Shown: one piece after another, positions 1 to 64,000 of the stretch
Position numbering within the stretch: position 1 is the first letter of the stretch
Layout of the letters: every line of letters starts with the position of its first letter
Notes under the pieces: generated by a model
Database searches by the model: none
What the model was told of the DNA's origin: nothing
What the model saw: only the letters and a program-made list of their open reading frames with translations
Position numbers and translations under genes: made by a program
NCBI GenBank assembly: GCA_963971405.1
Contig: OZ020486.1
Location: forward strand, 8,641,419-8,705,418
Direction: 5' to 3'
DNA length: 64,000 nucleotides
DNA from: Psococerastis gibbosa
Lineage: Eukaryota > Arthropoda > Insecta > Psocodea > Psocidae

Positions 1-30
1 CATCAGTCACATTTTATAAATAAATAAGTA

Positions 31-229
31 AATATTGACTTTTTGTTCTATTACCAAGCCAACCTAGCGGAGTTAGGGCTATAAGGTTCTCTCTTACACT
101 CAACTTGAAGGACCCGGGGCCACCTGCTTTGCATACCCTCCGAAGCATGACCAGAAAAAGTACGGGACTCGAACCAACAACCTTTCGGGTGAATGTCGCA
201 GTCTGTACCTACATGTCTACATGTCCTTA
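31..229 (-). repeat. tRNA-derived SINE, family A
   Basis: Full-length copy in reverse. The reverse complement carries the head GGACATGTAG and ACCCGAAAGGTTGTTGGTTC with a B box (GGTTCGAGTCC), then the body CTTCGGAGGGTATGCAAAGC and the tail CTCCGCTAGGTTGGCTTG followed by TAATAGAACAAAAAGTCAAT. The A-box part is partly duplicated (ATGTAGACATGTAG). Confidence 0.85.
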
Positions 230-328
230 CTGTGTCATTCAGATTTAGGCCAGGTTCAGGGGTGTCCAATTTCCAGAACTACTTGAGCAGTCGTAGGTCC
301 ATCCTGCGAGATTGCCTCATGTAGGCCT

Positions 329-619
329 ATGATTGTTATTGTTATGGCGATGTTATACCCCAGTTTGACCCCGCCACCGTGGGCCAAGTGCCAGGTTAGC
401 CAACTTAGGCACACCTGTGCCATTGTCATGCGCGGGGCGATTCCTTATAGCCCTACATACGACAGCAAGGCCTTCACGGATTGTTTACGTCCACTATCTA
501 CGATCGGCTTCATTTACCGCCAGAAGAATACATTTCCACGCTTTGATGCGGAACTTGAGGATTTCTACACAGCGTGGTTGAAAACCTGTACACTAGATAG
601 CAGTACCATGAAAAATTAA
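329..619 (+). other. Unrecognised 96-codon open frame
   Basis: The second half (AFTDCLRPLSTIGFIYRQKN then TFPRFDAELEDFYTAWLKTC) has a protein-like composition and is GC-richer than its surroundings. It ends shortly before a T22 run. It could be a transposon or virus-derived fragment or chance. No start context or neighbouring exon supports it. Confidence 0.2.
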
Positions 620-890
620 AAGATGCCTCCGTCCTCCACTATTTTTTTTTTTTTTTTTTTGGTGTTGAAAAATTCATAATTCACAAGAAATATATACATA
701 ATAAAAAATGAATATATGCAATGGGAACAAGGATTACGGGTTTCCTGGTCAAAGAAAAATGTAGATGTGTATCCTTTCTCTCAATCCTTTCACTACAGTG
801 TGTCCCTTTCTTATTTAAGCCTCTTTGAAATATACAAGGATCTCAGGTAGGATGCGAGATCACCTCATATTCTCTTTGAGTCAGTATACT

Positions 891-1213
891 CAGTGGCGTA
901 ACGATAGGTTTTTGAAGGGGGGCGTGTTTTATTTGCCCCCCCCCCCATTTTCTTAAAAGTGTAGAAAAAGGGGAGAGACGTTCTCACGGACGTTGGGCCT
1001 ACACAGTTTTTAAATTAATGAAATTATTGGGAATTTTTTTGAAGATAGATATAGGGCCTAGGCCAGAAATAGTGGGGTTTTTATAGGCTAGATTTTTATT
1101 TTTGAATGTTTAATTAGTTTTATGTTATACTCTTTTGTTATATAATATGCATAATGACTATATTTCATCCAATTTGTCCCCCCCCCCCCCGCCCCCCACT
1201 CGTTACGCTAATG
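891..1213 (+). mobile_element. hAT-type non-autonomous element
   Basis: The ends CAGTGGCGTAACGA and TCGTTACGCTAATG are inverted repeats (12 of 14). The flanks AGTATACT and GATATACT agree at 6 of 8 positions, a worn 8-bp duplication. It has C runs close to both ends and no coding capacity. Confidence 0.65.
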
Positions 1214-1604
1214 GATATACTGAACGATTGAAATCCACAGAGTCTAACACAGCGGGTAGGCCAATTCACTTGGGCATTTTTGTGAAATAGGTTGGCCGGA
1301 AACTATAATTTGAAGGTAATGTACTTTTCCGATGGAGTAAATACGACAAGTTGTATAGTACATGAAGGGAAATTACCTCTAAAATTTGGCCTTTGCAATA
1401 GGCACCCCACGGCTAAATTATACCCAAGTTATACCTTTCAGTGACCTCGAAAATTATTGATCGGAACGGTTCGATGTGTGCATTTGGCCTTAGGTGACCA
1501 CGAGATTCGCTTTTGGGAATGAACCATCTGTAATATATAATAGCCCTGTACGGGCCTATAACATGTGATTATATAGAGATGCACATTTCTGCGGCTTGTT
1601 TCTG

Positions 1605-1925
1605 ATAAGGCGCGGTTTCCACCGACCTCTAAGTGCAAAATACACATACGGTGACGCAGTAGCAGACATTCAAGACTTAGGCATCGACCTCTCATTGCAG
1701 AATGCAAATGACATTGACGGAAATTTGAATTTTTCTTTTTATTGAAATCTATTAAAATGTTTGTACTTAACATATCCCATGACGCCATTTTTTAATTTTT
1801 AATTTGTTTGTTTGTGATTTTACTCTATGATCATTCATCAATTTTAACTATAGCATAGATTAAAACAAAAATTTCCGTAAATGTCATTTGCATTCTGTAA
1901 TGAGAGGCCCGCCTTATATAGAGAT
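1605..1925 (+). repeat. Degraded foldback element, family FB-1
   Basis: It keeps the inner arm GTAGCAGACATTCAAGACTT, CAGAATGCAAATGACATTGA, the spacer AACATATCCCATGACGCCAT, and the start of the opposite arm (TCATTTGCATTCTGTAATGA). Outer ends are lost. Confidence 0.7.
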
Positions 1926-2214
1926 GCACATTTCTGCGGCTTGTTGGATTCTTTCCAGTTTCTGATAACGACATTATAATAGGGATGAATTTGAGAGCAG
2001 TAATTATAGGACGGTGACAAGAACCGGTGCGAGTGAACCCTTACATGCTTTCCTAATAATCAATTAGTATAGGTACCGTAATAGATAATTATGAGTTGTT
2101 CCATGATACATAATTGTCCTAGGATTTAATTTCAGCTGCGTCAATTTTTTCTATCCTAATGTTGATCGATGGGACAACTGAATAGTCTGAACAATGTAAT
2201 ACTATTTAATAATA

Positions 2215-2515
2215 CTGGCATGTTATGCAATGACCTGGGCACCCGAGAAAAGAATATCTGCAGCAAGTGTTGGAGGATGTAGGGGCCAATACATATGTGG
2301 AGCTGAAGAGGGCGTGCCAGGATAGAGGCGAGTGGAGGCATCGATGCCACATGTTGTTGCCAACCAGCCAGTCTGCTGTATCTTGAAGAGGAAGAAGATA
2401 TGCAATGCATTTGTCGATTGATTGCCCATAATTTTTGTAAGGTTATTGTTCGCCTTTTGTTTGGGTTTTTTGCAATAAAGTCGTTTTTAATTCAATTCAA
2501 TTCAACACTTCAAAA
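2215..2515 (+). pseudogene. LINE 3' fragment (C-terminal end plus 3' UTR)
   Basis: Frame from about 2243 reads EYLQQVLEDVGANTYVELKR then ACQDRGEWRHRCHMLLPT, the C-terminal end typical of LINE ORF2 proteins. It is followed by AATAAAGTCGTTTTTAATTC and an ATTCA-repeat tail. A reverse copy of the same region is at 46350-46620. Confidence 0.65.
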
Positions 2516-2649
2516 ACAAAACCTTACTTGGGAAAGCTACAAGTTCAGCAACTTTGCCTGTTGTAGCTTTTTCAACATGCTCGTGCATAGCCTACTGGAA
2601 GTTACAAAGCACGCGGATAACAGGTTTCTTGGAGCAATATTATTTTTGA

Positions 2650-2938
2650 AATTTTTTATGGAGAATTAGCCTTTTTGTTCCAAATTGTGCAAGCCCAACA
2701 TTGAAGAAAAGGTCACGCGAGTAGTGAGAGTTTTACAAACATTCTGTGCATGCCAAATTTCAACAACATTCTTTTAGTAGTTTGTCTACAAACCGAAGAA
2801 CAGGTAGAGCTACAGACAGACAATTTGTGAAAACCATTTACCTACTCATGGGACATCAAAACTTGTAAATCGATTGAAATCAAATATTTTGACCATCACA
2901 TAGGTTTCCTTATACTAACTAACGCTGGGAAAGAATAA
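2650..2938 (-). repeat. Old copy of the GCTTTCC element
   Basis: ACAGACAGACAATTTGTGAA, GGGACATCAAAACTTGTAAA, TTTTGACCATCACATAGGTT and TCCTTATACTAAC follow the order of the better copies (for example 4987-5843), with many substitutions and no intact ends. Confidence 0.6.
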
Positions 2939-3135
2939 ACATTTCGAAAAAGTTTCGGTAGGGGTGTGTACAATGCTTCGACCTTAACTGCAGGAATTTT
3001 CTTAGGGTTTTTTTTATAGAGAAGATGAGTGATTTTCCATCAATGAATTTTGTCTGAATTCTGTGAAGCACCTAACCATAATTTAAACATGCGTTACTTC
3101 AAGAGTATATTCCGACAGATCCCACATTTTCTACC

Positions 3136-3224
3136 CAGGCACGGATCTACGGAGGGGGGGGGACTATGGGGGCTGTAGCCCCCCCCCCATTAGGTTCCTC
3201 AAAATGCGTAAAACCCCACTATTG
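3136..3224 (+). mobile_element. Truncated hAT-type end
   Basis: CAGGCACGGATCTACGGAGG, a G run, GGGGGCTGTAGCCCCC and CATTAGGTTCCTCAAAATGC match the reverse of the right end of the element at 10547-11060. The other end is missing. Confidence 0.6.
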
Positions 3225-3644
3225 CAGTCCCATTATTCACGAATTTTCTCGAATCTTCTCATTTACGCATCCATTTTAACACATTCACTCACTTAATCAC
3301 CCGTACACACTCACACTTAGGGGCTTTACAATCAAGCATTTAAAAAGAATTTAGTGGTATGCAAACTAGTTAACGTGAAACTTACTAATGAAAGGCGCCA
3401 GGAAAACTCTTGAGGTTTTGAACCTTGAAGCTCTTGAGGAAGCACACAACAGCTTTGCACTAAGTCATGACACTGCCGCGAACTACACTGATATGCTCAT
3501 GCGGCCCGCAAAGACTACCAGCTCCAATTAGTGCCTCCTAGCCAAACAGCCAGTAGACCATTGCTAAACGGTCAGACGCGATGCCGACCTACCATGTAGA
3601 AAAAGCGGGTCTGTGGTAAAACCTCGCAGAAACCTGCAAATGGG

Positions 3645-4850
3645 CAGTGCCGGATTAACCCCTGGGGGCCGGGGGCACAAAATGTGGGGGGGGGGGCGTG
3701 GGTGCAAACCAGAGGCCGACGAGGCGGTCCCAGACCCCACAAAAGGGGGAGGTACTTGTCAGTAGCGTAACGATAGGTTTTCGAAGCTGTGGTATAATTT
3801 GGCTGTTATAGTACAAGGAATCAATCTAATTATGGACTAAGGGGGTCCGGGGGTCTCCCCCGGGAGAAAAAAATTGAAAAATAGGGCTGAAATGGTGAAG
3901 TTTTACGCATTTTGAGAGCAATAAGGCTTATATATTAGAATGAATCCTTATAATTGCAGACAAGGGGGGGAAAATTTTGAAAAATAGGGCTGAAATTGTG
4001 AGGTTTTGTGCATTTGGAGTGCTGTAACACTTAGATTTTAGAGGCAAAGAACACAACTGCTGTCCAAAGGGGGGGGGGCGCAATAGCCCGCAGTGCCGGT
4101 CGCTGCGTCCGCCTCTGGTCCCAGACCTCATAAAAGGGGGAGGCACTTGTCAGTGGCGTAACGATAGGTTTTCAAAGAGGGCGGTGTATAATTTGGCGCC
4201 CCTCCACCCATTTCCATAAAAGTGTATAAAATGGGGAAAGCCGTTCTCACGGACGTATGCAGCTTTTAAATTAATGACCTTAGTTCGGTTCGAGGGATAT
4301 GTAGGGGGACCCGGGGGTCTCACACGCGGGAGAAATTTAGTGAAAACAGACCTGAAATAATTGCTAACAAGGGTGCGGGCCGGGGGTCTCCCACGGGTGA
4401 ATTTTTTTGAAAAATAAGGCTGAAATATTGAGGTTTTACACATTTCTAATGCAATAAATTTAAGGTTTATATATTTTATAATTAATATAATTGTGAACTA
4501 GTGGGGCCCGGAGGTCTCCTTTGGGTAAATGTTTTTGAAAAATAGGTCTGAAACATTGGGATTCTACGCATTTTGAGAGGAATAAGGTTCATAAATTACA
4601 GAGAATTAATATATTTAATTGGGAACAGGGGGGCCGAGGGTCACCCCGGGAGAAGATGTTTGAAAAATAGGGCTGAAATAGTGGGGGGTTTACTTTCCAT
4701 TACTACTTTCAATTTCAAAACTTTTAATTTTTAATATTTTTATATTTTAATATAAAAATATCTCATTCTGGGGGGGCCGGAATTGTAGGCATTTCTGGGG
4801 GGGGGGCCGGGGGCCCGTGCCCCAAGTGCCCATGGGTTAATCCGGCACTG
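3645..4850 (+). mobile_element. hAT-type element, 1206 bp, perfect ends and target duplication
   Basis: The ends are CAGTGCCGGATTAACCC and its exact complement GGGTTAATCCGGCACTG. The 8-bp flanks CAAATGGG (3637-3644) and CAAATGGG (4851-4858) are identical. It has no transposase. Inside are repeats of about 130 bp built on TTGAAAAATAGGGCTGAAAT and GGTTTTACGCATTTTGAG (near 3870, 3965, 4405, 4535, 4663) and two CAGT(A/G)GCGTAACGATAGG starts (3762, 4152), so it was built from pieces of related elements. Confidence 0.88.
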
Positions 4851-4986
4851 CAAATGGGAGATCAATGTCATCAATATTTCTGAAATTTTCCATTGCAAAA
4901 TAAACTCACGATTATAAACTACTGTAGCATGAGATATCACACAGCAGTAGACTATTGCTAAGCAGTCAGACGCCTGCATATAGAAA

Positions 4987-5843
4987 GGAACCGGTCCAAG
5001 TTTACTTGAACATGATTTCCAATTTATCAATTAGTAGATAGAGAAAATGAGTAATATCATATATCATGGTAAATAATTTTCCTATGGTTAAACTTGCGAT
5101 ATCTCGGGGGGGGGGGGGGAGTTGTCCACCTGACGCCACTGGAGGGGAGGTAGATAGGTCAGACCAACACATTACCACACAGCAATACTGGTAGGGCACG
5201 CAATGCATTAGAGCGTGAATTTGTTATCATTTTTTTGTACAAAACCAAATACTTTTCTAGGAAAGCAACCTGTCCGGTTTCGTTACTCAATTAAGCACCT
5301 AAAACATACCTGAAGGTAGAAATCATCGGTAGAAAGTTTCGCAGAAAAATTATTTTTTAGTCATTTTTCATGAAAATTTAGTTATTTTTATTTTTTTTAC
5401 CCCCACAAGCAAACTAGCAAGGGGCATGTGACCCCGCCCTTTGTTAACACTAATAACAACTACAATATATGTGAATTTAAAAGAAATTGTTGGAGCCGTT
5501 TTTTGGAAATAATTTTTTTAGACGTTTTTTTTGGAGTTTTTGGAGAATAAAACCCCCACAAATTGAGTTAGCCCCAAATAAAAAAAATAGTTCCGAGGAA
5601 TGACTTTTATAAACCTACGAGCAAAATTTCATTAAAATCGACCGAGTAGTTTGCCCGGAAATCGACGCACAGACAGACAGACAGACAGACATACAGACAG
5701 ACAGAGCGACAGACAGACATTTCGTAAAAACCACTTTTTTGGGTTCCTGGGACCTCAAAACGTGTAATTCCGTTGAAATCTTGGAATCGGAAATTTCGAC
5801 CATCACAAAGCTTTCCTTATACTACGTATAAATTGGAAAGCAA
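4987..5843 (-). mobile_element. GCTTTCC element, full-length reverse copy
   Basis: About 0.85 kb. In its own direction it runs from GCTTTCCAATTTATACGTAG through AAGATTTCAACGGAATTACA, a GTCT-repeat, AACTACTCGGTCGATTTTAA, a G14 run and ATAAATTGGAAATCATGTTC to ACTTGGACCGGTTCC. The host repeat around it (3539-5960) fixes both ends. At most a few A are duplicated at the target. Confidence 0.75.
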
Positions 5844-6460
5844 AAGCGTTTGTGGTAAAACCTAAGAAAAACCTGCAAACCTCAAACGCATCCCTATTTC
5901 TGAAATGTGCCATTGAAAAATAAACACAAGTTCATAAACCATTGTAGCTGATCAAATGGCCCACAATGTTATTACGTGTTAGGTACCCTTACCTGTATTG
6001 CAATCATGGACATTAATATCTTAAAGTTTTTGGGGTACTAATCCTCCACCCAACTCCCCTCCCCCACCGTATTTTTTGACAACTAGGCGCACGGTACACA
6101 TGGAATCCTAAGACCCTTAGGTATTTTGGCAATTTACGCCAATGGATCTGAAATAAGCTTAGCATGCAATCAGAACTAAAACATCAAATATTGTATATAA
6201 GGTCATTGCCAGAAAGTGTGGTTTTCAATGCTCCCCTGTGGTAAGGAAGTACCTAATCCTTAGGCCATAAAATGTCGAGTCAAACTCGTATGGTACCTAG
6301 GTCCACTTAGGTTTAGCAGTGAGTTTTATTAGTTTTATTAGTATAATAGTTATTATGCTACCATATGGACTTATATCACGGGCTCAATAGCATGCTGTTA
6401 GGTTTATGGCTTCATTAAGGTTAAGAGTTTTAGGGTGCGTTAGCGACTCATTCGTTATTT

Positions 6461-6705
6461 TTGCTTTCCAATTTATACGTAGTATAAGGAAAGCTTTGTG
6501 ACTGTCGAAATTTTCGATTCCAAGATTTCAACGGATTTACACGTTTTGAGGTCCCAGGAACCCAAAAAAGTGTTTTTTACGGAATGTCTGTCTATCACTC
6601 CGCCTGTCGCTCTGCCTGTTCATCGATTTTCTGGCAAACTACTCAGTCGATTTTGGTGAAATTTAGATAAATTGGAAAGCATGTTCGAATAAACTCGGAC
6701 CGGTT
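6461..6705 (+). mobile_element. GCTTTCC element, internally deleted
   Basis: TTGCTTTCCAATTTATACGT, GGTCCCAGGAACCCAAAAAA and GGCAAACTACTCAGTCGATT are present, then the copy jumps directly to ATAAATTGGAAAGCATGTTC and ACTCGGACCGGTT. The whole middle, with its G run, is missing, so the ends alone seem enough for spread or survival. Confidence 0.75.
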
Positions 6706-6762
6706 TTTATCTTAAAGACGACGGGATACAAGTATGAATGCTTAAATTTGTGCGGCACTTCT

Positions 6763-6932
6763 GCAGCCTGGTCGAGGCGATTATAATACCGGTATTTATT
6801 TAATCCCCTGGTATTAAAAATGTAAACAATATAATTTTGTATTGGAAAGTGCTATTCAAAATTTGTTTGTTTACAGTTATAATCCTAGGGTATTTATTAA
6901 ACCCCGGTATTATAATCGCCTCGCTCAGGCTG
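6763..6932. repeat. Foldback element with 30-bp arms
   Basis: The arms 6763-6792 and 6903-6932 are inverted repeats with two mismatches, 20 bp of them perfect (CGAGGCGATTATAATACCGG). The spacer is the TTAAAAATGTAAACAA type motif shared with 14445-14545 and 21385-21495. Confidence 0.7.
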
Positions 6933-7078
6933 CTGCTGTTGTAACTGGTTACAATGCTCTGGTAACCGGCTCAGCCTTAATTGGTTTTGCTTGCCATATC
7001 TCTATAGTGGCACGGTCGGGTTTTTTACTTTATCGTGTGTTTGGGTGGTACTTTACAGGATACAGTATAGTAGATTTC

Positions 7079-7303
7079 GTAAGGACATGTAGCGTAGTGG
7101 TACGGACTCTGACTTTCACCCAAAAGGTTGTAGGTTCGAGTCCCACACTGGCTACATTTTCTGGCCATGCTTCGGAGGGCATGTAAAGCAAGCGGTCCCG
7201 GGCTTTCATAGTTCAGTGTAAGAGAGGGCTTTATAGCCCTAACTCCGCTAGGTTGGCTTAAAATAAAAACAATAAAAATTCCTTATTTATTTATTTATTT
7301 ATT
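7079..7303 (+). repeat. tRNA-derived SINE, family A, best-preserved head
   Basis: A complete copy with polymerase III boxes: the A box TAGCGTAGTGG and the B box GGTTCGAGTCC, spaced as in tRNA genes. The SINE body (TTCTGGCCATGCTTCGGAGG, then TTTATAGCCCTAACTCCGCT) ends in an ATTT-repeat tail. It is the most useful copy for a consensus. Confidence 0.88.
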
Positions 7304-7605
7304 AATTAATTAATGAGCCTTAAAATAGCCTAAACTCTAACCCGAAAATTCTACAGTCCATCCGGCAGACGCTCCTACTTTGTTGTCAGCCACAAAGAGT
7401 AATTCGTTGATAACATAGGAGTAATTTCAGTAATTCATTTCATGATTAATCTTATACAAGGACGACTTTGGTTTTCCCATATCTTTATAAAATAGCATTG
7501 TCAAGATCTACAACTTGTTGTTAGTACCGAGGTAATATACCGGATGACAAGTTGCCCTTATCAGCTGTTTACAACCAATTTATCACATTCATCATTATTT
7601 TGTAT

Positions 7606-7655
7606 GGCAGTGGCGTAACGATAGGTTTTCGAAGAGGGGGGCGGTGTATAAATAC
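7606..7655 (+). mobile_element. Truncated hAT-type end
   Basis: CAGTGGCGTAACGATAGGTT and TCGAAGAGGGGGGCGGTGTA are the same start as in the element inside 3645-4850; the right end is not found. Confidence 0.5.
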
Positions 7656-8194
7656 GATTATATGGACAGCGTATTAGAAAGAGTTTAACATATATACTGT
7701 AACTGTGAAATAAGAAAACTGATTTGATAGGTTGCAGTTAGTCTAATAATTACCTCAGCCTTCTAATTCAAAGAAGTTTAAGGGCGGTTGTCACGACTAT
7801 ATATGTATGGCGTATAAATGGTGTGTTACAAATGGTCTGTTAGATTTAATTGATTTTAATTTTTTCAGCTAAATTGTAATTTAATTTAATTTGTAAATTG
7901 TATTAATTATTATAGGTTAATTGTGAGAGTCGAACAAAATGCCCCAAATTCGCACATGTTGAATGTACAGATAATTTTCTTTCTTTCTTTCTAAGTTTGA
8001 AATGAGATCATTATGTGACTCAACTCAGAAAGGCAAGTCACAATTTAGTGTATTTTCCTTTGTAGGGATGGTGTTCGGTAAATGGTCGGTGCAAAACCAC
8101 TGAGTCTAATTCAAAAGATTTCTATGATCTGGCGTGACTAGAGGAAACCCATTTAGTGCCCTTTAGTGCGGTGCGTGCTTGCGTGCGTGCGGTG

Positions 8195-8365
8195 CGTCAA
8201 GAGGACGACAGAGGAAGGAGTACCTAGAAGATGTCATGTAGGACCTAGGGTGCGCCACCTACAAACAACTGAAGAGGACTGCACAAAACTGACAAGGGTG
8301 GAGGAGAAGAATACAACATTCGCTGCAAACCAATCCTTAGATTGCAACTCAAGGAGAAGTGCGGT
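8195..8365 (+). pseudogene. RTE-like LINE, C-terminal remnant
   Basis: Read in one frame, with two stops, it gives GRQRKEYLEDVM then DLGCATYKQLKRTAQN then GWRRRIQHSLQTN. This is the same protein end as at 23940-24080 (DLKKDMRCGTYLELKGTAQD, then REEWRRRWKDLLQTN). Confidence 0.65.
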
Positions 8366-8647
8366 TGGCTTTTTACCAGTATCTAAAATCGTCGAGAAAT
8401 TGACCAGAAATCTTCTCCTAGCTCTATGGCTACAATGGAGAAGACGCCGGGAAATCACGACTGCAAAAATCGTCCGTGTGTACCGGGCCTTAGTCGTATT
8501 CCACCAAATATAAATTTCCACTTCATGTTGTGATAACCTCATGAGCCAATGACGATTTTGTTATCAATTACTAACATATAGGTATTTTACTGATGGAAGT
8601 CTTATTTATTTATTACGAGGAAACTTAGTTGTTGGCCACCCCTGGCT

Positions 8648-8816
8648 CCGGGACGGATTCAGCCCATTTTTCTGGGGGGGGGGGGTAGTTGTGGGTCAAA
8701 ATCCAATACGAAAAATATGTGTAGTATCGATTAAATCGGAGCGTAATAAATTAACTTAAACAATAGATTTACAAAATTGGTGGGGGGGGGGCCCTGCCCC
8801 CTTGTATCCGTCCATG
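8648..8816 (+). mobile_element. hAT-type miniature element, 169 bp
   Basis: The ends CCGGGACGGATTC and TATCCGTCCATG are imperfect inverted repeats. The flanks CCCTGGCT (8640-8647) and CCCTGGCT (8817-8824) are identical 8-mers. It shares GGGTAGTTGTGGGTCAAAAT and GAGCGTAATAAATTAA with the element at 34389. G runs lie near both ends. Confidence 0.8.
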
Positions 8817-9136
8817 CCCTGGCTCAGCCAATTTATTATTTATCTTTTAAATTAATTTAATTTAATGCAAGTTACAAGCATTTGGTTTATACAAGTTGTA
8901 TAGAGTAATTTTTCAGGCAGCCGCATTTTATTCATGTAAGCTAAGATAAGCTCATCCAATTTATTTTTAGATGAATTGAGGCCAAAGTGTAAGTTACAAG
9001 CGCCGGCCTGTCTTTTCCTGTTGTAACCATATACCATTGGTCATGGCTTCATGGACACGGCAAAATCAAACCACATGAGAATTTTTCTCTGAATAATCCA
9101 AATTATGGCTAAATTCAGAAGCTCGTATTCTCTAAC

Positions 9137-9780
9137 ATGATGCTTTACAGGGGCTATGAAATCCTGTCCCACTGCAGCAATGGAGACAGTACTGGACTTC
9201 CCACCCCTCCACGTTGCAGTGGAAACTTCAGCCGAAATGGCTTTATTAGGAGTGGAAGGGCAATTAAGAGAGACTCAGCCTCTCTGACTACGTCTGACCA
9301 CTGTCCTGATATGCCAAGCGATAGAATCCATCCAAAATACTGTTTTAGGAGGGAATTCGAAACTATATTAGGGAATATGAAAGAATGCTGCGAATCAGCA
9401 GGAATTCTCAATAGTCACACAATCAAGTGGTTTTCTGATGGCTCTAGGCTAGGAAGTACAAAACCAAGAACAGGCCTTGGCGTTTTTGGTCGTGGGGTTA
9501 AATATCTGGAGGCTCTTGGGGAGACAACTACAGGCTTGCAGGTTCTGCAATGAAGGTGCGGAGGACCTGCGAAGCGGCACGAAGAAGAGCAGTATGCTCG
9601 GGAAGCTTGCAGTTACATGTAAAAGACCTACCACTTCAGAATCCCCTCAATATCCTGAGGGAGATAGGCCTCGAGAAAGTGATGTAGAAGTGATGTAGAT
9701 ACTTTTTTGTAGGGGGCACAATAGGCCAAGCACATAGGTAACACCTGTACCCCAATTTAAAAAAAGAAAAAGAAAAAGAA
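9137..9780 (+). pseudogene. LINE remnant with RNase H-like segment
   Basis: The frame holds RIHPKYCFRREFETILG and HTIKWFSDGSRLGSTKPRTG then LGVFGRGVKYLEALGETTTG. The F-S-D-G-S strand with the catalytic Asp, and the following TGLGVFG strand, mark a LINE RNase H domain. Then comes a jump to a zinc-knuckle-like CRFCNEGAE end and a 3' tail of AAAAAG repeats. Most of the RNase H domain is deleted. Confidence 0.65.
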
Positions 9781-10169
9781 AAACAAGCGCTGATTTGATT
9801 TATCCATGTTGTATAGAGGGTAGTTATTCAGCAGACGTATTTTTCCTTGTAAGGTAAGGTTGTCATTAGAATAAGGTGGAATAATTTTCCTTTCATATCG
9901 AGTTTTGAACCTAGATTTTCCGTTTCATAGCCCAGTTCTCTAACAACTGAACTATTCCTGTTACTAAAAATAAACGAATTGGTCAATTTACGGAAAAAAA
10001 CCGTTACTTCAAACGCATTAGATTTAATTAGTACCGGTACGTACTGTGGCTAACATTTCACGACCAATTTACATCTACATGGTAAACAATATTTTTGTCA
10101 TAGACAAAAACAGCCTTCATTTTATTCTTCTTCATATTTGTTTGCCTCTACAAGTGAAGATTGGCGAGC

Positions 10170-11095
10170 ATCATGGCAATTTGGAACTTGGGACTGCTGC
10201 TCTGAAAAAGGGAAGTCATGATAATATGAAAGTAAAAAACCACCCCTTCAAGGTTTTCAAAGAGGTCGGGAGCCCCCAACCTATCCTAACGTCCCTAATG
10301 CTGAGGTTCTGAGACAAATGGATACAGAAGTCAAGTTGCCACTGACGGTTATGAAACGGAAACTAAAATGCTTCTGCCATGTGAGGAGAAACGAAAAGTA
10401 TTGTCTTCTGCATGAAAGCAGCCAAGGGAAGATTGATGAAAGACAGGAAAAGAACATCCTGATTGAAAAACTTGAGGCAGTGGTTTGGCAAGAACATGAC
10501 TTCCCTTTTCAGAGCCGCCAAGGTCCCAAATTGCTATGATGATCGCCAGGCGCGGATCTAGAATGAGACCAAGGAGGGGGCTAAGATTAAATACGAATAA
10601 AAAATATGAATTGCAAAAAATTGCCAATATATTCAGAGGTGGTCCCAGACCTCTTAAAAGGAGGAGGCATTTGTCAGTGGCTTATCAATAGGTTTTCGAA
10701 GGGGGTGGTGTATAATTTTCATAAAATTGTATAAAATGAGGAAAGCCGTTCTCACGCAGCTTTTAAATTAATGACTCTAGTGTCCGTTGCGCATGAGCCA
10801 GAGGGTTCGGAAATATGTAAGGGGGCCCGGGGACTTACCCCGGGTGAATTTTTTTGAAAAATAGGGCTGAAACATTGTGGTTTTACGCATTTTCAGAGCA
10901 ATAAGGCTTCCATATTATAGGGAAGTAACACAATTGAGCACAAGGGGGGACCCGCGGAAGTTTGTGAAAAATAGGTCTGAAATAGTGGGGGTTTACGCAT
11001 TTTGAGGAACCTAATGGGGGCTGTAGCCCCCATAGCCCCCCCCCCCAAAATCCGCGCCTGAGGATCGCCGATCTTTGATAATATGAAGAAGAAGG
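10170..11095 (+). pseudogene. RTE-like LINE 3' end, interrupted by a hAT element
   Basis: The frame gives EVLRQMDTEVKLPLTVMKRK then LKCFCHVRRNEKYCLLHESS then QGKIDERQ, and after a shift TSLFRAAKVPNCYDDRQ, the C-terminal end of an RTE-type ORF. The 3' sequence CTATGATGATCGCC is cut by the hAT element at 10547-11060 and resumes with GATCGCCGATCTTTGATA and a GAAGAAG tail. Confidence 0.7.
10547..11060 (+). mobile_element. hAT-type element, 514 bp, inserted in a LINE tail
   Basis: The ends CAGGCGCGGAT and ATCCGCGCCTG are perfect inverted repeats. The target duplication is ATGATCGC / AGGATCGC (7 of 8). The inside carries GCGTAACG-type relics (10673 on), GAAAAATAGGGCTGAAAC repeats and a C-rich right end. 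Confidence 0.82.
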
Positions 11096-12309
11096 TATCC
11101 TGCGAAGCGCTTTAGCATGGCCTTGGCTCTTCTGGGAACTAGTGAACTAGACCTGCTGATACTAGAGGACGGTACAATACCAATATAAAATAAATTCCAT
11201 ACCCAATATCTTATAGCCCACTGTAGTATAATCGACAATTGATATGAAAACCCAATGAGGGGTTAAGCCTCAACTGGTGAAGGACCCTCTATCTACTTGG
11301 TATTTTGTGGTCAGCAACATAACCGTCAACGGCGTTTTTCCCCTATCGATGAAGGTAAGCTACCTACCCATTGGGGTTAAGTGGACCTAGTAGTATATAT
11401 GAGAGATGGGATGTGACATTCGAGCACGACAAAAATATTTTTCTTGAGGCCACCTGGTAAATTTTTCCAATGGCTGGTCATAAGAGACGTGGTATCAGGT
11501 GGCCCCAGGATTAAAAAAAAAAAAATACTTTTGCGCGCTCCAATGGGCCATCCCTAAGATTCTAAGGCTTAGAACAATAGGCGGAGCAAGTAATGACCGA
11601 AAATAATTCTTTCCTGCCCGGTCTGGAACCTCGACATTCCGTTTCATATTCTAGTTTTCTACCAACTGAACTACGGTACTCTTCTATAATCGAATAACCG
11701 ACAGCCTAAAAGTACATACTCCATACTACACCAAACTATGTTTATAAGCATTGAAATTATGTTTTTTTCTTCCTATGTAGGTCTATATACAAATAACCAT
11801 GATAATTAAAGATGTAGATTTGAAATTGCCAGTGGTTTTGAAACCTTGTTTTGGTGGTTTAACCTCTAAAACAGCGCTATAACCATAAACATCGGCCTAG
11901 ACTTTTTCCTACAAACACCAAGTATAGACCTCCAAATAATCGTATGAGGAAGGTTACTTTAGGTCCATGATGCTGCGATGCAATAACCCATATGTAGGTA
12001 CTTCACTAAATTTTGTTATCTGGTATAAAACACCATAATATATTAATATACAGTACATATAGATAGTGATTCACCATTTTCAATTCGGTTCCATAGTTAT
12101 TAAAAGCATATTATTTCTTAGGATCGATATGAAGACTATAGGTGTGGGTGGTGTAAAATAAATACATAAGCATTTATTTGCAAACAGACTTCAACGTCCA
12201 ATAACATGCAAATCTTATACAGAAAATTTTAGTAGCCTATTCTTTAACTTCATTCGTAGTATACCTAGTATAATTTTCTTTTACTAGGATAAGTTACGTA
12301 AATTAAGTG
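11096..12309. other. Non-coding flank, no feature seen
   Basis: AT-rich DNA without a long reading frame, SINE or terminal repeat that could be recognised. Confidence 0.5.
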
Positions 12310-12395
12310 GGTTTCTATTTTTTCGGAGCAGCCGTCTCCAAAGTCGAAATCGCCATGATGATCGCCTATCTTCAATAAGAGGCGTTTAAAGAAGA
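12310..12395 (+). pseudogene. RTE-like LINE, last codons and tail
   Basis: It reads AAVSKVEIAMMIAYLQ then stop, followed by GAGGCGTTTAAAGAAGAAG. The end SKV-IAMMIA is the usual last piece of this LINE type and shares its DNA with the SINE-like family B tail. Confidence 0.6.
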
Positions 12396-12429
12396 AGATA
12401 TACATAAATACAATATATATACAGGTATG

Positions 12430-12905
12430 CTAGGGCTGGGCTGCAGGCTACGAAGACGGGGTCCTAGATGGCGGATAGTCAAAAAAACCACCAGATATAG
12501 TGGCTATCTGCGAATATAACGAATATAGCAGTCCCCGACCAAGCAGCGGCATAATCGGAGGGTGTGATGGCAAGTCTGGCGGTGAGGCTTGCCTAGAAAA
12601 AGCCACCGTAGCCCGAGGATGACAATGTGACGGGGCGAATAGTTGCCGCCAATAAATAAGCAACCACTGCTAGGGGTTGGGAAACTGTCCCCGAAGGCAT
12701 TGAAACTTAATAAAGAGTCAACGGCAGAAGGATGCAGAAGGCAATGGGAAACCACTGCATTACAATTCCCTAGTACAGTCATCATGACTATGTACATTCG
12801 ATACTCTACATACTTGTCCGAAGTACGGTATTTACGTATTTACAATTGCCATGATGATCTCCTATCTTTGATAAAAGAGGCATTCGATGAAGATACAGGT
12901 GTACT
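12430..12905 (+). repeat. SINE-like family B copy with RTE-type tail
   Basis: It contains the family core: CCCGAAGGCATTGAAACTTA, GAGTCAACGGCAGAAGGATG, ATGGGAAACCACTGCATTAC, then CCATGATGATCTCCTATCTT and TAAAAGAGGCATTCGATGAAG. The 5' third (12430-12640) is specific to this copy. The tail is the same as that of the RTE-like LINE fragments at 12310 and 10170. Confidence 0.65.
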
Positions 12906-13757
12906 AAAGCTGGAACGGTGAAAGTTCTATTTATCTCTTAAAACTTTTTTCGGAAGCTTCAATTTTTCCTGGGATCAATATTTTTTCTGAGAATCCAATT
13001 TTACCAAGTTAATTTGAATTTTCTGTAAAAAATACAAAGTTAATTTTTTTTTTCAAATAATGACTATCAATTCAAAATTGCGAAGTTCATGAAGAACAGA
13101 AGAAAAAATAGTTTCCATTTTGCGGTATTAATTATTTACTAATGTACCTATAGTAATAAATTTTATTCTTTTTTGTGTAATGCAAAAAAACCGGATATTT
13201 GTCAACAAATTTTCAGCCGGACATACCATTTAAAAACCGAACATCTGCCAGCCCTGACTGTACCTATATCTGTACCTACTACGTACAATAGTATATAAAT
13301 AAATAAAAGGCTATGGTATATGCCCAAACATTATACTTACCGCTCTGTTGACAAGTCAGGAGATCCGCAATGTCTAGCACATACCACTAAACTATCGTAC
13401 GCTGCTTATTATCGATAATAACGTAATAGCCACGGAGCAATTACAATTAGTTAGTTGCCTTGGCGCGTGCCCCCCGAGCAAAAATATCCCATCTATGGCC
13501 ATGCTCCCCGTTATAATTTGATATTACATAATTATCGGACTATAAGTACACGGAAGATTAGGTACCTCCGAACACCATTTCCAACTGCTTTCAACTGACT
13601 TTCGATCCACACCTGAGGTGTGATGGTAGGCCTGCCTGGGGAGCTTCCAAGTATTTTGAAAAGGCTAAATTAATGATTCAGCAACCTTATTATGGGGATT
13701 TGGGATTAACCTTAAACCGTGTCAGCAATTAATATCTCAAAAAGCTGTTGAAACCAA

Positions 13758-14192
13758 TTAACCCCTCTTTAAGTGATAAAGTGACATTTTGGTGGCAGTT
13801 AATGTGTCCTCAAGCTCTCCGCAGCAGCTTCTTCGTGCAACTTCCGTCGATCTGCAGCATCGCAGTGCAGATTCCGGACACTGATTATACAGGAGCGATA
13901 CGACTAACCCTCCGAAGCTGTGGCTAATCCCCACAGTTTGTGGTTCTTCGAGCCGGAACCCTGAACCGTTTTTTTTTACAGACACCTCCCCTTGACTCTT
14001 GAAGGAAAAGTTTCTATGATCTGTACTGCCTGTGGAGTAAATAAAGCATTTCAGTGCCTTCGCCCCTTCAATTGCTGGTTGAGTATCCCCAAGACCCAGA
14101 GATTCATGTAGGTTGATCAGGTCCGATCCTGTGTGGTGCAACGGAAACAATTTACAGTATGAATAGTGCCTCCTAAGGGTTTCCCGTGTCAC
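13758..14192 (-). pseudogene. Unrecognised coding-like remnant
   Basis: A 144-codon open frame with LHESLGLGDTQPAIEGAKAL and KCFIYSTGSTDHRNFSFKS. It is more GC-rich than its surroundings and looks like a piece of a transposon protein, but no family was identified with confidence. The Met start and the Gly end have no supporting signals. Confidence 0.3.
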
Positions 14193-14439
14193 TATATGAT
14201 GTTATAATGTTTACCTCGGGGACAATCACCTAACTTTCCTCCCATTACCATACTACAGTCCGTTCATCTTTTTTATGGTCACAGGGTGGGCCCTTGTTGC
14301 CCGCTCTGAGCAAGCACATAATTAGTTGACCTCTTACTAGTTGGAGGGGTTTACAACGGGACTGTCTCTTTCTCGTAAGAAGACGACCGTATTGTTGAGG
14401 ACGCTTCGATCCTGCGGGCCTACTATGGCGATTAGTTTT

Positions 14440-14545
14440 AATCTTAACCTGGGATTAAAAATGTAAACAAGATAATTTTTGGACATTACAAAGCGCTTTT
14501 TTTTTTTTGTTTTTTTTTTGTTTACATTTGTAACCCAGGAATAAG
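14440..14545. repeat. Small palindromic element (TTAAAAATGTAAACAA type)
   Basis: The arm AACCTGGGATTAAAAATGTA (14446 on) is mirrored by GTTTACATTTGTAACCCAGG (14519 on), around a T12/T10 spacer. It shares its inner arms with 6763-6932 and 21385-21495. Confidence 0.65.
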
Positions 14546-15199
14546 TTAATGCTAAACAGCATTGTAGGTCAACTAGTTATGCGGTTGTTTAGATCGTGCA
14601 ATAAGGGTGGAGCCTGTGACCGTAAAATAGAATGAACGGAATGTAGGTACTACAAACCAAGATCAAAACAAATAATATGCAATTACATGATTTCTTTCTG
14701 CATAGATCCGGAATGCATTTTAATGTGTAGCTGTTGCAGCAAATAAAAGGTTCACCGTAAAAACTGCACATTATCCGAGCTTAATATCGTTTATACTAGT
14801 ACATTCGCTAACACAAGCTATATAACCACATACCTCGAAGAATTGCTAAAAGTCCTTAAGCTACGATCCACCTTCTGTTTTAGATCTATCTTTAAGATAT
14901 CTCGAAATTAAAGGTTTTGGGTTTCAATTAGATACATTTAGCACAGCCCCAGCCTCGCCTAGTCATTTATATTGCTATGTCTATTATACGACCGTCGGTC
15001 ATGTTCTGCATAAAATCGCCCACTTTCATATCCCTTGCAATGGGTAAATTATTGCAAAAATACAGTAAATTGTGGCAGGTGTAATGCATTTATATGGCAG
15101 GTCAGGGCTAAAGGAGAGTCCTGTTTCATGGAAACAAATAATGAGTGCTTATTTAGTGCTTCAGTGCTTACGTAACAAAAGGAACTAAATACACGCTCT

Positions 15200-15530
15200 G
15201 AATTAATTATGAATGCAGGCATAAGGGATCATGGCCGAAATTGGCGTCCTTTGCTAACAAAGTTGGTTTACGTTGCTGAACCAACTCCGCTCCTGTGTAA
15301 AGCAACAGGGTGAGATGTGGCCAGATAGACGCCAATAACACCCTCTGCTCGTGTGGTCAGAGGCACGACGTGGACCATTTGTTCCAGGGCAGTCTAGGTC
15401 CAGCCCAATGCACAAAAGACGACCTGAGGGAGGCCAATAGCGCTGCCTACAATTTCACACCATTTCGAGACGTTCGTTTGGACACGAAAAAATAAAGTAA
15501 GTACGGTAGCCTATTTTTTGTTCTTCATTA
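15200..15530 (+). pseudogene. LINE C-terminal zinc-knuckle remnant
   Basis: LNQLRSCVKQQGEMWPDRRQ in one frame is followed, one frame over, by NNTLCSCGQRHDVDHLFQG, which has the C-x-C-x(n)-H-x(n)-H-like pattern at the end of many LINE ORF2 proteins. The end is LRDVRLDTKK-like, then stop. It is damaged by at least one frameshift. Confidence 0.5.
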
Positions 15531-16275
15531 GTTAATGTTTATTGTTATATGTATTTGTCTCATTTTGTCACCCTACAGGATACTTTATGGGGGAGGGGGG
15601 TATGATCCCATGAGCCCCTCCGTTGATCCGCTACTCATCAACGGTTCTTAAGTTGAAAACGGCTGTTACAGTTCTGGAAGACACAACCGTCATTGACAGT
15701 CTGTTAGGAATGAATGGAGGTGTCACAGTCGAGATACTTAACAACGACACATAGTAGTCTTAGGTCAGCGCACGAGCATCAAGCTCAAGTAATGTATTAA
15801 ACCAGTAGACTAATAGCACAACTCCAATTATTAAATTATAACCCGCATCTAGCCTGGTCTTGCGTCACAAATCAGCCACGAGCGCTCATTCATAAATTGG
15901 ATCTGTATAAAATATAATAGATAGCGTCTAGCCATAAGCTAACTAAGGCCGATACCGGCGAAATGCAAGGGAGAAATGCGGGGAAATATCAAAGGAAATG
16001 GTTGGCATAACCAATCAATCAAATAATTTTATATGCTAAGAACTAAAAAAACTGGTGTTCACCGATGCTAAAGTCAAGGCCGTGACTGAAGAAAATGTCA
16101 AATTGGTTAAGAAAATAGTGAGTCTAATTTCTGCAAAGTGGCCATAGACCTAAAGACACGAGCAAAGTCACGTGTGTTTAAGTTTTTGGATCATAATTTG
16201 AATATCACGTTTAAGCTTCGTGCCAATCATGAATTGATCAAATAAGGTAAATAATGGCAAACACTCTTGAATTAC

Positions 16276-16575
16276 CTAACAATTTAAGTTGACAAATCTT
16301 GTCCAGCACGAACTTCTGAATCTGACAGAAGCATCGTAACTGGAGTCGAATGAAGAACCAGTAGAATCCGGGCTGATGGGCCGTGGTCGAAATGAAAGTG
16401 AACTTCTAAACGTTTCGTCAACATCTGCGGTCGACATCTTCAGTGGCACTGCATAGACCTTGAAGGTTATACTTCGGAGCCACCGATGGTTCTGTTTGTT
16501 GTAGCTTGTATTTTTTTTTCTTATCGTTGGGTACGTTTTTAAGCTTTGTGGACTATTGTACCCCTTGTCGAGCAT
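16276..16575 (-). repeat. Dispersed repeat with GACGAAACG core
   Basis: The minus strand has CACTGAAGATGTCGACCGC, TGTTGACGAAACGTTTAGAA and CGGCCCATCAGCCCGGATTC. The minus strand of 24186-24368 has the same blocks (GACGAGACGTTTGGAACTAC, GGCCCATAAACCCGGATC). It is open for 99 codons, but nothing suggests a gene. Confidence 0.5.
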
Positions 16576-17830
16576 TACTACCCCTGCAATTCAATCTAAA
16601 TATAATGCAAACTACAAATAAAAAACTATATTAGGCCCTACTATAACCAAGGTCCGAGGAGCATGAGTGGAAAACGGCGATTTTGGATCGAATATTGAAG
16701 GAATATTCAAGTGTGCAACGGGGGGGGGGGGATAGTTGCAAATGGCCCAGTTCATTGACTTGACGCTTTACGTCATTTCATTCGAACAGTTCCTTAGGAT
16801 GCATTTAAATTAAATAAATAAACACATATGTCCACAAAAAGGTTTATTTCAAACATGGTTGCCCAAGATTGTAAAGGAAATTAAGGTTTAAGAAAATTCA
16901 ATGCACTTTATACATAAATTTCTTGAAGAAAAATTGAAATCAGTCTGGCATTTTGTTTCAATTTTATACGATACATTTCACTCATCTTTTTCATAACCAT
17001 TCATTTTAATACAAATTATAACAACTAGTTTTTAATTAATTATACGTCAACAAGGAATAAATATTTCACACAAATAAATGTACAGAGAGGGGGTGAAGAT
17101 GAATGTTTAAAACTTGAACAAAATTATATGTCGTTTTAAAATTTTCTTAGGAAATACCCACGCTTAGGAATTAATTTTTTGGCTTATAAACCCAATTTTC
17201 TTATTTCTATTTTATTTTATTTTAATTGAGTTTATAAACGCTGATTAAGAGTTAGTTCATAAACAGACTTGACATAAAATTCAACGAAAGCTCTTCTGAG
17301 AGTAATTTGACGTTTTATCAAAATCTAAATGCCCGATAGTATATATAGTTTTTGAAGCCACTATATATGGAACTTAGGGCTGAGCACTGCAGCATGTTCT
17401 ATATTTATTGTAACTGTAAATACTTTTGATGGAAATAATAAAGTTATTGTAGGCCTATTGTATTATTACCCCCTAATTAGTCAGCTTTTAATATATTTAA
17501 CAACAATAACAATATTTAATATGTAACAACGCAAACTTAAAAAAGATTTCTCGCTCTGCATTCTCACGAAGGCGGGATTGAAAACAAAACTTCTGGATGA
17601 TTATAAAAGTATAGAGTAATCAGGAAAGAGTGGGAAAGGCTGATATAACTATAGGTGGCAAGCAATTTTTCTGGAGGGGGTACTGCCTCCAATCGACTCG
17701 CCATGTAACTTAAAAGTGACAATATCCATAATATCCATCAGCAACTTTCTGGGGGGGGGGGGGGGCAGGCTAGGCCAAGAAAGTTCGTATCAAATAGCTA
17801 AAGAGGGTAGGAGACCCCTGCACACGACAC

Positions 17831-18552
17831 CCATTGGCGTAAATAGACTTAGCCCCCCAGGTCCACCCGTAGCCCCCCCCCCAGGATTTCTGGTGACAAA
17901 GTCGTTATGGAGGCTAAAGGCATAGTATCCACAATAATGAAAGGGACATTTTACATGAAAAAAATCAACATATTGACCAAGTAGGTACTTCCACAAAAAA
18001 TATATTAGGCCTACCTACTCAAAATGCTTAAAACCCCAATATTTCAGAGATATTTTTTCCAAATTTTTCAGCGGGGGAGACCCCCTGGCCCCCCTCAATG
18101 AGTCAATGGTGGGTTTATTCGTCGTTATAGCCTAATATCTCAACTGTACTGCTTTCAAAATGCGTATAACCTCCATAATTTGGGCCTATTCATCAATTTT
18201 GTTTCTGTTTGCAACCATTGGCGTAAATAGGGGGGTCCTGGGCTAAGCCCCCTCCCCCCCAGAAGCATCCGTAGCCCCCCAGGATTTCTGGTGACAAAGA
18301 CGTTATGGAGGTGAAAGGTATAGTATCCACAATAATGAAAGGGAAATTAATTCTTGGTACACGCTTTTTTCACATGAAAGACATCATGAAAAAAATCAAC
18401 ATATTGACCAAGTACTTTCAAAAAAATATATTACTCAAAATGCTTAAAACCCCGATGTTTCAGACCTATTTTTTCGAAAAATTTCTTCGGGGATCAAAGT
18501 CTTGGGGTCCTAAAGCCCCCCCCCCAGAAATTTTGGGAATTTACGCCAATGG
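17831..18552 (+). repeat. Two hAT-like copies of the GGCGTAAAT family in a row
   Basis: The complete copy 18215-18552 starts CCATTGGCGTAAATAG and ends ATTTACGCCAATGG, a 13-14 bp inverted repeat; no matching target duplication is visible. The first copy, from 17831, has only the left end and the shared interior GGATTTCTGGTGACAAAG, TAGTATCCACAATAATGAAA and ATCAACATATTGACCAAGTA. A further lone right end lies at about 6130. Confidence 0.6.
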
Positions 18553-18737
18553 GAAGGGAAGGAGGGAGGGAGGGAGGGCAGACCGAGGCCGCGATGGCGA
18601 CGTCAACGTTGACGGGATCTGAGGAAGCTCGGCCGGACATTTCCGGACGCTAGACCGGGCGGACAGTGCCAATATTGTAGAACAGGCCAGTGTCCTACAT
18701 TGACTGTAGCGCGACGGGGTGAGGTACCTATATATGT

Positions 18738-18836
18738 ACATGGCTACATTTTTGGGCCATGCGTTGAAGGGCACGTATAAATCAGGTGGTTCTGCACCCT
18801 CCTAATTACTTATAGCCTCAACTCTGCTAGATAGTA
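18738..18836 (+). repeat. SINE family A, degenerate 3' half
   Basis: The body from TGGCTACATTTTTGGGCCAT to CTCAACTCTGCTAGATAG is recognisable with many changes; the tRNA-like head is missing. It directly precedes the 192-bp segment (18839-19030) that has a near-identical copy at 23743. Confidence 0.65.
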
Positions 18837-18838
18837 AG

Positions 18839-19030
18839 TCATCATTTATTTATTTATTTATTCAAGTAAGCTATATATATATCTCATGATCTCCCTCCTC
18901 TATTAACTTCTGCCGCAGACTTTTATACTGTACGTTAATTATGAATGAATATTTTTAGACTCCATTATAAGGCAAATTGTCTCGATCTAAGATTTTGCGA
19001 CCACGTGAGTTTAATTATTAAGTTTGTTTA
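18839..19030 (-). repeat. 192-bp segment duplicated at 23743-23938
   Basis: Identical to 23743-23938 except for the length of an AT-repeat (4 bp). It begins right after the degenerate SINE at 18738-18836. Read in reverse it ends in an (AAAT)n run like a retroposon tail. This locus shows no target duplication of its own, so it is either the source or an older copy. Confidence 0.8.
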
Positions 19031-19275
19031 TGAACATACTTAACTAAGAGAAAGTTTGGTTTATAAAAATTGGATAGTAACAAGTGAGTTGGTTTGATAG
19101 TGCTAAATTCAATTCCGTCTACAAATCACCTGTTCAAGTGCTCTTTACGCACCATCGTACATTCGTTCAGTTTCAGATGCTATTACCATCTGCGCACAGT
19201 ACGTTCCTTGCCCTGGGTTGACTTAGAGTCCCATATGCAAAGAGATGGGACATTCGATCACATCCAGCCAATTTT

Positions 19276-20105
19276 TTGCTTTCCAATTTATACGTAGTAG
19301 GATATGGAAATGTGATGGTCCAAATTTTCGATTCCGAGATTTCAACGGATTTACACGTTCTGAGGTCCCAGGAACCCACAAAAGTGATTTTTACGAAATG
19401 TCTGTCTGTCTGTCGCTCTGTCTGTCGCTCTGTCTGTCTGTGCGTCGATTTCAGGGCAAACTACTAGATTTTGATGAAATCTGGCATGTAAGTTCAAAAA
19501 AATCATACCTCGTACCAATTTTTTTTATTTTGGGCTATTTCAATTTGGGGGGGGGGTTTATTTTCAAAAAACTCCAAAAAAACGTCTAAAAAAATTATTT
19601 ATCCAAAACGGCTGCAACGATTTCTTTTAAATTCATATATACTGTATTCGTTATTAATGTTGACAAAATGCGGGGGGTCGCTTGCCCCTTGATAGTTTGC
19701 TTCTGGGGGTAACAAAATAAAAATAATAATTTTTCTGCGAAACCTTTCCATCGATGATTTCTACCTTCAGGCATGTTTTAGGTGTTAAATTAAGTAACGA
19801 AACCGGACAGGTTGCTTTCCCAAAAAACTATTGTATTGTGCAAAAAAAATGTTTTTGAAAATATGATAGAAAATTCACGCTCAAATGCATTGCGTGCCCT
19901 GCCATTAGTGCTGTGTGGTTATGTAATGTAATGTCTGACCTATCTTGAATTTACTTCACCTCCAGTGACGTCAGGTGGACAACCCCCCCCCCCCAGATGT
20001 TCGAAATTTAACAATAGGAAAATTATTTACCATGAAATTACTCGTTTTCTCTATCTACTAATTGATAAATTGGAAAGCATGTTCGAGTAAACTCGGACCG
20101 GTTCT
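19276..20105 (+). mobile_element. GCTTTCC element, full-length copy
   Basis: 830 bp from TTGCTTTCCAATTTATACGT to ACTCGGACCGGTTCT. Order of blocks: AAGGAAATGTGATGG-type start, GGTCCCAGGAACCC, a GTCT-repeat, a GTCGATTT block, a G9 run, GGGGGTCGCTTGCCCCTTGA, GAAACCGGACAGGTTGCTTT, CCAGTGACGTCAGGTGGACA, a C12 run, GATAAATTGGAAAGC, and the hairpin GTTCGAGT-AA-ACTCGGAC. Confidence 0.8.
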
Positions 20106-20299
20106 TTTTTTTATGTTCAAGTGTGGCCAATCGTTGAATAGACGTGGCAGGTTAGGCCCGAAATTCAATTTTGGCGGGAGTGAATATCCCATCTCTGCCG
20201 TATAGAACTCTAGGTAGACTCATCAAATACAGTGTTATTAGCTACGGGTATACGCAAAATTTGTCCTAGCATTGTCAGAAGCCATAAGAACAGGCTATA

Positions 20300-20681
20300 G
20301 GCGCCCATTCCATTGACCGGCTAAGGCTATTTCCAAAAATGGTGACGTGGTAGCAGACATTGAAGACTTAGGTACGTTTCCACAGACCTCGCATTGCAGA
20401 TTGCAAATGACATTGACGGAAATATTTCTTTTTCTTTTTATAGAAATCTATTAAAATGTTTGTAATTAACATATCCCATGAAGCCATTTTTTAATTTTAG
20501 TTTGTTTGTTTGTGATTTTACTGTATGATCATTGATCAATTTTAACTATGGCATAGAGGAAAATAAACATTTTCGTCAATTCTGCAATGCGAGGTCGGTG
20601 GAAACCCCGCCTAAGTCTTGAATGTCTGCTACCACGGCACCATTTTTGGAATTGCCCTAGCCGGTCAATGGAATGGGCACC
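20300..20681. mobile_element. Foldback element FB-1
   Basis: Long arms start GGCGCCCATTCCATTGACCG and end in the complement (TCAATGGAATGGGCACC). Each arm is about 130 bp and holds GTAGCAGACATT-AAGACTTA and TCGCATTGCAGA. The spacer in this orientation reads TCTATTAAAATGTTTGTAAT, then AACATATCCCATGAAGCCAT. Confidence 0.82.
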
Positions 20682-21019
20682 TAAATAAAATACAAATTTT
20701 TTTTCTGCTACAGAGGCCTAAGCCTACTTATTTTTTTATTCTAACCTGGTATTAAAAATGAGAATTTACCAATGGAGAGTGCTATTCAATTGCTTTGTTA
20801 AATTTTTAACGCCAAGAATAGTAGACCCGCGGTTACTGAACAAATCATTGTATTATAGTTACTTATTGTTTCTAATTTCAATATCAACTGAGTTTCTAAC
20901 CCAAATTCGTTTGGTACAGAAATTACATAATGGTGCGCTATCTGCTGTATTCAAACAGTAGTAGTAGTAGTATGGTTGGACACAGTCCCAGGCCACGGTG
21001 TGGGCCCATAGGACAGGGG

Positions 21020-21200
21020 ACCTCCTGATTATGGTGGATTCCGAACCACTTGGGAAACACAGTGAAGTCACATGATTAGTTCGGAGGTGCCCAGGACAAG
21101 TCCTACCGTGTTTCTTTACCGGCACTGTGTACACTTCCAAGTTATCTGCATCTTTGAACCTGCTCTGGTCCGCTGGATTCAACTTGGTAAGGCGGCCATT
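21020..21200 (+). repeat. Dispersed repeat family D
   Basis: GTGGATTCCGAACCACTTGG, GGAGGTGCCCAGGACAAGTC, CACTGTGTACACTTCCAAGT and TGCTCTGGTCCGCTGGATTC recur at 27680-28490 (split), 41830-42160 and, in reverse, 54825-54990. The type of element is not clear. It lies 0.7 kb downstream of the neuroligin stop. Confidence 0.6.
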
Positions 21201-21384
21201 CAAACAGTAAGTTTCTTGATACATAAGGTTTTGGCAGTCAATGCGTATTTGGTGCAATTATTTAAAAACTTGGTATTTAATCTTGTTCAAATATTCAAAA
21301 TCAATTAAAATCCTTTCATAACACAAAAACCGGCAATAGTAAAAAAGCGGGAAATTTTAGCCTCCCAGCAGGCTTGACATGCCG

Positions 21385-21495
21385 TTTAATAATAACTTAA
21401 CCTGGGGTTAAAAATGTGAACAATATAATTTTGGAATAGGGCAGCTCTTTGCAATCTATAATTATCTTGTTTACCCCCGAATAAGTTACAATATT
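21385..21495. repeat. Small palindromic element (TTAAAAATGTAAACAA type)
   Basis: AATAACTTAACCTGGGGTTA at one end and TTACCCCCGAATAAGTTA at the other are imperfect complements. The interior AAAAATGTGAACAATATAAT matches 6820 and 14459. A related left half is seen at 20740. Confidence 0.6.
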
Positions 21496-21856
21496 ATTGA
21501 ACGACATGATAAGCCCACAGGAAAGTTTTTCTGGAAGGCGGGAGAATCCGTCAAAAAACATGAAAATCCCGCAAAAAGGGCGCCAAGAATGTTTTTTAAT
21601 CCTGGGGCCGTCTGATGCAATTTCTCCATTGACGAGTCATTGAAAAGTCGTACCTATAGCAAATGGCTCCAAAAAATAATTTTGATACGCTCGAATGTCC
21701 CGTCTCTCAACCACAGAACTCTACTTTAGGTGCATTCTCCGTCCCATAGCTAGCTGATCATTGCGTATACCCGCTCCTAACAAAACCTTCAAATTAGACA
21801 AGAGAAATTTGCTCCCTATGAGGTTCCGACCGCGCTCTGGGCGCGGTAGACTCTTG

Positions 21857-22611
21857 TCACACAGAAATCTCCTGAATTTGCACCCTCTTCTTCGAACACC
21901 CCGGAGTCTGCGGTACACCCTGCTGCCGCAGGATGCCGCCGCTCATCTGGCTACAATTTGGTGGCTGATTTTTGGGTGGCGGGGGCGGGTCAGGTATAGA
22001 AGGACTAGGCAGCATCATCCCCGTCTGCCGCGGCGGATCCGGAGGTGGTTCGTAGCTTGGTGGGTGCGTGCACAGCGGTTTCTTCACCCCAGACGGTGGC
22101 GAGCAGTTGAACTCTTGTAGCGGCATCTCCACGAGGCTACCCGTGGAAATCTTGTGGGTTGATAGCGGTGCTGACGCTGCTAAAGCGTGTTTGGCTTCGA
22201 TGTCGCCGGAAGAACTGCTACAGCTGCCGACTTCTACCAATTCATCCATCTTCTTGTCGTCCCTTTGGTCGGGTCGGCGATAGATCCTGGCGAATATGAC
22301 GATGTTGAGGATAAGAAGGAAGCATCCTACGGCTATTGCGACCGTTAAGGCGGTAGCGTAATTCTGGTAGTGGCTGGAGGCGAGCTTGCGGAAGAGGTTA
22401 TAATTGTTGTTGTTGTTGTTGTTGTTGTTGGCGAGGGTCCGTTGTGTATTCTGACTGACGGCACTGCCAGTGACGTTAGGCGGGCACTCAGTCGTTGTCG
22501 CAGCGTCCCGCAGCTGCGGCAGGGGAGTCGACGCTGTAGAAGTGGCCATCGTTGCTGCCGTGGTTGACGTTGTGTAAGTTGGCCTCAATAGTGATTGAGG
22601 TCGAACTGAAC
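21857..22611 (-). CDS. Nlg: Neuroligin last exon: stalk, TM helix, cytoplasmic tail
   Basis: A 755-nt exon with acceptor TTTTTTAG, starting with the last two bases of a Gly codon. It holds 250 residues and a TGA stop at 21857-21859. In order it encodes a Thr/Ser-rich, probably O-glycosylated stalk with an N-glycosylation site (NVTG), nine Asn in a row, and one helix of about 25 residues (ALTVAIAVGCFLLILNIVIF, DNA about 22280-22360). The basic stop-transfer YRRPDQR follows, then a ~140-residue tail with a PPSY WW-type motif, proline runs, and the end KKRVQIQEISV. The last three residues (Ile-Ser-Val) fit a class II PDZ ligand. No clear AATAAA site is seen soon after the stop, so the 3' UTR end is unresolved. 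Confidence 0.94.
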
Positions 22612-25600
22612 CTAAAAAATAAAATAAAATTGGTTACGCTTCTACAGTTCTACTAGCTATAGGTATTCACAGTTTTTCAATTTAACGGTACATTTTCATG
22701 ACCTTGGATTTTGGAAATGTAACTGTGTAATACAACGATGGATACATTGAAGACCGTGCCATGGGTAATTTTGTGACTCAATCCCTAAAACTTAAATTTG
22801 AAGTTTTTAGTACATACATACATATACTTGAAGGCTTTTGGATAGAAATTGTTTAATTTGTAAAAACGTGTTTTTTTTTGGTTCGGGACAGGGCTCCAAC
22901 CTTTCTTGCGTAAGGGCCCCGAAACATTTGTTACGCAATTGGGCTTTAGTCGCGGCTGGGACAAAGCAAAAAGACAAACGGTGAAAGGCACTTCATCCAA
23001 TATTAAATGGAAATACCACAATTTAATTTAAAATGTTCCTACCCTACTGATACTACAATATTACGAATTTCTATTTTGAGTAAAGTTTTCGCGATTTACT
23101 GCATTATAATTATTGCAATATTATAAGCACTACCAATTTAGTAAAACGTATAGACCTACTAAATACTTTAGGCCATTTCATGTTGCCATTTAATATACCT
23201 ATCTGCTTTGTTCTAATAATGTAGTTTTTAGTACCGGACAAACTGATTTAAAACCAATTAAGCATCGTGTTTTATTCAGCTTACCCGTGGTAAACACGAG
23301 AAAATAATATGAAACCAAAACAGAGATATTCCCAAATGGATTCGCTGCGCGGTGTCATTAATTGTATTTGCGACACAGGTGATCTAGTTACAGTTTGTAA
23401 AATGTTACACGCCCCCCCCCCTCCCCCCGCCGCCCCACTCACTCCTCCTACCAGACATTCGTTTTTTAGTGTAATGTTACAAGCATAATTACTGTAGTAT
23501 ATCTTTTATTCTCACAATTTGGGAATGAGATTTCAAACTCTTTATTATGCATATATACAGCAGGGATGAAGAGGTACTTCAAAGGATAAATGATAAAAGA
23601 TCCCTAATTACCTCCATTTCGGTGAGAAGAGCAAAATGGGTGGGTCACCTGATCAGACAGGAAGGACTCTTAAGCGCCATAATAGAAGGCACAATCGAAG
23701 GCACCAATGCAAGAGGGCGACCAAGGAAGGCGTACGCAGAAGTCATCATTTATTTATTTATTTATTCAAGTAAGCTATATATATATATATCTCATGATCT
23801 CCCTCCTCTATTAACTTCTGCCGCAGACTTTTATACTGTACGTTAATTATGAATGAATATTTTTAGACTCCATTATAAGGCAAATTGTCTCGATCTAAGA
23901 TTTTGCGACCACGTGAGTTTAATTATTAAGTTTGTTTAAGCGACCAAGGAAGGCGTACGCAGAAGACCTCAAGAAAGATATGAGATGCGGAACCTACTTG
24001 GAACTCAAGGGAACGGCCCAAGACAGGGAGGAGTGGAGAAGGAGGTGGAAAGATTTGCTGCAAACCAATCGCTAGATTGCAACTAAAGAAGAAAGAACAG
24101 TAGGGATACAACCTCTACAGCAGGCCTAGGACAAACGCAAATGCAGAAGAATAACTCCGCAGGAGTGCCGGTACTGAAACCATCATCACGGTGTTAAAAC
24201 GTATCTGCACGTATAAACACAAAGCAGAAGATTTGGATACAGCAGTAGATCCGGGTTTATGGGCCATGTTCCCAGCGTAGTTCCAAACGTCTCGTCAACT
24301 TCTGGGGTCGAAAACTTCAGAGATACTACGAAGACTTCTGACTTCTTAGTGCTCAACTGTTTGGGCAAGGGGATGTGCAGCTAATTTATAATAAGAAGAA
24401 TGGGAGAGGGAGTAGGTACATCTAATAATTCAACTTGACTCGTATCTGTACTTGGTTAAGTCATGCCTTTGCTTGTTTCATTGCGTTAATGGTAAGCTTG
24501 TCTCAGCTTGTCCATTATCGCTTGTAGCCGGTGTAGCTTGACTTCGAGAATGTATAGCAGTTTACCAATGGCCAAAAATTCATAAGAAAACAATACAAAT
24601 ACTGTCCGAAATCCATGGGGTCGTTGGCGTTGGACAAGAGACCTGGCCAGGGTCCATAAAAAGTCATTAAAAAAATAACCTCTGACCTCTAATGATTCAA
24701 CTACATACCGTCATAGAACTGAGCGCCCTCCTCCTGGAAATGATGGTGCCTCATGTTGAGATCGTCAACACCGGGCCGATGGAGTTGAGGTATCAGATTG
24801 AGCCAAAGCGACATTTTGTGCCCCCTGTAGTGGTTTTTCATTCCTGACACAGCCCCTGGAAATAATACAAATTAAGAAATTTGGCAGGACTTGAGAAATA
24901 TGGGCGATCAGGACACCGAAATTGGAGGAGTTAGAAAGAGGAAAGATTTAACTTCAACACAAGTTAGTTAAATATATTTTATAGCTAAATCGAGACGTCA
25001 TCTCCAGCAGCCGACGAGCAGTACGCACTGCTGCTACTATGTTGACGGGACACGGCCCCTTCTGGGTTCACCTTGCTCGCTTGGGTGCTCAGGTTTCCTC
25101 GCAGGATTGCTGCTTCTGCGAGATTGGCGCTGAGACCGGGCGGCCGTGCAGGCTGTCTGGCGAGAACGTCTTTCCTCGGTCGGTTTGCTATGGGGGGACT
25201 ACAGGCAGGGCAGCTTGGCCCAAAGGAGGTGGCGCGCTTCGCGACCGCAATTGGGTTGTCCAAGTGAGCAAAATGGGGCGTGGCCTGGGACTTTGCCAAA
25301 ATCTTCTAATACTAGTTTAATGTCAGTGTTATACAATATATCATATAATACTAAAATATATTGAATAAAGATTAGGTGCACGGTGGATTTAGTGCAGTGT
25401 TCAGCAAACTACCCCCGAGAGGTGGATATTAGAGTTCAAATCCTTTTTCCCTCCATTTTTTCATATCTTCTCCTATAACCACATGTTCTGATTGGCTGAC
25501 TGTTTGATCTGATTGACTCACCGCAAGAACTTTCCTACACGAAAGTGGTCTATTGTATAATTTCGTTGGTACCTACTGAGTTTCGTTTAGTTACGCATTG

Positions 25601-28600
25601 AATTGTTAAATTCCTTTTAATACATCGGTGGATTAAATTTTGGAATATTTTTCCACCTGAAAAACGTTAATTTTTTATTCCGCATAATTTCCCTATTAAA
25701 ATATTAGATTTAGCAATTGAATAATGATTTTAATAAAGCTGTAATAAAGATTTAATTATTTAACGCGAATGATTTCTACGAATTGAAATTATAATTTTAC
25801 CTCATTTGCATTTTCTCCCCGAGTAATCAATTATGACGGGATTTACCAGCCCGTGTCACGTTTTTTCATTTTAAAATTGCACAACTGTATTTTTCAAATG
25901 GGTTACTGTTCTTCTCTTGTTCAATTTTGCTAAATCGATCGGTTTTTATTTTTATTTTGGGCTAACTCTATTTTGGAAGGTTTTATTTTCAAAAACCTCC
26001 AAAAAAGGTTAAAAAGTTTTTTTCCTCAAAAAACGGCTCCAACGATTTTCTTCTAATTGACATACAGTAATATTGTGGTCGTTATTTATTTAAAAAAAAC
26101 GCAATGGGTCACTTGCCCCTTGGTAGTTTGCTTCGGTGGGTATAAAAATGAAAGTAACTCAATTTTCATGAAAAATGACTAAAAAATAATTTTCTGTTTT
26201 TTATCGATGCTTTCCACCTTCAAGTATGTTTTAGGCGTTAACTAGAGTAACTAGTTTGGTTTTGTGCATTTTTTGGGCATGATTGAACATTCACGCTCCA
26301 AATCATTGCGTACGGTATCCTGACATTATTACTGTGTTGTAATATATATTTTAAATATTGGTCTGACCGTTCTAGAATAAGCAATGCCATCGGTCAATTA
26401 AATTAAATATTGACATTTTGTTCTATTACTAAGCCAACCGAGCGGAGTAAGGGCTATGAACCCCTCGCTTACACTCAATTAGGAAAGCTCGAGACCACCT
26501 GCTTTGTATGGCCTCCAAAGCATGGCCAAAAAATGTTGCAAGTGTGCGACTCGAACCAACAACCTTTCGGGTGAAGTCCGGAGTCAGTACCACTACTCTA
26601 TATGTCCTGACATTCGTTCCCGCGATCATATTATTTGAATTTCTGGTGAATCCTCGTGATTGGTTTAGCAACGGTTTTACCTAGTGACTTTGGAACAGTT
26701 AAAAAGTAGGTGCCTAATTGATTGTAAAAAAGTGATTTCAGTTTAGGGTTAGCATGAAATTGTTCGCCTTTTGATACGTCAATAAAGTAGTTTTCATTTC
26801 ATTTCACTTCAGTTATTTCTAAATTGGGGGCATATATTTAAATTTTATTTGTAATTCCATGTTGTGTTTTACAACCTAAAATAATACGTTTATCAATATG
26901 TTGTGTTTTCTTGCATTATTTTTTTTGGCTTTAATAACACCTTATTTCGTGGAAAACGTGATAAATCTTTCCATTGATTCCCAAACTTGCCCTTTTAGAT
27001 GTCAAACGGCATTATTGACGACAGAACTAAAATAGTTTGTCTTGAGAAAGTTCAAAATGAAACAGCTTACGAACTAGCTCTTTCTACCAAGTTCGAGGAA
27101 CAACTTACCCATTTCTAAGTATAATTGGTTAATTGCATCATAGGTATCCCAGAAGGCGAGTTGATCATCTCTCTTCTCTTGGTCCTTACTTAATGATAGC
27201 AATTGATTGGAAGGTACAGGCGAAGTCCGCTGTCTGTTAAACCCGTTTGGGTCTCTGCAACAGAAAATCACATGGCGTTTCTGCTAAGTGTCTACACAAA
27301 TACCCCGAAAGGGTGTTAGGCTACATTTTCTGGTTATGCTTCGGAGGGCATGTAAAGCAGGCGGTCCCGGGTCTTCCTAGTTGAGTGTAAGAGAGGGCTT
27401 AAGAGCCCTAACTCCGCTAGCTTGGCTTAGTAATGGAGCAAAATAAGTCAATATTTATATATTTTTATTAACAAATAATTAGTTCAGATAAGAACTCTGA
27501 CTTTCCCCAGAAAGGTTTTTGGTTCGAGAGCCACACTTTCAAAATAGGGACGTAAAGCATTTTTCTGGTTGAGTGTAAGAAAGGACCTTACAATGGGTTG
27601 GCTTAGTAATAGAATATAAGTAATTAGCCTGTTATTTAATTTATTTAAAAAATACAAAATAGCGTACACCTCAATTATTATTGTTGTTTCCAACGCCTGC
27701 TTTCAGCATTTCTGCCTTAAGCAACCCTGTCAGCCTGGCTGGGGGAGTGAGTACGTTTGTTAACTTGAGGGACCCTCAGGGGCGTAATGTTGGGGGGGGG
27801 GGGGGGGGCACGGTCCAACTTGCCTTAAATTTTCTTTATTTTATTAAATTTAATTTTAACTTTAAGTGAAAATGCTTAGTTTATTTTAAAAGACGAGAAG
27901 ACCCTATAGATTTTTATTATTGAAATTAGGTTTTAAATTTTTTTTAATTAAATAATTTAATTGGGGCGATTTTATAAAATAAAAAACTTAAATTTTTATT
28001 ACCATAAATTATTGAATTTTTTGATCTAAAAGTTTTAAAGAAAAGATTAAATTACCTTAGGGATAACAGCGCACGGTCCAACTTGCCCCCCCCCCAGCTC
28101 CTTTTGGGGGGATGGCTTTGCCCCCCCCCCCCCAGCCTCGAACATTGTAAGACGTAGTTCATACTTCATGGTCCCCTTTGCAGCAATATTAATGTTAGCA
28201 TTCCTGTTTTAGCGTTGTAAAATCTATTAACTATTAAAATGCGTAAAACCCTACTACTTTGCTCTTATATTTTCAATTTTTCCTTAAATCCTGCCTGATG
28301 ACGTCATAAGGTCTACTTTTTTTGCCCCCGCCATCATTCTAAAACTTCACGCCTCTGGGCACCCTAAGGGCAGACTCATTCATCTCGGGGAGAAGGGGAG
28401 TTTACCGCCTCAATAATGTGGATTCCGAACCACTTGGGGAACAAAGTAGAGTCACACGAATAATTCGGAGATGACGAGGACTCGCCACGTACCTAAATAA
28501 AATATTTGAAGGAAATTGACTTAAAGTAGATTAAATAGAAGAAATTAAGATTTAAAATTAACGACCGATACACATGTCGAATTGAACGATTCTGTATCGA

Positions 28601-31600
28601 TCTAAGAACTTTAATTTTTTTGAAACGATTCAGGAGGAATACCTGTTTTTTAAATTTGCGAAAATAAGAGAAATAATATCTCGGGTGAGTTAATCTATTC
28701 CGTTCGCGCTATACCTGAAGCACTACTTAAAAACAATTTTTCACCGCAATCATGATTCTTAGAGGGTTAAAAAGACAAAACACTATGGGGATTCCTCTTC
28801 AGACCGTCATTAAATGTTAGCAGGAAGAGAAGAGAGAAGAGTAGGGTCGGGACAAAAAGTTGGTTGAATAACAGTTTGGTTTGGTTTTCTTTCGATGTGT
28901 GGAAGGTGATCATTTGGGTTATCAAGGGTGTAACTTTGGATCAATGTTTCTGTTTTTTTCCCGAACTTCAGCCATTGTTTTGTGTTTTTGTTTAGCTATC
29001 TAAGATTTCCGTGACTTGTTACCGCAGAAAAACAAAAGTTGGTTAGACTTGATTAGTGAAGCATTAGGCTACTGGACAGTAGTTGTGCGAATAAAATATA
29101 AATTATGCAACATAAGATAGCTTATAGGTTAATAATAACACAATATGTTTTGCATGAAATAATTGAAAATATCAAAAAAATAAAATGGAAAAATATTGGT
29201 GTTCTTCACTTTGGCGGCTAGACCGCCGTGTCACAAATAACGTCACATTTTGCCGTCACGTGGTCTGATTTTTAACCATCAGACTTGAATTGATTGGAAA
29301 CCTTTTTTGACTCCACCCATAAAAACCTTGAAGGGCTTTGGCCTACTCAAATACTACAATCATCTCGGTTTTGTCCGACGCTCCTCCATCTACGGACTCC
29401 CAACTCGCGGAGGTCAGTTTCTAATTCGTCTTTCCAATGGTTCCTTCGCCGACCCTGCAGTCTTCTTTCCGCCATGCTTGTAATTGTACATTTTGTCCAG
29501 CAAGTTACATTCTTATGACGTGTCACAGCAATCTTAGACGCTATGTTTTTACAAAACATACACTACCTAGGTCTTCTCCATTGTATTGCGTTTATTTCCG
29601 AGTTTTTCCATTTTTGTACAGGGGTCCCTAGATGAGAATAAGTATGAGTTTGAGTATTTATTATTTTAGAAAAACATATTACAATCACTGAGAAACCAGA
29701 AGGGACACACTAAGTGACCCCTGTAAAGGGGACCTGAGTCGTGGCCCGTATAATTACCTACCAAAACAGTACAATAACATTTTTAAATCGGAGAGTGGTC
29801 GAATACACTCAAATCTTTGGACACACCATAGTTCTCCTGCCTTTCCAATACTCGGAGTTTATTGGCGACGTTGGCCATAAAACTCCTGGTTTTTGGGCCG
29901 TATGTTGCTGCCGGGCTTACAAGGGTTGTGCAGATCTTCCCCTTGTGAAAACCATCACTGATAGAAAAGGTAGCCTTTAAATTGCAAATAAGAAAAGAAA
30001 TGTTTGGCAAAAGAGGCTGACAGCAGACACAGGTTTTTATGATCAAGCGCAACACCTTTCAGCTAAGTCGACAATTTCAATAAATTTCAATAAAAAATTT
30101 CAGTTAGGTAAAACGTCTTTCAATGATTTAGTAGAGGTTCCCGAGGAGAAAATATATCACTGTCCCAACGAATCAAGAAAATCGGATTACTACACTTGAA
30201 ACTTTTTGTCCATGCGAAAGGATGGATTTTACAAGTCTCAGCCTTTTCGATTGACAGACGGCTCATGATAAATTACTAACCTAATTCTTTTTCTGGAGAA
30301 TTCCAGTATTTATTGCGTGCGTAACTAGGAAGAAGTCAAAGTGAAATTTTGGAATATTACAATGTTATCTCTCCTTACCCATGCAACACATCAAGTAGCA
30401 GAGCTTCTGAGTACTTACTTTTACTTTTTCGTGTCCAAGCGCGTCCCAAACTGGGCGAAATTCATAGCCGCCACATTGGCCTCCCACAGGTCTTCAGGTG
30501 TGCAGCTTCTGAGTAATGCCTTATGGTCTCAGAGGCGAAGACGTGAAAAGCCCTAATCTGTACCCCCTCGTGGAGAAGATGGAAGCGCGTAGTGGCGGCT
30601 GAACAGGTAGGGGACAGAGTTGAAGCCTGAGTAAGCGAAAACACAGTCTTTTCTGTGCAGGACACTCTTTTGTCATGCTGGGCTTGGGAAAGTGGCCCCG
30701 AAGACGGAGGAACTCAATGAAGAGTCAACGGCATAAGGATGCAGAAGGCACCTATTCCCTATCAATTCCCATCATGACATCAATTGAAGCACATAGAAGT
30801 TAAGGTGACATTTATTGCGCTAAGTTAAGTGCACAATGCTGTTACTCTAGCTTGTCTTTTTAGTCTACAAACCAACAGGAACAACGGGATCTGTCGTGTT
30901 GACAATGCTAGAATTCATGCCAAATGGGTATACCTATGCATTTTCAATTCAGTTAAATACTATAGCCTCAATAATTATCTCGAATGCTTAGCTTTGTCAA
31001 TTGCACCTCCTGACCTCTAAGCACTTCAATTGACTTGATGATTTAAAATCTTCGATAGAAGAGGCACTCGAGGAAGAAGCAGATGCAACACTAAGAAATA
31101 CAGTACAATTTACAATAGAATGTAAATAATTTGTCATTAATGGCTAGCTTATGTTAAAATGACCGCCTGAACTGACTGTGCATACAGACGGAGATAGGCA
31201 AACGGCATTATAAATAATTAGAATATAAGTTCTAGAGAAAAATATTGTGACGCTTCTAACTTTTCTACCAGGAAAGACCTCAAGCAGTACCATCTGCAAA
31301 TATACTGTCACATAATTGGAAGATCGTAAATCTGAGGAATGGAGAACGGTGGCAGTCATAATCATAAATAAACAAAGAAGGGAGAAGAATAAATGAGAAA
31401 AGTAGGGCCACCACCATCATGGCGGAGACCACTGAAATTAATTGCTCAACACCATTCTAAATGGCTGAAAGAAAAGACAATTTGTTTGCGAAACCGGAAT
31501 GGAAGTCTACGTATAATTACTTTCACACTTCTCGTCGCGGCGGGGAAATTTCCACAATTTTTACTTAATGGATCTAGTCTGAAGCGTTTGGAGAACTGCG

Positions 31601-34600
31601 TTCTGTTATTGAAGCTTTTTTCAAGAGAGTGTAGCTAGACCATTAGCGTAAGAATGTCAGACGACCGCATGCCGAACAAGACATACAAAGCTAATCATTT
31701 CACCACCTAGAAGGGACCAAATACTTCAACGACCTTTGGGTGTGCACCGACCATGGCGTCAGGTTGGCAGAATTCTAGGAGATCTCGGACACGAAAAACT
31801 GAAACTAAGCAGGAAGACGATTGGCGGGACGTCCTCGAAACACGCTGGAAAGATGAGTTAGAAGCCGAACTCCACGAGTTGTGAGTCCGCAGATGGTGGA
31901 GCGTTGTACAAAACTGAGACAACGGGAGGAGTGTTGTCGAGCAGGCCAAAACTCATCAAGGGCTGTAGAGCCAGGAGAAGAAGAAGACAAGAAGAAGATC
32001 TAGCCTGTAGCTGGTGGAGAGCTGCGTTCTAGCATCGCAACTTTTTTTCAAGCTAGAAGTCTCTATAGAGTATAGATAGACCATTAGCGTAAGAATGTCA
32101 GACGACCGCATGCCGAACAAGATGTACAAAGCAAGCATGACAGGAAGACGACTGGCGCAAGGGCAGATTTTGCCTCCAATTTAGGGGGGGGGGGGGTCAG
32201 CGGTCAGGTTCAGTGGATTATAACATTAAAAAACAGGATTATTTTTAATTCCCACCGTAAACCCATTGTTATCTAGTGTAAGTTAATTAATTTTTGGGGG
32301 AGGGGGCTCCGGACCCTCTGACCCTCCCCTAAAATCCGCCCTTGGAATGGCGGGACGTACTCAAAAACGCTTGATGGATGAGTTAGAAACTGACATCCGA
32401 GAGTTGGGAGTCCGCGTAGATGGTGGAGCGTCGTTCAAAACCGAGATGACTGGTGAAGTGATTTCGAGCAGGTCTAAGCTCATCAAGAGCTGTAGAGTCA
32501 AAAGAGAAGAAGAGGATCTAGTCTGGAGTCTAGCCTATCTACAGTAGTGTATAGATTGACTATTGGATCGACCTTGAAAGCGATAATAATAATACTAATA
32601 ATAATAAAGTCTTTATTAAAAAAAAAAAATGGCCCTCTCTTACACCTAACTTTACATAACAACGATATTGGGCAAGCTCTGCGGAAGATATGCGTTTAGC
32701 GCAACAATACTCACCGACAAGCTTGCCTTGCACCAGAGGTACGTTTACAAGACGATTATGCCATGATTAACCATGAAGAAGACGCATAAGACAACGTTGG
32801 TAAGACGATGACACCCGTAACTTACACTGTTTGCCAGGACAGAAACTGGCAAGCCTCGACTGTCTTCAATAGCTCGGCTACACCAGCGTACATACGACAC
32901 AGTTATAGCTTAAATACACCATATAAAGCACATATATGGCTCATACCATTAATTAAACACAGCCATAAGGTAACCATAATGAGCAGATGATGTCATAAAT
33001 GCTGAGCGAACAGTCTACTAAATGAACCTATTACGAAAGCAAATTTGTGAGAGAACCAAAACTGGAACTTAGCGAAGATATTGTTTATGACTCTCCCCCC
33101 CCCCCCCCCGTCTGCCTCTCCTCCTCCCCTAGCCGCTCACCACAGATTCCCCCCGGGAACGGGAACCCTGGCTCCTCAGCTATCATCTGTTCTCAGTCAA
33201 TCGTCTTCAACATAGTCGAGTTACCTCTATAAATAGTTGCTGAGTGACCGCAGCCGTGAGCCTGGTCAGCAATGTAAACCTCCGAAGAATAAAGGGCTGG
33301 CTGAGAAGTTTGGATTTTGACTGTGCTAAATTGACTTTTGTCCAAATCTGAGGGACTGTTGGTTTATAAAATTTTAAGGGATCTACTAGGATTTTGCGGT
33401 TTTTTAGGGCGGGGCGAACTCTTCATTTAGTTTCTACAAGGCCAGACAAATGGATAATAATTTTGATTATTCAATTGGTATTTCTTATTCTAGCAGGTGG
33501 TAATGACATAAGGTATGAATAAATTTTCTGGAAGTCAAGCATTGGTCGCTGTCTCAATAGGCAGATGAAATCTCCTTAAAAGCAGACGTAAACAGATATT
33601 GATATTGATGTATATGGGTCTCAAAACCTTAAAGAGCATCGTGCAGGATATTACGGTAAATTCAAGGCAACAAGAGCTAAATTTCTCTCTGTACCCTACG
33701 CCGATGCGGCACAGAAAACCATCGCCCCCATTTGCGGTCTAATTCATCAGTTGGAAACTAAGCTCTGTGTACTGTAGACAGTAGGGGGGGGGGGGTTCGC
33801 GGGAGGGGAGGGGGAATTAAACAGTCAAAGCCTTGACAGATTGCATGCATATTGAATTGTCACCGATATCTCGACGGGTCAGTAACTATTGGGGGGCCCG
33901 AGGGACTTTAAACATCCATTAACTTCAATGGGCTTCTATGCATTGGTATGCGGCCCTAGAAAGGCAGAAAGCTATCGGCATAGCTTATGGAAACATGCTT
34001 TTTCTTTAAATCTCTAATCTGCAGCAAATTATCAAAGTGATGAATCTGAGCAATGTGCATCCTCCTCGACGGTCTATATGAACGTGTATATAATGAAGAC
34101 TGGCAAAACATTTGTCAGAATGTGCAAACAGAAACAGCAGCAGTTCAGTTAGTAACAGGTCTGATAGGGGTGTTAGGGGGCGTATTTTTAGGCTGCTGGC
34201 TCCTATCATTGACTATTAAATGTAGATGCTATACCCCCGGAACCAACAGCCTAATGGGGGGGGGGGACACACACCTAACCAAGGACAGGGGCTGCTGTAG
34301 TAAATGTGCTTTAGATTACATTATATACAATACATATATTATAGACACTCACCGATGATTCACATTATGTACACTCGAGCACTTAACGCAGGGACGGATC
34401 CAGCAGCCCATTTGGGGGGTGGGGGGGTAGTTGTGGGTCAAAATGGGAACAACATAATTATGTAGGATCGATGGATCGATTAAATCAGAGCGTAATAAAT
34501 TAATTTACAACAGATTAACCAAATTTGGGGGGGGGGGGGGCAGCTACCCCCTTGGCCCCCCTGTATCTGTCTATGACTTGACGATGAACAAAGAAAGACA

Positions 34601-37600
34601 TTACTTCAACACTACCAATATATATCTGCTTTCTTCTGGTCTCAGAAGTCCAAGTTCAAGAGGCCCGCACTTTCTGTCACTACTCATACGGTATTTATAA
34701 CCTTGCCTGGTTACGTCACATGAACAGGCTTTCACGGACTGTTCCAAAGGCTCGCTGCAAATTCAGCACTCTTCTAGCGCAGACCGTAGAAAGCCATTCA
34801 TGGACAGCTATACAGGGTGTTACAATATATGAGACATACAGAATGTGCCAACGACTACACACGGTGCCCGCAGGCAGGTGCCTAGAGCACCTGACAGGGA
34901 TTGGCAAGTTTATTGGACGGTCCTTGATAAGAGTGGCTACGCTACGCAGGTGCCTAGAGCACCTGACAGGGATTGGCAAGTTTATTGGACGGTCCTTGAT
35001 AAGAGTGGCTACGCTACGCGGCCGAATGAGACCATGGACTATGGACTATGGCAGCGGTGGGCAACCTTTTTCTCCAGTGGGCCATTTTTTTTATTCTGTT
35101 CCTTCCTGCGGGCCGCACTTATTAAATGCATATAAGTACCTATTACGGAAACTCATAAAAGTAGGCATTTTTTGTTCTTAAGTACTGTAGGCTATTTTTT
35201 CCAATAATTAATGTAAACCTCAACAAAAAGTCAAAAATCGCATTAACATTTAATGCATTTTCGACTTTGTGTATCATTTGCAATTTCGGACATGTTGGGC
35301 TTTGTTTTGCTGCACCAAATGAGCAAAATATCATCCAAATGAGGATTTGTGAGGCGGTTATACGATACTTGTTCTTGGCATATTTTATCCATTAAATGCG
35401 CGGGAATTTTGAAAATTAAATTACACTTTATATTTTCATAATTTTTTTAAATGTGTAATTTCGAAATTCAAATATTTCTGTTTTTATTTATCGACTTTGT
35501 CTGCATTACGCGGGCCGCTGAAAAACACTCCGCGGGCCGCTGAAAAACACTCCGCGGGCCGCGGGTTGCCGACCGCTGGACTATGGGCTACGGTGATGCA
35601 AAGCAAAAACAGGACCTAGTCCAGCAGCCCTATTATGACGATTTGGGATTAGCATAATACCGGGGTTTATATAATTCCGGGGTTTGTTTTTTAATATTGC
35701 ACTAGGAAGGTGTCACGTGACGGTGTTAAAATATGTGCTGAATATTCAAATTAATAAATTATTGGAATACAAGACAACAGATTAATATATATATATAAAT
35801 ATTTTAAGGAATCTTCACCAGGTGGCACTAAGGCGGCTATTTCACTTGTCACTTTACCCGTCAACTGTGATTAAAAAGAGTCTGCTACCTATTATAACTT
35901 AATTTACAATAGATGAGTTAAGTATCTACATAATAGTCTCCTTAAATTAACTTATAATATGGTAGCAGACTCTTTTTAATCACGTTTGACGGGAAAAGTG
36001 ACAACTGGAATAGCCGCCTAAGCAAAATCCGATTCTACATCATGTATAAAATACAGTAGTATTCCTAAGTGAACGCATAGCCCCATGGCTCATACCCTAT
36101 ACCTATTTATAGTAGCCTAGTTAATCCATTTATGTGAGATTTACGTGCTATCATATCGAATAGGTTTCGTTAGGAATTTAAAACTGTGTTAGTTTTACAA
36201 AAATTATTTATTTGTTTCAGAGCACCTAAATTATGTTGACATTGTACAAATTTGTAATTTGACAATTCTGTGCGAGTATTTTTGCCGCCGGCACTAACAT
36301 GTGCCACCACACTGCCACTAGGCGGCAATGCTCTGCAAGACATTGGTTGCATTGCTTTATACTTGAATGAAACCTCAGGTTACAAAAACTAAGCGAACGG
36401 GGTTACAATAAGCCAAATGCTGCAGGTATCGGCTTAAAAAAGGGGAGAAAAATAAAGGTGGCTGCGGGGGAGTCGGTGATAAGTTACGAAATATTTCTTG
36501 CGGAGAATCATACCGAGAAAATATGAAAATTGAGTGACTGTAATTTCCTAATACAGTGTTGAAAGTATTATTGTATACAAATACAATCTAACCTCCAGGC
36601 TAGCTGGGTGTCTCTCCACAGCGTATGCAATCAGACAGGAAAACGTTTTTTAGACTAGATCTAGTCTAAGCGGGTGATTCCCGCCATAAGCTCAATACAG
36701 TCAAAATCAAGGTATTAAAATAGCCAGGCCCTAAGGTCAAGTTGGCTTCGGTGGCAAGGTGGTAGAATGCTTGTACTAGTGCGAGTCTCTACACACCATG
36801 CGATCGGAGTCGTGTCGTAACTCGACAAAAGTACTTATTAGGTTACTTAGTGAAGCGATTGAAGAGGTTAATCGGAAAAATGAATTAACTTGTTTGCCTC
36901 CATGTCGATTAACATTAAAAAAAAGTGCTCTGAACATTTTTTATCATTTGAATTGTTCATTTGTTTTTCATTTGCCGCAATTTTTTTTTATTTTGTTGCA
37001 ACCTTACAATCTGATAAATTTTTTTTACATTACTTTTCTTTGACATTTCTCCCTACTTTAGTCTGCTATTGGCAATACATAGATTTTAAATTGTTTGGCA
37101 CCTAATAATTCATTTTGTTATTGTTGATTAGAATCGAACTAATTCGATACCCTAATAAATTATTGTAATACAAAAACCCTCTAATGACAGGTGCTTGAAT
37201 TACTTATTATAAATACTTATAAAAGGCATTAAATAAATATAAATATATAAAAATAATGTTAACTTACCCTCTTCTGGCAAAGTTGGAGACATACTGCATA
37301 AGTATCCTGGAGATGGCGCCATCTTGTTTCGTGTAGTTGTATGAAAAATAAGGATGGCCATCGACCAATGGCAGTCCCAGCACATAAGGCACGTCCTCTC
37401 CTCGCACACTACCAGACCGCTGAAAACAAAATGGACAAGTCAGTACCCAGGCGGACAGGATTCGACCTAGCAAGTCGAGGGTTCGATACAGGATATGTAG
37501 AGTAGTGGCACAGACTCCAACTTTCACCCGAAAGGTTGTTGGTTCGAGTCCTACACATGCTACATTTTCTGGCCATGCTTCGGAGGGCATGTAAAGCAGG

Positions 37601-40600
37601 CGGTCCCGGGCCTTCCTAGTTGAGTGTCAGAGAGGTCTTTGTAGCCCTAACTCCGCTAGGTTGGCTATGTAATAGAACAAAAAGTCAATATTTGTTTTTA
37701 TATTTATACACGAATCAGTCAAAATATCGTATGTTATCAGGTAACAACCATTACAGGGTAGGTACCTATTTATTGGTAGAAAGTCAGGCGGGGAATTAGA
37801 GAAATAAGAGTTTTAACTGTAGAGTCTAGACTTTTATGTTCAATACTGTGTATTACATTATTTTAACACTACAATTATTTCTTGTCTTGAAAGTACAGCA
37901 CAGCTTTTGAGTAATGCTTTGTCCTCTTAGAGACGAAGACGCAAAAATTACTAATCTGTACCTCCTCGTGGGGAAAATGGAAACGCGTGATGGTGACTGA
38001 ACAGACAGGGGACCGTGCTAGAGCCGGGATAAGCGAAAAACACAGTATTTTCTGTGCAGGTAACACTTTTGTCCTGGGTTGAGGAACTCAATAAAGAGCC
38101 AACGGCATAATGATGCGGAAGGCAACGGGAAGCCACATCATTACAATTCCCTTGTATAGTTACCATGGCTACAATTGCCATGATGATCGCCAATCTACGA
38201 TAGAAAAGGCATTTTAAAGAAAAAGAATGATGAATTCTTTTACCGTCTATTATACCGTATGTTCTCCTAGTAGCGATTTTAACTCGATGTTTTCAAAACA
38301 CAATACACGACCCACATAATTTTATCAGTCACGGTAAGCTTGCAACCAATCAAACTCCTTCTGTCCTTCAATGAAATTAAATTAAAAAAACTCTGTTCTT
38401 ACTGGAAGAGATAAACTAGTGAACAAGCTCACCATAGCAAAGCTACACAATAAATTTGTAAAAGAGAATTACGAAGTTTTTGTAAAAGAAATAAGTCACT
38501 GCAATGGTACGGGGATTTCTAGGTCACTCCATCTCAACTGTACTGTTGAGAATAGTGAGAATAGGAAGACTGAAATGGGGAGGGGGGGGGGTGTACAGGG
38601 GGTTGGATGGGGGAGGGGGGGCAGACATATTGTGCTTGGTATGTCAAATGTCACTTCATTTTATCAACATCTCACTCGCTGAGATGAGGAATTCTCTCTG
38701 TCTCTTATTCGTATCTCATATTGTATTTGTATATCTTATATAATGCATTTTGAGATGACGAACTTTATAAAAGCGAAATAAAATAACACATGGACTTTCA
38801 GAAATTTGGAACGTGACCCCCCCCCCCCCCCCCCCCCAAATAAACCTGTACCCTAATAGCCAAATGCCATAATGAAGATGTATTATGGACCTCTTAGGTT
38901 AGATTTGAATACCTAACGGATACATAAATGAAGTTAATTATGTCTTCTAGATATCTTACAGATAGGCTGATAGCTCGAGACAACCCGCGTAGACATCTTG
39001 ATATCATGACATTTATCAAACGTCTTAAAAACGTTTAGGTGTAGAAATTATTTCCACTGACGTCTACAAAATGTCTATATACGTATATGATAACAATAGT
39101 TACTATTGTATTTCAGATGTAGATATTCATATCTAAGTCTAGCTATCTGATAGACTAAGACATCAATATCTTCACTAGCTATGTGGGTACGGAGCTGGAC
39201 CTTAATTTTCATTCCACTTTTTTTATAGAATAAACCACCCAAATTGTTAAGAATAGACTAGTTAGTAGAGAGCTATGAAATCTAAGATATCATTATTTTA
39301 TATTATATTATTATTATTATTATTATATATAATATATATAATATTATTCATATGACTCTACGAAAAAATTTACCGGCTCACCTGGCTCCGACCAACACGA
39401 ATATAATTTATAATATTATAATGATTGTATTTGTACGATCAACAGATTTGAGTCCAAAAATCGATAGCTAGCACTTACATTAAAATAAAGTCTCATAGGC
39501 CAGTAGTAAGTCATAAGTATCTATATAAAATAAAATAATAGCACTTACATTATAAATAAATAAAGTTAAGTCACATAATAGAGTAGTGGGTCTTTAAAAA
39601 TTAAACACAAAATCAAGTTACAGGACCGTCTACAGTATCTAAAACATGGGCAGGCTCAGTGCAAGTGAATCTCGAAATCACTAAGATTCTTAATTGAACC
39701 TTAATTTGAGTTGGGATTGACACTGAACAAGGTTTTGGATCTTGTATTCCTGGATTTAACTCGGAGATGGACTCCCTCGCGTGTAGAAGTCTAGATGGGT
39801 CTAATACCTTACATTCATCAGTAGCGGGAAAACGAGAATACCGGGCATGTTGCAGACCAAAACACCCCAAATAGAGCAGTTGGTCAAGAGAGAGGATTTT
39901 TTTTTTTTTTAATCCACCCGAAAAGAAATTCTGTCAGAGGAATTGTACCACTAATCAGTGTACGACTCCACGCACATTATAAGTTGACTCTAAAAAAAAA
40001 TTTGCTAAGCATGCGTGGATGAATAGAATAGAAATATAGAGCCTTGTAAAATAGAAAATAGCCACCCTCATGGATCATGGCGCATGACAAGTAATAAGGC
40101 GAATTGTCGCATTAAATCAGCCCACTCAAGTATACCCGATACCGTATACTTACATTAAAAGTAAATAATTACGAAAACAATGCTAAAAGTACGCGTGAGT
40201 GAAAAGAATGAACGCAAAACCTGGTAAAAATGTGCACCCTCATAGAACACGCCATGAATGGGGAGCGTAGTAAAAAAAGCGCGCGCACCTGCTGTTTACT
40301 ACTTACTATGTCAGGGGTGAATGACCCTGCAGATTCCAAAGGTGAACCATTGGCTTCATTGTAAAAAGCGCCTGCATTTTTATGATTATGCAATCTGTGT
40401 AATTGCATGTTACTCTTATGAGCATAGTATTTGTACGTCCCGTAGGAAATTGGCAGTCCGACATTAAATGCTTTTTATTTTTTATTTTTATAATTAACTA
40501 AACAAGTTAATAAAATATTGGATCACTTAAGTTGCAGAAGACTACTTTATGCATCAAATAATTGGGTATTATTAATTTTGGGTTATGTAGTATTTTTGGT

Positions 40601-43600
40601 AGGCCTACCTATATTACGTGAAATTTTAGCCCTCACTCATTTTTTATGAAAAATCTACGGTAGGCCTGTCAAAAATTAAAAATACCCTATTTCACGAAGC
40701 ATTAATTAGGTAGTCTTCTACAACTTAAATGAGCCAAATCTTTAACATTTTGCTTTTCTAATTAAATAAAAAAATAAGTCTGTAGAAACAACTAATTTTG
40801 GGGTACCTATTTCCTAAGGGATGTACATTTCCAAATTATTAGATAAGAAGAAGAAGAAGAAGCAGCAGAAGAAGAAGAAGAAGAAGAAGTCCATTAATTG
40901 TGGCCAATTGGTGATAGAGGCGGCCACATTCTGTACATGGTTCTATGAACACAGAGCTTTTAGTGATAATTCCATTAAGAATGGGGTAATGTGATTGCAG
41001 GGTGCAGACCGTTTCAGCCATTCAATTTCGCTGATATGTTTTATGGGTAAATAAAATGAGGCCTCCTCGTTACACTTTATTGCCTATAAAAATTTCTGAA
41101 ATGGACCGGGAATCAAGTGGTGGGCTCAGTCGCAATACTTGGAAACTTTTTATTTACGTTATGGTTTCGAGTCCTTTGTAAGATTATCGTAGCTTGTAGA
41201 AGAAGATGTCCCGGATCGGTCGGGACCAATTTAAGGGCCACCCACCCACGCTATGGTTAGAAGGGGCACAGCGTTGTAATTTTGCCTGTTACCGTTAGCT
41301 GTCGAGAGTGAATCAATTGAGAACAGTTATTGTCAGCACAATAATATACTTGGGAGTTGGGATGCATGGCCAGTCATCAACCAACCAACCGAAATTAGAG
41401 GATATGGATTCGAACCAACGATCTACGCCTAACCGGGGCGTCGTCTTAACCGCTGGACCACAAGCCCTGACATGTCCAGTGAATGCCAAATCCTCTACTT
41501 ATGCTCTAATTGACATGATTCGTGTTGCTAGACAGGTTAGCACAACTACACAACTATCTAACCGAACAGGTCTGTGAGCTGACTTAATTGCATAAAGGCA
41601 ATGCTTCATTTATTACATTGTAGTATTATATGGTATATATAACACTGACACTGACCCGCCAAGCCCAGTTTTTTCCATATCCTCTAATTTCGGTTATAAC
41701 GAGGAAGTTACCTCTTCAACCAAAGTTCATTTAATGTCAGTGTTATATATACCATATAATACTACAATGTAAACCAACCAACCAACTATCGTAGGTAGTA
41801 AACCCACAGAAAGCGGTATTCGAAGGAGTTGTTGTTTCTAACGCAGCGTGGCGCAGGGAGTGAGTCTGTTTGTTAACTTGAGGCACCCTAAGGGCTGACT
41901 CTTTCACCTCGGGGAAAGGGGAGTTGATTAACAGGGTGGACCTCCTGATTATAGTGGATTCCGAACTACTTGGGGAACATGGTGGTCACACGATTACATC
42001 GGAGGTGACCAGGACTCGACACGCATGTAGACTGACTGGTATAGTTTCAGCGCGTTGTCATGTCCCACCATGTTCCCTTGCCAACACTGTGCACACTACC
42101 AAGTTGGCCGCAGTTTGAAACAGTCATGCTCTGCTCTAATGGACTCAACATGGTAAGGCTGTTGGCAAAGCATCAGCAAAGTAACCGAAGAACACGTTTA
42201 ATCAAAAATGCTGGACTGACGCATTTTGTGAAATTAATAAAACGGGACAGACCCCTATATTACAAAATTCAACAGAAATGGGTTGTACATCTGGGGCATT
42301 TAGAAGATCAACATTCTGGGAATTGAGGAGGGGGACAACAAAAAGTGGAAGGGGAGAGGGGTTTTGGACATGACAGATTTTGGGAGGTTGGCTCGAAAGG
42401 GTTGAAGATTTCTGAAGTGGGGAGGGTTGAATAGATGGCCCCTGTTGACCTCAATGCAGCAGATTAGGGATAAAAAACGACCAGAGGGAATCCCTTACAT
42501 GACTGCAGGAAATGAAATGAAAATGAAATCACGGTTTACAAAATTTTAATACTATTGTACTTGTAGTAGTAATATGGAATTAAAATGCAATTGGCACCAC
42601 TTTCAAATTCCATTTATTTTAAAATAACAACCATAATCCTCATTAACTTAAGCATCAATCTGAGTGGAAAAACAGACATTTCGAAATATTTTGTACACTT
42701 TTCAAGCGGCTGCTTTACGTCAACTCTATCTATAAACACGGCCATTTCCATAGACAGGTTGAACATGATCTCAACACCAGATACAAAGAAGGAATACCTC
42801 TCACCATGACTAAACCAAATACAATCAGAACAGCAAAATCGACAAAAAATATACCATCATTTTATCAATAATCCGTCATTTGCGATTCAATAATTGATGA
42901 GATTTTTTTCACTCTATATAAAAACAAAAAATCTCATCAATTATTGATGCAAAAATGACAGAATATTGACAAGTGGAATAGCCGCCTTATAAATATAATA
43001 ACCTACCAATACATACGTCGAGATATATACACTAGGTTTCCCTGATGCACAAAACGTTTCCACAGAAAACAAAGTATTGCAGCAGCAGACAAATTTCCGG
43101 AAAGAAATTGAATTGAAGGGGCAGGTCACATAAAAAGTGTCAATTTTATAGCCAATCGAGTAAACCTGTCCTAGCAAAAGTAATAATCTAAGTGCACCAG
43201 GTATGCTATGAGCTGGCAACGTACAGTACTGGCTTTATATTTGCCAATTTACCGATCTAGTAGATATTGATATGGAACTCTGCCATCATCGGCCATACTG
43301 AGGGTTATAAAACGAAATGGGAGTGGTTTTCAAATAAAATGTATACACTCCAAATCCCTTTTTTTGATCAATGCTGTTTGCCATTAGGCAAATACGACAT
43401 CGGAATTTTAAACTTTATATTTTGATGGTGTTTTGGTTTTATGCTGCCTTTTAGTAACATTTTTAATTAATTTATGATTTTTATAACGCTATAATGTAAG
43501 TGAGGTCCTTCTTCTTCTTCTTCTAATGCCCCTTCTATCGAAGATAGGCGATCATCATGGCAATCGTAGACACGTAGATACCGTACTTCCCCAAATGGAA

Positions 43601-46600
43601 GTCAAGCGTGTAGAGTATCAGAGTACTTAGTCATAATGACTATACTAATGCCTTTTGTATGCATCCTTATGCTGTTGACTTCATTGAGCTGCCCCACCTA
43701 AGGCGCCCATTCCACCGACCGGCTAGGGTCATTTACAAAAACGGTGACGTGGTAGCAGACATTCAAGACTTAGGTGGCGTTTCCACCAACCTCGCATTGC
43801 AGAATGCAAATGACATTGACGGAAATTCGAATTTTTCTTTTTTTAGAAATCTATTAAAATGTTTGTACTTAACATATCCCATGACGCCATTTTTTAATTT
43901 TAGTTTGTTTGTTTGTGATTTTACTGTATGATCATTGATCAATTTTAACTATGGCATAGAGGAAAATAAACATTTCCGTCAATTCTGCAATGCGAGGTCG
44001 GTGGAAACCCCGCCTAAGTCTTGAATGTCTGCTACCACGTCACTGTTTTTGTAAATAGCCCTAGCCGGTCGGTGGAATGGGCGCCTATGGGGCCAGTCTC
44101 ACAAGCCCAGGACAAAAGAGTGCCCTAGTAGTGATTGCTTATTTTGTGGCAGTAACTATTTACTATTTGCCCTTAATGGGTCATAAAGTAAAGCATAAGG
44201 TTGTTACTGTCCATTTTTTAAGAGCACCCAAATACACCATAGGCCTAGGCCTATTGCATTGTTTGGCGGTAAAGGGCTGTTCAATGCATGTGAGAACAGC
44301 TTTTTTAACGCTGGGTTTTTCTCTGTCATTGGCTATTGCCCTATTGCTTGGAGAAACACAGTACTCTTTAACAAGGGGTTAGTTGGACTTACATTGCCTG
44401 TTGTGTTAATAGTCAATAGAGGTATGAGCCTCATGGTCATCGAACAATTACGGCAGAGCCCATTGTCAGGGGAAGTCCAACTACCCCTTTGTTAAATAGT
44501 ATTACACCATTGCCATTAATATTTACAAATAGATAACACAGTACTCGACTTGCAGTACCCAGAGGGACACAAAGTGGAACCTGATGTTACAAAAAGAAGG
44601 GAAACCGGGTTACAATAAGCCAAAGGCTACAAAACCCAATCGGGTTCGACCTAAAAAATATGCCCAAGAGCTAAGAAACATAAATTATGGGTGCCCTTGT
44701 GGATCATGCCTAAATCTGAAACTTTTAGTTGCTTACTTTACTACCGTTGCGTTGGTACGAGGAAAACGCAGAGGCAATTTCAGTGCTATTCATTTTTTGG
44801 GGAGTTCTCTATTATATTGCGACAGAATGTAAAGCTTATAGACCTATATTTCCAACAATTGTGAAAACAACAAAACTAACTCGAGACCTATTATACAATA
44901 TGATAAAACTAGGAATAAAGAAATAATACGATAATAAAAACACTGAAAATAATTGTGCACCTTAACAACTTCCCAGGAGTTTATAATCGTAATAAAATTT
45001 CAATTAAAACAAGTAATTAAGTAGAGAATTGTAGCCTGCAGAAATTTTCCAGAAACAAACACAAAAAGCTCAAAAACCGCGATCAAAACCGTAATACCTT
45101 AATTTCCTCTGGCTGGAAGGAACTTAAAAATATAAAATATTGAAGAAGTCCCACTGCGAGATGAATAAATAATGGCGTGAGAAAAGTCTTTGTGTACGAT
45201 TGATTTCAACGTTCAACTTCGGTTTCCTTTAATTTATCGCTTTTCACAAATAAATATGGCAGAAAATATATTATTTACCTACATTCTATTCGTTCCTCTT
45301 TTCACGTTTTAAATTGATTGTTTCCCAAAATGGTTGATGGCACTTTCTATTCAACAATGAAGAAGTTCTCACAAAAAAAAAATATTAAAACCGTAGAAAA
45401 AATTACGGGCCAAAAGTTTTCTTTTCTTAATAGGCTTAATAGGTTTTTGCTTTCCAATTTATACGTAGTATAAGGAAAGCTTTGTGATGGTCGAAATTTT
45501 TGATTCCAAGATTTCAACGAATTTACACGTTTTGAGGTCCCAGGAACCCAAAAAAGTGGTTTTTACGAAATGTCTGTCTGTCTGTCTGTGCATCGATTTC
45601 CGGGCAAACTACTCGGTCGATTTTGATGAAATTCGGCATGTAGGTTCACAAAAATCATACCTCGAGACCATTTTTATTTTTATTTTGGGCTAACTCAATT
45701 TGGGGGGGGTTTCATTCTCAATAAACTCCAAAAAACGTCAAAAAAAATATTTCTCAAAAACGGCTCCAACGATTTCTTTTAAATTCACATATATTCTAGT
45801 CGTTATCAATGCTGATAAAATGCGGGGGGTCGCTTACCCCTTGATAGTTTGCTTCTGGGGGTAAAAAAATAAAAATAACTTAATTTTAATGAAAAATGAC
45901 TAAAACATAATATTTCTGCGAAACTTTTCTATCGATGATTTCTACCTTCAGGCATGTTTTAGGTGTTAAGTTGAGTAACGAAACCGGACAGTTGGCTTTC
46001 CCAAAAACCAATTTGCTTTTGCGCAAAATTTTTTTTTTTTTAAATGATAGAAACTTTACGCTAAAATGCATTGCATTGCCTGCCCTGCCATTATTACATT
46101 ATTACCCCCCCCCCCCCCGAGATATCCGAAATTTAACCGTAGGATAATTATTTACCATGAAATTATTCATTTTCTCTCCCTACTAATTGATAAATTGGAA
46201 AGCATGTTCGAGTAAACTCGGACCGGTTCTCTTTCTTGGCGTCCACGCTTCATGTTTTTGTCAACACCTGACTCTCCTCAGGGTGTTCTGAGGAAGGGGG
46301 AGATCAGGGGCTCCAGCCTATTTCCAAAAATAGGGGGCTTCTTCTGCTTCTTCTTCTTCAAGTTATAGCCAACTGGCAGGTTGGGAGCAACATGTGCCAC
46401 CGATGCTTCCACTCTCCTCGATTCTGGTACACCCTCTTCAACCTCACGAACGTATTAGCCCCCACATCCTCTTATCACTTTCTGTAGATATTCTTTTCTC
46501 GGGCACCCAGGTCGGTTGACGCCTTCTATGGATCCATTCTTTGATAAAGCTTACGAAGTTCTCGTGTCGTAGCAAATGTCCGATCAGTGAGCTCTTCTTA

Positions 46601-49600
46601 AACACATGGATGTAGTTTTGCTTTCGCTTATTTTAGATGGAACCTCTTCATTGGTCACGTGGGCTTAGCTCCTCCTAAGTAATTAAGAGACAAATAACTT
46701 TCTAATTGCTACCGTTCTACCTTCTACTAATTTCTTTTCTGTTTATCGTACGACTAGCCTACTTACTTCTTTTTTACTTCTTCCTCGCTTTTATCCCTAA
46801 AAGGGGCCAGCAATATGGCAGGTTTACTCCCACTCCATGCGATTCTGTACTTCGACTGCAATTGCTCTTACGAATCTGACTTCTGAGGTCTTGGCCTACT
46901 TTCACTTCTACTGTTAGCCTGGGCCGTCCTCATCTTCTTTTTCCCTCAGCTTATCAGGGCATCTAGCTGCCTTCTTTCGACATGGCCCCACCACGACAGT
47001 CGTCTTATATAAAAATATAATAATTATTGTGGTATTGATGTCAAATCATAAATAGACTCTCAACAGAATCTCAATCTTACGGAACCAATGAAAGACAAGT
47101 ACTTTTCTCCAAATTTACCAGATATTCTAAGAAGATGGCTTGACGTCACTGCCGAACGCAAATGTAGCCTATTACAGTAGTGGAACCTACCTGTGGAAAG
47201 TCCCTTTCTCCCGACTGATGGTCAAAATGCAGAAGGTACGTCTTTCCATCGCGGAGAGTGTTGAGATAGCCCACTCGGATGAGCGGCGCTACCGTATGAC
47301 CGTCACTAAGCACTTCCAGAGCCGAGTCCCGAACACTCAGTGGATTCTGTACCGGTTTCTCCCAGTCCGTATACTCGTTTTTTAAAGTCGAAAAAATTTC
47401 GTTCAAATGATAAAAGTAACAATTTCGCACGTACGTCCGTAGGATTCGGTCCCGCCTCGTCTCGTTGAAGCCGAACTCGAGATCCTGCGCACTCAAGTCT
47501 AAATAGGACTCGGTAGAAGTGAGTCCCAGCAGCAGCTCTTTCCCGCCAAAATCAGCAAACTCAAAGCCGTGGCTCGTCGCTGCTGACGCTTGTTGCTGCA
47601 AGCTGACCTCGTAGAGCCCGGTGGCGTCCAGGGAGGTTGGAAGCACGGTACCGTCCACAAAGGGGGCGAATCCCGCCAAAAAGCGGGGTGGGTCCAGGTG
47701 GACCGCAAGCAGGGCGGATAAGGGTTGAAGTCTTAGGCATGGGGCTAGGTCTTCGTCGACTAGGTCTCCATGGCAACCAGTCTGTTCGGCTACTTTTCTT
47801 TTCACTGTCAGGGGCTCCCGCTGCAAAGCCCACGGGCTCATGCCTGAGCCGCTGAGAAGAATCACTCGATGTAATAATTCTAAAACAGAGGGAAAAATGA
47901 AAAATTAAATAAATAAATAAAAAATTTCTGTTTAATTATACGAGAAAGAAATTAACAAGTAATCGACAAGACAGTATAGAGTAAAATCGTCAAAATCAGG
48001 TAGTTTTGTCATTGTCAGTGTGCTAGAACCTCAGTGACAGTGGTATCATGGTATCATTGGTATCTAAAGAATTTAGGTAAGTAAAGTTAGTAGCAATTCT
48101 TGCTGCTCTTAGTTCAATCGCGAGTTTTCTAAGGTAGGCGAAACCTTGTAGTGTAGGATCCAGTCGCTCACATGGATGTGCGTGGTGCTGGTCTTACAAT
48201 ACAATTGATTATTTGCTCTAAGAAGTAGGGGAAAATTTATGTTCGGTAATTTTTAAAAATTATATTTTCATCCCCTTTTTATATAGTGCCTTCTTATCCC
48301 TCAATAAAATGAGCAATCATTGTGTTTCTGAGTTATGGGTACTATGTCTTAGGAAACAGTAGATATGCAATGTAAAGCGAAGGAGCCTACAATTTGGAGA
48401 TCTGAGCGCTTCTTCCCTCTTAAATGCCTCTTCTATCGAAGGTAAGCGATCATCATGGCAACTGGCTACACTAGGGAATTGTAATGCAGTGGTTTCCCGT
48501 CGCCCTTTGCATCCATATGCCGTTGACTCTTCATTGAGTTCCTTCGCCTTCGGTACCTGTCTCCCAACCACAAAACAAAAGAGTGCCCTGCACAGAAAAT
48601 ACAGTGTTTTTAGCTCGAACTAGCACCCCTGACTGTTCAATCGCCATTACGGATTAGGGATTTTCGCGTCTTTACATCTGAGCTATAAGGCATTACTCAG
48701 AAGCTCACGTACTTTGAAGGTAAAAGGACCTACTATTGTACAAAGTGCAAATAGTCTAGTACAGTATATAAAGTTTTCTAGTGAACCTCATTCGTATAGA
48801 AATTCAAAATGCAGATTCATATAGGCTTGGGAGATCACATGACTTTCAAATATTTGATTGGTTGGCCTGTGGACAAGAGGTCCATGAATAACGATGCCAA
48901 AATTAAAAATTTGCCTATTAACCCCTATAAAAACTGACTGTCATATAATAGTCTTCTTTCTTTTCCTTGTTCAGTATTCCCTGGACAAGGAGCATATATT
49001 ACAAAAATACAATACATAATAATACCATCCCGCATCCCCAAGCTAGCGCTTATTTGGAACAAAAGACTCATACAGTGCTGCTAAACAAGGCTTAATCATT
49101 TATTTTTGTTATTTATTTATAATGTTTATTTTGTTTTTATTTTTATTTTATTTTAATTTAACTTGTTATTTTAATGTCAGTTTTTATTATTATTATTGAC
49201 TCCCATTGACCAGCCATCTTTTTATACCCGCTTTTAACTCATCCATCTGTTTAAATTTTTTCATTTGTGGAGGAAGTTCATTAAATATCTTTGGTATAAG
49301 TACTTTGTTTAATAATAAATAATAATAATAATAATAATTTTTCCTAACTGGTTACTCCACCAGCTAGGGGATTATAGTAATTCAAAATAATATAGGCTAA
49401 TTACAATTCACGACCACCCCAAAGCTTCCGCTTGTCGGGGGTGGCGTCTTCTTCACTAAATGTTGCAACTTTTTAAGGGTATTGTGGGTTCAATAGGTCT
49501 TGCCTATTGAGTCTCTAGCAACTATTTTTTTATTACTTATTATTATATTTCGATATTTCGAAAATGTATCATTGTATATTTTGTTAAATTTTTCCGAAAA

Positions 49601-52600
49601 CATATTACTTACAATTCTATCTTGTATTTTTTGTATTTTTTCTAAGTAAGTGTTATTATCACGTCCCCATGATGTGATCCTATAACTGATAACTGATTCC
49701 ACTAGTGCATGGTACACCATCTTTCTAGCTTTCAAAGGAACTCCATATTTCAATTGATGCAGTGCTCCACTTGCCAATCTTAGCTTTTTACACATTGGGT
49801 CAATTTGTGTTTGCCAGTTAAAATTCCCATCTCTCCAAATACCAAGATATTTATGCTCTTCTACTACATCTATGAAATCGCTGCATTCGCATCTTGTTGA
49901 GCTTTCATCATTGTGTAACCACTGATGTTGATGGAAAGTGAACTTACATTTCCGTTGTTTAGGCCCCCTGTTTTTTATATGTACTATTTTGGTCTTTGCA
50001 CAATTTATGGTGAGCCCAATATCATGTGATATCTTTTGAATATCTTTAATTACTTTTTGGAGAATACTATTGGCATTGTCGATTTCCTAACACGCCACTA
50101 CTATAGCCGTATCATCGGCGAACATAAGCCCCTTGCCTTTCCCCAATGTTTGCAGTACTTTATTAGTAGCTACTAAGTAGAGGATTGGGCCAATTTTACT
50201 ACCTTGTGGTACGCTTGTTGCCCAGTCTCCGGGGTTACTTGTTGAGTCACACACTTTCACGACAACTTGACGCCCCGTCAGATAGTAATACTATGGTAAT
50301 AATAGTAATATAGTAATAATATAATCAAATAATAATAATAATAATAATATTTTTTTTTTCTTGAAGGACTCTTTATGAGCCTGGGTCTACTTATATTATA
50401 TCCATTCGTCCCTTGTCCAATGCCAACATTACCGATTTGTATTGCTTTCGTATGAAGTTTTGGCCATTGACAAACTGGTATACGTCATCGATGCCAACCT
50501 ACACATCTGACTGTTATGTAGCATAATGTCAAAAATTTGGAACTCAAACCGGAAGGATAAAACACAAAAATGAAATTTAATACCATCTAGACCTAGCTTG
50601 TATTTTGAACAAGAGTATAGGCTAGTCAAAAATGGGGTTTACTTCTAACCCAGGCAAAAAAAAGTGAAACCATGCGGAAAAGTGAAAGGCTTTTAGCATC
50701 TTGAAAACTGAAAAAGAAAGCTTAGTTCCAACGACTATAGCTTTATGAGCTGAAATAAATGTGTATACCTTTTACAGAAAGAACTCAGATTTAAAATACG
50801 TACCAAATAAAAAATGATTTGATTCACTACCTGCGAGATGAGCAAGCCTCACACTTTGACTCACCCGTAAATAACTTGGACCATATAATACTCTGGACCC
50901 GGCATTCTAGATGCATTGCATGAAAAAGTTGGGGGACCAACATTATTCCTATCTTTTACCAGCAGATGACGTCACAGCACAGATTTTTTGAAAAAAAAAA
51001 CATTGCAAAAACTAGCAGTAAGCTTTTAGTGTAAAATCTATTTGGACGGCAAGTTTTTATTTGGAGTTTTCTCACTATTTTACGTTAATAAATAATTTTT
51101 GGGCTGCCTATAACCAAGGCCGTGCCCAGGTTTTGATTCGAAGCTATAGTGTTTAACTTTGGCCAAACTAATTTTTAGATAAAAGCACTTCAAGTTAATA
51201 AGAGTGTACGTTTTTTATTTTCAAATCTATTTTATTCAGGAACAATGCATGTACTCCATTGTACTGATAAGCCTCAAAAATATATCACAGTTTTAGAAAG
51301 TTATCTCAAAATCTTGAAAAATTCAGTTATACACTTTAGTTCATAAACACTTCAATTTATGAATTTTAATAGGTCTATTTATCCTGGAGGTATCGCTCAA
51401 AGTGAATTTATAAGCCTGGGTGTTCTCTGACAAAGGATCACGGATTACAGGGGATGAAGAAACCCCAAGAAGAAAATATAATAAAAAATATTCCTCCCCG
51501 CAACCCGACGACGACCAACCAAAGCTAACTTTTCTTTCACTCGTTTTCTTTCATTGCCTGTGGACAACCCCGTCCAACCATGGGGTAATTGAAATAAATT
51601 TTGAGATTAAGTGCAGTTGTTTCAAATGGTAATTAAATTACCAGAAAAATTTGTCTTACCACTTTATGCACTGTGCAAAAGCATAGGACAGACCCAAGTA
51701 ATGCATACAGCATATTTTTGTCACAAAATGTATTGTGATTATGCATTTAGCATTATTTTGTGTCACTCCACGTAGTTTATAGACTTTTGATTATTGCTTT
51801 CCAATTTATACGTAATATAAAGAAAGCTTTGTGACGGTCGAAACCTTTCTATCGATGATTTCTACCTTCAGGTATGTTTTAGGTGTTAAATTGAGTAACG
51901 AAACCGGACAGGTTGCTTTCCCAGAAAAGTATTTGGTTTTGTAAAAAAAAAATGTTTTTTTGAAAAAAATGATAGAAAATTCACGCTCAAATGCGTTGCG
52001 TGCCCTGCCAGTATTGCTGTGTGGTAATGTGTTGGTCTGAACTATCTAATCTAGAATTTACCTCACCTCCAGTGACGTCAGGTGGACAACCCCCCCCCCC
52101 CCCCCCCGAGATATCGGAAATTTAACCATAGGAAACCTATTTACCATGAAATTACTCATTTTCTCTATCTACTAATTTTGAAAAATTGGAAAGCATGTTC
52201 GAGTAAACTCGGACCGGTTCTTTGGAAGGTGCAAATTTATTAGACGTAGGGCGGATTCTGTAAACTTACAATACGCGGTTGAGTACTCCATACTGTTGTA
52301 AATAAATAAATAAATAAGCTTATAATGTGTTACCAAGAGACAAAGTCTAAAAACGACATCACTTACAATATAAAACATAAAATAATAGATATCCATAGCA
52401 CTTGTACATTAAAGCAAGTGGTATGTTACATATAGTAAGTTATACCTAGTACCGCATATAAAAGAACCGGTCCGAGTTTACCCCAACATGCTTTCCAATT
52501 TATGAAGTAGACTGGGCACGCAATGTATTTTCCATATTTTCTTCAAAAAATATTTTTTACCCAGAACCAAATATTTTTTTGGGAAAACAACCTGTTTGGT

Positions 52601-55600
52601 TTTGTTACTCTATTGAACACCTAAACATATCTGAAGGTAGAAATCACCGAAAGAAAGGTTCCGCAGAAAAATTACTTTTTAGTCATTTTTCATGAAAATT
52701 GAGTTTATTTTTTATTTTTTCCCCCAGAAGCAAACTATCAAAGGGTAAGCGACCCCCCGCATTTTGTTAACATTAATAACGACTACAATATTTGTGAATT
52801 TAAAAGAAATCGTTGGAGCCGTTTTTGGGAAATAATTTTTTTAGACGTTTTTTTTGGAATTTTTTGAGAATAAAACCCCCCGAAATTGAGTTAGCCCCAA
52901 ATAAAGAAAACTGTCTCGAGGTATGATTTTTTTGAACATGCTTGCCACATTTCATCAAAATCGACCGAGTAGTTTGCCCGGAAACCGATGAACAGACAAG
53001 CAGGCGGACAGAGCGACATAGCGACAGAGCGACAGACAGACATTTCTTAAAAACCACTTTTTTGGGTTCCTGGTACCTCAAAACGTGTAAATCCGTTGAA
53101 ATCTCGGAATCGAAAATTTCGACCATCACAAAACATTCCTTATAGCCTACAACGTTATAAATTGAAAAGCAATAAAATAATAGCACTAAAGTACATATAC
53201 ACAATAAAACAATAATATTTTAGGTGCAAAATGTACTACAAAAGCTTGGACGAATATAAATTATTCCTAAGACTAGTGTCATGTCCTTGGGGCTGTGACA
53301 TGAGTAATTAATTGATTTTGGCCAGCCAGAAATACCCAGATCTCATTTGTTTACATAATAATTTGAAATCTCTACCTTAGGCCTATTAAGTCAATGTTTT
53401 AGCTGTGCACAACACTGGCAAATTGTACATAGCATATATGTATGTTTTAGGTTAGAGGCTTCAACCCGGAGACATTGAACTCGGGGTAATCTGCTAGTAA
53501 CATAATATTGACGTAGCTGCGGAAGTGGCAGAAATGGAGGCAAGAAGACACTATAACATAAACTAGAGATCCCCTCTGCGAGCTTAGTAAATGGGAATTA
53601 CTCCACTATTTAGTCCCATTTAAGCTTCTATTTTAGTTCACTTACTTTGTTTGTCAAGTGCAAAGGACAATTAAAATGTGTACGGTATGCCCACTGCTGC
53701 TGGAGCTCTGAAAAAGCGTAAAAAATACCTACAACTGTATTTAATGGGTTTCATTTAATACAATGTAATGTCTTTGTTTACTTCAGACAGCAATAACCAG
53801 TACTAGTGAACCCGTGCATACTTTCCTATTTATAAATTACTATAGGTACCGAGGTAGATAATATGAGTTGTTTCGTTGTGGCCAGCGAGTGTAGTAGCGA
53901 CGATTAAACTGTACCAGTAAGTCTCCTTGAGTAATTAGTACTGGGGTAGATATTGAAAACTGCATATAATCTTCTTCTTCTACTTCTTCGGCCGGTACTC
54001 ACCTGCGCCGAAGGAATATAAATAATATAATATAAATAAAATATATATGTTTATATTTATGAATATTTATGAATATGAATATGTATAATATACATATATA
54101 TACATAATTATATATATGTATATATGTATATATACATATTCATGAATATAAATGTAAACAATTATACCCTTGTAATACAAATAATCTGTGGGCCCCCAAG
54201 TTAATCAACTTGTCGGGGGGTCGCACAGTAAACGCTATGGATGATGCAACATGTTTTCTATTTCATGTCTGTGTTAGCAAATATCATGTACCATAAATAA
54301 TCATAATAATATTAATTGTATATTGACCAGAAATTTGATAAATACATTTAGATAAAATAAATAAATTTGTCAGGACATGTAGCATAGTGGTACGGACTCT
54401 GACTTTCACCCGAAAGGTTGCTGGTTCGAGTCCTACACTGGCTACACTTTCTGGCCATGCTTCGGAGGACATGTAAAGCAGGCGGTCCCGGGCCTTCCTA
54501 GTTGAGTGTAAGAGAAGGCTTTATAGCCCTAACTCCGCTAGGTTGCCTTAGTAATAGAAACAACAAAACGTCCTTATTTATTTTTTATTTTAAATTTCCG
54601 ACAGTACGTCATTGACGGCGATGAGCGTAAAAACCGGTAATATATTATTTACTTACTTACTTAATTCCTTATTCTTTTAAAAATTGAAAATAAAAAATTG
54701 AAATAAACAGTAGTAAGTAATAAGGATAAGTCAATTTGATAAAAAGAAATTTGATAAAATTATCCTGCTATTTTTTTTTTAGACATTTCCATGATCTACT
54801 GTACAATAAGCCGGCCGCCATACCAAGTTGAATCCAGCAGACCAGAGCAGGTTGGAAACATGGTAGGACTTGTCCTGGTCACCTCCGAACTAATCGTGTG
54901 CCTACACTGTGTTTCCCAAGTGGTTCGGAATCCACTATAATCAGGAGGTCCACTGTCCTATGGGCTGGCATAGGACAGTCAAGTCGGAGTCGCTCTATGG
55001 GCCCAAATATGAGGCCTAAGTCGTTATTAACCCGACGAACACTGCTACTTCTACTGTACAATACTATATTTTTAGACATATTGGCATAGAAAATAATTTA
55101 TTTGGATCTGGAAAAAAGTTGGCAGCCCTTAGTCACTCATGCATGTATACAGGTCGTACATAGTAATGAGATGTTTAATATTCAATAGTCTAAGCTGATG
55201 GGGAAGAACAGCTGTTTCCGGTACCCTCTGTTTCGGATGTGGTATACCTACCTAAAGGAACAACCCCTCCCCGCCCAAGCACATCCTCCTTACTTACTTC
55301 CACCCTGACTCGGATCTGTACTTGGTTAAGTCATGCTTTCGCTTGTTGCATAGCGTCAATGGTAAGCTTGTCTCAGCTTGTCCATTATTACTTGTATCCG
55401 GTATAGGCTAACATCGAGTTTGCCAATGTCCAAAAATGCATACGAATACAATATAAATATTGTCCGAAACCCATGGGGTCGTTGGGATAGGGCAAGAGAC
55501 CAATAGGCAATAGGCCATTATAAGTAGATCTAGGTTAATAAAAGAGCTCCAGGACATTACAACTTTTTTTCATTTCTAAGGTTTTACAATTATGATTGTT

Positions 55601-58600
55601 TTCGGCATTGAAAAACCGCATTTTGGCGCGGCTTTGTCGCAGTAGTAGGTAATCGTCTGCTTTTCCTTTTTAGTGGCGTCTAAAATTTCTCAACAAATTC
55701 AATTATTAGCTATTGAAATGAAATGAAACATCGTCTTTATTTCAGGCGAGCTTTAGCCCAGAAGGGGTATTGGCATCCTACGTTCAATTAGCGAATCCTG
55801 CATTGAATCAAACTACCGCTCAAAAATCTTGCGCGGGTTTGTCGCGCTTTGGCGCCCATTCCATTGACCGGCTAGGGCTATTTCCAAAAACAGTGACGTG
55901 GTAGCAGACATTCAAGACATAGGTTGCGTTTCCACCGATCTCGCATTGCAGAATGCAAATGATATTGACGAAACGCCACCTAAGTCTTGAATGTCTGCTA
56001 CCACGTCACCGTTGTTGGAAATAGCCCTAGCCGGTCAATGGAATGGGCACCTTTGAAGGGTATATGTTACGCTCACTGCTGAGAATAAGCCACTGTGGTC
56101 TAATCATTGGGTGTTTAAAATTCCCAATTTTAAGAAATGGGCACATAACCAAACCCTCCTTTTTTGAAAAAAAAAATCATATAGACCTACTTAATTTTGA
56201 GTTGTTCGGAGAAGGGCGCCATTTTTTAGTCTTGCCTCATGCTGTGCTGAAAAAAATTAATTGCATGACCCTGCTTACATTCTTAATTTGGGTTGTCGTT
56301 TTATGGCGTTATTTACTGTTTCAGCTATGCGATACTGTATACCTACGATCCCGCAAGCATTTTCTTCTTACTGCCATTCCCACCCCTCCCCCAATAAAAC
56401 GATTCTGCATACGGTATGCTATGATCTGTGATAATGGGCCATAAGGGGTGCACTGGCAATAAAAATTCCCGATATCCGCGTTCTGGGAGCAATCTCTACA
56501 ATATTTTCTATATCCCGCTCAGTTTTCCATATCTTATATATAGAAGTGCTGGTGGAATTTTCTCAGCAATTCTTCCCCGCCATTATTTATTGAACGACAT
56601 TTAGATGAAAACCATTGTTATCGCAAACGCTCCGAGGAAAGGAATAGCATATTAATAATTTTCACAGGTTCGTAAAAAATGTCTTGGAAACTGACCTAGT
56701 TGGTGATGAAATCTAAATTGAAGAAACTAGAACCACAGTACTTAATGTCTTTAAAGTACAATAGCTGAGCTTCTGTTACTTCTTGACGAGTTAGTCCTCT
56801 GAAAGTTGTAGAGAATTATTTCATAAATAGGCATAATATTGTATTATAGGGTTGTTTTAATTTTTGTTGTTTGGTGATTTTTCTGTGAATTATACAATAG
56901 GACTGGTGTATTTACGTGAAATTTTGGTCGGAATGATTTTCATGAAATTATTACAAAAAAAGAATAATACCATACATATGATATGGCATAAGATACCGAA
57001 CAGTCCTTCACAATTTGGATAGACTACAAATTGCACCAGTCGGAAGTTAAATATACATTTTTTTATGAGTGCCCCTTTAATGGTTCATATACTCATAAAA
57101 CTTAATTAAAAACACTAAAAATATTGGTTAATTGTAAGAGTGGGCTAAAAGGCCCAAAATTCGCCCATATGAAAAATAAAGACAATTTTCTTTCTTTCTT
57201 TCATAAAGAGATAACAATTGTTTGAAATATTTGGAAGACATGAGAATGATCCACGATAAGGAGCCCTAAACAAAGTGTGATTTCCTAAAAAAAAATATGT
57301 AAAAAGTAATACAAATCGAACGCCTAATACATACAATTTAAAAAAAATATTTAAAATTATATTGGCAGTCCTTAATTTGAAGAAAACGCACGTAATTCAC
57401 ATTGAAAGCCGCCTAAAAGATTTTTATAGACCTACTTTACAATAGAAAAGTTGGGAAAACCATCCAAGAAATTCTATCGGAAAATTGCTTTGAAACGCGA
57501 GCTTGTCAATATTATCAGGGCTCGAGTAAAAACCTCTTATACCGAAAGGTAATTATAATCAATCACTTTTTAGTACCCGGTGAACGTACGGAAAAAATCT
57601 TCCTGCTTACCCAGCCCTCAAGAACTTCCCCACTAAATTTTCCCATACTTTTAAAAGTTTATCTAGAGATATTATTTTCCGATCAAGCCGGGAAATAATT
57701 TAAGTTGAAAAAGAGTTTTAGTTAGCGTTAAGCATAGTTTTTACACTTAACCTGTACGTTACAGGTACGTAAAGTTTAATATTTTTGGAAGCTGCAGATG
57801 AGAGGTATTCTAATGGGCTAAATTTATTTCAATTTATATTTCTGTAGAGGGTATTTTAGTTATTTTCATTCCAATCTTAAGAATGCACGTCCCATAGGAA
57901 ATCGGTATACCAAACTCCGTTGATTTTAAAACAATAAACATTGACTTTTTGCTGTTCTATTACTCAGCCAACCTACCGAAGTTAGGTTTATAGAGCCCTC
58001 TTACACTCAACTGGGAAGACCTCCGAAGCATGTTCAGAAAATTTAGCAAGTGTGGACTTTAACCTACTTTTCGGGTGGTAGTCGGAGTCTGTGCCACTAG
58101 TCTACATGTTACAGGTTACAGGCTTCTTATTTTTTCTTTAATTAACAAAGCAAGATTTTAACTATTTGGCTCATGTTGTAGAAGACTACTTCATTCATCA
58201 TAATAATAGGATATTATTAATTTTTGGTACCGTAGCTTTTTCAAAAAAAAAAATGATTGAGGGCTGAGATTTTGCGTAAAGTAGATAGCCCACCATGAAA
58301 AAACTACAAACCTAAAATTCATAATTCCCAATTATAGGATGCAGAAAATAGTCTTTTGCAACTCAGATGTTGCAATATTTTAATAACTTTCTTAGTTATT
58401 TAAGTTAAAATTAAAAATTATTAAATTTCGGGCTGCCAATTGAGACACTCTTTCTCACATTTCAACTCGGAAAACTAAGCACATGTTTGCCTAGAACGTT
58501 TAATCATAGTCTTCAACACCTTGGATAGACAGGTACATTATGTCAGTATGTCAGGACATGTAGACAAACCCGAAAGGTTGCTGGCTCGAGTCCCACACTT

Positions 58601-60289
58601 GCTACATTTTCAGGCCATGAATAAAGCAGGCGGTCCCAGGTTTTCCTAATTCAGTGAAAGGGAGGGCTTTATAGCCCTAACTCCGCTAGGTTAATAGAAA
58701 AAAAGGTAAATATTTATTTATTTAATTAATTATTAATATCTACAGTCAGCTACCTCCCATTTCCTAGTCGTATTACACTTTAGAAAACAATTGCCATATG
58801 TTTAGCTTATGCAGAATGCCAACATTATAGAAATAATACCCCCTCTCACATAAAAGAAATCAGTAAAGGAGAGACAAAGTGGGGCAGATTGAACGGATTA
58901 TTGAGGGCGTTCGATTGGGCGCCGTTCTCACAGATTGCCAAGCAATTAGGTCCGGGGCAGCAGTCTAGTTTAATTCCCCTGTCGCCCACCGCATTTCGAT
59001 AGCGCTGACTCCCACCCACTGCTACTGCCACGTCCCCCCTAACTGCCTTGTCTATTGCATTATCCAATTATCAAGATGTTCTATTTACACGATTCCAATC
59101 GAGTTCAATGCTGTTTCTTGCATGCACGTCAATTCGAATGCAATGGGATGGGATAAGATAATGATTATGTGCTTATTAATAGGTGTGTTTGCACTTGATG
59201 TGAGATCTTTATTTTATTGTATGGCTGATTTCCCGCGTATTTGAGAAGCGAATCGTGAGTATAAGACTATCAAAGAGTAATAGTAATAAATAACAGTAGC
59301 CTAATAGGTTACCTACTTGACAGTTGTAACAATAAAATATAAAATATATGGTAGATAAGGTAGCTTAGGCTATAGGTTAATAATAATAATAATAATACAA
59401 TATGTTTTTTCCATGAAAAATGTACGTATTAAAACATTAATTAATACATGTTGGGGTTTTGAAAATGTAAATTACAAACGGTAGACATGAGTGACAATAA
59501 AATTACGTCACATTGACGTCACTACCAATACAACTGCTATTAATTCCCTAACTGGTGTAATCACAAAATGACGATACATTTTGAAGTCACGTGACCCCCC
59601 CCCCCTTTAACCAAAATCTTATTGATAGGAACAATAGTCTCCCCTAATATATAGCATTTATTAGGAAAAAAATAATTTTAAAATAGGTTTTCAAAAATTG
59701 TCACAGAGTCTACCCATTCTTTCTTCTTATTTTTTCATAATTCATAAAAACATAATGTACTTATTTACTTTATGAGCAAAAGGTAAGAGGTATGAGTAAA
59801 AGGTAAAAAGTAAAGCGACTTCGATGGCAAGGTGGTATCGTGCTTGTACTTGTGCGAGTATCTACACACCTTGCGGTCGGAGACGTGTCGTTACTCAACA
59901 TAAGTACCTATTCGGTGACTTAGTGAGGCCATTGAAGAGGTTGATCGGATACATTCATTAAATTGTTTGTATGCGATTTAACCTAAAAAAAAAAGTAGAG
60001 GTAAAGGTACGAATATGCGTGCTATTTTTCATAGTCATAACAATTATCTGGTTATTCGGCTGAATGACTACACTAGCATTATATGCAACTCAGATATTAC
60101 CTTTTGCCACTGGAGATACAGCAATAAAATTGGCTAGCGCCGCCCCTGTCCCGTGTCCCATGACCGTGATCCGGTCCGGGTCTCCGTGGAACGCCGGGAT
60201 GTTTTCCCGGAGCCAGTGCAGCCCCGCTACTAAGTCCATCAGTCCAAAGTTCCCTTGCGCACTATTTCGAGCACCCGTTTTTAAAAATC
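21857..60289 (-). CDS. Nlg: Neuroligin, partial gene (six 3' exons, joined)
   Basis: Postsynaptic type-I membrane adhesion protein of the cholinesterase-like family. Neuroligins bind neurexins across the synapse and recruit PDZ scaffolds. The exons in transcription order are 60289-60101, 47879-47191, 37419-37268, 27254-27109, 24855-24709 and 22611-21857. Every intron begins GT and ends AG. Junction phases are 1, 0, 2, 1, 1 and agree on both sides. The joined product is 692 residues, starting inside a split Gly codon of the esterase domain and ending at TGA. Intron sizes are 12,221, 9,771, 10,013, 2,253 and 2,097 bp. Family signatures include an alpha/beta-hydrolase core without catalytic Ser, the segment FVDGTVLP, a Ser/Thr stalk, one TM helix and a PDZ-type tail. 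The upstream exons (signal peptide, first ~150-200 residues) are not present up to 64000. Neuroligin versus other esterase-like adhesion proteins (glutactin, neurotactin) is decided by the ectodomain sequence and by the TM and tail layout. Confidence 0.93.
22403..22429 (-). repeat. Nlg: Coding microsatellite: nine Asn codons in the neuroligin stalk
   Basis: Eight AAC codons and one AAT on the minus strand. They lie between the Thr-rich stalk and the membrane helix, in frame. Confidence 0.9.
23545..24115 (+). pseudogene. RTE-like LINE, C-terminal end, split by a retro-insertion
   Basis: The frame gives DEEVLQRINDKRSLITSISV then RRAKWVGHLIRQEGLLSAII then EGTIEGTNARGRPRKAYAE. After the insert 23743-23939 it continues DLKKDMRCGTYLELKGTAQD then REEWRRRWKDLLQTNR and a stop. 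This is the standard C-terminal end of RTE-type ORFs. Apart from the insert it is open for about 175 codons, so it is a fairly young fragment. The 5' part, with RT and endonuclease, is absent. Confidence 0.75.
23743..23939 (-). mobile_element. Retroposed 196-bp segment with 26-bp target duplication
   Basis: The flanks 23717-23742 and 23940-23965 are identical 26-mers (GCGACCAAGGAAGGCGTACG, then CAGAAG). The insert ends in reverse with an (AAAT)n tail. Together these show target-primed reverse transcription of a minus-strand transcript. The insert matches 18839-19030. Confidence 0.85.
24425..24655 (+). repeat. Dispersed repeat, copy also at 55305-55505
   Basis: The shared blocks are CTTGGTTAAGTCATGC, ATGGTAAGCTTGTCTCAGCT, TGTCCGAAA-CCATGGGGTCG and ACAAGAGACC. 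It is in the intron upstream of the last exon pair. A partial reverse relative lies near 50385-50480. Confidence 0.6.
24709..24855 (-). CDS. Nlg: Neuroligin exon (membrane-proximal ectodomain)
   Basis: A 147-nt exon with acceptor ATTTCCAG and donor GTATGTAG, phase 1 on both sides. It encodes 48 full codons: AVSGMKNHYRGHKMSLWLNL continuing IPQLHRPGVDDLNMRHHHFQ and EEGAQFYD. The HYRGHKMSLWLNLIPQLHRP segment is very typical of insect neuroligins and closes the extracellular fold before the stalk. It is read only by joining splice sites and is easy to miss as a plain open frame. Confidence 0.94.
25025..25375 (+). pseudogene. LINE C-terminal zinc-knuckle remnant
   Basis: One frame gives MLTGHGPFWVHLARLGAQVS then SQDCCFCEIGAET, the usual LTGHGxFxxYLxR-xxCxxC start of the knuckle after a LINE RNase H. 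A shift then continues GLQAGQLGPKEVARFATAIG. The 3' sequence TTTAATGTCAGTGTTATAC is related to the arms at 41613-41772. The GC-rich open frame on the other strand is a shadow. Confidence 0.65.
25944..26395 (+). repeat. Old copy of the GCTTTCC element
   Basis: TTTTATTTTGGGCTAACTCT, AAACGGCTCCAACGATTTTC, GGTCACTTGCCCCTTGGTAG and TGTTTTAGGCGTTAACTAGA match the middle of the element; both ends are gone. Confidence 0.65.
26403..26611 (-). repeat. tRNA-derived SINE, family A
   Basis: A near full-length reverse copy. Its reverse complement has GACATATAGAGTAGTGGTAC (A box region), the B-box sequence GGTTCGAGTCG, and the tail CTCGGTTGGCTTAGTAATAG. It lies in the intron before the exon at 24709-24855. 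Confidence 0.85.
27109..27254 (-). CDS. Nlg: Neuroligin exon (end of esterase-like domain)
   Basis: A 146-nt exon with acceptor TGTTGCAG and donor GTAAGTTG. The first base completes the Gly of FARRG-DPNG, and 48 codons follow. It reads DPNGFNRQRT, then a polar linker (SPVPSNQLLSLSKDQEKRDD), then AFWDTYDAINQLYLEM. The DPNG start and the FWDTYDxINQLYLE end are neuroligin marks at the C-terminal edge of the globular domain. The exon ends in phase 1, which fits the exon at 24709-24855. Confidence 0.92.
27303..27619 (+). repeat. Two partial SINE family A copies, head to tail
   Basis: The first part (27303-27475) keeps CCCGAAAGG, lacks the B box and keeps the whole body and tail. The second (27484-27619) has AACTCTGACTTTCCCCAGAA and GGTTCGAGAGCC but a shortened body, ending GGGTTGGCTTAGTAATAG. 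Together they look like one copy inserted next to another, or a deletion-bearing tandem. They lie just upstream of neuroligin exon 27109-27254. Confidence 0.75.
27777..28357 (+). mobile_element. hAT-type element carrying a mitochondrial insert
   Basis: The ends are CAGGGGCGTAATGTT and AACTTCACGCCTCTG, imperfect inverted repeats of hAT type. The flanks are GGGACCCT and GGCACCCT, an 8-bp target duplication with one mismatch. It sits in a repeat whose uninterrupted relative at 41830-42160 reads GAGGCACCCTAAGGGC across the same point, which shows the empty site. The element has long G and C runs and was itself hit by the 16S fragment at 27825-28070. Confidence 0.75.
27825..28070 (+). pseudogene. 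NUMT: mitochondrial 16S rRNA fragment
   Basis: 246 bp of very AT-rich DNA matching the arthropod mitochondrial large-subunit rRNA, domain IV-V. Landmarks are AAAGACGAGAAGACCCTATA (27888 on), ATTGGGGCGATTT (about 27960), and TTACCTTAGGGATAACAGC near the end, in the correct order and spacing. Both sides carry the same 17 bp, GCACGGTCCAACTTGCC (27808-27824 and 28071-28087), so the insertion duplicated its target. It is a nuclear copy, not a working rRNA gene: it is short and embedded in a transposon. Confidence 0.9.
28490..29289. other. Intron DNA, no feature seen
   Basis: Part of the 10-kb neuroligin intron between exons 37268-37419 and 27109-27254. AT-rich, without recognisable repeats. Confidence 0.45.
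29290..29560 (-). pseudogene. LINE C-terminal remnant
   Basis: The minus frame holds SMAERRLQGRRRNHWKDELE then TDLRELGVRRWRSVGQNRDD, a LINE ORF2 C-terminal end (GR-x-W-x-D-E-L-x-x-DLR). It is the same family as 31800-31985 and 32340-32570. Confidence 0.6.
30495..31092 (+). repeat. SINE-like family B copy with an internal insert
   Basis: The 5' part (30495-30781) runs GTAATGCCTTATGGTCTCAG, CCCCTCGTGGAGAAGATGG, CCCGAAGACGGAGGAACTCA, AGAGTCAACGGCATAAGGAT. The 3' part (31032-31092) is CTTCGATAGAAGAGGCACTC plus GAAGAAG. Between them lies a 250-bp insert bounded by TCAATTGAAG and its complement CTTCAATTGA. It is probably a small transposon, but a target duplication is not clear. Confidence 0.6.
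31630..32575 (+). pseudogene. Two tandem copies of a LINE C-terminal end
   Basis: Copy 1 (31630-31985) and copy 2 (32040-32575) share GACCATTAGCGTAAGAATGT, CAGACGACCGCATGCCGAAC and AAGACGA-TGGCG. Copy 2 reads RLMDELETDIRELGVR; copy 1 reads RWKDELEAELHEL with a stop. Copy 2 is cut by the hAT element at 32158-32344. The tandem state implies local duplication before that insertion. Confidence 0.65.
32158..32344 (+). mobile_element. hAT-type miniature element, 187 bp, in a LINE remnant
   Basis: The ends CAAGGGCAGATTTTG and TAAAATCCGCCCTTG are inverted repeats. The flanks are GACTGGCG and GAATGGCG (7 of 8). The tandem copy 1 (31815-31830, GACGATTGGCGGGACG) shows the uninterrupted site. Confidence 0.85.
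32580..34388. other. Intron DNA with C and G runs
   Basis: An AAT-repeat with an A9 run (32588-32630), a C14 run near 33097, a G12 run near 33786 and a G10 run near 34257. These resemble remains of G-run transposons, but no ends could be paired. No coding sequence is seen. Confidence 0.45.
34389..34575 (+). mobile_element. hAT-type miniature element, 187 bp
   Basis: It starts CAGGGACGGATCCAG and ends CTGTATCTGTCTATG. The flanks are ACTTAACG and ACTTGACG (7 of 8). The interior is like the element at 8648. Confidence 0.78.
34876..35019 (+). repeat. Perfect 72-bp tandem duplication
   Basis: 34876-34947 and 34948-35019 are identical. The unit starts AGGTGCCTAGAGCACCTGAC and ends AGAGTGGCTACGCTACGC. 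The duplication keeps an open frame (72 is divisible by three) of 153 codons from 34720, but no gene family is recognised there. Confidence 0.95.
35052..35578 (+). mobile_element. hAT-type element, 527 bp, perfect target duplication
   Basis: The ends CAGCGGTGGGCAACCTTTTT and GCGGGTTGCCGACCGCTG are Charlie/Tip100-like inverted repeats. The flanks GACTATGG (35044-35051 and 35579-35586) are identical. Near the right end is a 22-bp repeat with CGCGGGCCGCTGAAAAACAC. It has no coding capacity. Confidence 0.88.
35832..36018. mobile_element. Foldback element FB-2, 187 bp
   Basis: Arms of about 58 bp start GGCGGCTATTTCACTTGTCA and end in the near-exact complement (TGACAACTGGAATAGCCGCC). The flanks are TAA on both sides. 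Three-base TAA/TTA duplication and G-rich termini suggest a PIF/Harbinger-derived element. A lone right end is at 42968-42988. Confidence 0.82.
36744..36880 (+). repeat. tRNA-like SINE, family C
   Basis: It starts GGCTTCGGTGGCAAGGTGGT, with a TGGCAAGGTGG A-box-like sequence, then GTGCGAGTCTCTACACACCA, GTCGTGTCGTAACTCGACAA and GTGAAGCGATTGAAGAGGTT. The same order is found at 59815 and, in reverse, at 61575. Confidence 0.7.
37268..37419 (-). CDS. Nlg: Neuroligin exon (SVRGED segment)
   Basis: A 152-nt exon in phase 0, ending two bases into a Gly codon. The acceptor is TTTTCAG and the donor GTAAGTT. It encodes 50 residues beginning RSGSVRGEDVPYVLGLPLV, then an N-glycosylation site in YNYTK and the helix SRILMQYVSNFARR. 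In active cholinesterases the catalytic His falls in the segment aligned with SVRGED. Here that position is Arg, so two of the three triad residues are missing. A tRNA-derived SINE begins about 70 bp upstream of the acceptor, inside the intron (37489-37693). Confidence 0.93.
37489..37693 (+). repeat. tRNA-derived SINE, family A
   Basis: A complete copy with A-box ATGTAGAGTAGTGGCAC, B-box GGTTCGAGTCC, body GGCCATGCTTCGGAGGGCAT and tail CTCCGCTAGGTTGGCTATG followed by AATAGAACAAAAAGTCAAT. It starts 70 bp upstream of the acceptor of neuroligin exon 37268-37419, on the opposite strand. Confidence 0.88.
37905..38225 (+). repeat. SINE-like family B copy
   Basis: A good copy: GAGTAATGCTTTGTCCTCTT, CCTCCTCGTGGGGAAAATGG, AACACAGTATTTTCTGTGCA, GGAACTCAATAAAGAGCCAA, ATTGCCATGATGATCGCC and a tail GATAGAAAAGGCATTTTAAA. 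It is the second-best copy after 48395. Confidence 0.7.
38230..41290. other. Intron DNA with simple repeats
   Basis: A C21 run (38817-38837), an ATT/AT palindromic stretch (39295-39350) and a GAA repeat (40844-40889). Otherwise unique AT-rich DNA in the 9.8-kb neuroligin intron. Short open frames here have no recognisable domain. Confidence 0.5.
41290..41580 (-). repeat. tRNA-like pseudogene or SINE head
   Basis: In reverse, TGGTCCAGCGGTTAAGACGA (A-box-like) and a stem ACGCC-CCGGTTA-GGCGT are followed by GTTGGTTCGAATCC (B box). Acceptor and T stems do not close, so it is not a working tRNA. An AAATTAGAGGATATGG block nearby is repeated in reverse at 41678-41698. Confidence 0.5.
41613..41772. 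repeat. 160-bp element with perfect 38-bp inverted ends
   Basis: 41613-41650 (TTACATTGTAGTATTATATG and on, to ACACTGACA) is the exact complement of 41735-41772. The right arm resembles the LINE 3' sequence at 25314-25365 (TTTAATGTCAGTGTTATAC). Confidence 0.85.
41830..42160 (+). repeat. Dispersed repeat family D, most complete copy
   Basis: It shows the uninterrupted order GTTTGTTAACTTGAGGCACC, CTAAGGGCTGACTCTTTCAC, GTGGATTCCGAACTACTTGG, GGAGGTGACCAGGACTCG, AACACTGTGCACACTACCAA, CTCTAATGGACTCAACATGG. This is the empty-site reference for the hAT/NUMT insertion at 27777-28357. Confidence 0.65.
42875..42990. repeat. Palindrome and right half of FB-2-like foldback
   Basis: AATAATTGATGAGATTTTTT and its complement AAAAAATCTCATCAATTATT flank a short spacer. 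The right part ends TTGACAAGTGGAATAGCCGC, the FB-2 end. The left FB-2 end was not found. Confidence 0.6.
43508..44128 (-). repeat. SINE-like family B copy split by a foldback element
   Basis: The reverse copy from the tail (CTTCTATCGAAGATAGGCGA, 43540 on) to TTATGCTGTTGACTTCATTG stops at 43701. It resumes after the foldback element at about 44095 with CCCAGGACAAAAGAGTGCCC. The unbroken relative at 48395 has the same order, which confirms the foldback as the later insertion. Confidence 0.7.
43702..44085. mobile_element. Foldback element FB-1, complete, inside SINE-like B
   Basis: 384 bp from GGCGCCCATTCCACCGACCG to CGGTCGGTGGAATGGGCGCC. The arms are ~130 bp and nearly exact. The flanks are TAA and TAT. 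The spacer orientation (TCTATTAAAATGTTTGTACT towards the right) is opposite to the copy at 61805. Confidence 0.88.
44130..45446. other. Intron DNA with unsupported short open frames
   Basis: Overlapping open frames of 70-100 codons occur (44077-44926). The first begins inside the foldback element and the SINE-like repeat, so it is not a gene. The others show no domain. Confidence 0.45.
45447..46230 (+). mobile_element. GCTTTCC element, full-length copy
   Basis: 784 bp from TTGCTTTCCAATTTATACGT to ACTCGGACCGGTTCT with all internal blocks: GTCT-repeat, a GGGGGGG run, GGGGGTCGCTTACCCCTTGA, GAAACCGGACAGTTGGCTTT, and a C13 run before GAGATATCCGAAATTTAACC. Confidence 0.82.
46350..46620 (-). pseudogene. 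LINE C-terminal remnant
   Basis: The reverse sequence has ACCTGGGTGCCCGAGAAAAG, AATATCTACAGAAAGTGATA, AGAGGATGTGGGGGC and ACATGTTGCTCCCAACCTGC, the same end as at 2215-2515. Confidence 0.6.
47191..47879 (-). CDS. Nlg: Neuroligin exon, central esterase-like domain
   Basis: The largest exon: 689 nt, entered with the last two bases of a split Glu codon and left in phase 0. The acceptor is TGTTTTAG and the donor GTAGGTTCC. It encodes about 229 residues: ELLHRVILLSGSGMSPWALQ, a Cys pair in TGCHGDLVDEDLAPC, FAPFVDGTVLP, LLLGLTSTESYLDLSAQDLE, an N-glycosylation site at NETR, RDRILRTYVRNCYFYHLNEI, NEYTDWEKPVQNP, and YLLHFDHQSGERDFPQ. This order and spacing is that of the neuroligin ectodomain. The Glu in TSTES aligns with the acid of the esterase triad and is kept. 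The run CGAGTG near the 5' end is internal; no start codon is implied there. Confidence 0.95.
48395..48715 (-). repeat. SINE-like family B copy, intact
   Basis: The reverse copy reads, on the plus strand, CCTCTTCTATCGAAGGTAAG, CGATCATCATGGCAAC, GCAGTGGTTTCCCGTCGCC, ATATGCCGTTGACTCTTCAT, CAAAAGAGTGCCCTGCACAG, AAAATACAGTG and the 5' end TAAGGCATTACTCAGAAGCT. It serves as the reference for the broken copy at 43508. Confidence 0.7.
49190..50290 (-). pseudogene. LINE reverse transcriptase fragment (Jockey/CR1-like)
   Basis: The minus strand reads WATSVPQGSKIGPILYLV, GLMFADDTAIVVAC, one stop, then LTINCAKTKIVHIK, YLGIWRDGNFNWQTQIDPMC and KLRLASGALHQLKYGVPLKA, ESVISYRITSWG. F-A-D-D is the catalytic RT box and VPQGS-x-IGP the preceding fingers/palm motif. 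A distant piece, FNELPPQMKKFKQMDELK then AGIKRWLVNGS, is its C-terminal end, separated by an AAT-repeat region. It is 5'-truncated at ~50290 and has at least one stop. Confidence 0.85.
50300..51790. other. Intron DNA, no feature seen
   Basis: Holds an AAT/ATA simple repeat at 50320-50350 and a partial relative of the 24425/55305 repeat in reverse (about 50385-50480). The remainder is unassigned. Confidence 0.4.
51794..52221 (+). mobile_element. GCTTTCC element, internally deleted
   Basis: The start TTGCTTTCCAATTTATACGT to GTGACGGTCGAAA jumps to CCTTTCTATCGATGATTTCT, so the GTCT part is lost. The C17 run, GAGATATCGG and the end AACTCGGACCGGTTC are kept. Confidence 0.8.
52463..53172 (-). mobile_element. 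GCTTTCC element, reverse copy
   Basis: It runs from AGAACCGGTCCGAGTTTACC to TATAAATTGAAAAGCAA. Compared with 4987-5843 it has lost the C/G-run block near its 3' end (the gap lies after CCAATTTATGAAGTAG). It lies 240 bp from the preceding copy in opposite orientation. Confidence 0.78.
53173..54368. other. Intron DNA with an AT-rich palindromic stretch
   Basis: 54030-54160 is a run of TATA/ATAT and GAATAT words forming many small palindromes. Otherwise nothing is recognised. Confidence 0.45.
54369..54580 (+). repeat. tRNA-derived SINE, family A
   Basis: A complete copy. It has GTCAGGACATGTAGCATAGT with an A box (TAGCATAGTGG), ACCCGAAAGGTTGCTGGTTC with the B box, GCTTCGGAGGACATGTAAAG, and ends CTCCGCTAGGTTGCCTTAG. 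It lies in the 12.2-kb neuroligin intron. Confidence 0.88.
54825..54990 (-). repeat. Dispersed repeat family D, reverse copy
   Basis: GTTGAATCCAGCAGACCAGA, TGGTAGGACTTGTCCTGGTC, TCCCAAGTGGTTCGGAATCC and ATAATCAGGAGGTCC are the reverse of the copy at 21020. Confidence 0.6.
55305..55505 (+). repeat. Dispersed repeat, partner of 24425-24655
   Basis: TCTGTACTTGGTTAAGTCAT, GTCAATGGTAAGCTTGTCTC, AGCTTGTCCATTATTACTTG, CCATGGGGTCGTTGG match the earlier copy. Confidence 0.6.
55851..56051. mobile_element. Foldback element FB-1, spacer deleted
   Basis: The arms GGCGCCCATTCCATTGACCG and the complement meet almost directly (201 bp in all; the spacer with TCTATTAAAATG is gone). The flanks are TTT and TTT. 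The arms alone could make a near-perfect hairpin. Confidence 0.85.
56052..57931. other. Intron DNA, no gene seen
   Basis: One 133-codon open frame starts inside the end of the foldback element at 56043 and has no known domain, so it is taken as chance. A TTTC repeat lies at 57190-57202. Confidence 0.45.
57932..58113 (-). repeat. SINE family A, diverged copy
   Basis: A reverse copy with internal deletions: the reverse complement shows GTAGACTAGTGGCACAGACT, a damaged B box and the tail AACTTCGGTAGGTTGGCTGA. It is older than the copies at 54369 and 37489. Confidence 0.75.
58550..58722 (+). repeat. SINE family A with deleted A box
   Basis: It starts GTCAGGACATGTAGACAAAC and then jumps to CCCGAAAGGTTGCTGGCTCG, so about 30 bp including most of the A box are missing. 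Another deletion removes the CTTCGGAGGGC part. The tail CTAACTCCGCTAGGTTAATA is intact. Confidence 0.8.
58723..59814. other. Intron DNA, no gene seen
   Basis: AT-rich, with a C10 run near 59597 and an AAT repeat near 59382. No transposon ends were paired. Confidence 0.4.
59815..59990 (+). repeat. tRNA-like SINE, family C
   Basis: GCGACTTCGATGGCAAGGTG, GAGTATCTACACACCTTGCG, GACGTGTCGTTACTCAACAT and GGCCATTGAAGAGGTTGATC line up with the copy at 36744. It ends near an A-rich run. Confidence 0.7.
60101..60289 (-). CDS. Nlg: Neuroligin exon with dead nucleophile elbow
   Basis: First neuroligin exon in the window: 189 nt, entered in phase 1 and left in phase 1. The acceptor reads TTGCAG and the donor GTAATA. 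It starts GFLKTG and continues AQGNFGLMDLVAGLHWL, then GDPDRITVMGHGTGAA and NFIAVSPVAK. The hydrolase elbow, normally Gly-x-Ser-x-Gly, is GHGTG, so the nucleophile Ser is Gly, as expected for a non-enzymatic neuroligin. The junction to the next exon creates a Glu codon from G plus AA. The preceding exon should end in the strand leading to YRLGVL; no such sequence is visible on this strand between 60290 and 64000. Confidence 0.93.
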
Positions 60290-60698
60290 CTGCAATGAAA
60301 ATAAAATAAATATAAATAAATCGTACAATCTATGAGTGGTATAGAAGCGAACCGGTCAAAGTCCACAAATTTCTGAATTTGTGTTTTCGACACCGGAAGA
60401 TTCATCTGGTTGAAATCTATCCATTGAATTTACTATCAGATGCTAATTCTCGCATAGTCCAGCGTAAAACTATTTCAAATACTGGGTTTAGATGCAATCA
60501 TAGGGCGCTTAGCTACAGTTTTTGGCTCCTGAAATTATTAATTTTTCTTCTATGTCACTCATATTTTGTTCAGTGGAATATCACAACAAAATACACCATT
60601 TCGAGCGGAATAGAAAGAGGTATTGGCACATCTAAGAGGTATATTTACAGCATAAAAATATAACTGTTGTTTAATTCTCCGTGCTTAGTATGGTAGGT

Positions 60699-61061
60699 GT
60701 CAGGACTTGTAGAGTAGTAGTACCGACTTCAACTTTCGCCCGAAAGGTTGTTGGCTCGAACCCCACACTTAAATTGAAAAACGACAACCCTAAAACCCTA
60801 AAAAAATATTGTATTGTTGATAAGTGGTTAAAATTAAATAGGGAAGAAAAAAAGAGAGGAAGAGAGGAAAAAAAAAAGAAGGATTAAATATATATGCGAA
60901 GGGAGGGGGGGTCCCCATTTTCTGGCTATGCTTCGGAGGCCATGTAAAGCAAAGGGAAGCAAAGGGAACTGGGGCTTCCTAGTTGAGGGTAAGAGAGGGC
61001 TTTATAGCCCTAACTCCGCTAGGTTGGCTTAGTAATAGAACAAAAAATCAATATTTATTTA
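60699..61061 (+). repeat. SINE family A split by a 146-bp insert
   Basis: The head (60699-60768, A box AGAGTAGTAGTACC and B box GGCTCGAACCC) and the body with tail (60915-61061, TTTTCTGGCTATGCTTCGGA to GGTTGGCTTAGTAATAGAAC) are parts of one SINE. They are separated by a purine-rich segment with ACCCTAAAACCCTAA, long A and GA runs and a G7 run. A short direct repeat (AAAGGGAAGC) also duplicates part of the body. Confidence 0.75.
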
Positions 61062-61574
61062 TGTTAAAAGTAATTAGAAACGTTGCTTTTTCCGTTCATC
61101 AGCAAGCTTAGCACGTGTCGAAATGAATAACTTACCCGGGAAATTACTGAAACAATTTTAATACGGTAATAAAATTTACCCGCTGCCAAGCAGAGTACAT
61201 TTTTGATTTGTCATTTTGGTACCACGTACGACTATATCGTACCTATATGGACAGTGAACAGCAAATTAATCTCTGATGACAAACAATTTCTGAAACTAAT
61301 TCTTCTCCAGCTTTAATTTCATTGGGGTTCATTTAGAATAATTTATTTTCATTTGTGCTACGTCTGCTTTGATGTATAATTAATGTGACTATCCATAATT
61401 TGCCTCATGACCTGTCCATCCTTAAAAATACAAAATAAACATATTTAACGCTATTGAGTAGGGACCATATAACCAACGAAGAAGTGCTCCATAGAATAAA
61501 CAAAAAAAGAGTTATTATGACCACTATCTTGTTGATTTTTTTTTAATTATACGCATAGGCCTACAAATAATTCA

Positions 61575-61712
61575 ATGAATATATTTGAATCACCTCTACG
61601 GCCGCCTCTGTAGGTAATACCTGTGTTGAATTACGACAGGTTTCCGATCTCGCATGGTGTGTAGAGACTCGCACAACTACGAACATGCTACCACTATGCC
61701 ATCGTAAGCCAT
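61575..61712 (-). repeat. SINE family C, diverged copy
   Basis: In reverse it shows GGCTTACGATGGCATAGTGG, GAGTCTCTACACACCATGCG, GTCGTAATTCAACACAGG and GGCCGTAGAGGTGATTC, the same blocks as at 36744 with more changes. Confidence 0.65.
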
Positions 61713-61804
61713 AATATATGCACACCCAGGGAATTGTATACATGTTTTGAATTCAATGTTAAAAAGTCGGTTGATTGTAGAATGCTTCTTCTTCTTCCCC
61801 CTTA

Positions 61805-62135
61805 GGCGCCCATTCCACCGACCGGCTAGGGCTATTTACAAAAACAGTGACGTGGTAGCAGACATTCATGACTTAGGTGGCGTTTCCACGGACCTCGCAT
61901 TGCAGTATTGACGGAAATGTTTATTTTCCTCTATGCCATAGTTAAAATTGATCAATGATCATACAGTAAAATCACAAACAATCAAACTAAAATTTAAAAA
62001 TGGCGTCATGGGATATGTTAATTACAAACATTTTAATAGATTTCTATAAAAGAAAAACAAACATTTCCGTCAATGTCATTTGCATTCTGCCACCGTTTTT
62101 GTAAATAGCCCCAGCCGGTCGGTGGAATGGGCGCC
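61805..62135. mobile_element. Foldback element FB-1, spacer inverted
   Basis: It starts GGCGCCCATTCCACCGACCG, ends CGGTCGGTGGAATGGGCGCC, flanks TTA and TTA. The spacer reads TGATCAATGATCATACAGTA, then ATGGCGTCATGGGATATGTT, the reverse of the spacers at 20300 and 43702. The right arm is shortened (only its outer ~40 bp and the ATGACATTTGC-type inner piece remain). Confidence 0.88.
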
Positions 62136-63252
62136 TTAATGCCGCGTGCGCAGCGTGAGGGGGGTGTTGTCTGAACCCATTTCCTCCATGCACAATGCAG
62201 CTGCAGAAAATAGTAGCCAGAAGAAAAATATAGGCTACCGAGAGATGTCAAGGGGAGAAGTTTCATTAAATGATCTCTTGACTTATACGATAGCTCAATA
62301 AGTTTCAAGTTTTGAAAGTTTGTTAGTTTGTTACGAGCGTCGATGAAAGTTACTGCGGTCGACGTGCTATTCTGGATTCTGCCAGTTGATTTATTTGGGA
62401 AACATCTAAAAAATGTGCTGCCTATATTTTCTTTACCCTTTTAGCTCAAGTTTATGGTAAAACTCTTCGAAAATTACTTGTGAAGTGACTGTTAGAAGTG
62501 TTATTCTGCTTGAGCTACGTGTGTCAGTTTGCGGCAAAAAGTTTTGAGGCGTTCAATACTAAGGAAATTGTAGTTAATATTGAAATGTAGTCTAATTGTC
62601 AGTATTGTGTATTGCCATCGGCATATAGCTTGCGGGAACAGCTTCTTATCGTTTATCATAATTGACTTCCAGTAACATGCAGTTTGACCAATCTGAGCAC
62701 TGTGCAACCAATATAGGTACATGATACACAAGAATTCGTAAAATACTATGATGCCATTTGTAGCATTAAAAACACAGAACGAACTCATCGTATGGTTATG
62801 TCACGCGAAATATCGCTATGTATAAATAGACGTTAAGTTATTGAGATTGAATGTACGGCACGTTTAAAATGCTGAGAACATTATCGTGTTGTTACGTTTA
62901 CATGAAGCTTATATTAATAAAATCAAACACGATGTTTCGTCCTATCAGAGGCCTATCCAATAATACGCACAGGTTCTTGTTAAATTTTGGGGAAACGATC
63001 ACACTCATAATTTTAGTGATGGAAAAGAAATGCATCAACTGATTTTGAAAGTCTATTTGGTCGTATAATTTATTAAATTTGTTATACTATATGATAGACG
63101 GAATCTCAAAATGTCCGGTATATTTGGTATGCACTCCATGCTTTTTCCACTTCAGAAGCCATCAATCATTCGCACAATTTCATATGCTGTAAAATATGAT
63201 TAGAATGTGACTGGTATTGGTCGGTGCTGTGCGTTTCTTGATTTTTCCCCAA
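62136..63252. other. Upstream region of the ionotropic receptor gene
   Basis: No repeats recognised, in contrast to the rest of the window. No neuroligin exon on the minus strand. A promoter for the receptor gene should be here, but no core element was convincing. Confidence 0.4.
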
Positions 63253-64000
63253 ATGATTTCCAAAATATCAAGTGGTTTTTTAATCTTCCTCTATCTGTTT
63301 CTTACGTTGAATTTTTCGCTGTGCAAATGCAGTTCAGAATTATTTGAGTTCTACAATAATTCCATTCGGGGTGGATTCCATGAAGTACCATATGATGTTC
63401 AGAACAAAATCATCAAAAGATTCGAAAGTGAAGTTCCCAAAGATGGTAAAGGTACCTACATATTTTCAGGAGATAAACATTCTTTGTCACTCGCAATTTT
63501 CGGTCAGGGTATTGCCACGAATTTAATATTCTCCGAGTTCCAAGACACCCCAGAACTAAACAAGCCAGCCATGGCTATTTTCTTGGGCATTACACCCAAA
63601 GTCTTATTACCAAATCTGAGAACGTACAAGAGAAGACATTATTTCGTGTTCAATAGGTATTGTAGCGAACAATTACAGGAAGATTTCGATGCGTTTTTTG
63701 AGGAGAAACTTTTCAGTGTTGTCATTCTCTGCTTTCGCGACACCGACATCTATTTATATGGCTTCAATGATCTTTCAAAGAAGACAATGTCAGAGAAAAA
63801 CAAATTTCATCTGCTGGAAAAGGCAGACACGAATGATTTTATAAATAATTCACAAACTAAATTCTGGGACAGAACGGAATTGTACCAACTAAATGGAACC
63901 GATGTTGATGTGGCTTACTATGAAAATAGCCCTGCTGTTGTACTGTCCAAAGGGGAGGTCAGAGGCTGGGAAGTGGACATTTTTGATTGGTGTATCCGTC
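63253..64000 (+). CDS. Variant ionotropic receptor, 5' part (runs off the window)
   Basis: An ATG at 63253 opens 249 codons without a stop to the window edge, so only the N-terminal part is present. Residues 1 to about 24 (MISKISSGFLIFLYLFLTLN and on) form a signal peptide. A divergent ~190-residue N-terminal region follows, without the large amino-terminal domain of iGluRs. From residue 213 the segment LNGTDVDVAYYENSPAVVLS and GWEVDIFDWCIR has the layout of the S1 ligand-binding lobe start of insect ionotropic receptors: a short strand, aromatic-x-x-x-Pro, then a Gly-hydrophobic-x-hydrophobic-Asp helix. The known role of the family is a ligand-gated cation channel in chemosensory dendrites. 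No intron is evident. It lies antisense to neuroligin and ~3 kb upstream of its first visible exon. Which IR subfamily it belongs to cannot be told without the channel domain. Confidence 0.75.
   Translation, partial: MISKISSGFLIFLYLFLTLNFSLCKCSSELFEFYNNSIRGGFHEVPYDVQNKIIKRFESEVPKDGKGTYIFSGDKHSLSLAIFGQGIATNLIFSEFQDTPELNKPAMAIFLGITPKVLLPNLRTYKRRHYFVFNRYCSEQLQEDFDAFFEEKLFSVVILCFRDTDIYLYGFNDLSKKTMSEKNKFHLLEKADTNDFINNSQTKFWDRTELYQLNGTDVDVAYYENSPAVVLSKGEVRGWEVDIFDWCIR

Follow-up and report, generated by a model that had tools for sequence, protein, structure and literature searches.

Among described systems, the closest to the locus reported here are insertions of mitochondrial DNA into nuclear DNA (numts) in primates, where 17 of 71 events carried target duplications of 1-11 nt (Hazkani-Covo and Covo 2008, PMC2567098). 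Numts with these shorter duplications were published as products of cohesive breaks; mtDNA as a patch at a break, joining without need for homology and a duplication formed as a filled-in overhang are also the elements of the reading preferred below. Target duplications of 4-21 nt were described at captured duplications, mostly at tailed ones (PMC2671141). Interstitial telomeric repeats inserted at staggered breaks are alike in that a break insertion is accompanied by a direct target duplication, as observed at 3 of 66 loci (PMC7215372). With templated sequence insertion polymorphisms (PMC5110952), the locus shares the duplication of at least 5 bp of class 1 as well as the mitochondrial donor and the untailed joins of class 2. 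The filler DNA described in Ds-l elements of the hAT superfamily (PMC3260210) is likewise foreign DNA within a non-autonomous hAT element. All statements on published work refer to the available sections of the cited reports; those of PMC5059674, PMC9694029 and PMC515365 contain nothing on numt duplications. No title among the matches listed for numt with MITE or hairpin, numt with G-quadruplex, and abortive gap repair with mitochondrial dealt with a MITE hairpin as a numt target.

The window, i.e., the whole stretch of 64 kb that was analysed (C3:8641419-8705418), belongs to a 409-Mb genome of 68 contigs. Contig C68 (17,084 bp) is the mitochondrial genome of the same animal; its protein ORFs are read in the invertebrate mitochondrial code (code 5), with gene names assigned by eye, and an LSU rRNA match was also located on it. 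In its general appearance, this mitogenome resembles that of an insect. The material available for comparison consisted of this mitogenome and of insert-free copies of both repeats at the locus. With it, the three nested layers of the preliminary description were confirmed: a mitochondrial insert lies in a hAT element, which in turn lies in an outer dispersed repeat (Table 1).

The sequences of the outer repeat on both sides of the hAT element align to one continuous stretch at 41844-42018, with a match of 84% between 27731-27781 and 41844-41894. The intact copy, which had been placed at about 41830, was recovered and starts near 41844. This repeat is a dispersed family with 39 further places among the best 40 scored genome-wide, most of which start at the equivalent of the border at 41844. 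Just upstream of the uninterrupted copy, a short element with long inverted arms (TACATTGTAGTATTATATGG...) was recognized by eye at 41617-41772. The window also contains two tandem duplications, both 100% identical, at 34874-35019 (72 bp x 2) and 35509-35562 (22 bp x 2.5).

Terminal inverted repeats starting with CAG are a trait of the hAT superfamily. Those of the element in the window (CAGGGGCGTAATGTT and CAGAGGCGTGAAGTT, right end at 28343-28357) start with CAG and pair at 12 of 15 bases as judged by eye; these ends are common to other copies and, together with the 7-of-8 target duplication (GGGACCCT / GGCACCCT), bear out what had been reported before. Twenty-one other copies were compared (L003, L004, L006-L008, L013-L028). 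Their target duplications agree at 8 of 8 positions in 7 copies and at 7 or more of 8 in 14. Twenty copies could be delimited; they have their ends in common and are 289-334 bp long. Without the insert and the second motif, the element in the window measures 318 bp, with 9 of 305 positions deviating from the majority; the corresponding divergence is 2.2-6.8% in 19 of the other 20 copies (L027 left out).

Table 1. Coordinates of the nested features and of the uninterrupted outer repeat copy in the window
Feature	Position	Strand	Basis or remark
Outer dispersed repeat, left part	27731..27776	+	its final 8 bases form the left hAT target duplication
hAT target duplication, left copy GGGACCCT	27769..27776	+	7/8 vs 28358-28365
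Non-autonomous hAT element (MITE) including mitochondrial insert	27777..28357	+	21 other copies fetched and compared
hAT left end CAGGGGCGTAATGTT	27777..27791	+	sequence; ends common to other copies
G run, left arm of first hairpin	27792..27808	+	sequence; stem analysis
17-bp duplication, copy 1	27808..27824	+	loop CGGTCCAACT plus 3 left and 4 right stem bases
Mitochondrial 16S fragment	27825..28070	+	246 bp, sense strand, C68 9709-9955
17-bp duplication, copy 2	28071..28087	+	same motif
C run, right arm of first hairpin	28086..28095	+	sequence; stem analysis
Second G-run/C-run pair of hAT	28106..28133	+	sequence
hAT target duplication, right copy GGCACCCT	28358..28365	+	7/8 vs left copy
Outer repeat, right part	28358..28484	+	76% match to 41882-42018
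Uninterrupted outer repeat copy	41844..42060	+	41844 is the only border placed

Comparison of window positions 27825-28071 with C68 9709-9956 yielded 239 identical positions of 248, with 8 mismatches and 1 gap (96%), and the 246-bp 16S piece described within the G/C runs was thereby verified. An Rfam scan of the window gave no family at gathering score, and the two sub-threshold matches at E<=1 within 27700-28200 were not to rRNA; the 16S origin of the insert was settled by the match to the animal's own mitogenome. The insert is mtDNA-derived, is flanked by nuclear repeats on both sides, and has both of its ends internal to 16S. Its junctions are without tail and without non-templated bases. 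Microhomology amounts to 0 bp on the left and 0-1 bp on the right, which is little or none, as for end joining.

The insert is bordered on both sides by GCACGGTCCAACTTGCC, a motif with no other occurrence in the window on either strand. Because base 28071 (G) fits mtDNA as well as the motif, the duplication is 16-17 bp long; the exact 17-bp duplication of the preliminary description is a true duplication of this length. Insert-free hAT copies were sought at other loci of the family and found: the site, allowing up to two mismatches in the motif, is held exactly once in 20 of the 21 other copies, is absent in L008, and occurs twice in none. A tandem motif in all copies of the element, which had been named as an observation against the duplication, does not apply to the 21 copies compared. 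Since the motif is single in insert-free copies, the duplication in the window arose with the insertion. Copy L008 is broken inside the hairpin loop (L008:1490-1510), with the left half of the element lost and the remainder joined to unrelated sequence; the left half was not found in 1.5 kb upstream.

The position of the duplication at a hairpin loop is an addition to the preliminary description. The layout GGGG..CA-CGGTCCAACT-TG..CCCC pairs without mismatch over a stem of 5-14 bp in 16 of 21 copies. Located between G run and C run, the duplicated stretch comprises the 10-nt loop with the adjoining stem bases listed in Table 1, and its borders are at the loop base, where it overlaps the G run by 1 base and the C run by 2. 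With DNA parameters, the core of the empty site in the window was predicted to fold into 12 pairs at -16.6 kcal/mol. For the full 111-nt rejoined site, the best predicted fold was a different pairing; when three copies were folded with their flanks, the hairpin was part of the best structure in two and absent in one. Between positions 936 and 59605, the 64-kb window contains 32 runs of at least 8 G or C, many of them in similarly laid-out short repeats.

Other numts were searched with four mitochondrial stretches. The best 40 places were scored per stretch, and therefore the survey favours young, long numts. The set with two flanks consisted of 82 distinct loci, 14 from the 16S search (16 fetched, three tandem copies counted once; LINE copies and mtDNA left out), 28 and 2 from the second stretch, and 38 from the third. 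The set with one flank (70 bases) consisted of 40 loci, 38 from the fourth stretch and 2 from the second; 37 were kept, and L131, L133 and L145, in which the match ends at the end of the query and the flank still looks mitochondrial, were dropped. Six places of the second stretch, as well as one numt-like place and nine LINE-type rows of the 16S search, were left out of the survey. The same was done among the second-stretch loci with L060 (C14:11084446-11086848), a numt of at least 4.9 kb and 97-98% identity that runs off the fetched locus.

The genome is numt-rich, with 196-304 loose candidates per 0.7-2.4 kb of mtDNA. One 16S numt is present three times at a spacing of 2380 bp (C12:23009217, 23011597 and 23013977; L034-L036), i.e., inside a tandem array. 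Mitochondrial DNA is also part of the 3' region of a dispersed family of non-LTR retrotransposons, namely mt 9452-9631 (16S) beside an inverted mt 1940-1847. The pair was present in all 13 copies fetched (L042, L043, L044, L046-L053, L056, L058; e.g., L042:1501-1780), one of which starts at 9462 and one of which has a partial second piece. The 16S piece of this family accounts for at least 22 rows of the 16S search. Its left ends vary, a right end with ATTTC repeats is common to most copies, and the longer copy L049 contains an RVT_1 domain (E 9.8e-13).

Flanking duplications were counted at 81 of the 82 two-flank loci (L090, which has no left flank, was dropped). Exact duplications of at least 10 bp were present at 3 of the 81 loci (L063 with 20 bp, the window with 17 bp, L113 with 12 bp) against 0.04 expected from 6480 swapped flank pairs, in none of which an exact match reached 15 bp; long flanking duplications are therefore real but rare among the numts of this genome. 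Two more loci have a 7-bp duplication, with 0.6 of 81 expected at 7 bp or more. The duplications of L063 (near 1501 and 1762) and L113 (near 157 and 324) lie in AT-rich sequence that appeared self-complementary by eye, and because of the AT-richness their lengths are less certain. A duplication of this length had been called unusual for numts in the preliminary description, in agreement with the primate events of PMC2567098, as far as the available sections go. G/C runs in general were found within 40 bp of 5 of 82 numt loci, with 2.07 expected (P=0.057), and of 2 of 79 without the hAT-hosted numts, which is no clear excess; the density of such runs was 31 of 1488 tiles in the window versus 34 of 2680, and using the window's density would shrink the excess further.

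Mitochondrial insertions in sister elements are a second addition to the preliminary description. Numts in the G/C region of this hAT family were found at 3 of 119 loci including the window, or at 2 of 118 besides it. One of them, L030 (C14:32160820-32161125; mt 9546-9853, 97%), is located at the expected second G/C hairpin of a hAT copy that has CAGAGAGT on both sides; here the hairpin was lost and no duplication was gained. The other, L125/L129 (C14:13748882-13749019; cob, 93%), is located between the G run and CACGG of a hAT copy with AGCCTACC on both sides. The break is no more than 1-2 nt away from where the duplication in the window begins on its left side, and L129 was inserted cleanly at the loop base without loss. 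Because inserts, junctions and target duplications differ, the three insertions are separate events.

The copy number of the hAT element was put at about 2000-2700, based on 2734 loose first-look candidates for the whole query (an uncertain count) and on one copy (L058) in 197 kb of other sequence. With these copy numbers, the probability of 2 or more of 118 loci was 0.016-0.026 for the whole element and 0.0009-0.0015 for a 70-bp hairpin region, which had been picked after the window's case was seen. At 11,600 copies, a number close to the maximum allowed by the density estimate, the values were 0.28 and 0.023, respectively. The excess of numts in the hAT hairpin is suggestive, not proven. Because two other mitochondrial pieces lie in the same region of sister elements, the G/C hairpin of the MITE may be a recurrent weak spot, or a site at which gap repair stalls, that captures mtDNA, and the many near-identical copies would then represent a natural break-and-patch assay; this proposal is tentative and is held with somewhat less than even confidence.

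The locus is best explained, with a confidence of about one half, by a break in the G/C hairpin of the hAT MITE, in the repair of which mtDNA was captured as a patch. This explanation builds on the nesting, the mitochondrial origin of the insert, the single motif in insert-free copies, the hairpin-forming site and the two sister insertions in the same G/C region. Either the palindrome of G run, loop and C run would have formed an extruded hairpin, or replication would have been blocked by its two G runs, of which each strand has one. The two strands may have been cut approximately 17 nt apart at the loop base, the 246-bp piece of mtDNA would have been end-joined between the ends with microhomology of at most 1 bp on the right and none on the left, and fill-in of the overhangs would have made the 16-17 bp duplication. 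In favour of such a break are the presence of the motif once in 20 of 21 other copies, the borders at the loop base, and the duplications of at least 10 bp at 3 of 81 loci against 0.04 expected; the clean insertion of L129 suits a staggered break with fill-in. On the other side, 17 nt exceeds the range of 1-11 nt given in the available sections of PMC2567098, and the folding predictions favour an alternative pairing in the 111-nt site and lack the hairpin in one of three flanked copies. Moreover, G/C runs in general are no clear numt target, and L030 lost its hairpin instead of gaining a duplication. Staggered-break repair and a templated repeat had both been suggested in the preliminary description; the suggestion is supported, and both readings are live.

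A rival reading, which we consider less likely than a break in the hairpin, is gap repair after excision of a hAT element. In this model, the element would have been re-copied from a sister copy from both sides, and after abortion of this process a piece of mtDNA would have bridged the ends. Each polymerase would have passed the C-run template easily, crossed the loop, and halted at the next G-run template; the halted tracts would then overlap over the sequence from one G-run template to the other, which corresponds to the duplicated 17 bp. With both tracts ending at a G-run template once the loop has been copied, the same borders are predicted as for a break. Gap repair would also explain borders that lie 1-2 bases into the runs, numts inside one hAT family, and the internal loss in L030 as loss plus filler, and filler DNA in hAT Ds-l elements has been described (PMC3260210, available sections). 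However, it requires transposition at that moment, and in L129, a clean insertion at the loop base, nothing was lost. Altogether, abortive gap repair fits nearly as well as a break in the hairpin.

The source of the patch was also considered. A composite numt on C2, in which mt 4449-4670 is joined to 9703-10003, is 99% identical to the 16S stretch in the window, and a numt on C12 is 94% identical. That the nuclear C2 numt (mt 9703-10003) was the template copied into the hAT element, instead of mtDNA directly, is improbable. It covers the whole stretch, and both the window and C2 have G at mt 9813 and 9917, unlike current mtDNA and the C12 numt; but L030, by eye, also has G at 9813, which is therefore probably the mitochondrial state of that time, and at 9725 the window agrees with mtDNA and not with C2. 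The C2 numt and current nad2 differ at 17 positions, 10 of them third, 4 first and 3 second codon positions; since third positions prevail, some of the divergence between C2 numt and mtDNA probably accumulated on the mitochondrial side after the transfer. The left ends of the numts in the window (mt 9709), on C2 (9703) and on C12 (9704) nearly coincide, and a break hot spot in 16S was considered for this reason; it was dropped because the C12 numt has, by eye, an 11-base mt match directly left of that point.

It is highly improbable that a LINE copied mitochondrial 16S rRNA by target-primed reverse transcription and thereby made the 17-bp target duplication. The duplication has a length typical of LINE insertions, the insert is in the 16S sense direction, active-looking LINE families are present in this genome, and mitochondrial retrocopies have been proposed in human (PMC11727581, available sections). 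Nevertheless, retrocopying of 16S RNA is disfavoured: the 3' end (28064-28071) has no poly(A) or simple-repeat tail, the mt sequence running straight into the motif, and both ends of the insert are inside 16S. The implied nick would be in the C run and not at TTTT/A, LINEs with other site preferences being possible, and the cob insertion L129 at the same place is a fragment of a protein gene on the other strand of C68. Long homopolymers are difficult to read, and libraries contain much mtDNA; an assembly error in the G/C runs is nevertheless scarcely credible, because 8 bases and 1 gap distinguish the insert from the assembled mtDNA, so that it is not a misplaced mitochondrial read, and because two sister loci have similar nesting with other junctions.

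Positions and end shapes of natural chromosome breaks are mostly inferred from induced breaks. In a many-copy repeat family with a known empty site, the position of the break, the length of the overhang and the source of the patch are readable to the base. Should the excess be borne out by a full census, MITEs that form hairpins would represent a defined site at which organelle DNA enters chromosomes; otherwise, the locus remains a clear instance of a numt whose target duplication is unusually long.

Compared to the numts of PMC2567098, with duplications of 1-11 nt, the duplication found here measures 16-17 nt, and the insertion went into the hairpin loop of a MITE that is present in many copies. 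The locus differs from the interstitial telomeric repeats of PMC7215372 in its mitochondrial donor and in a target that is a repeat with known empty copies. Of the templated insertions of PMC5110952, the poly(A) and the TTTT/A site of class 1 are absent here, and class 2 is described, in the sections available, without duplication. The Ds-l elements of PMC3260210 contain gene fragments as filler, whereas the hAT element in the window contains mtDNA in its G/C hairpin.
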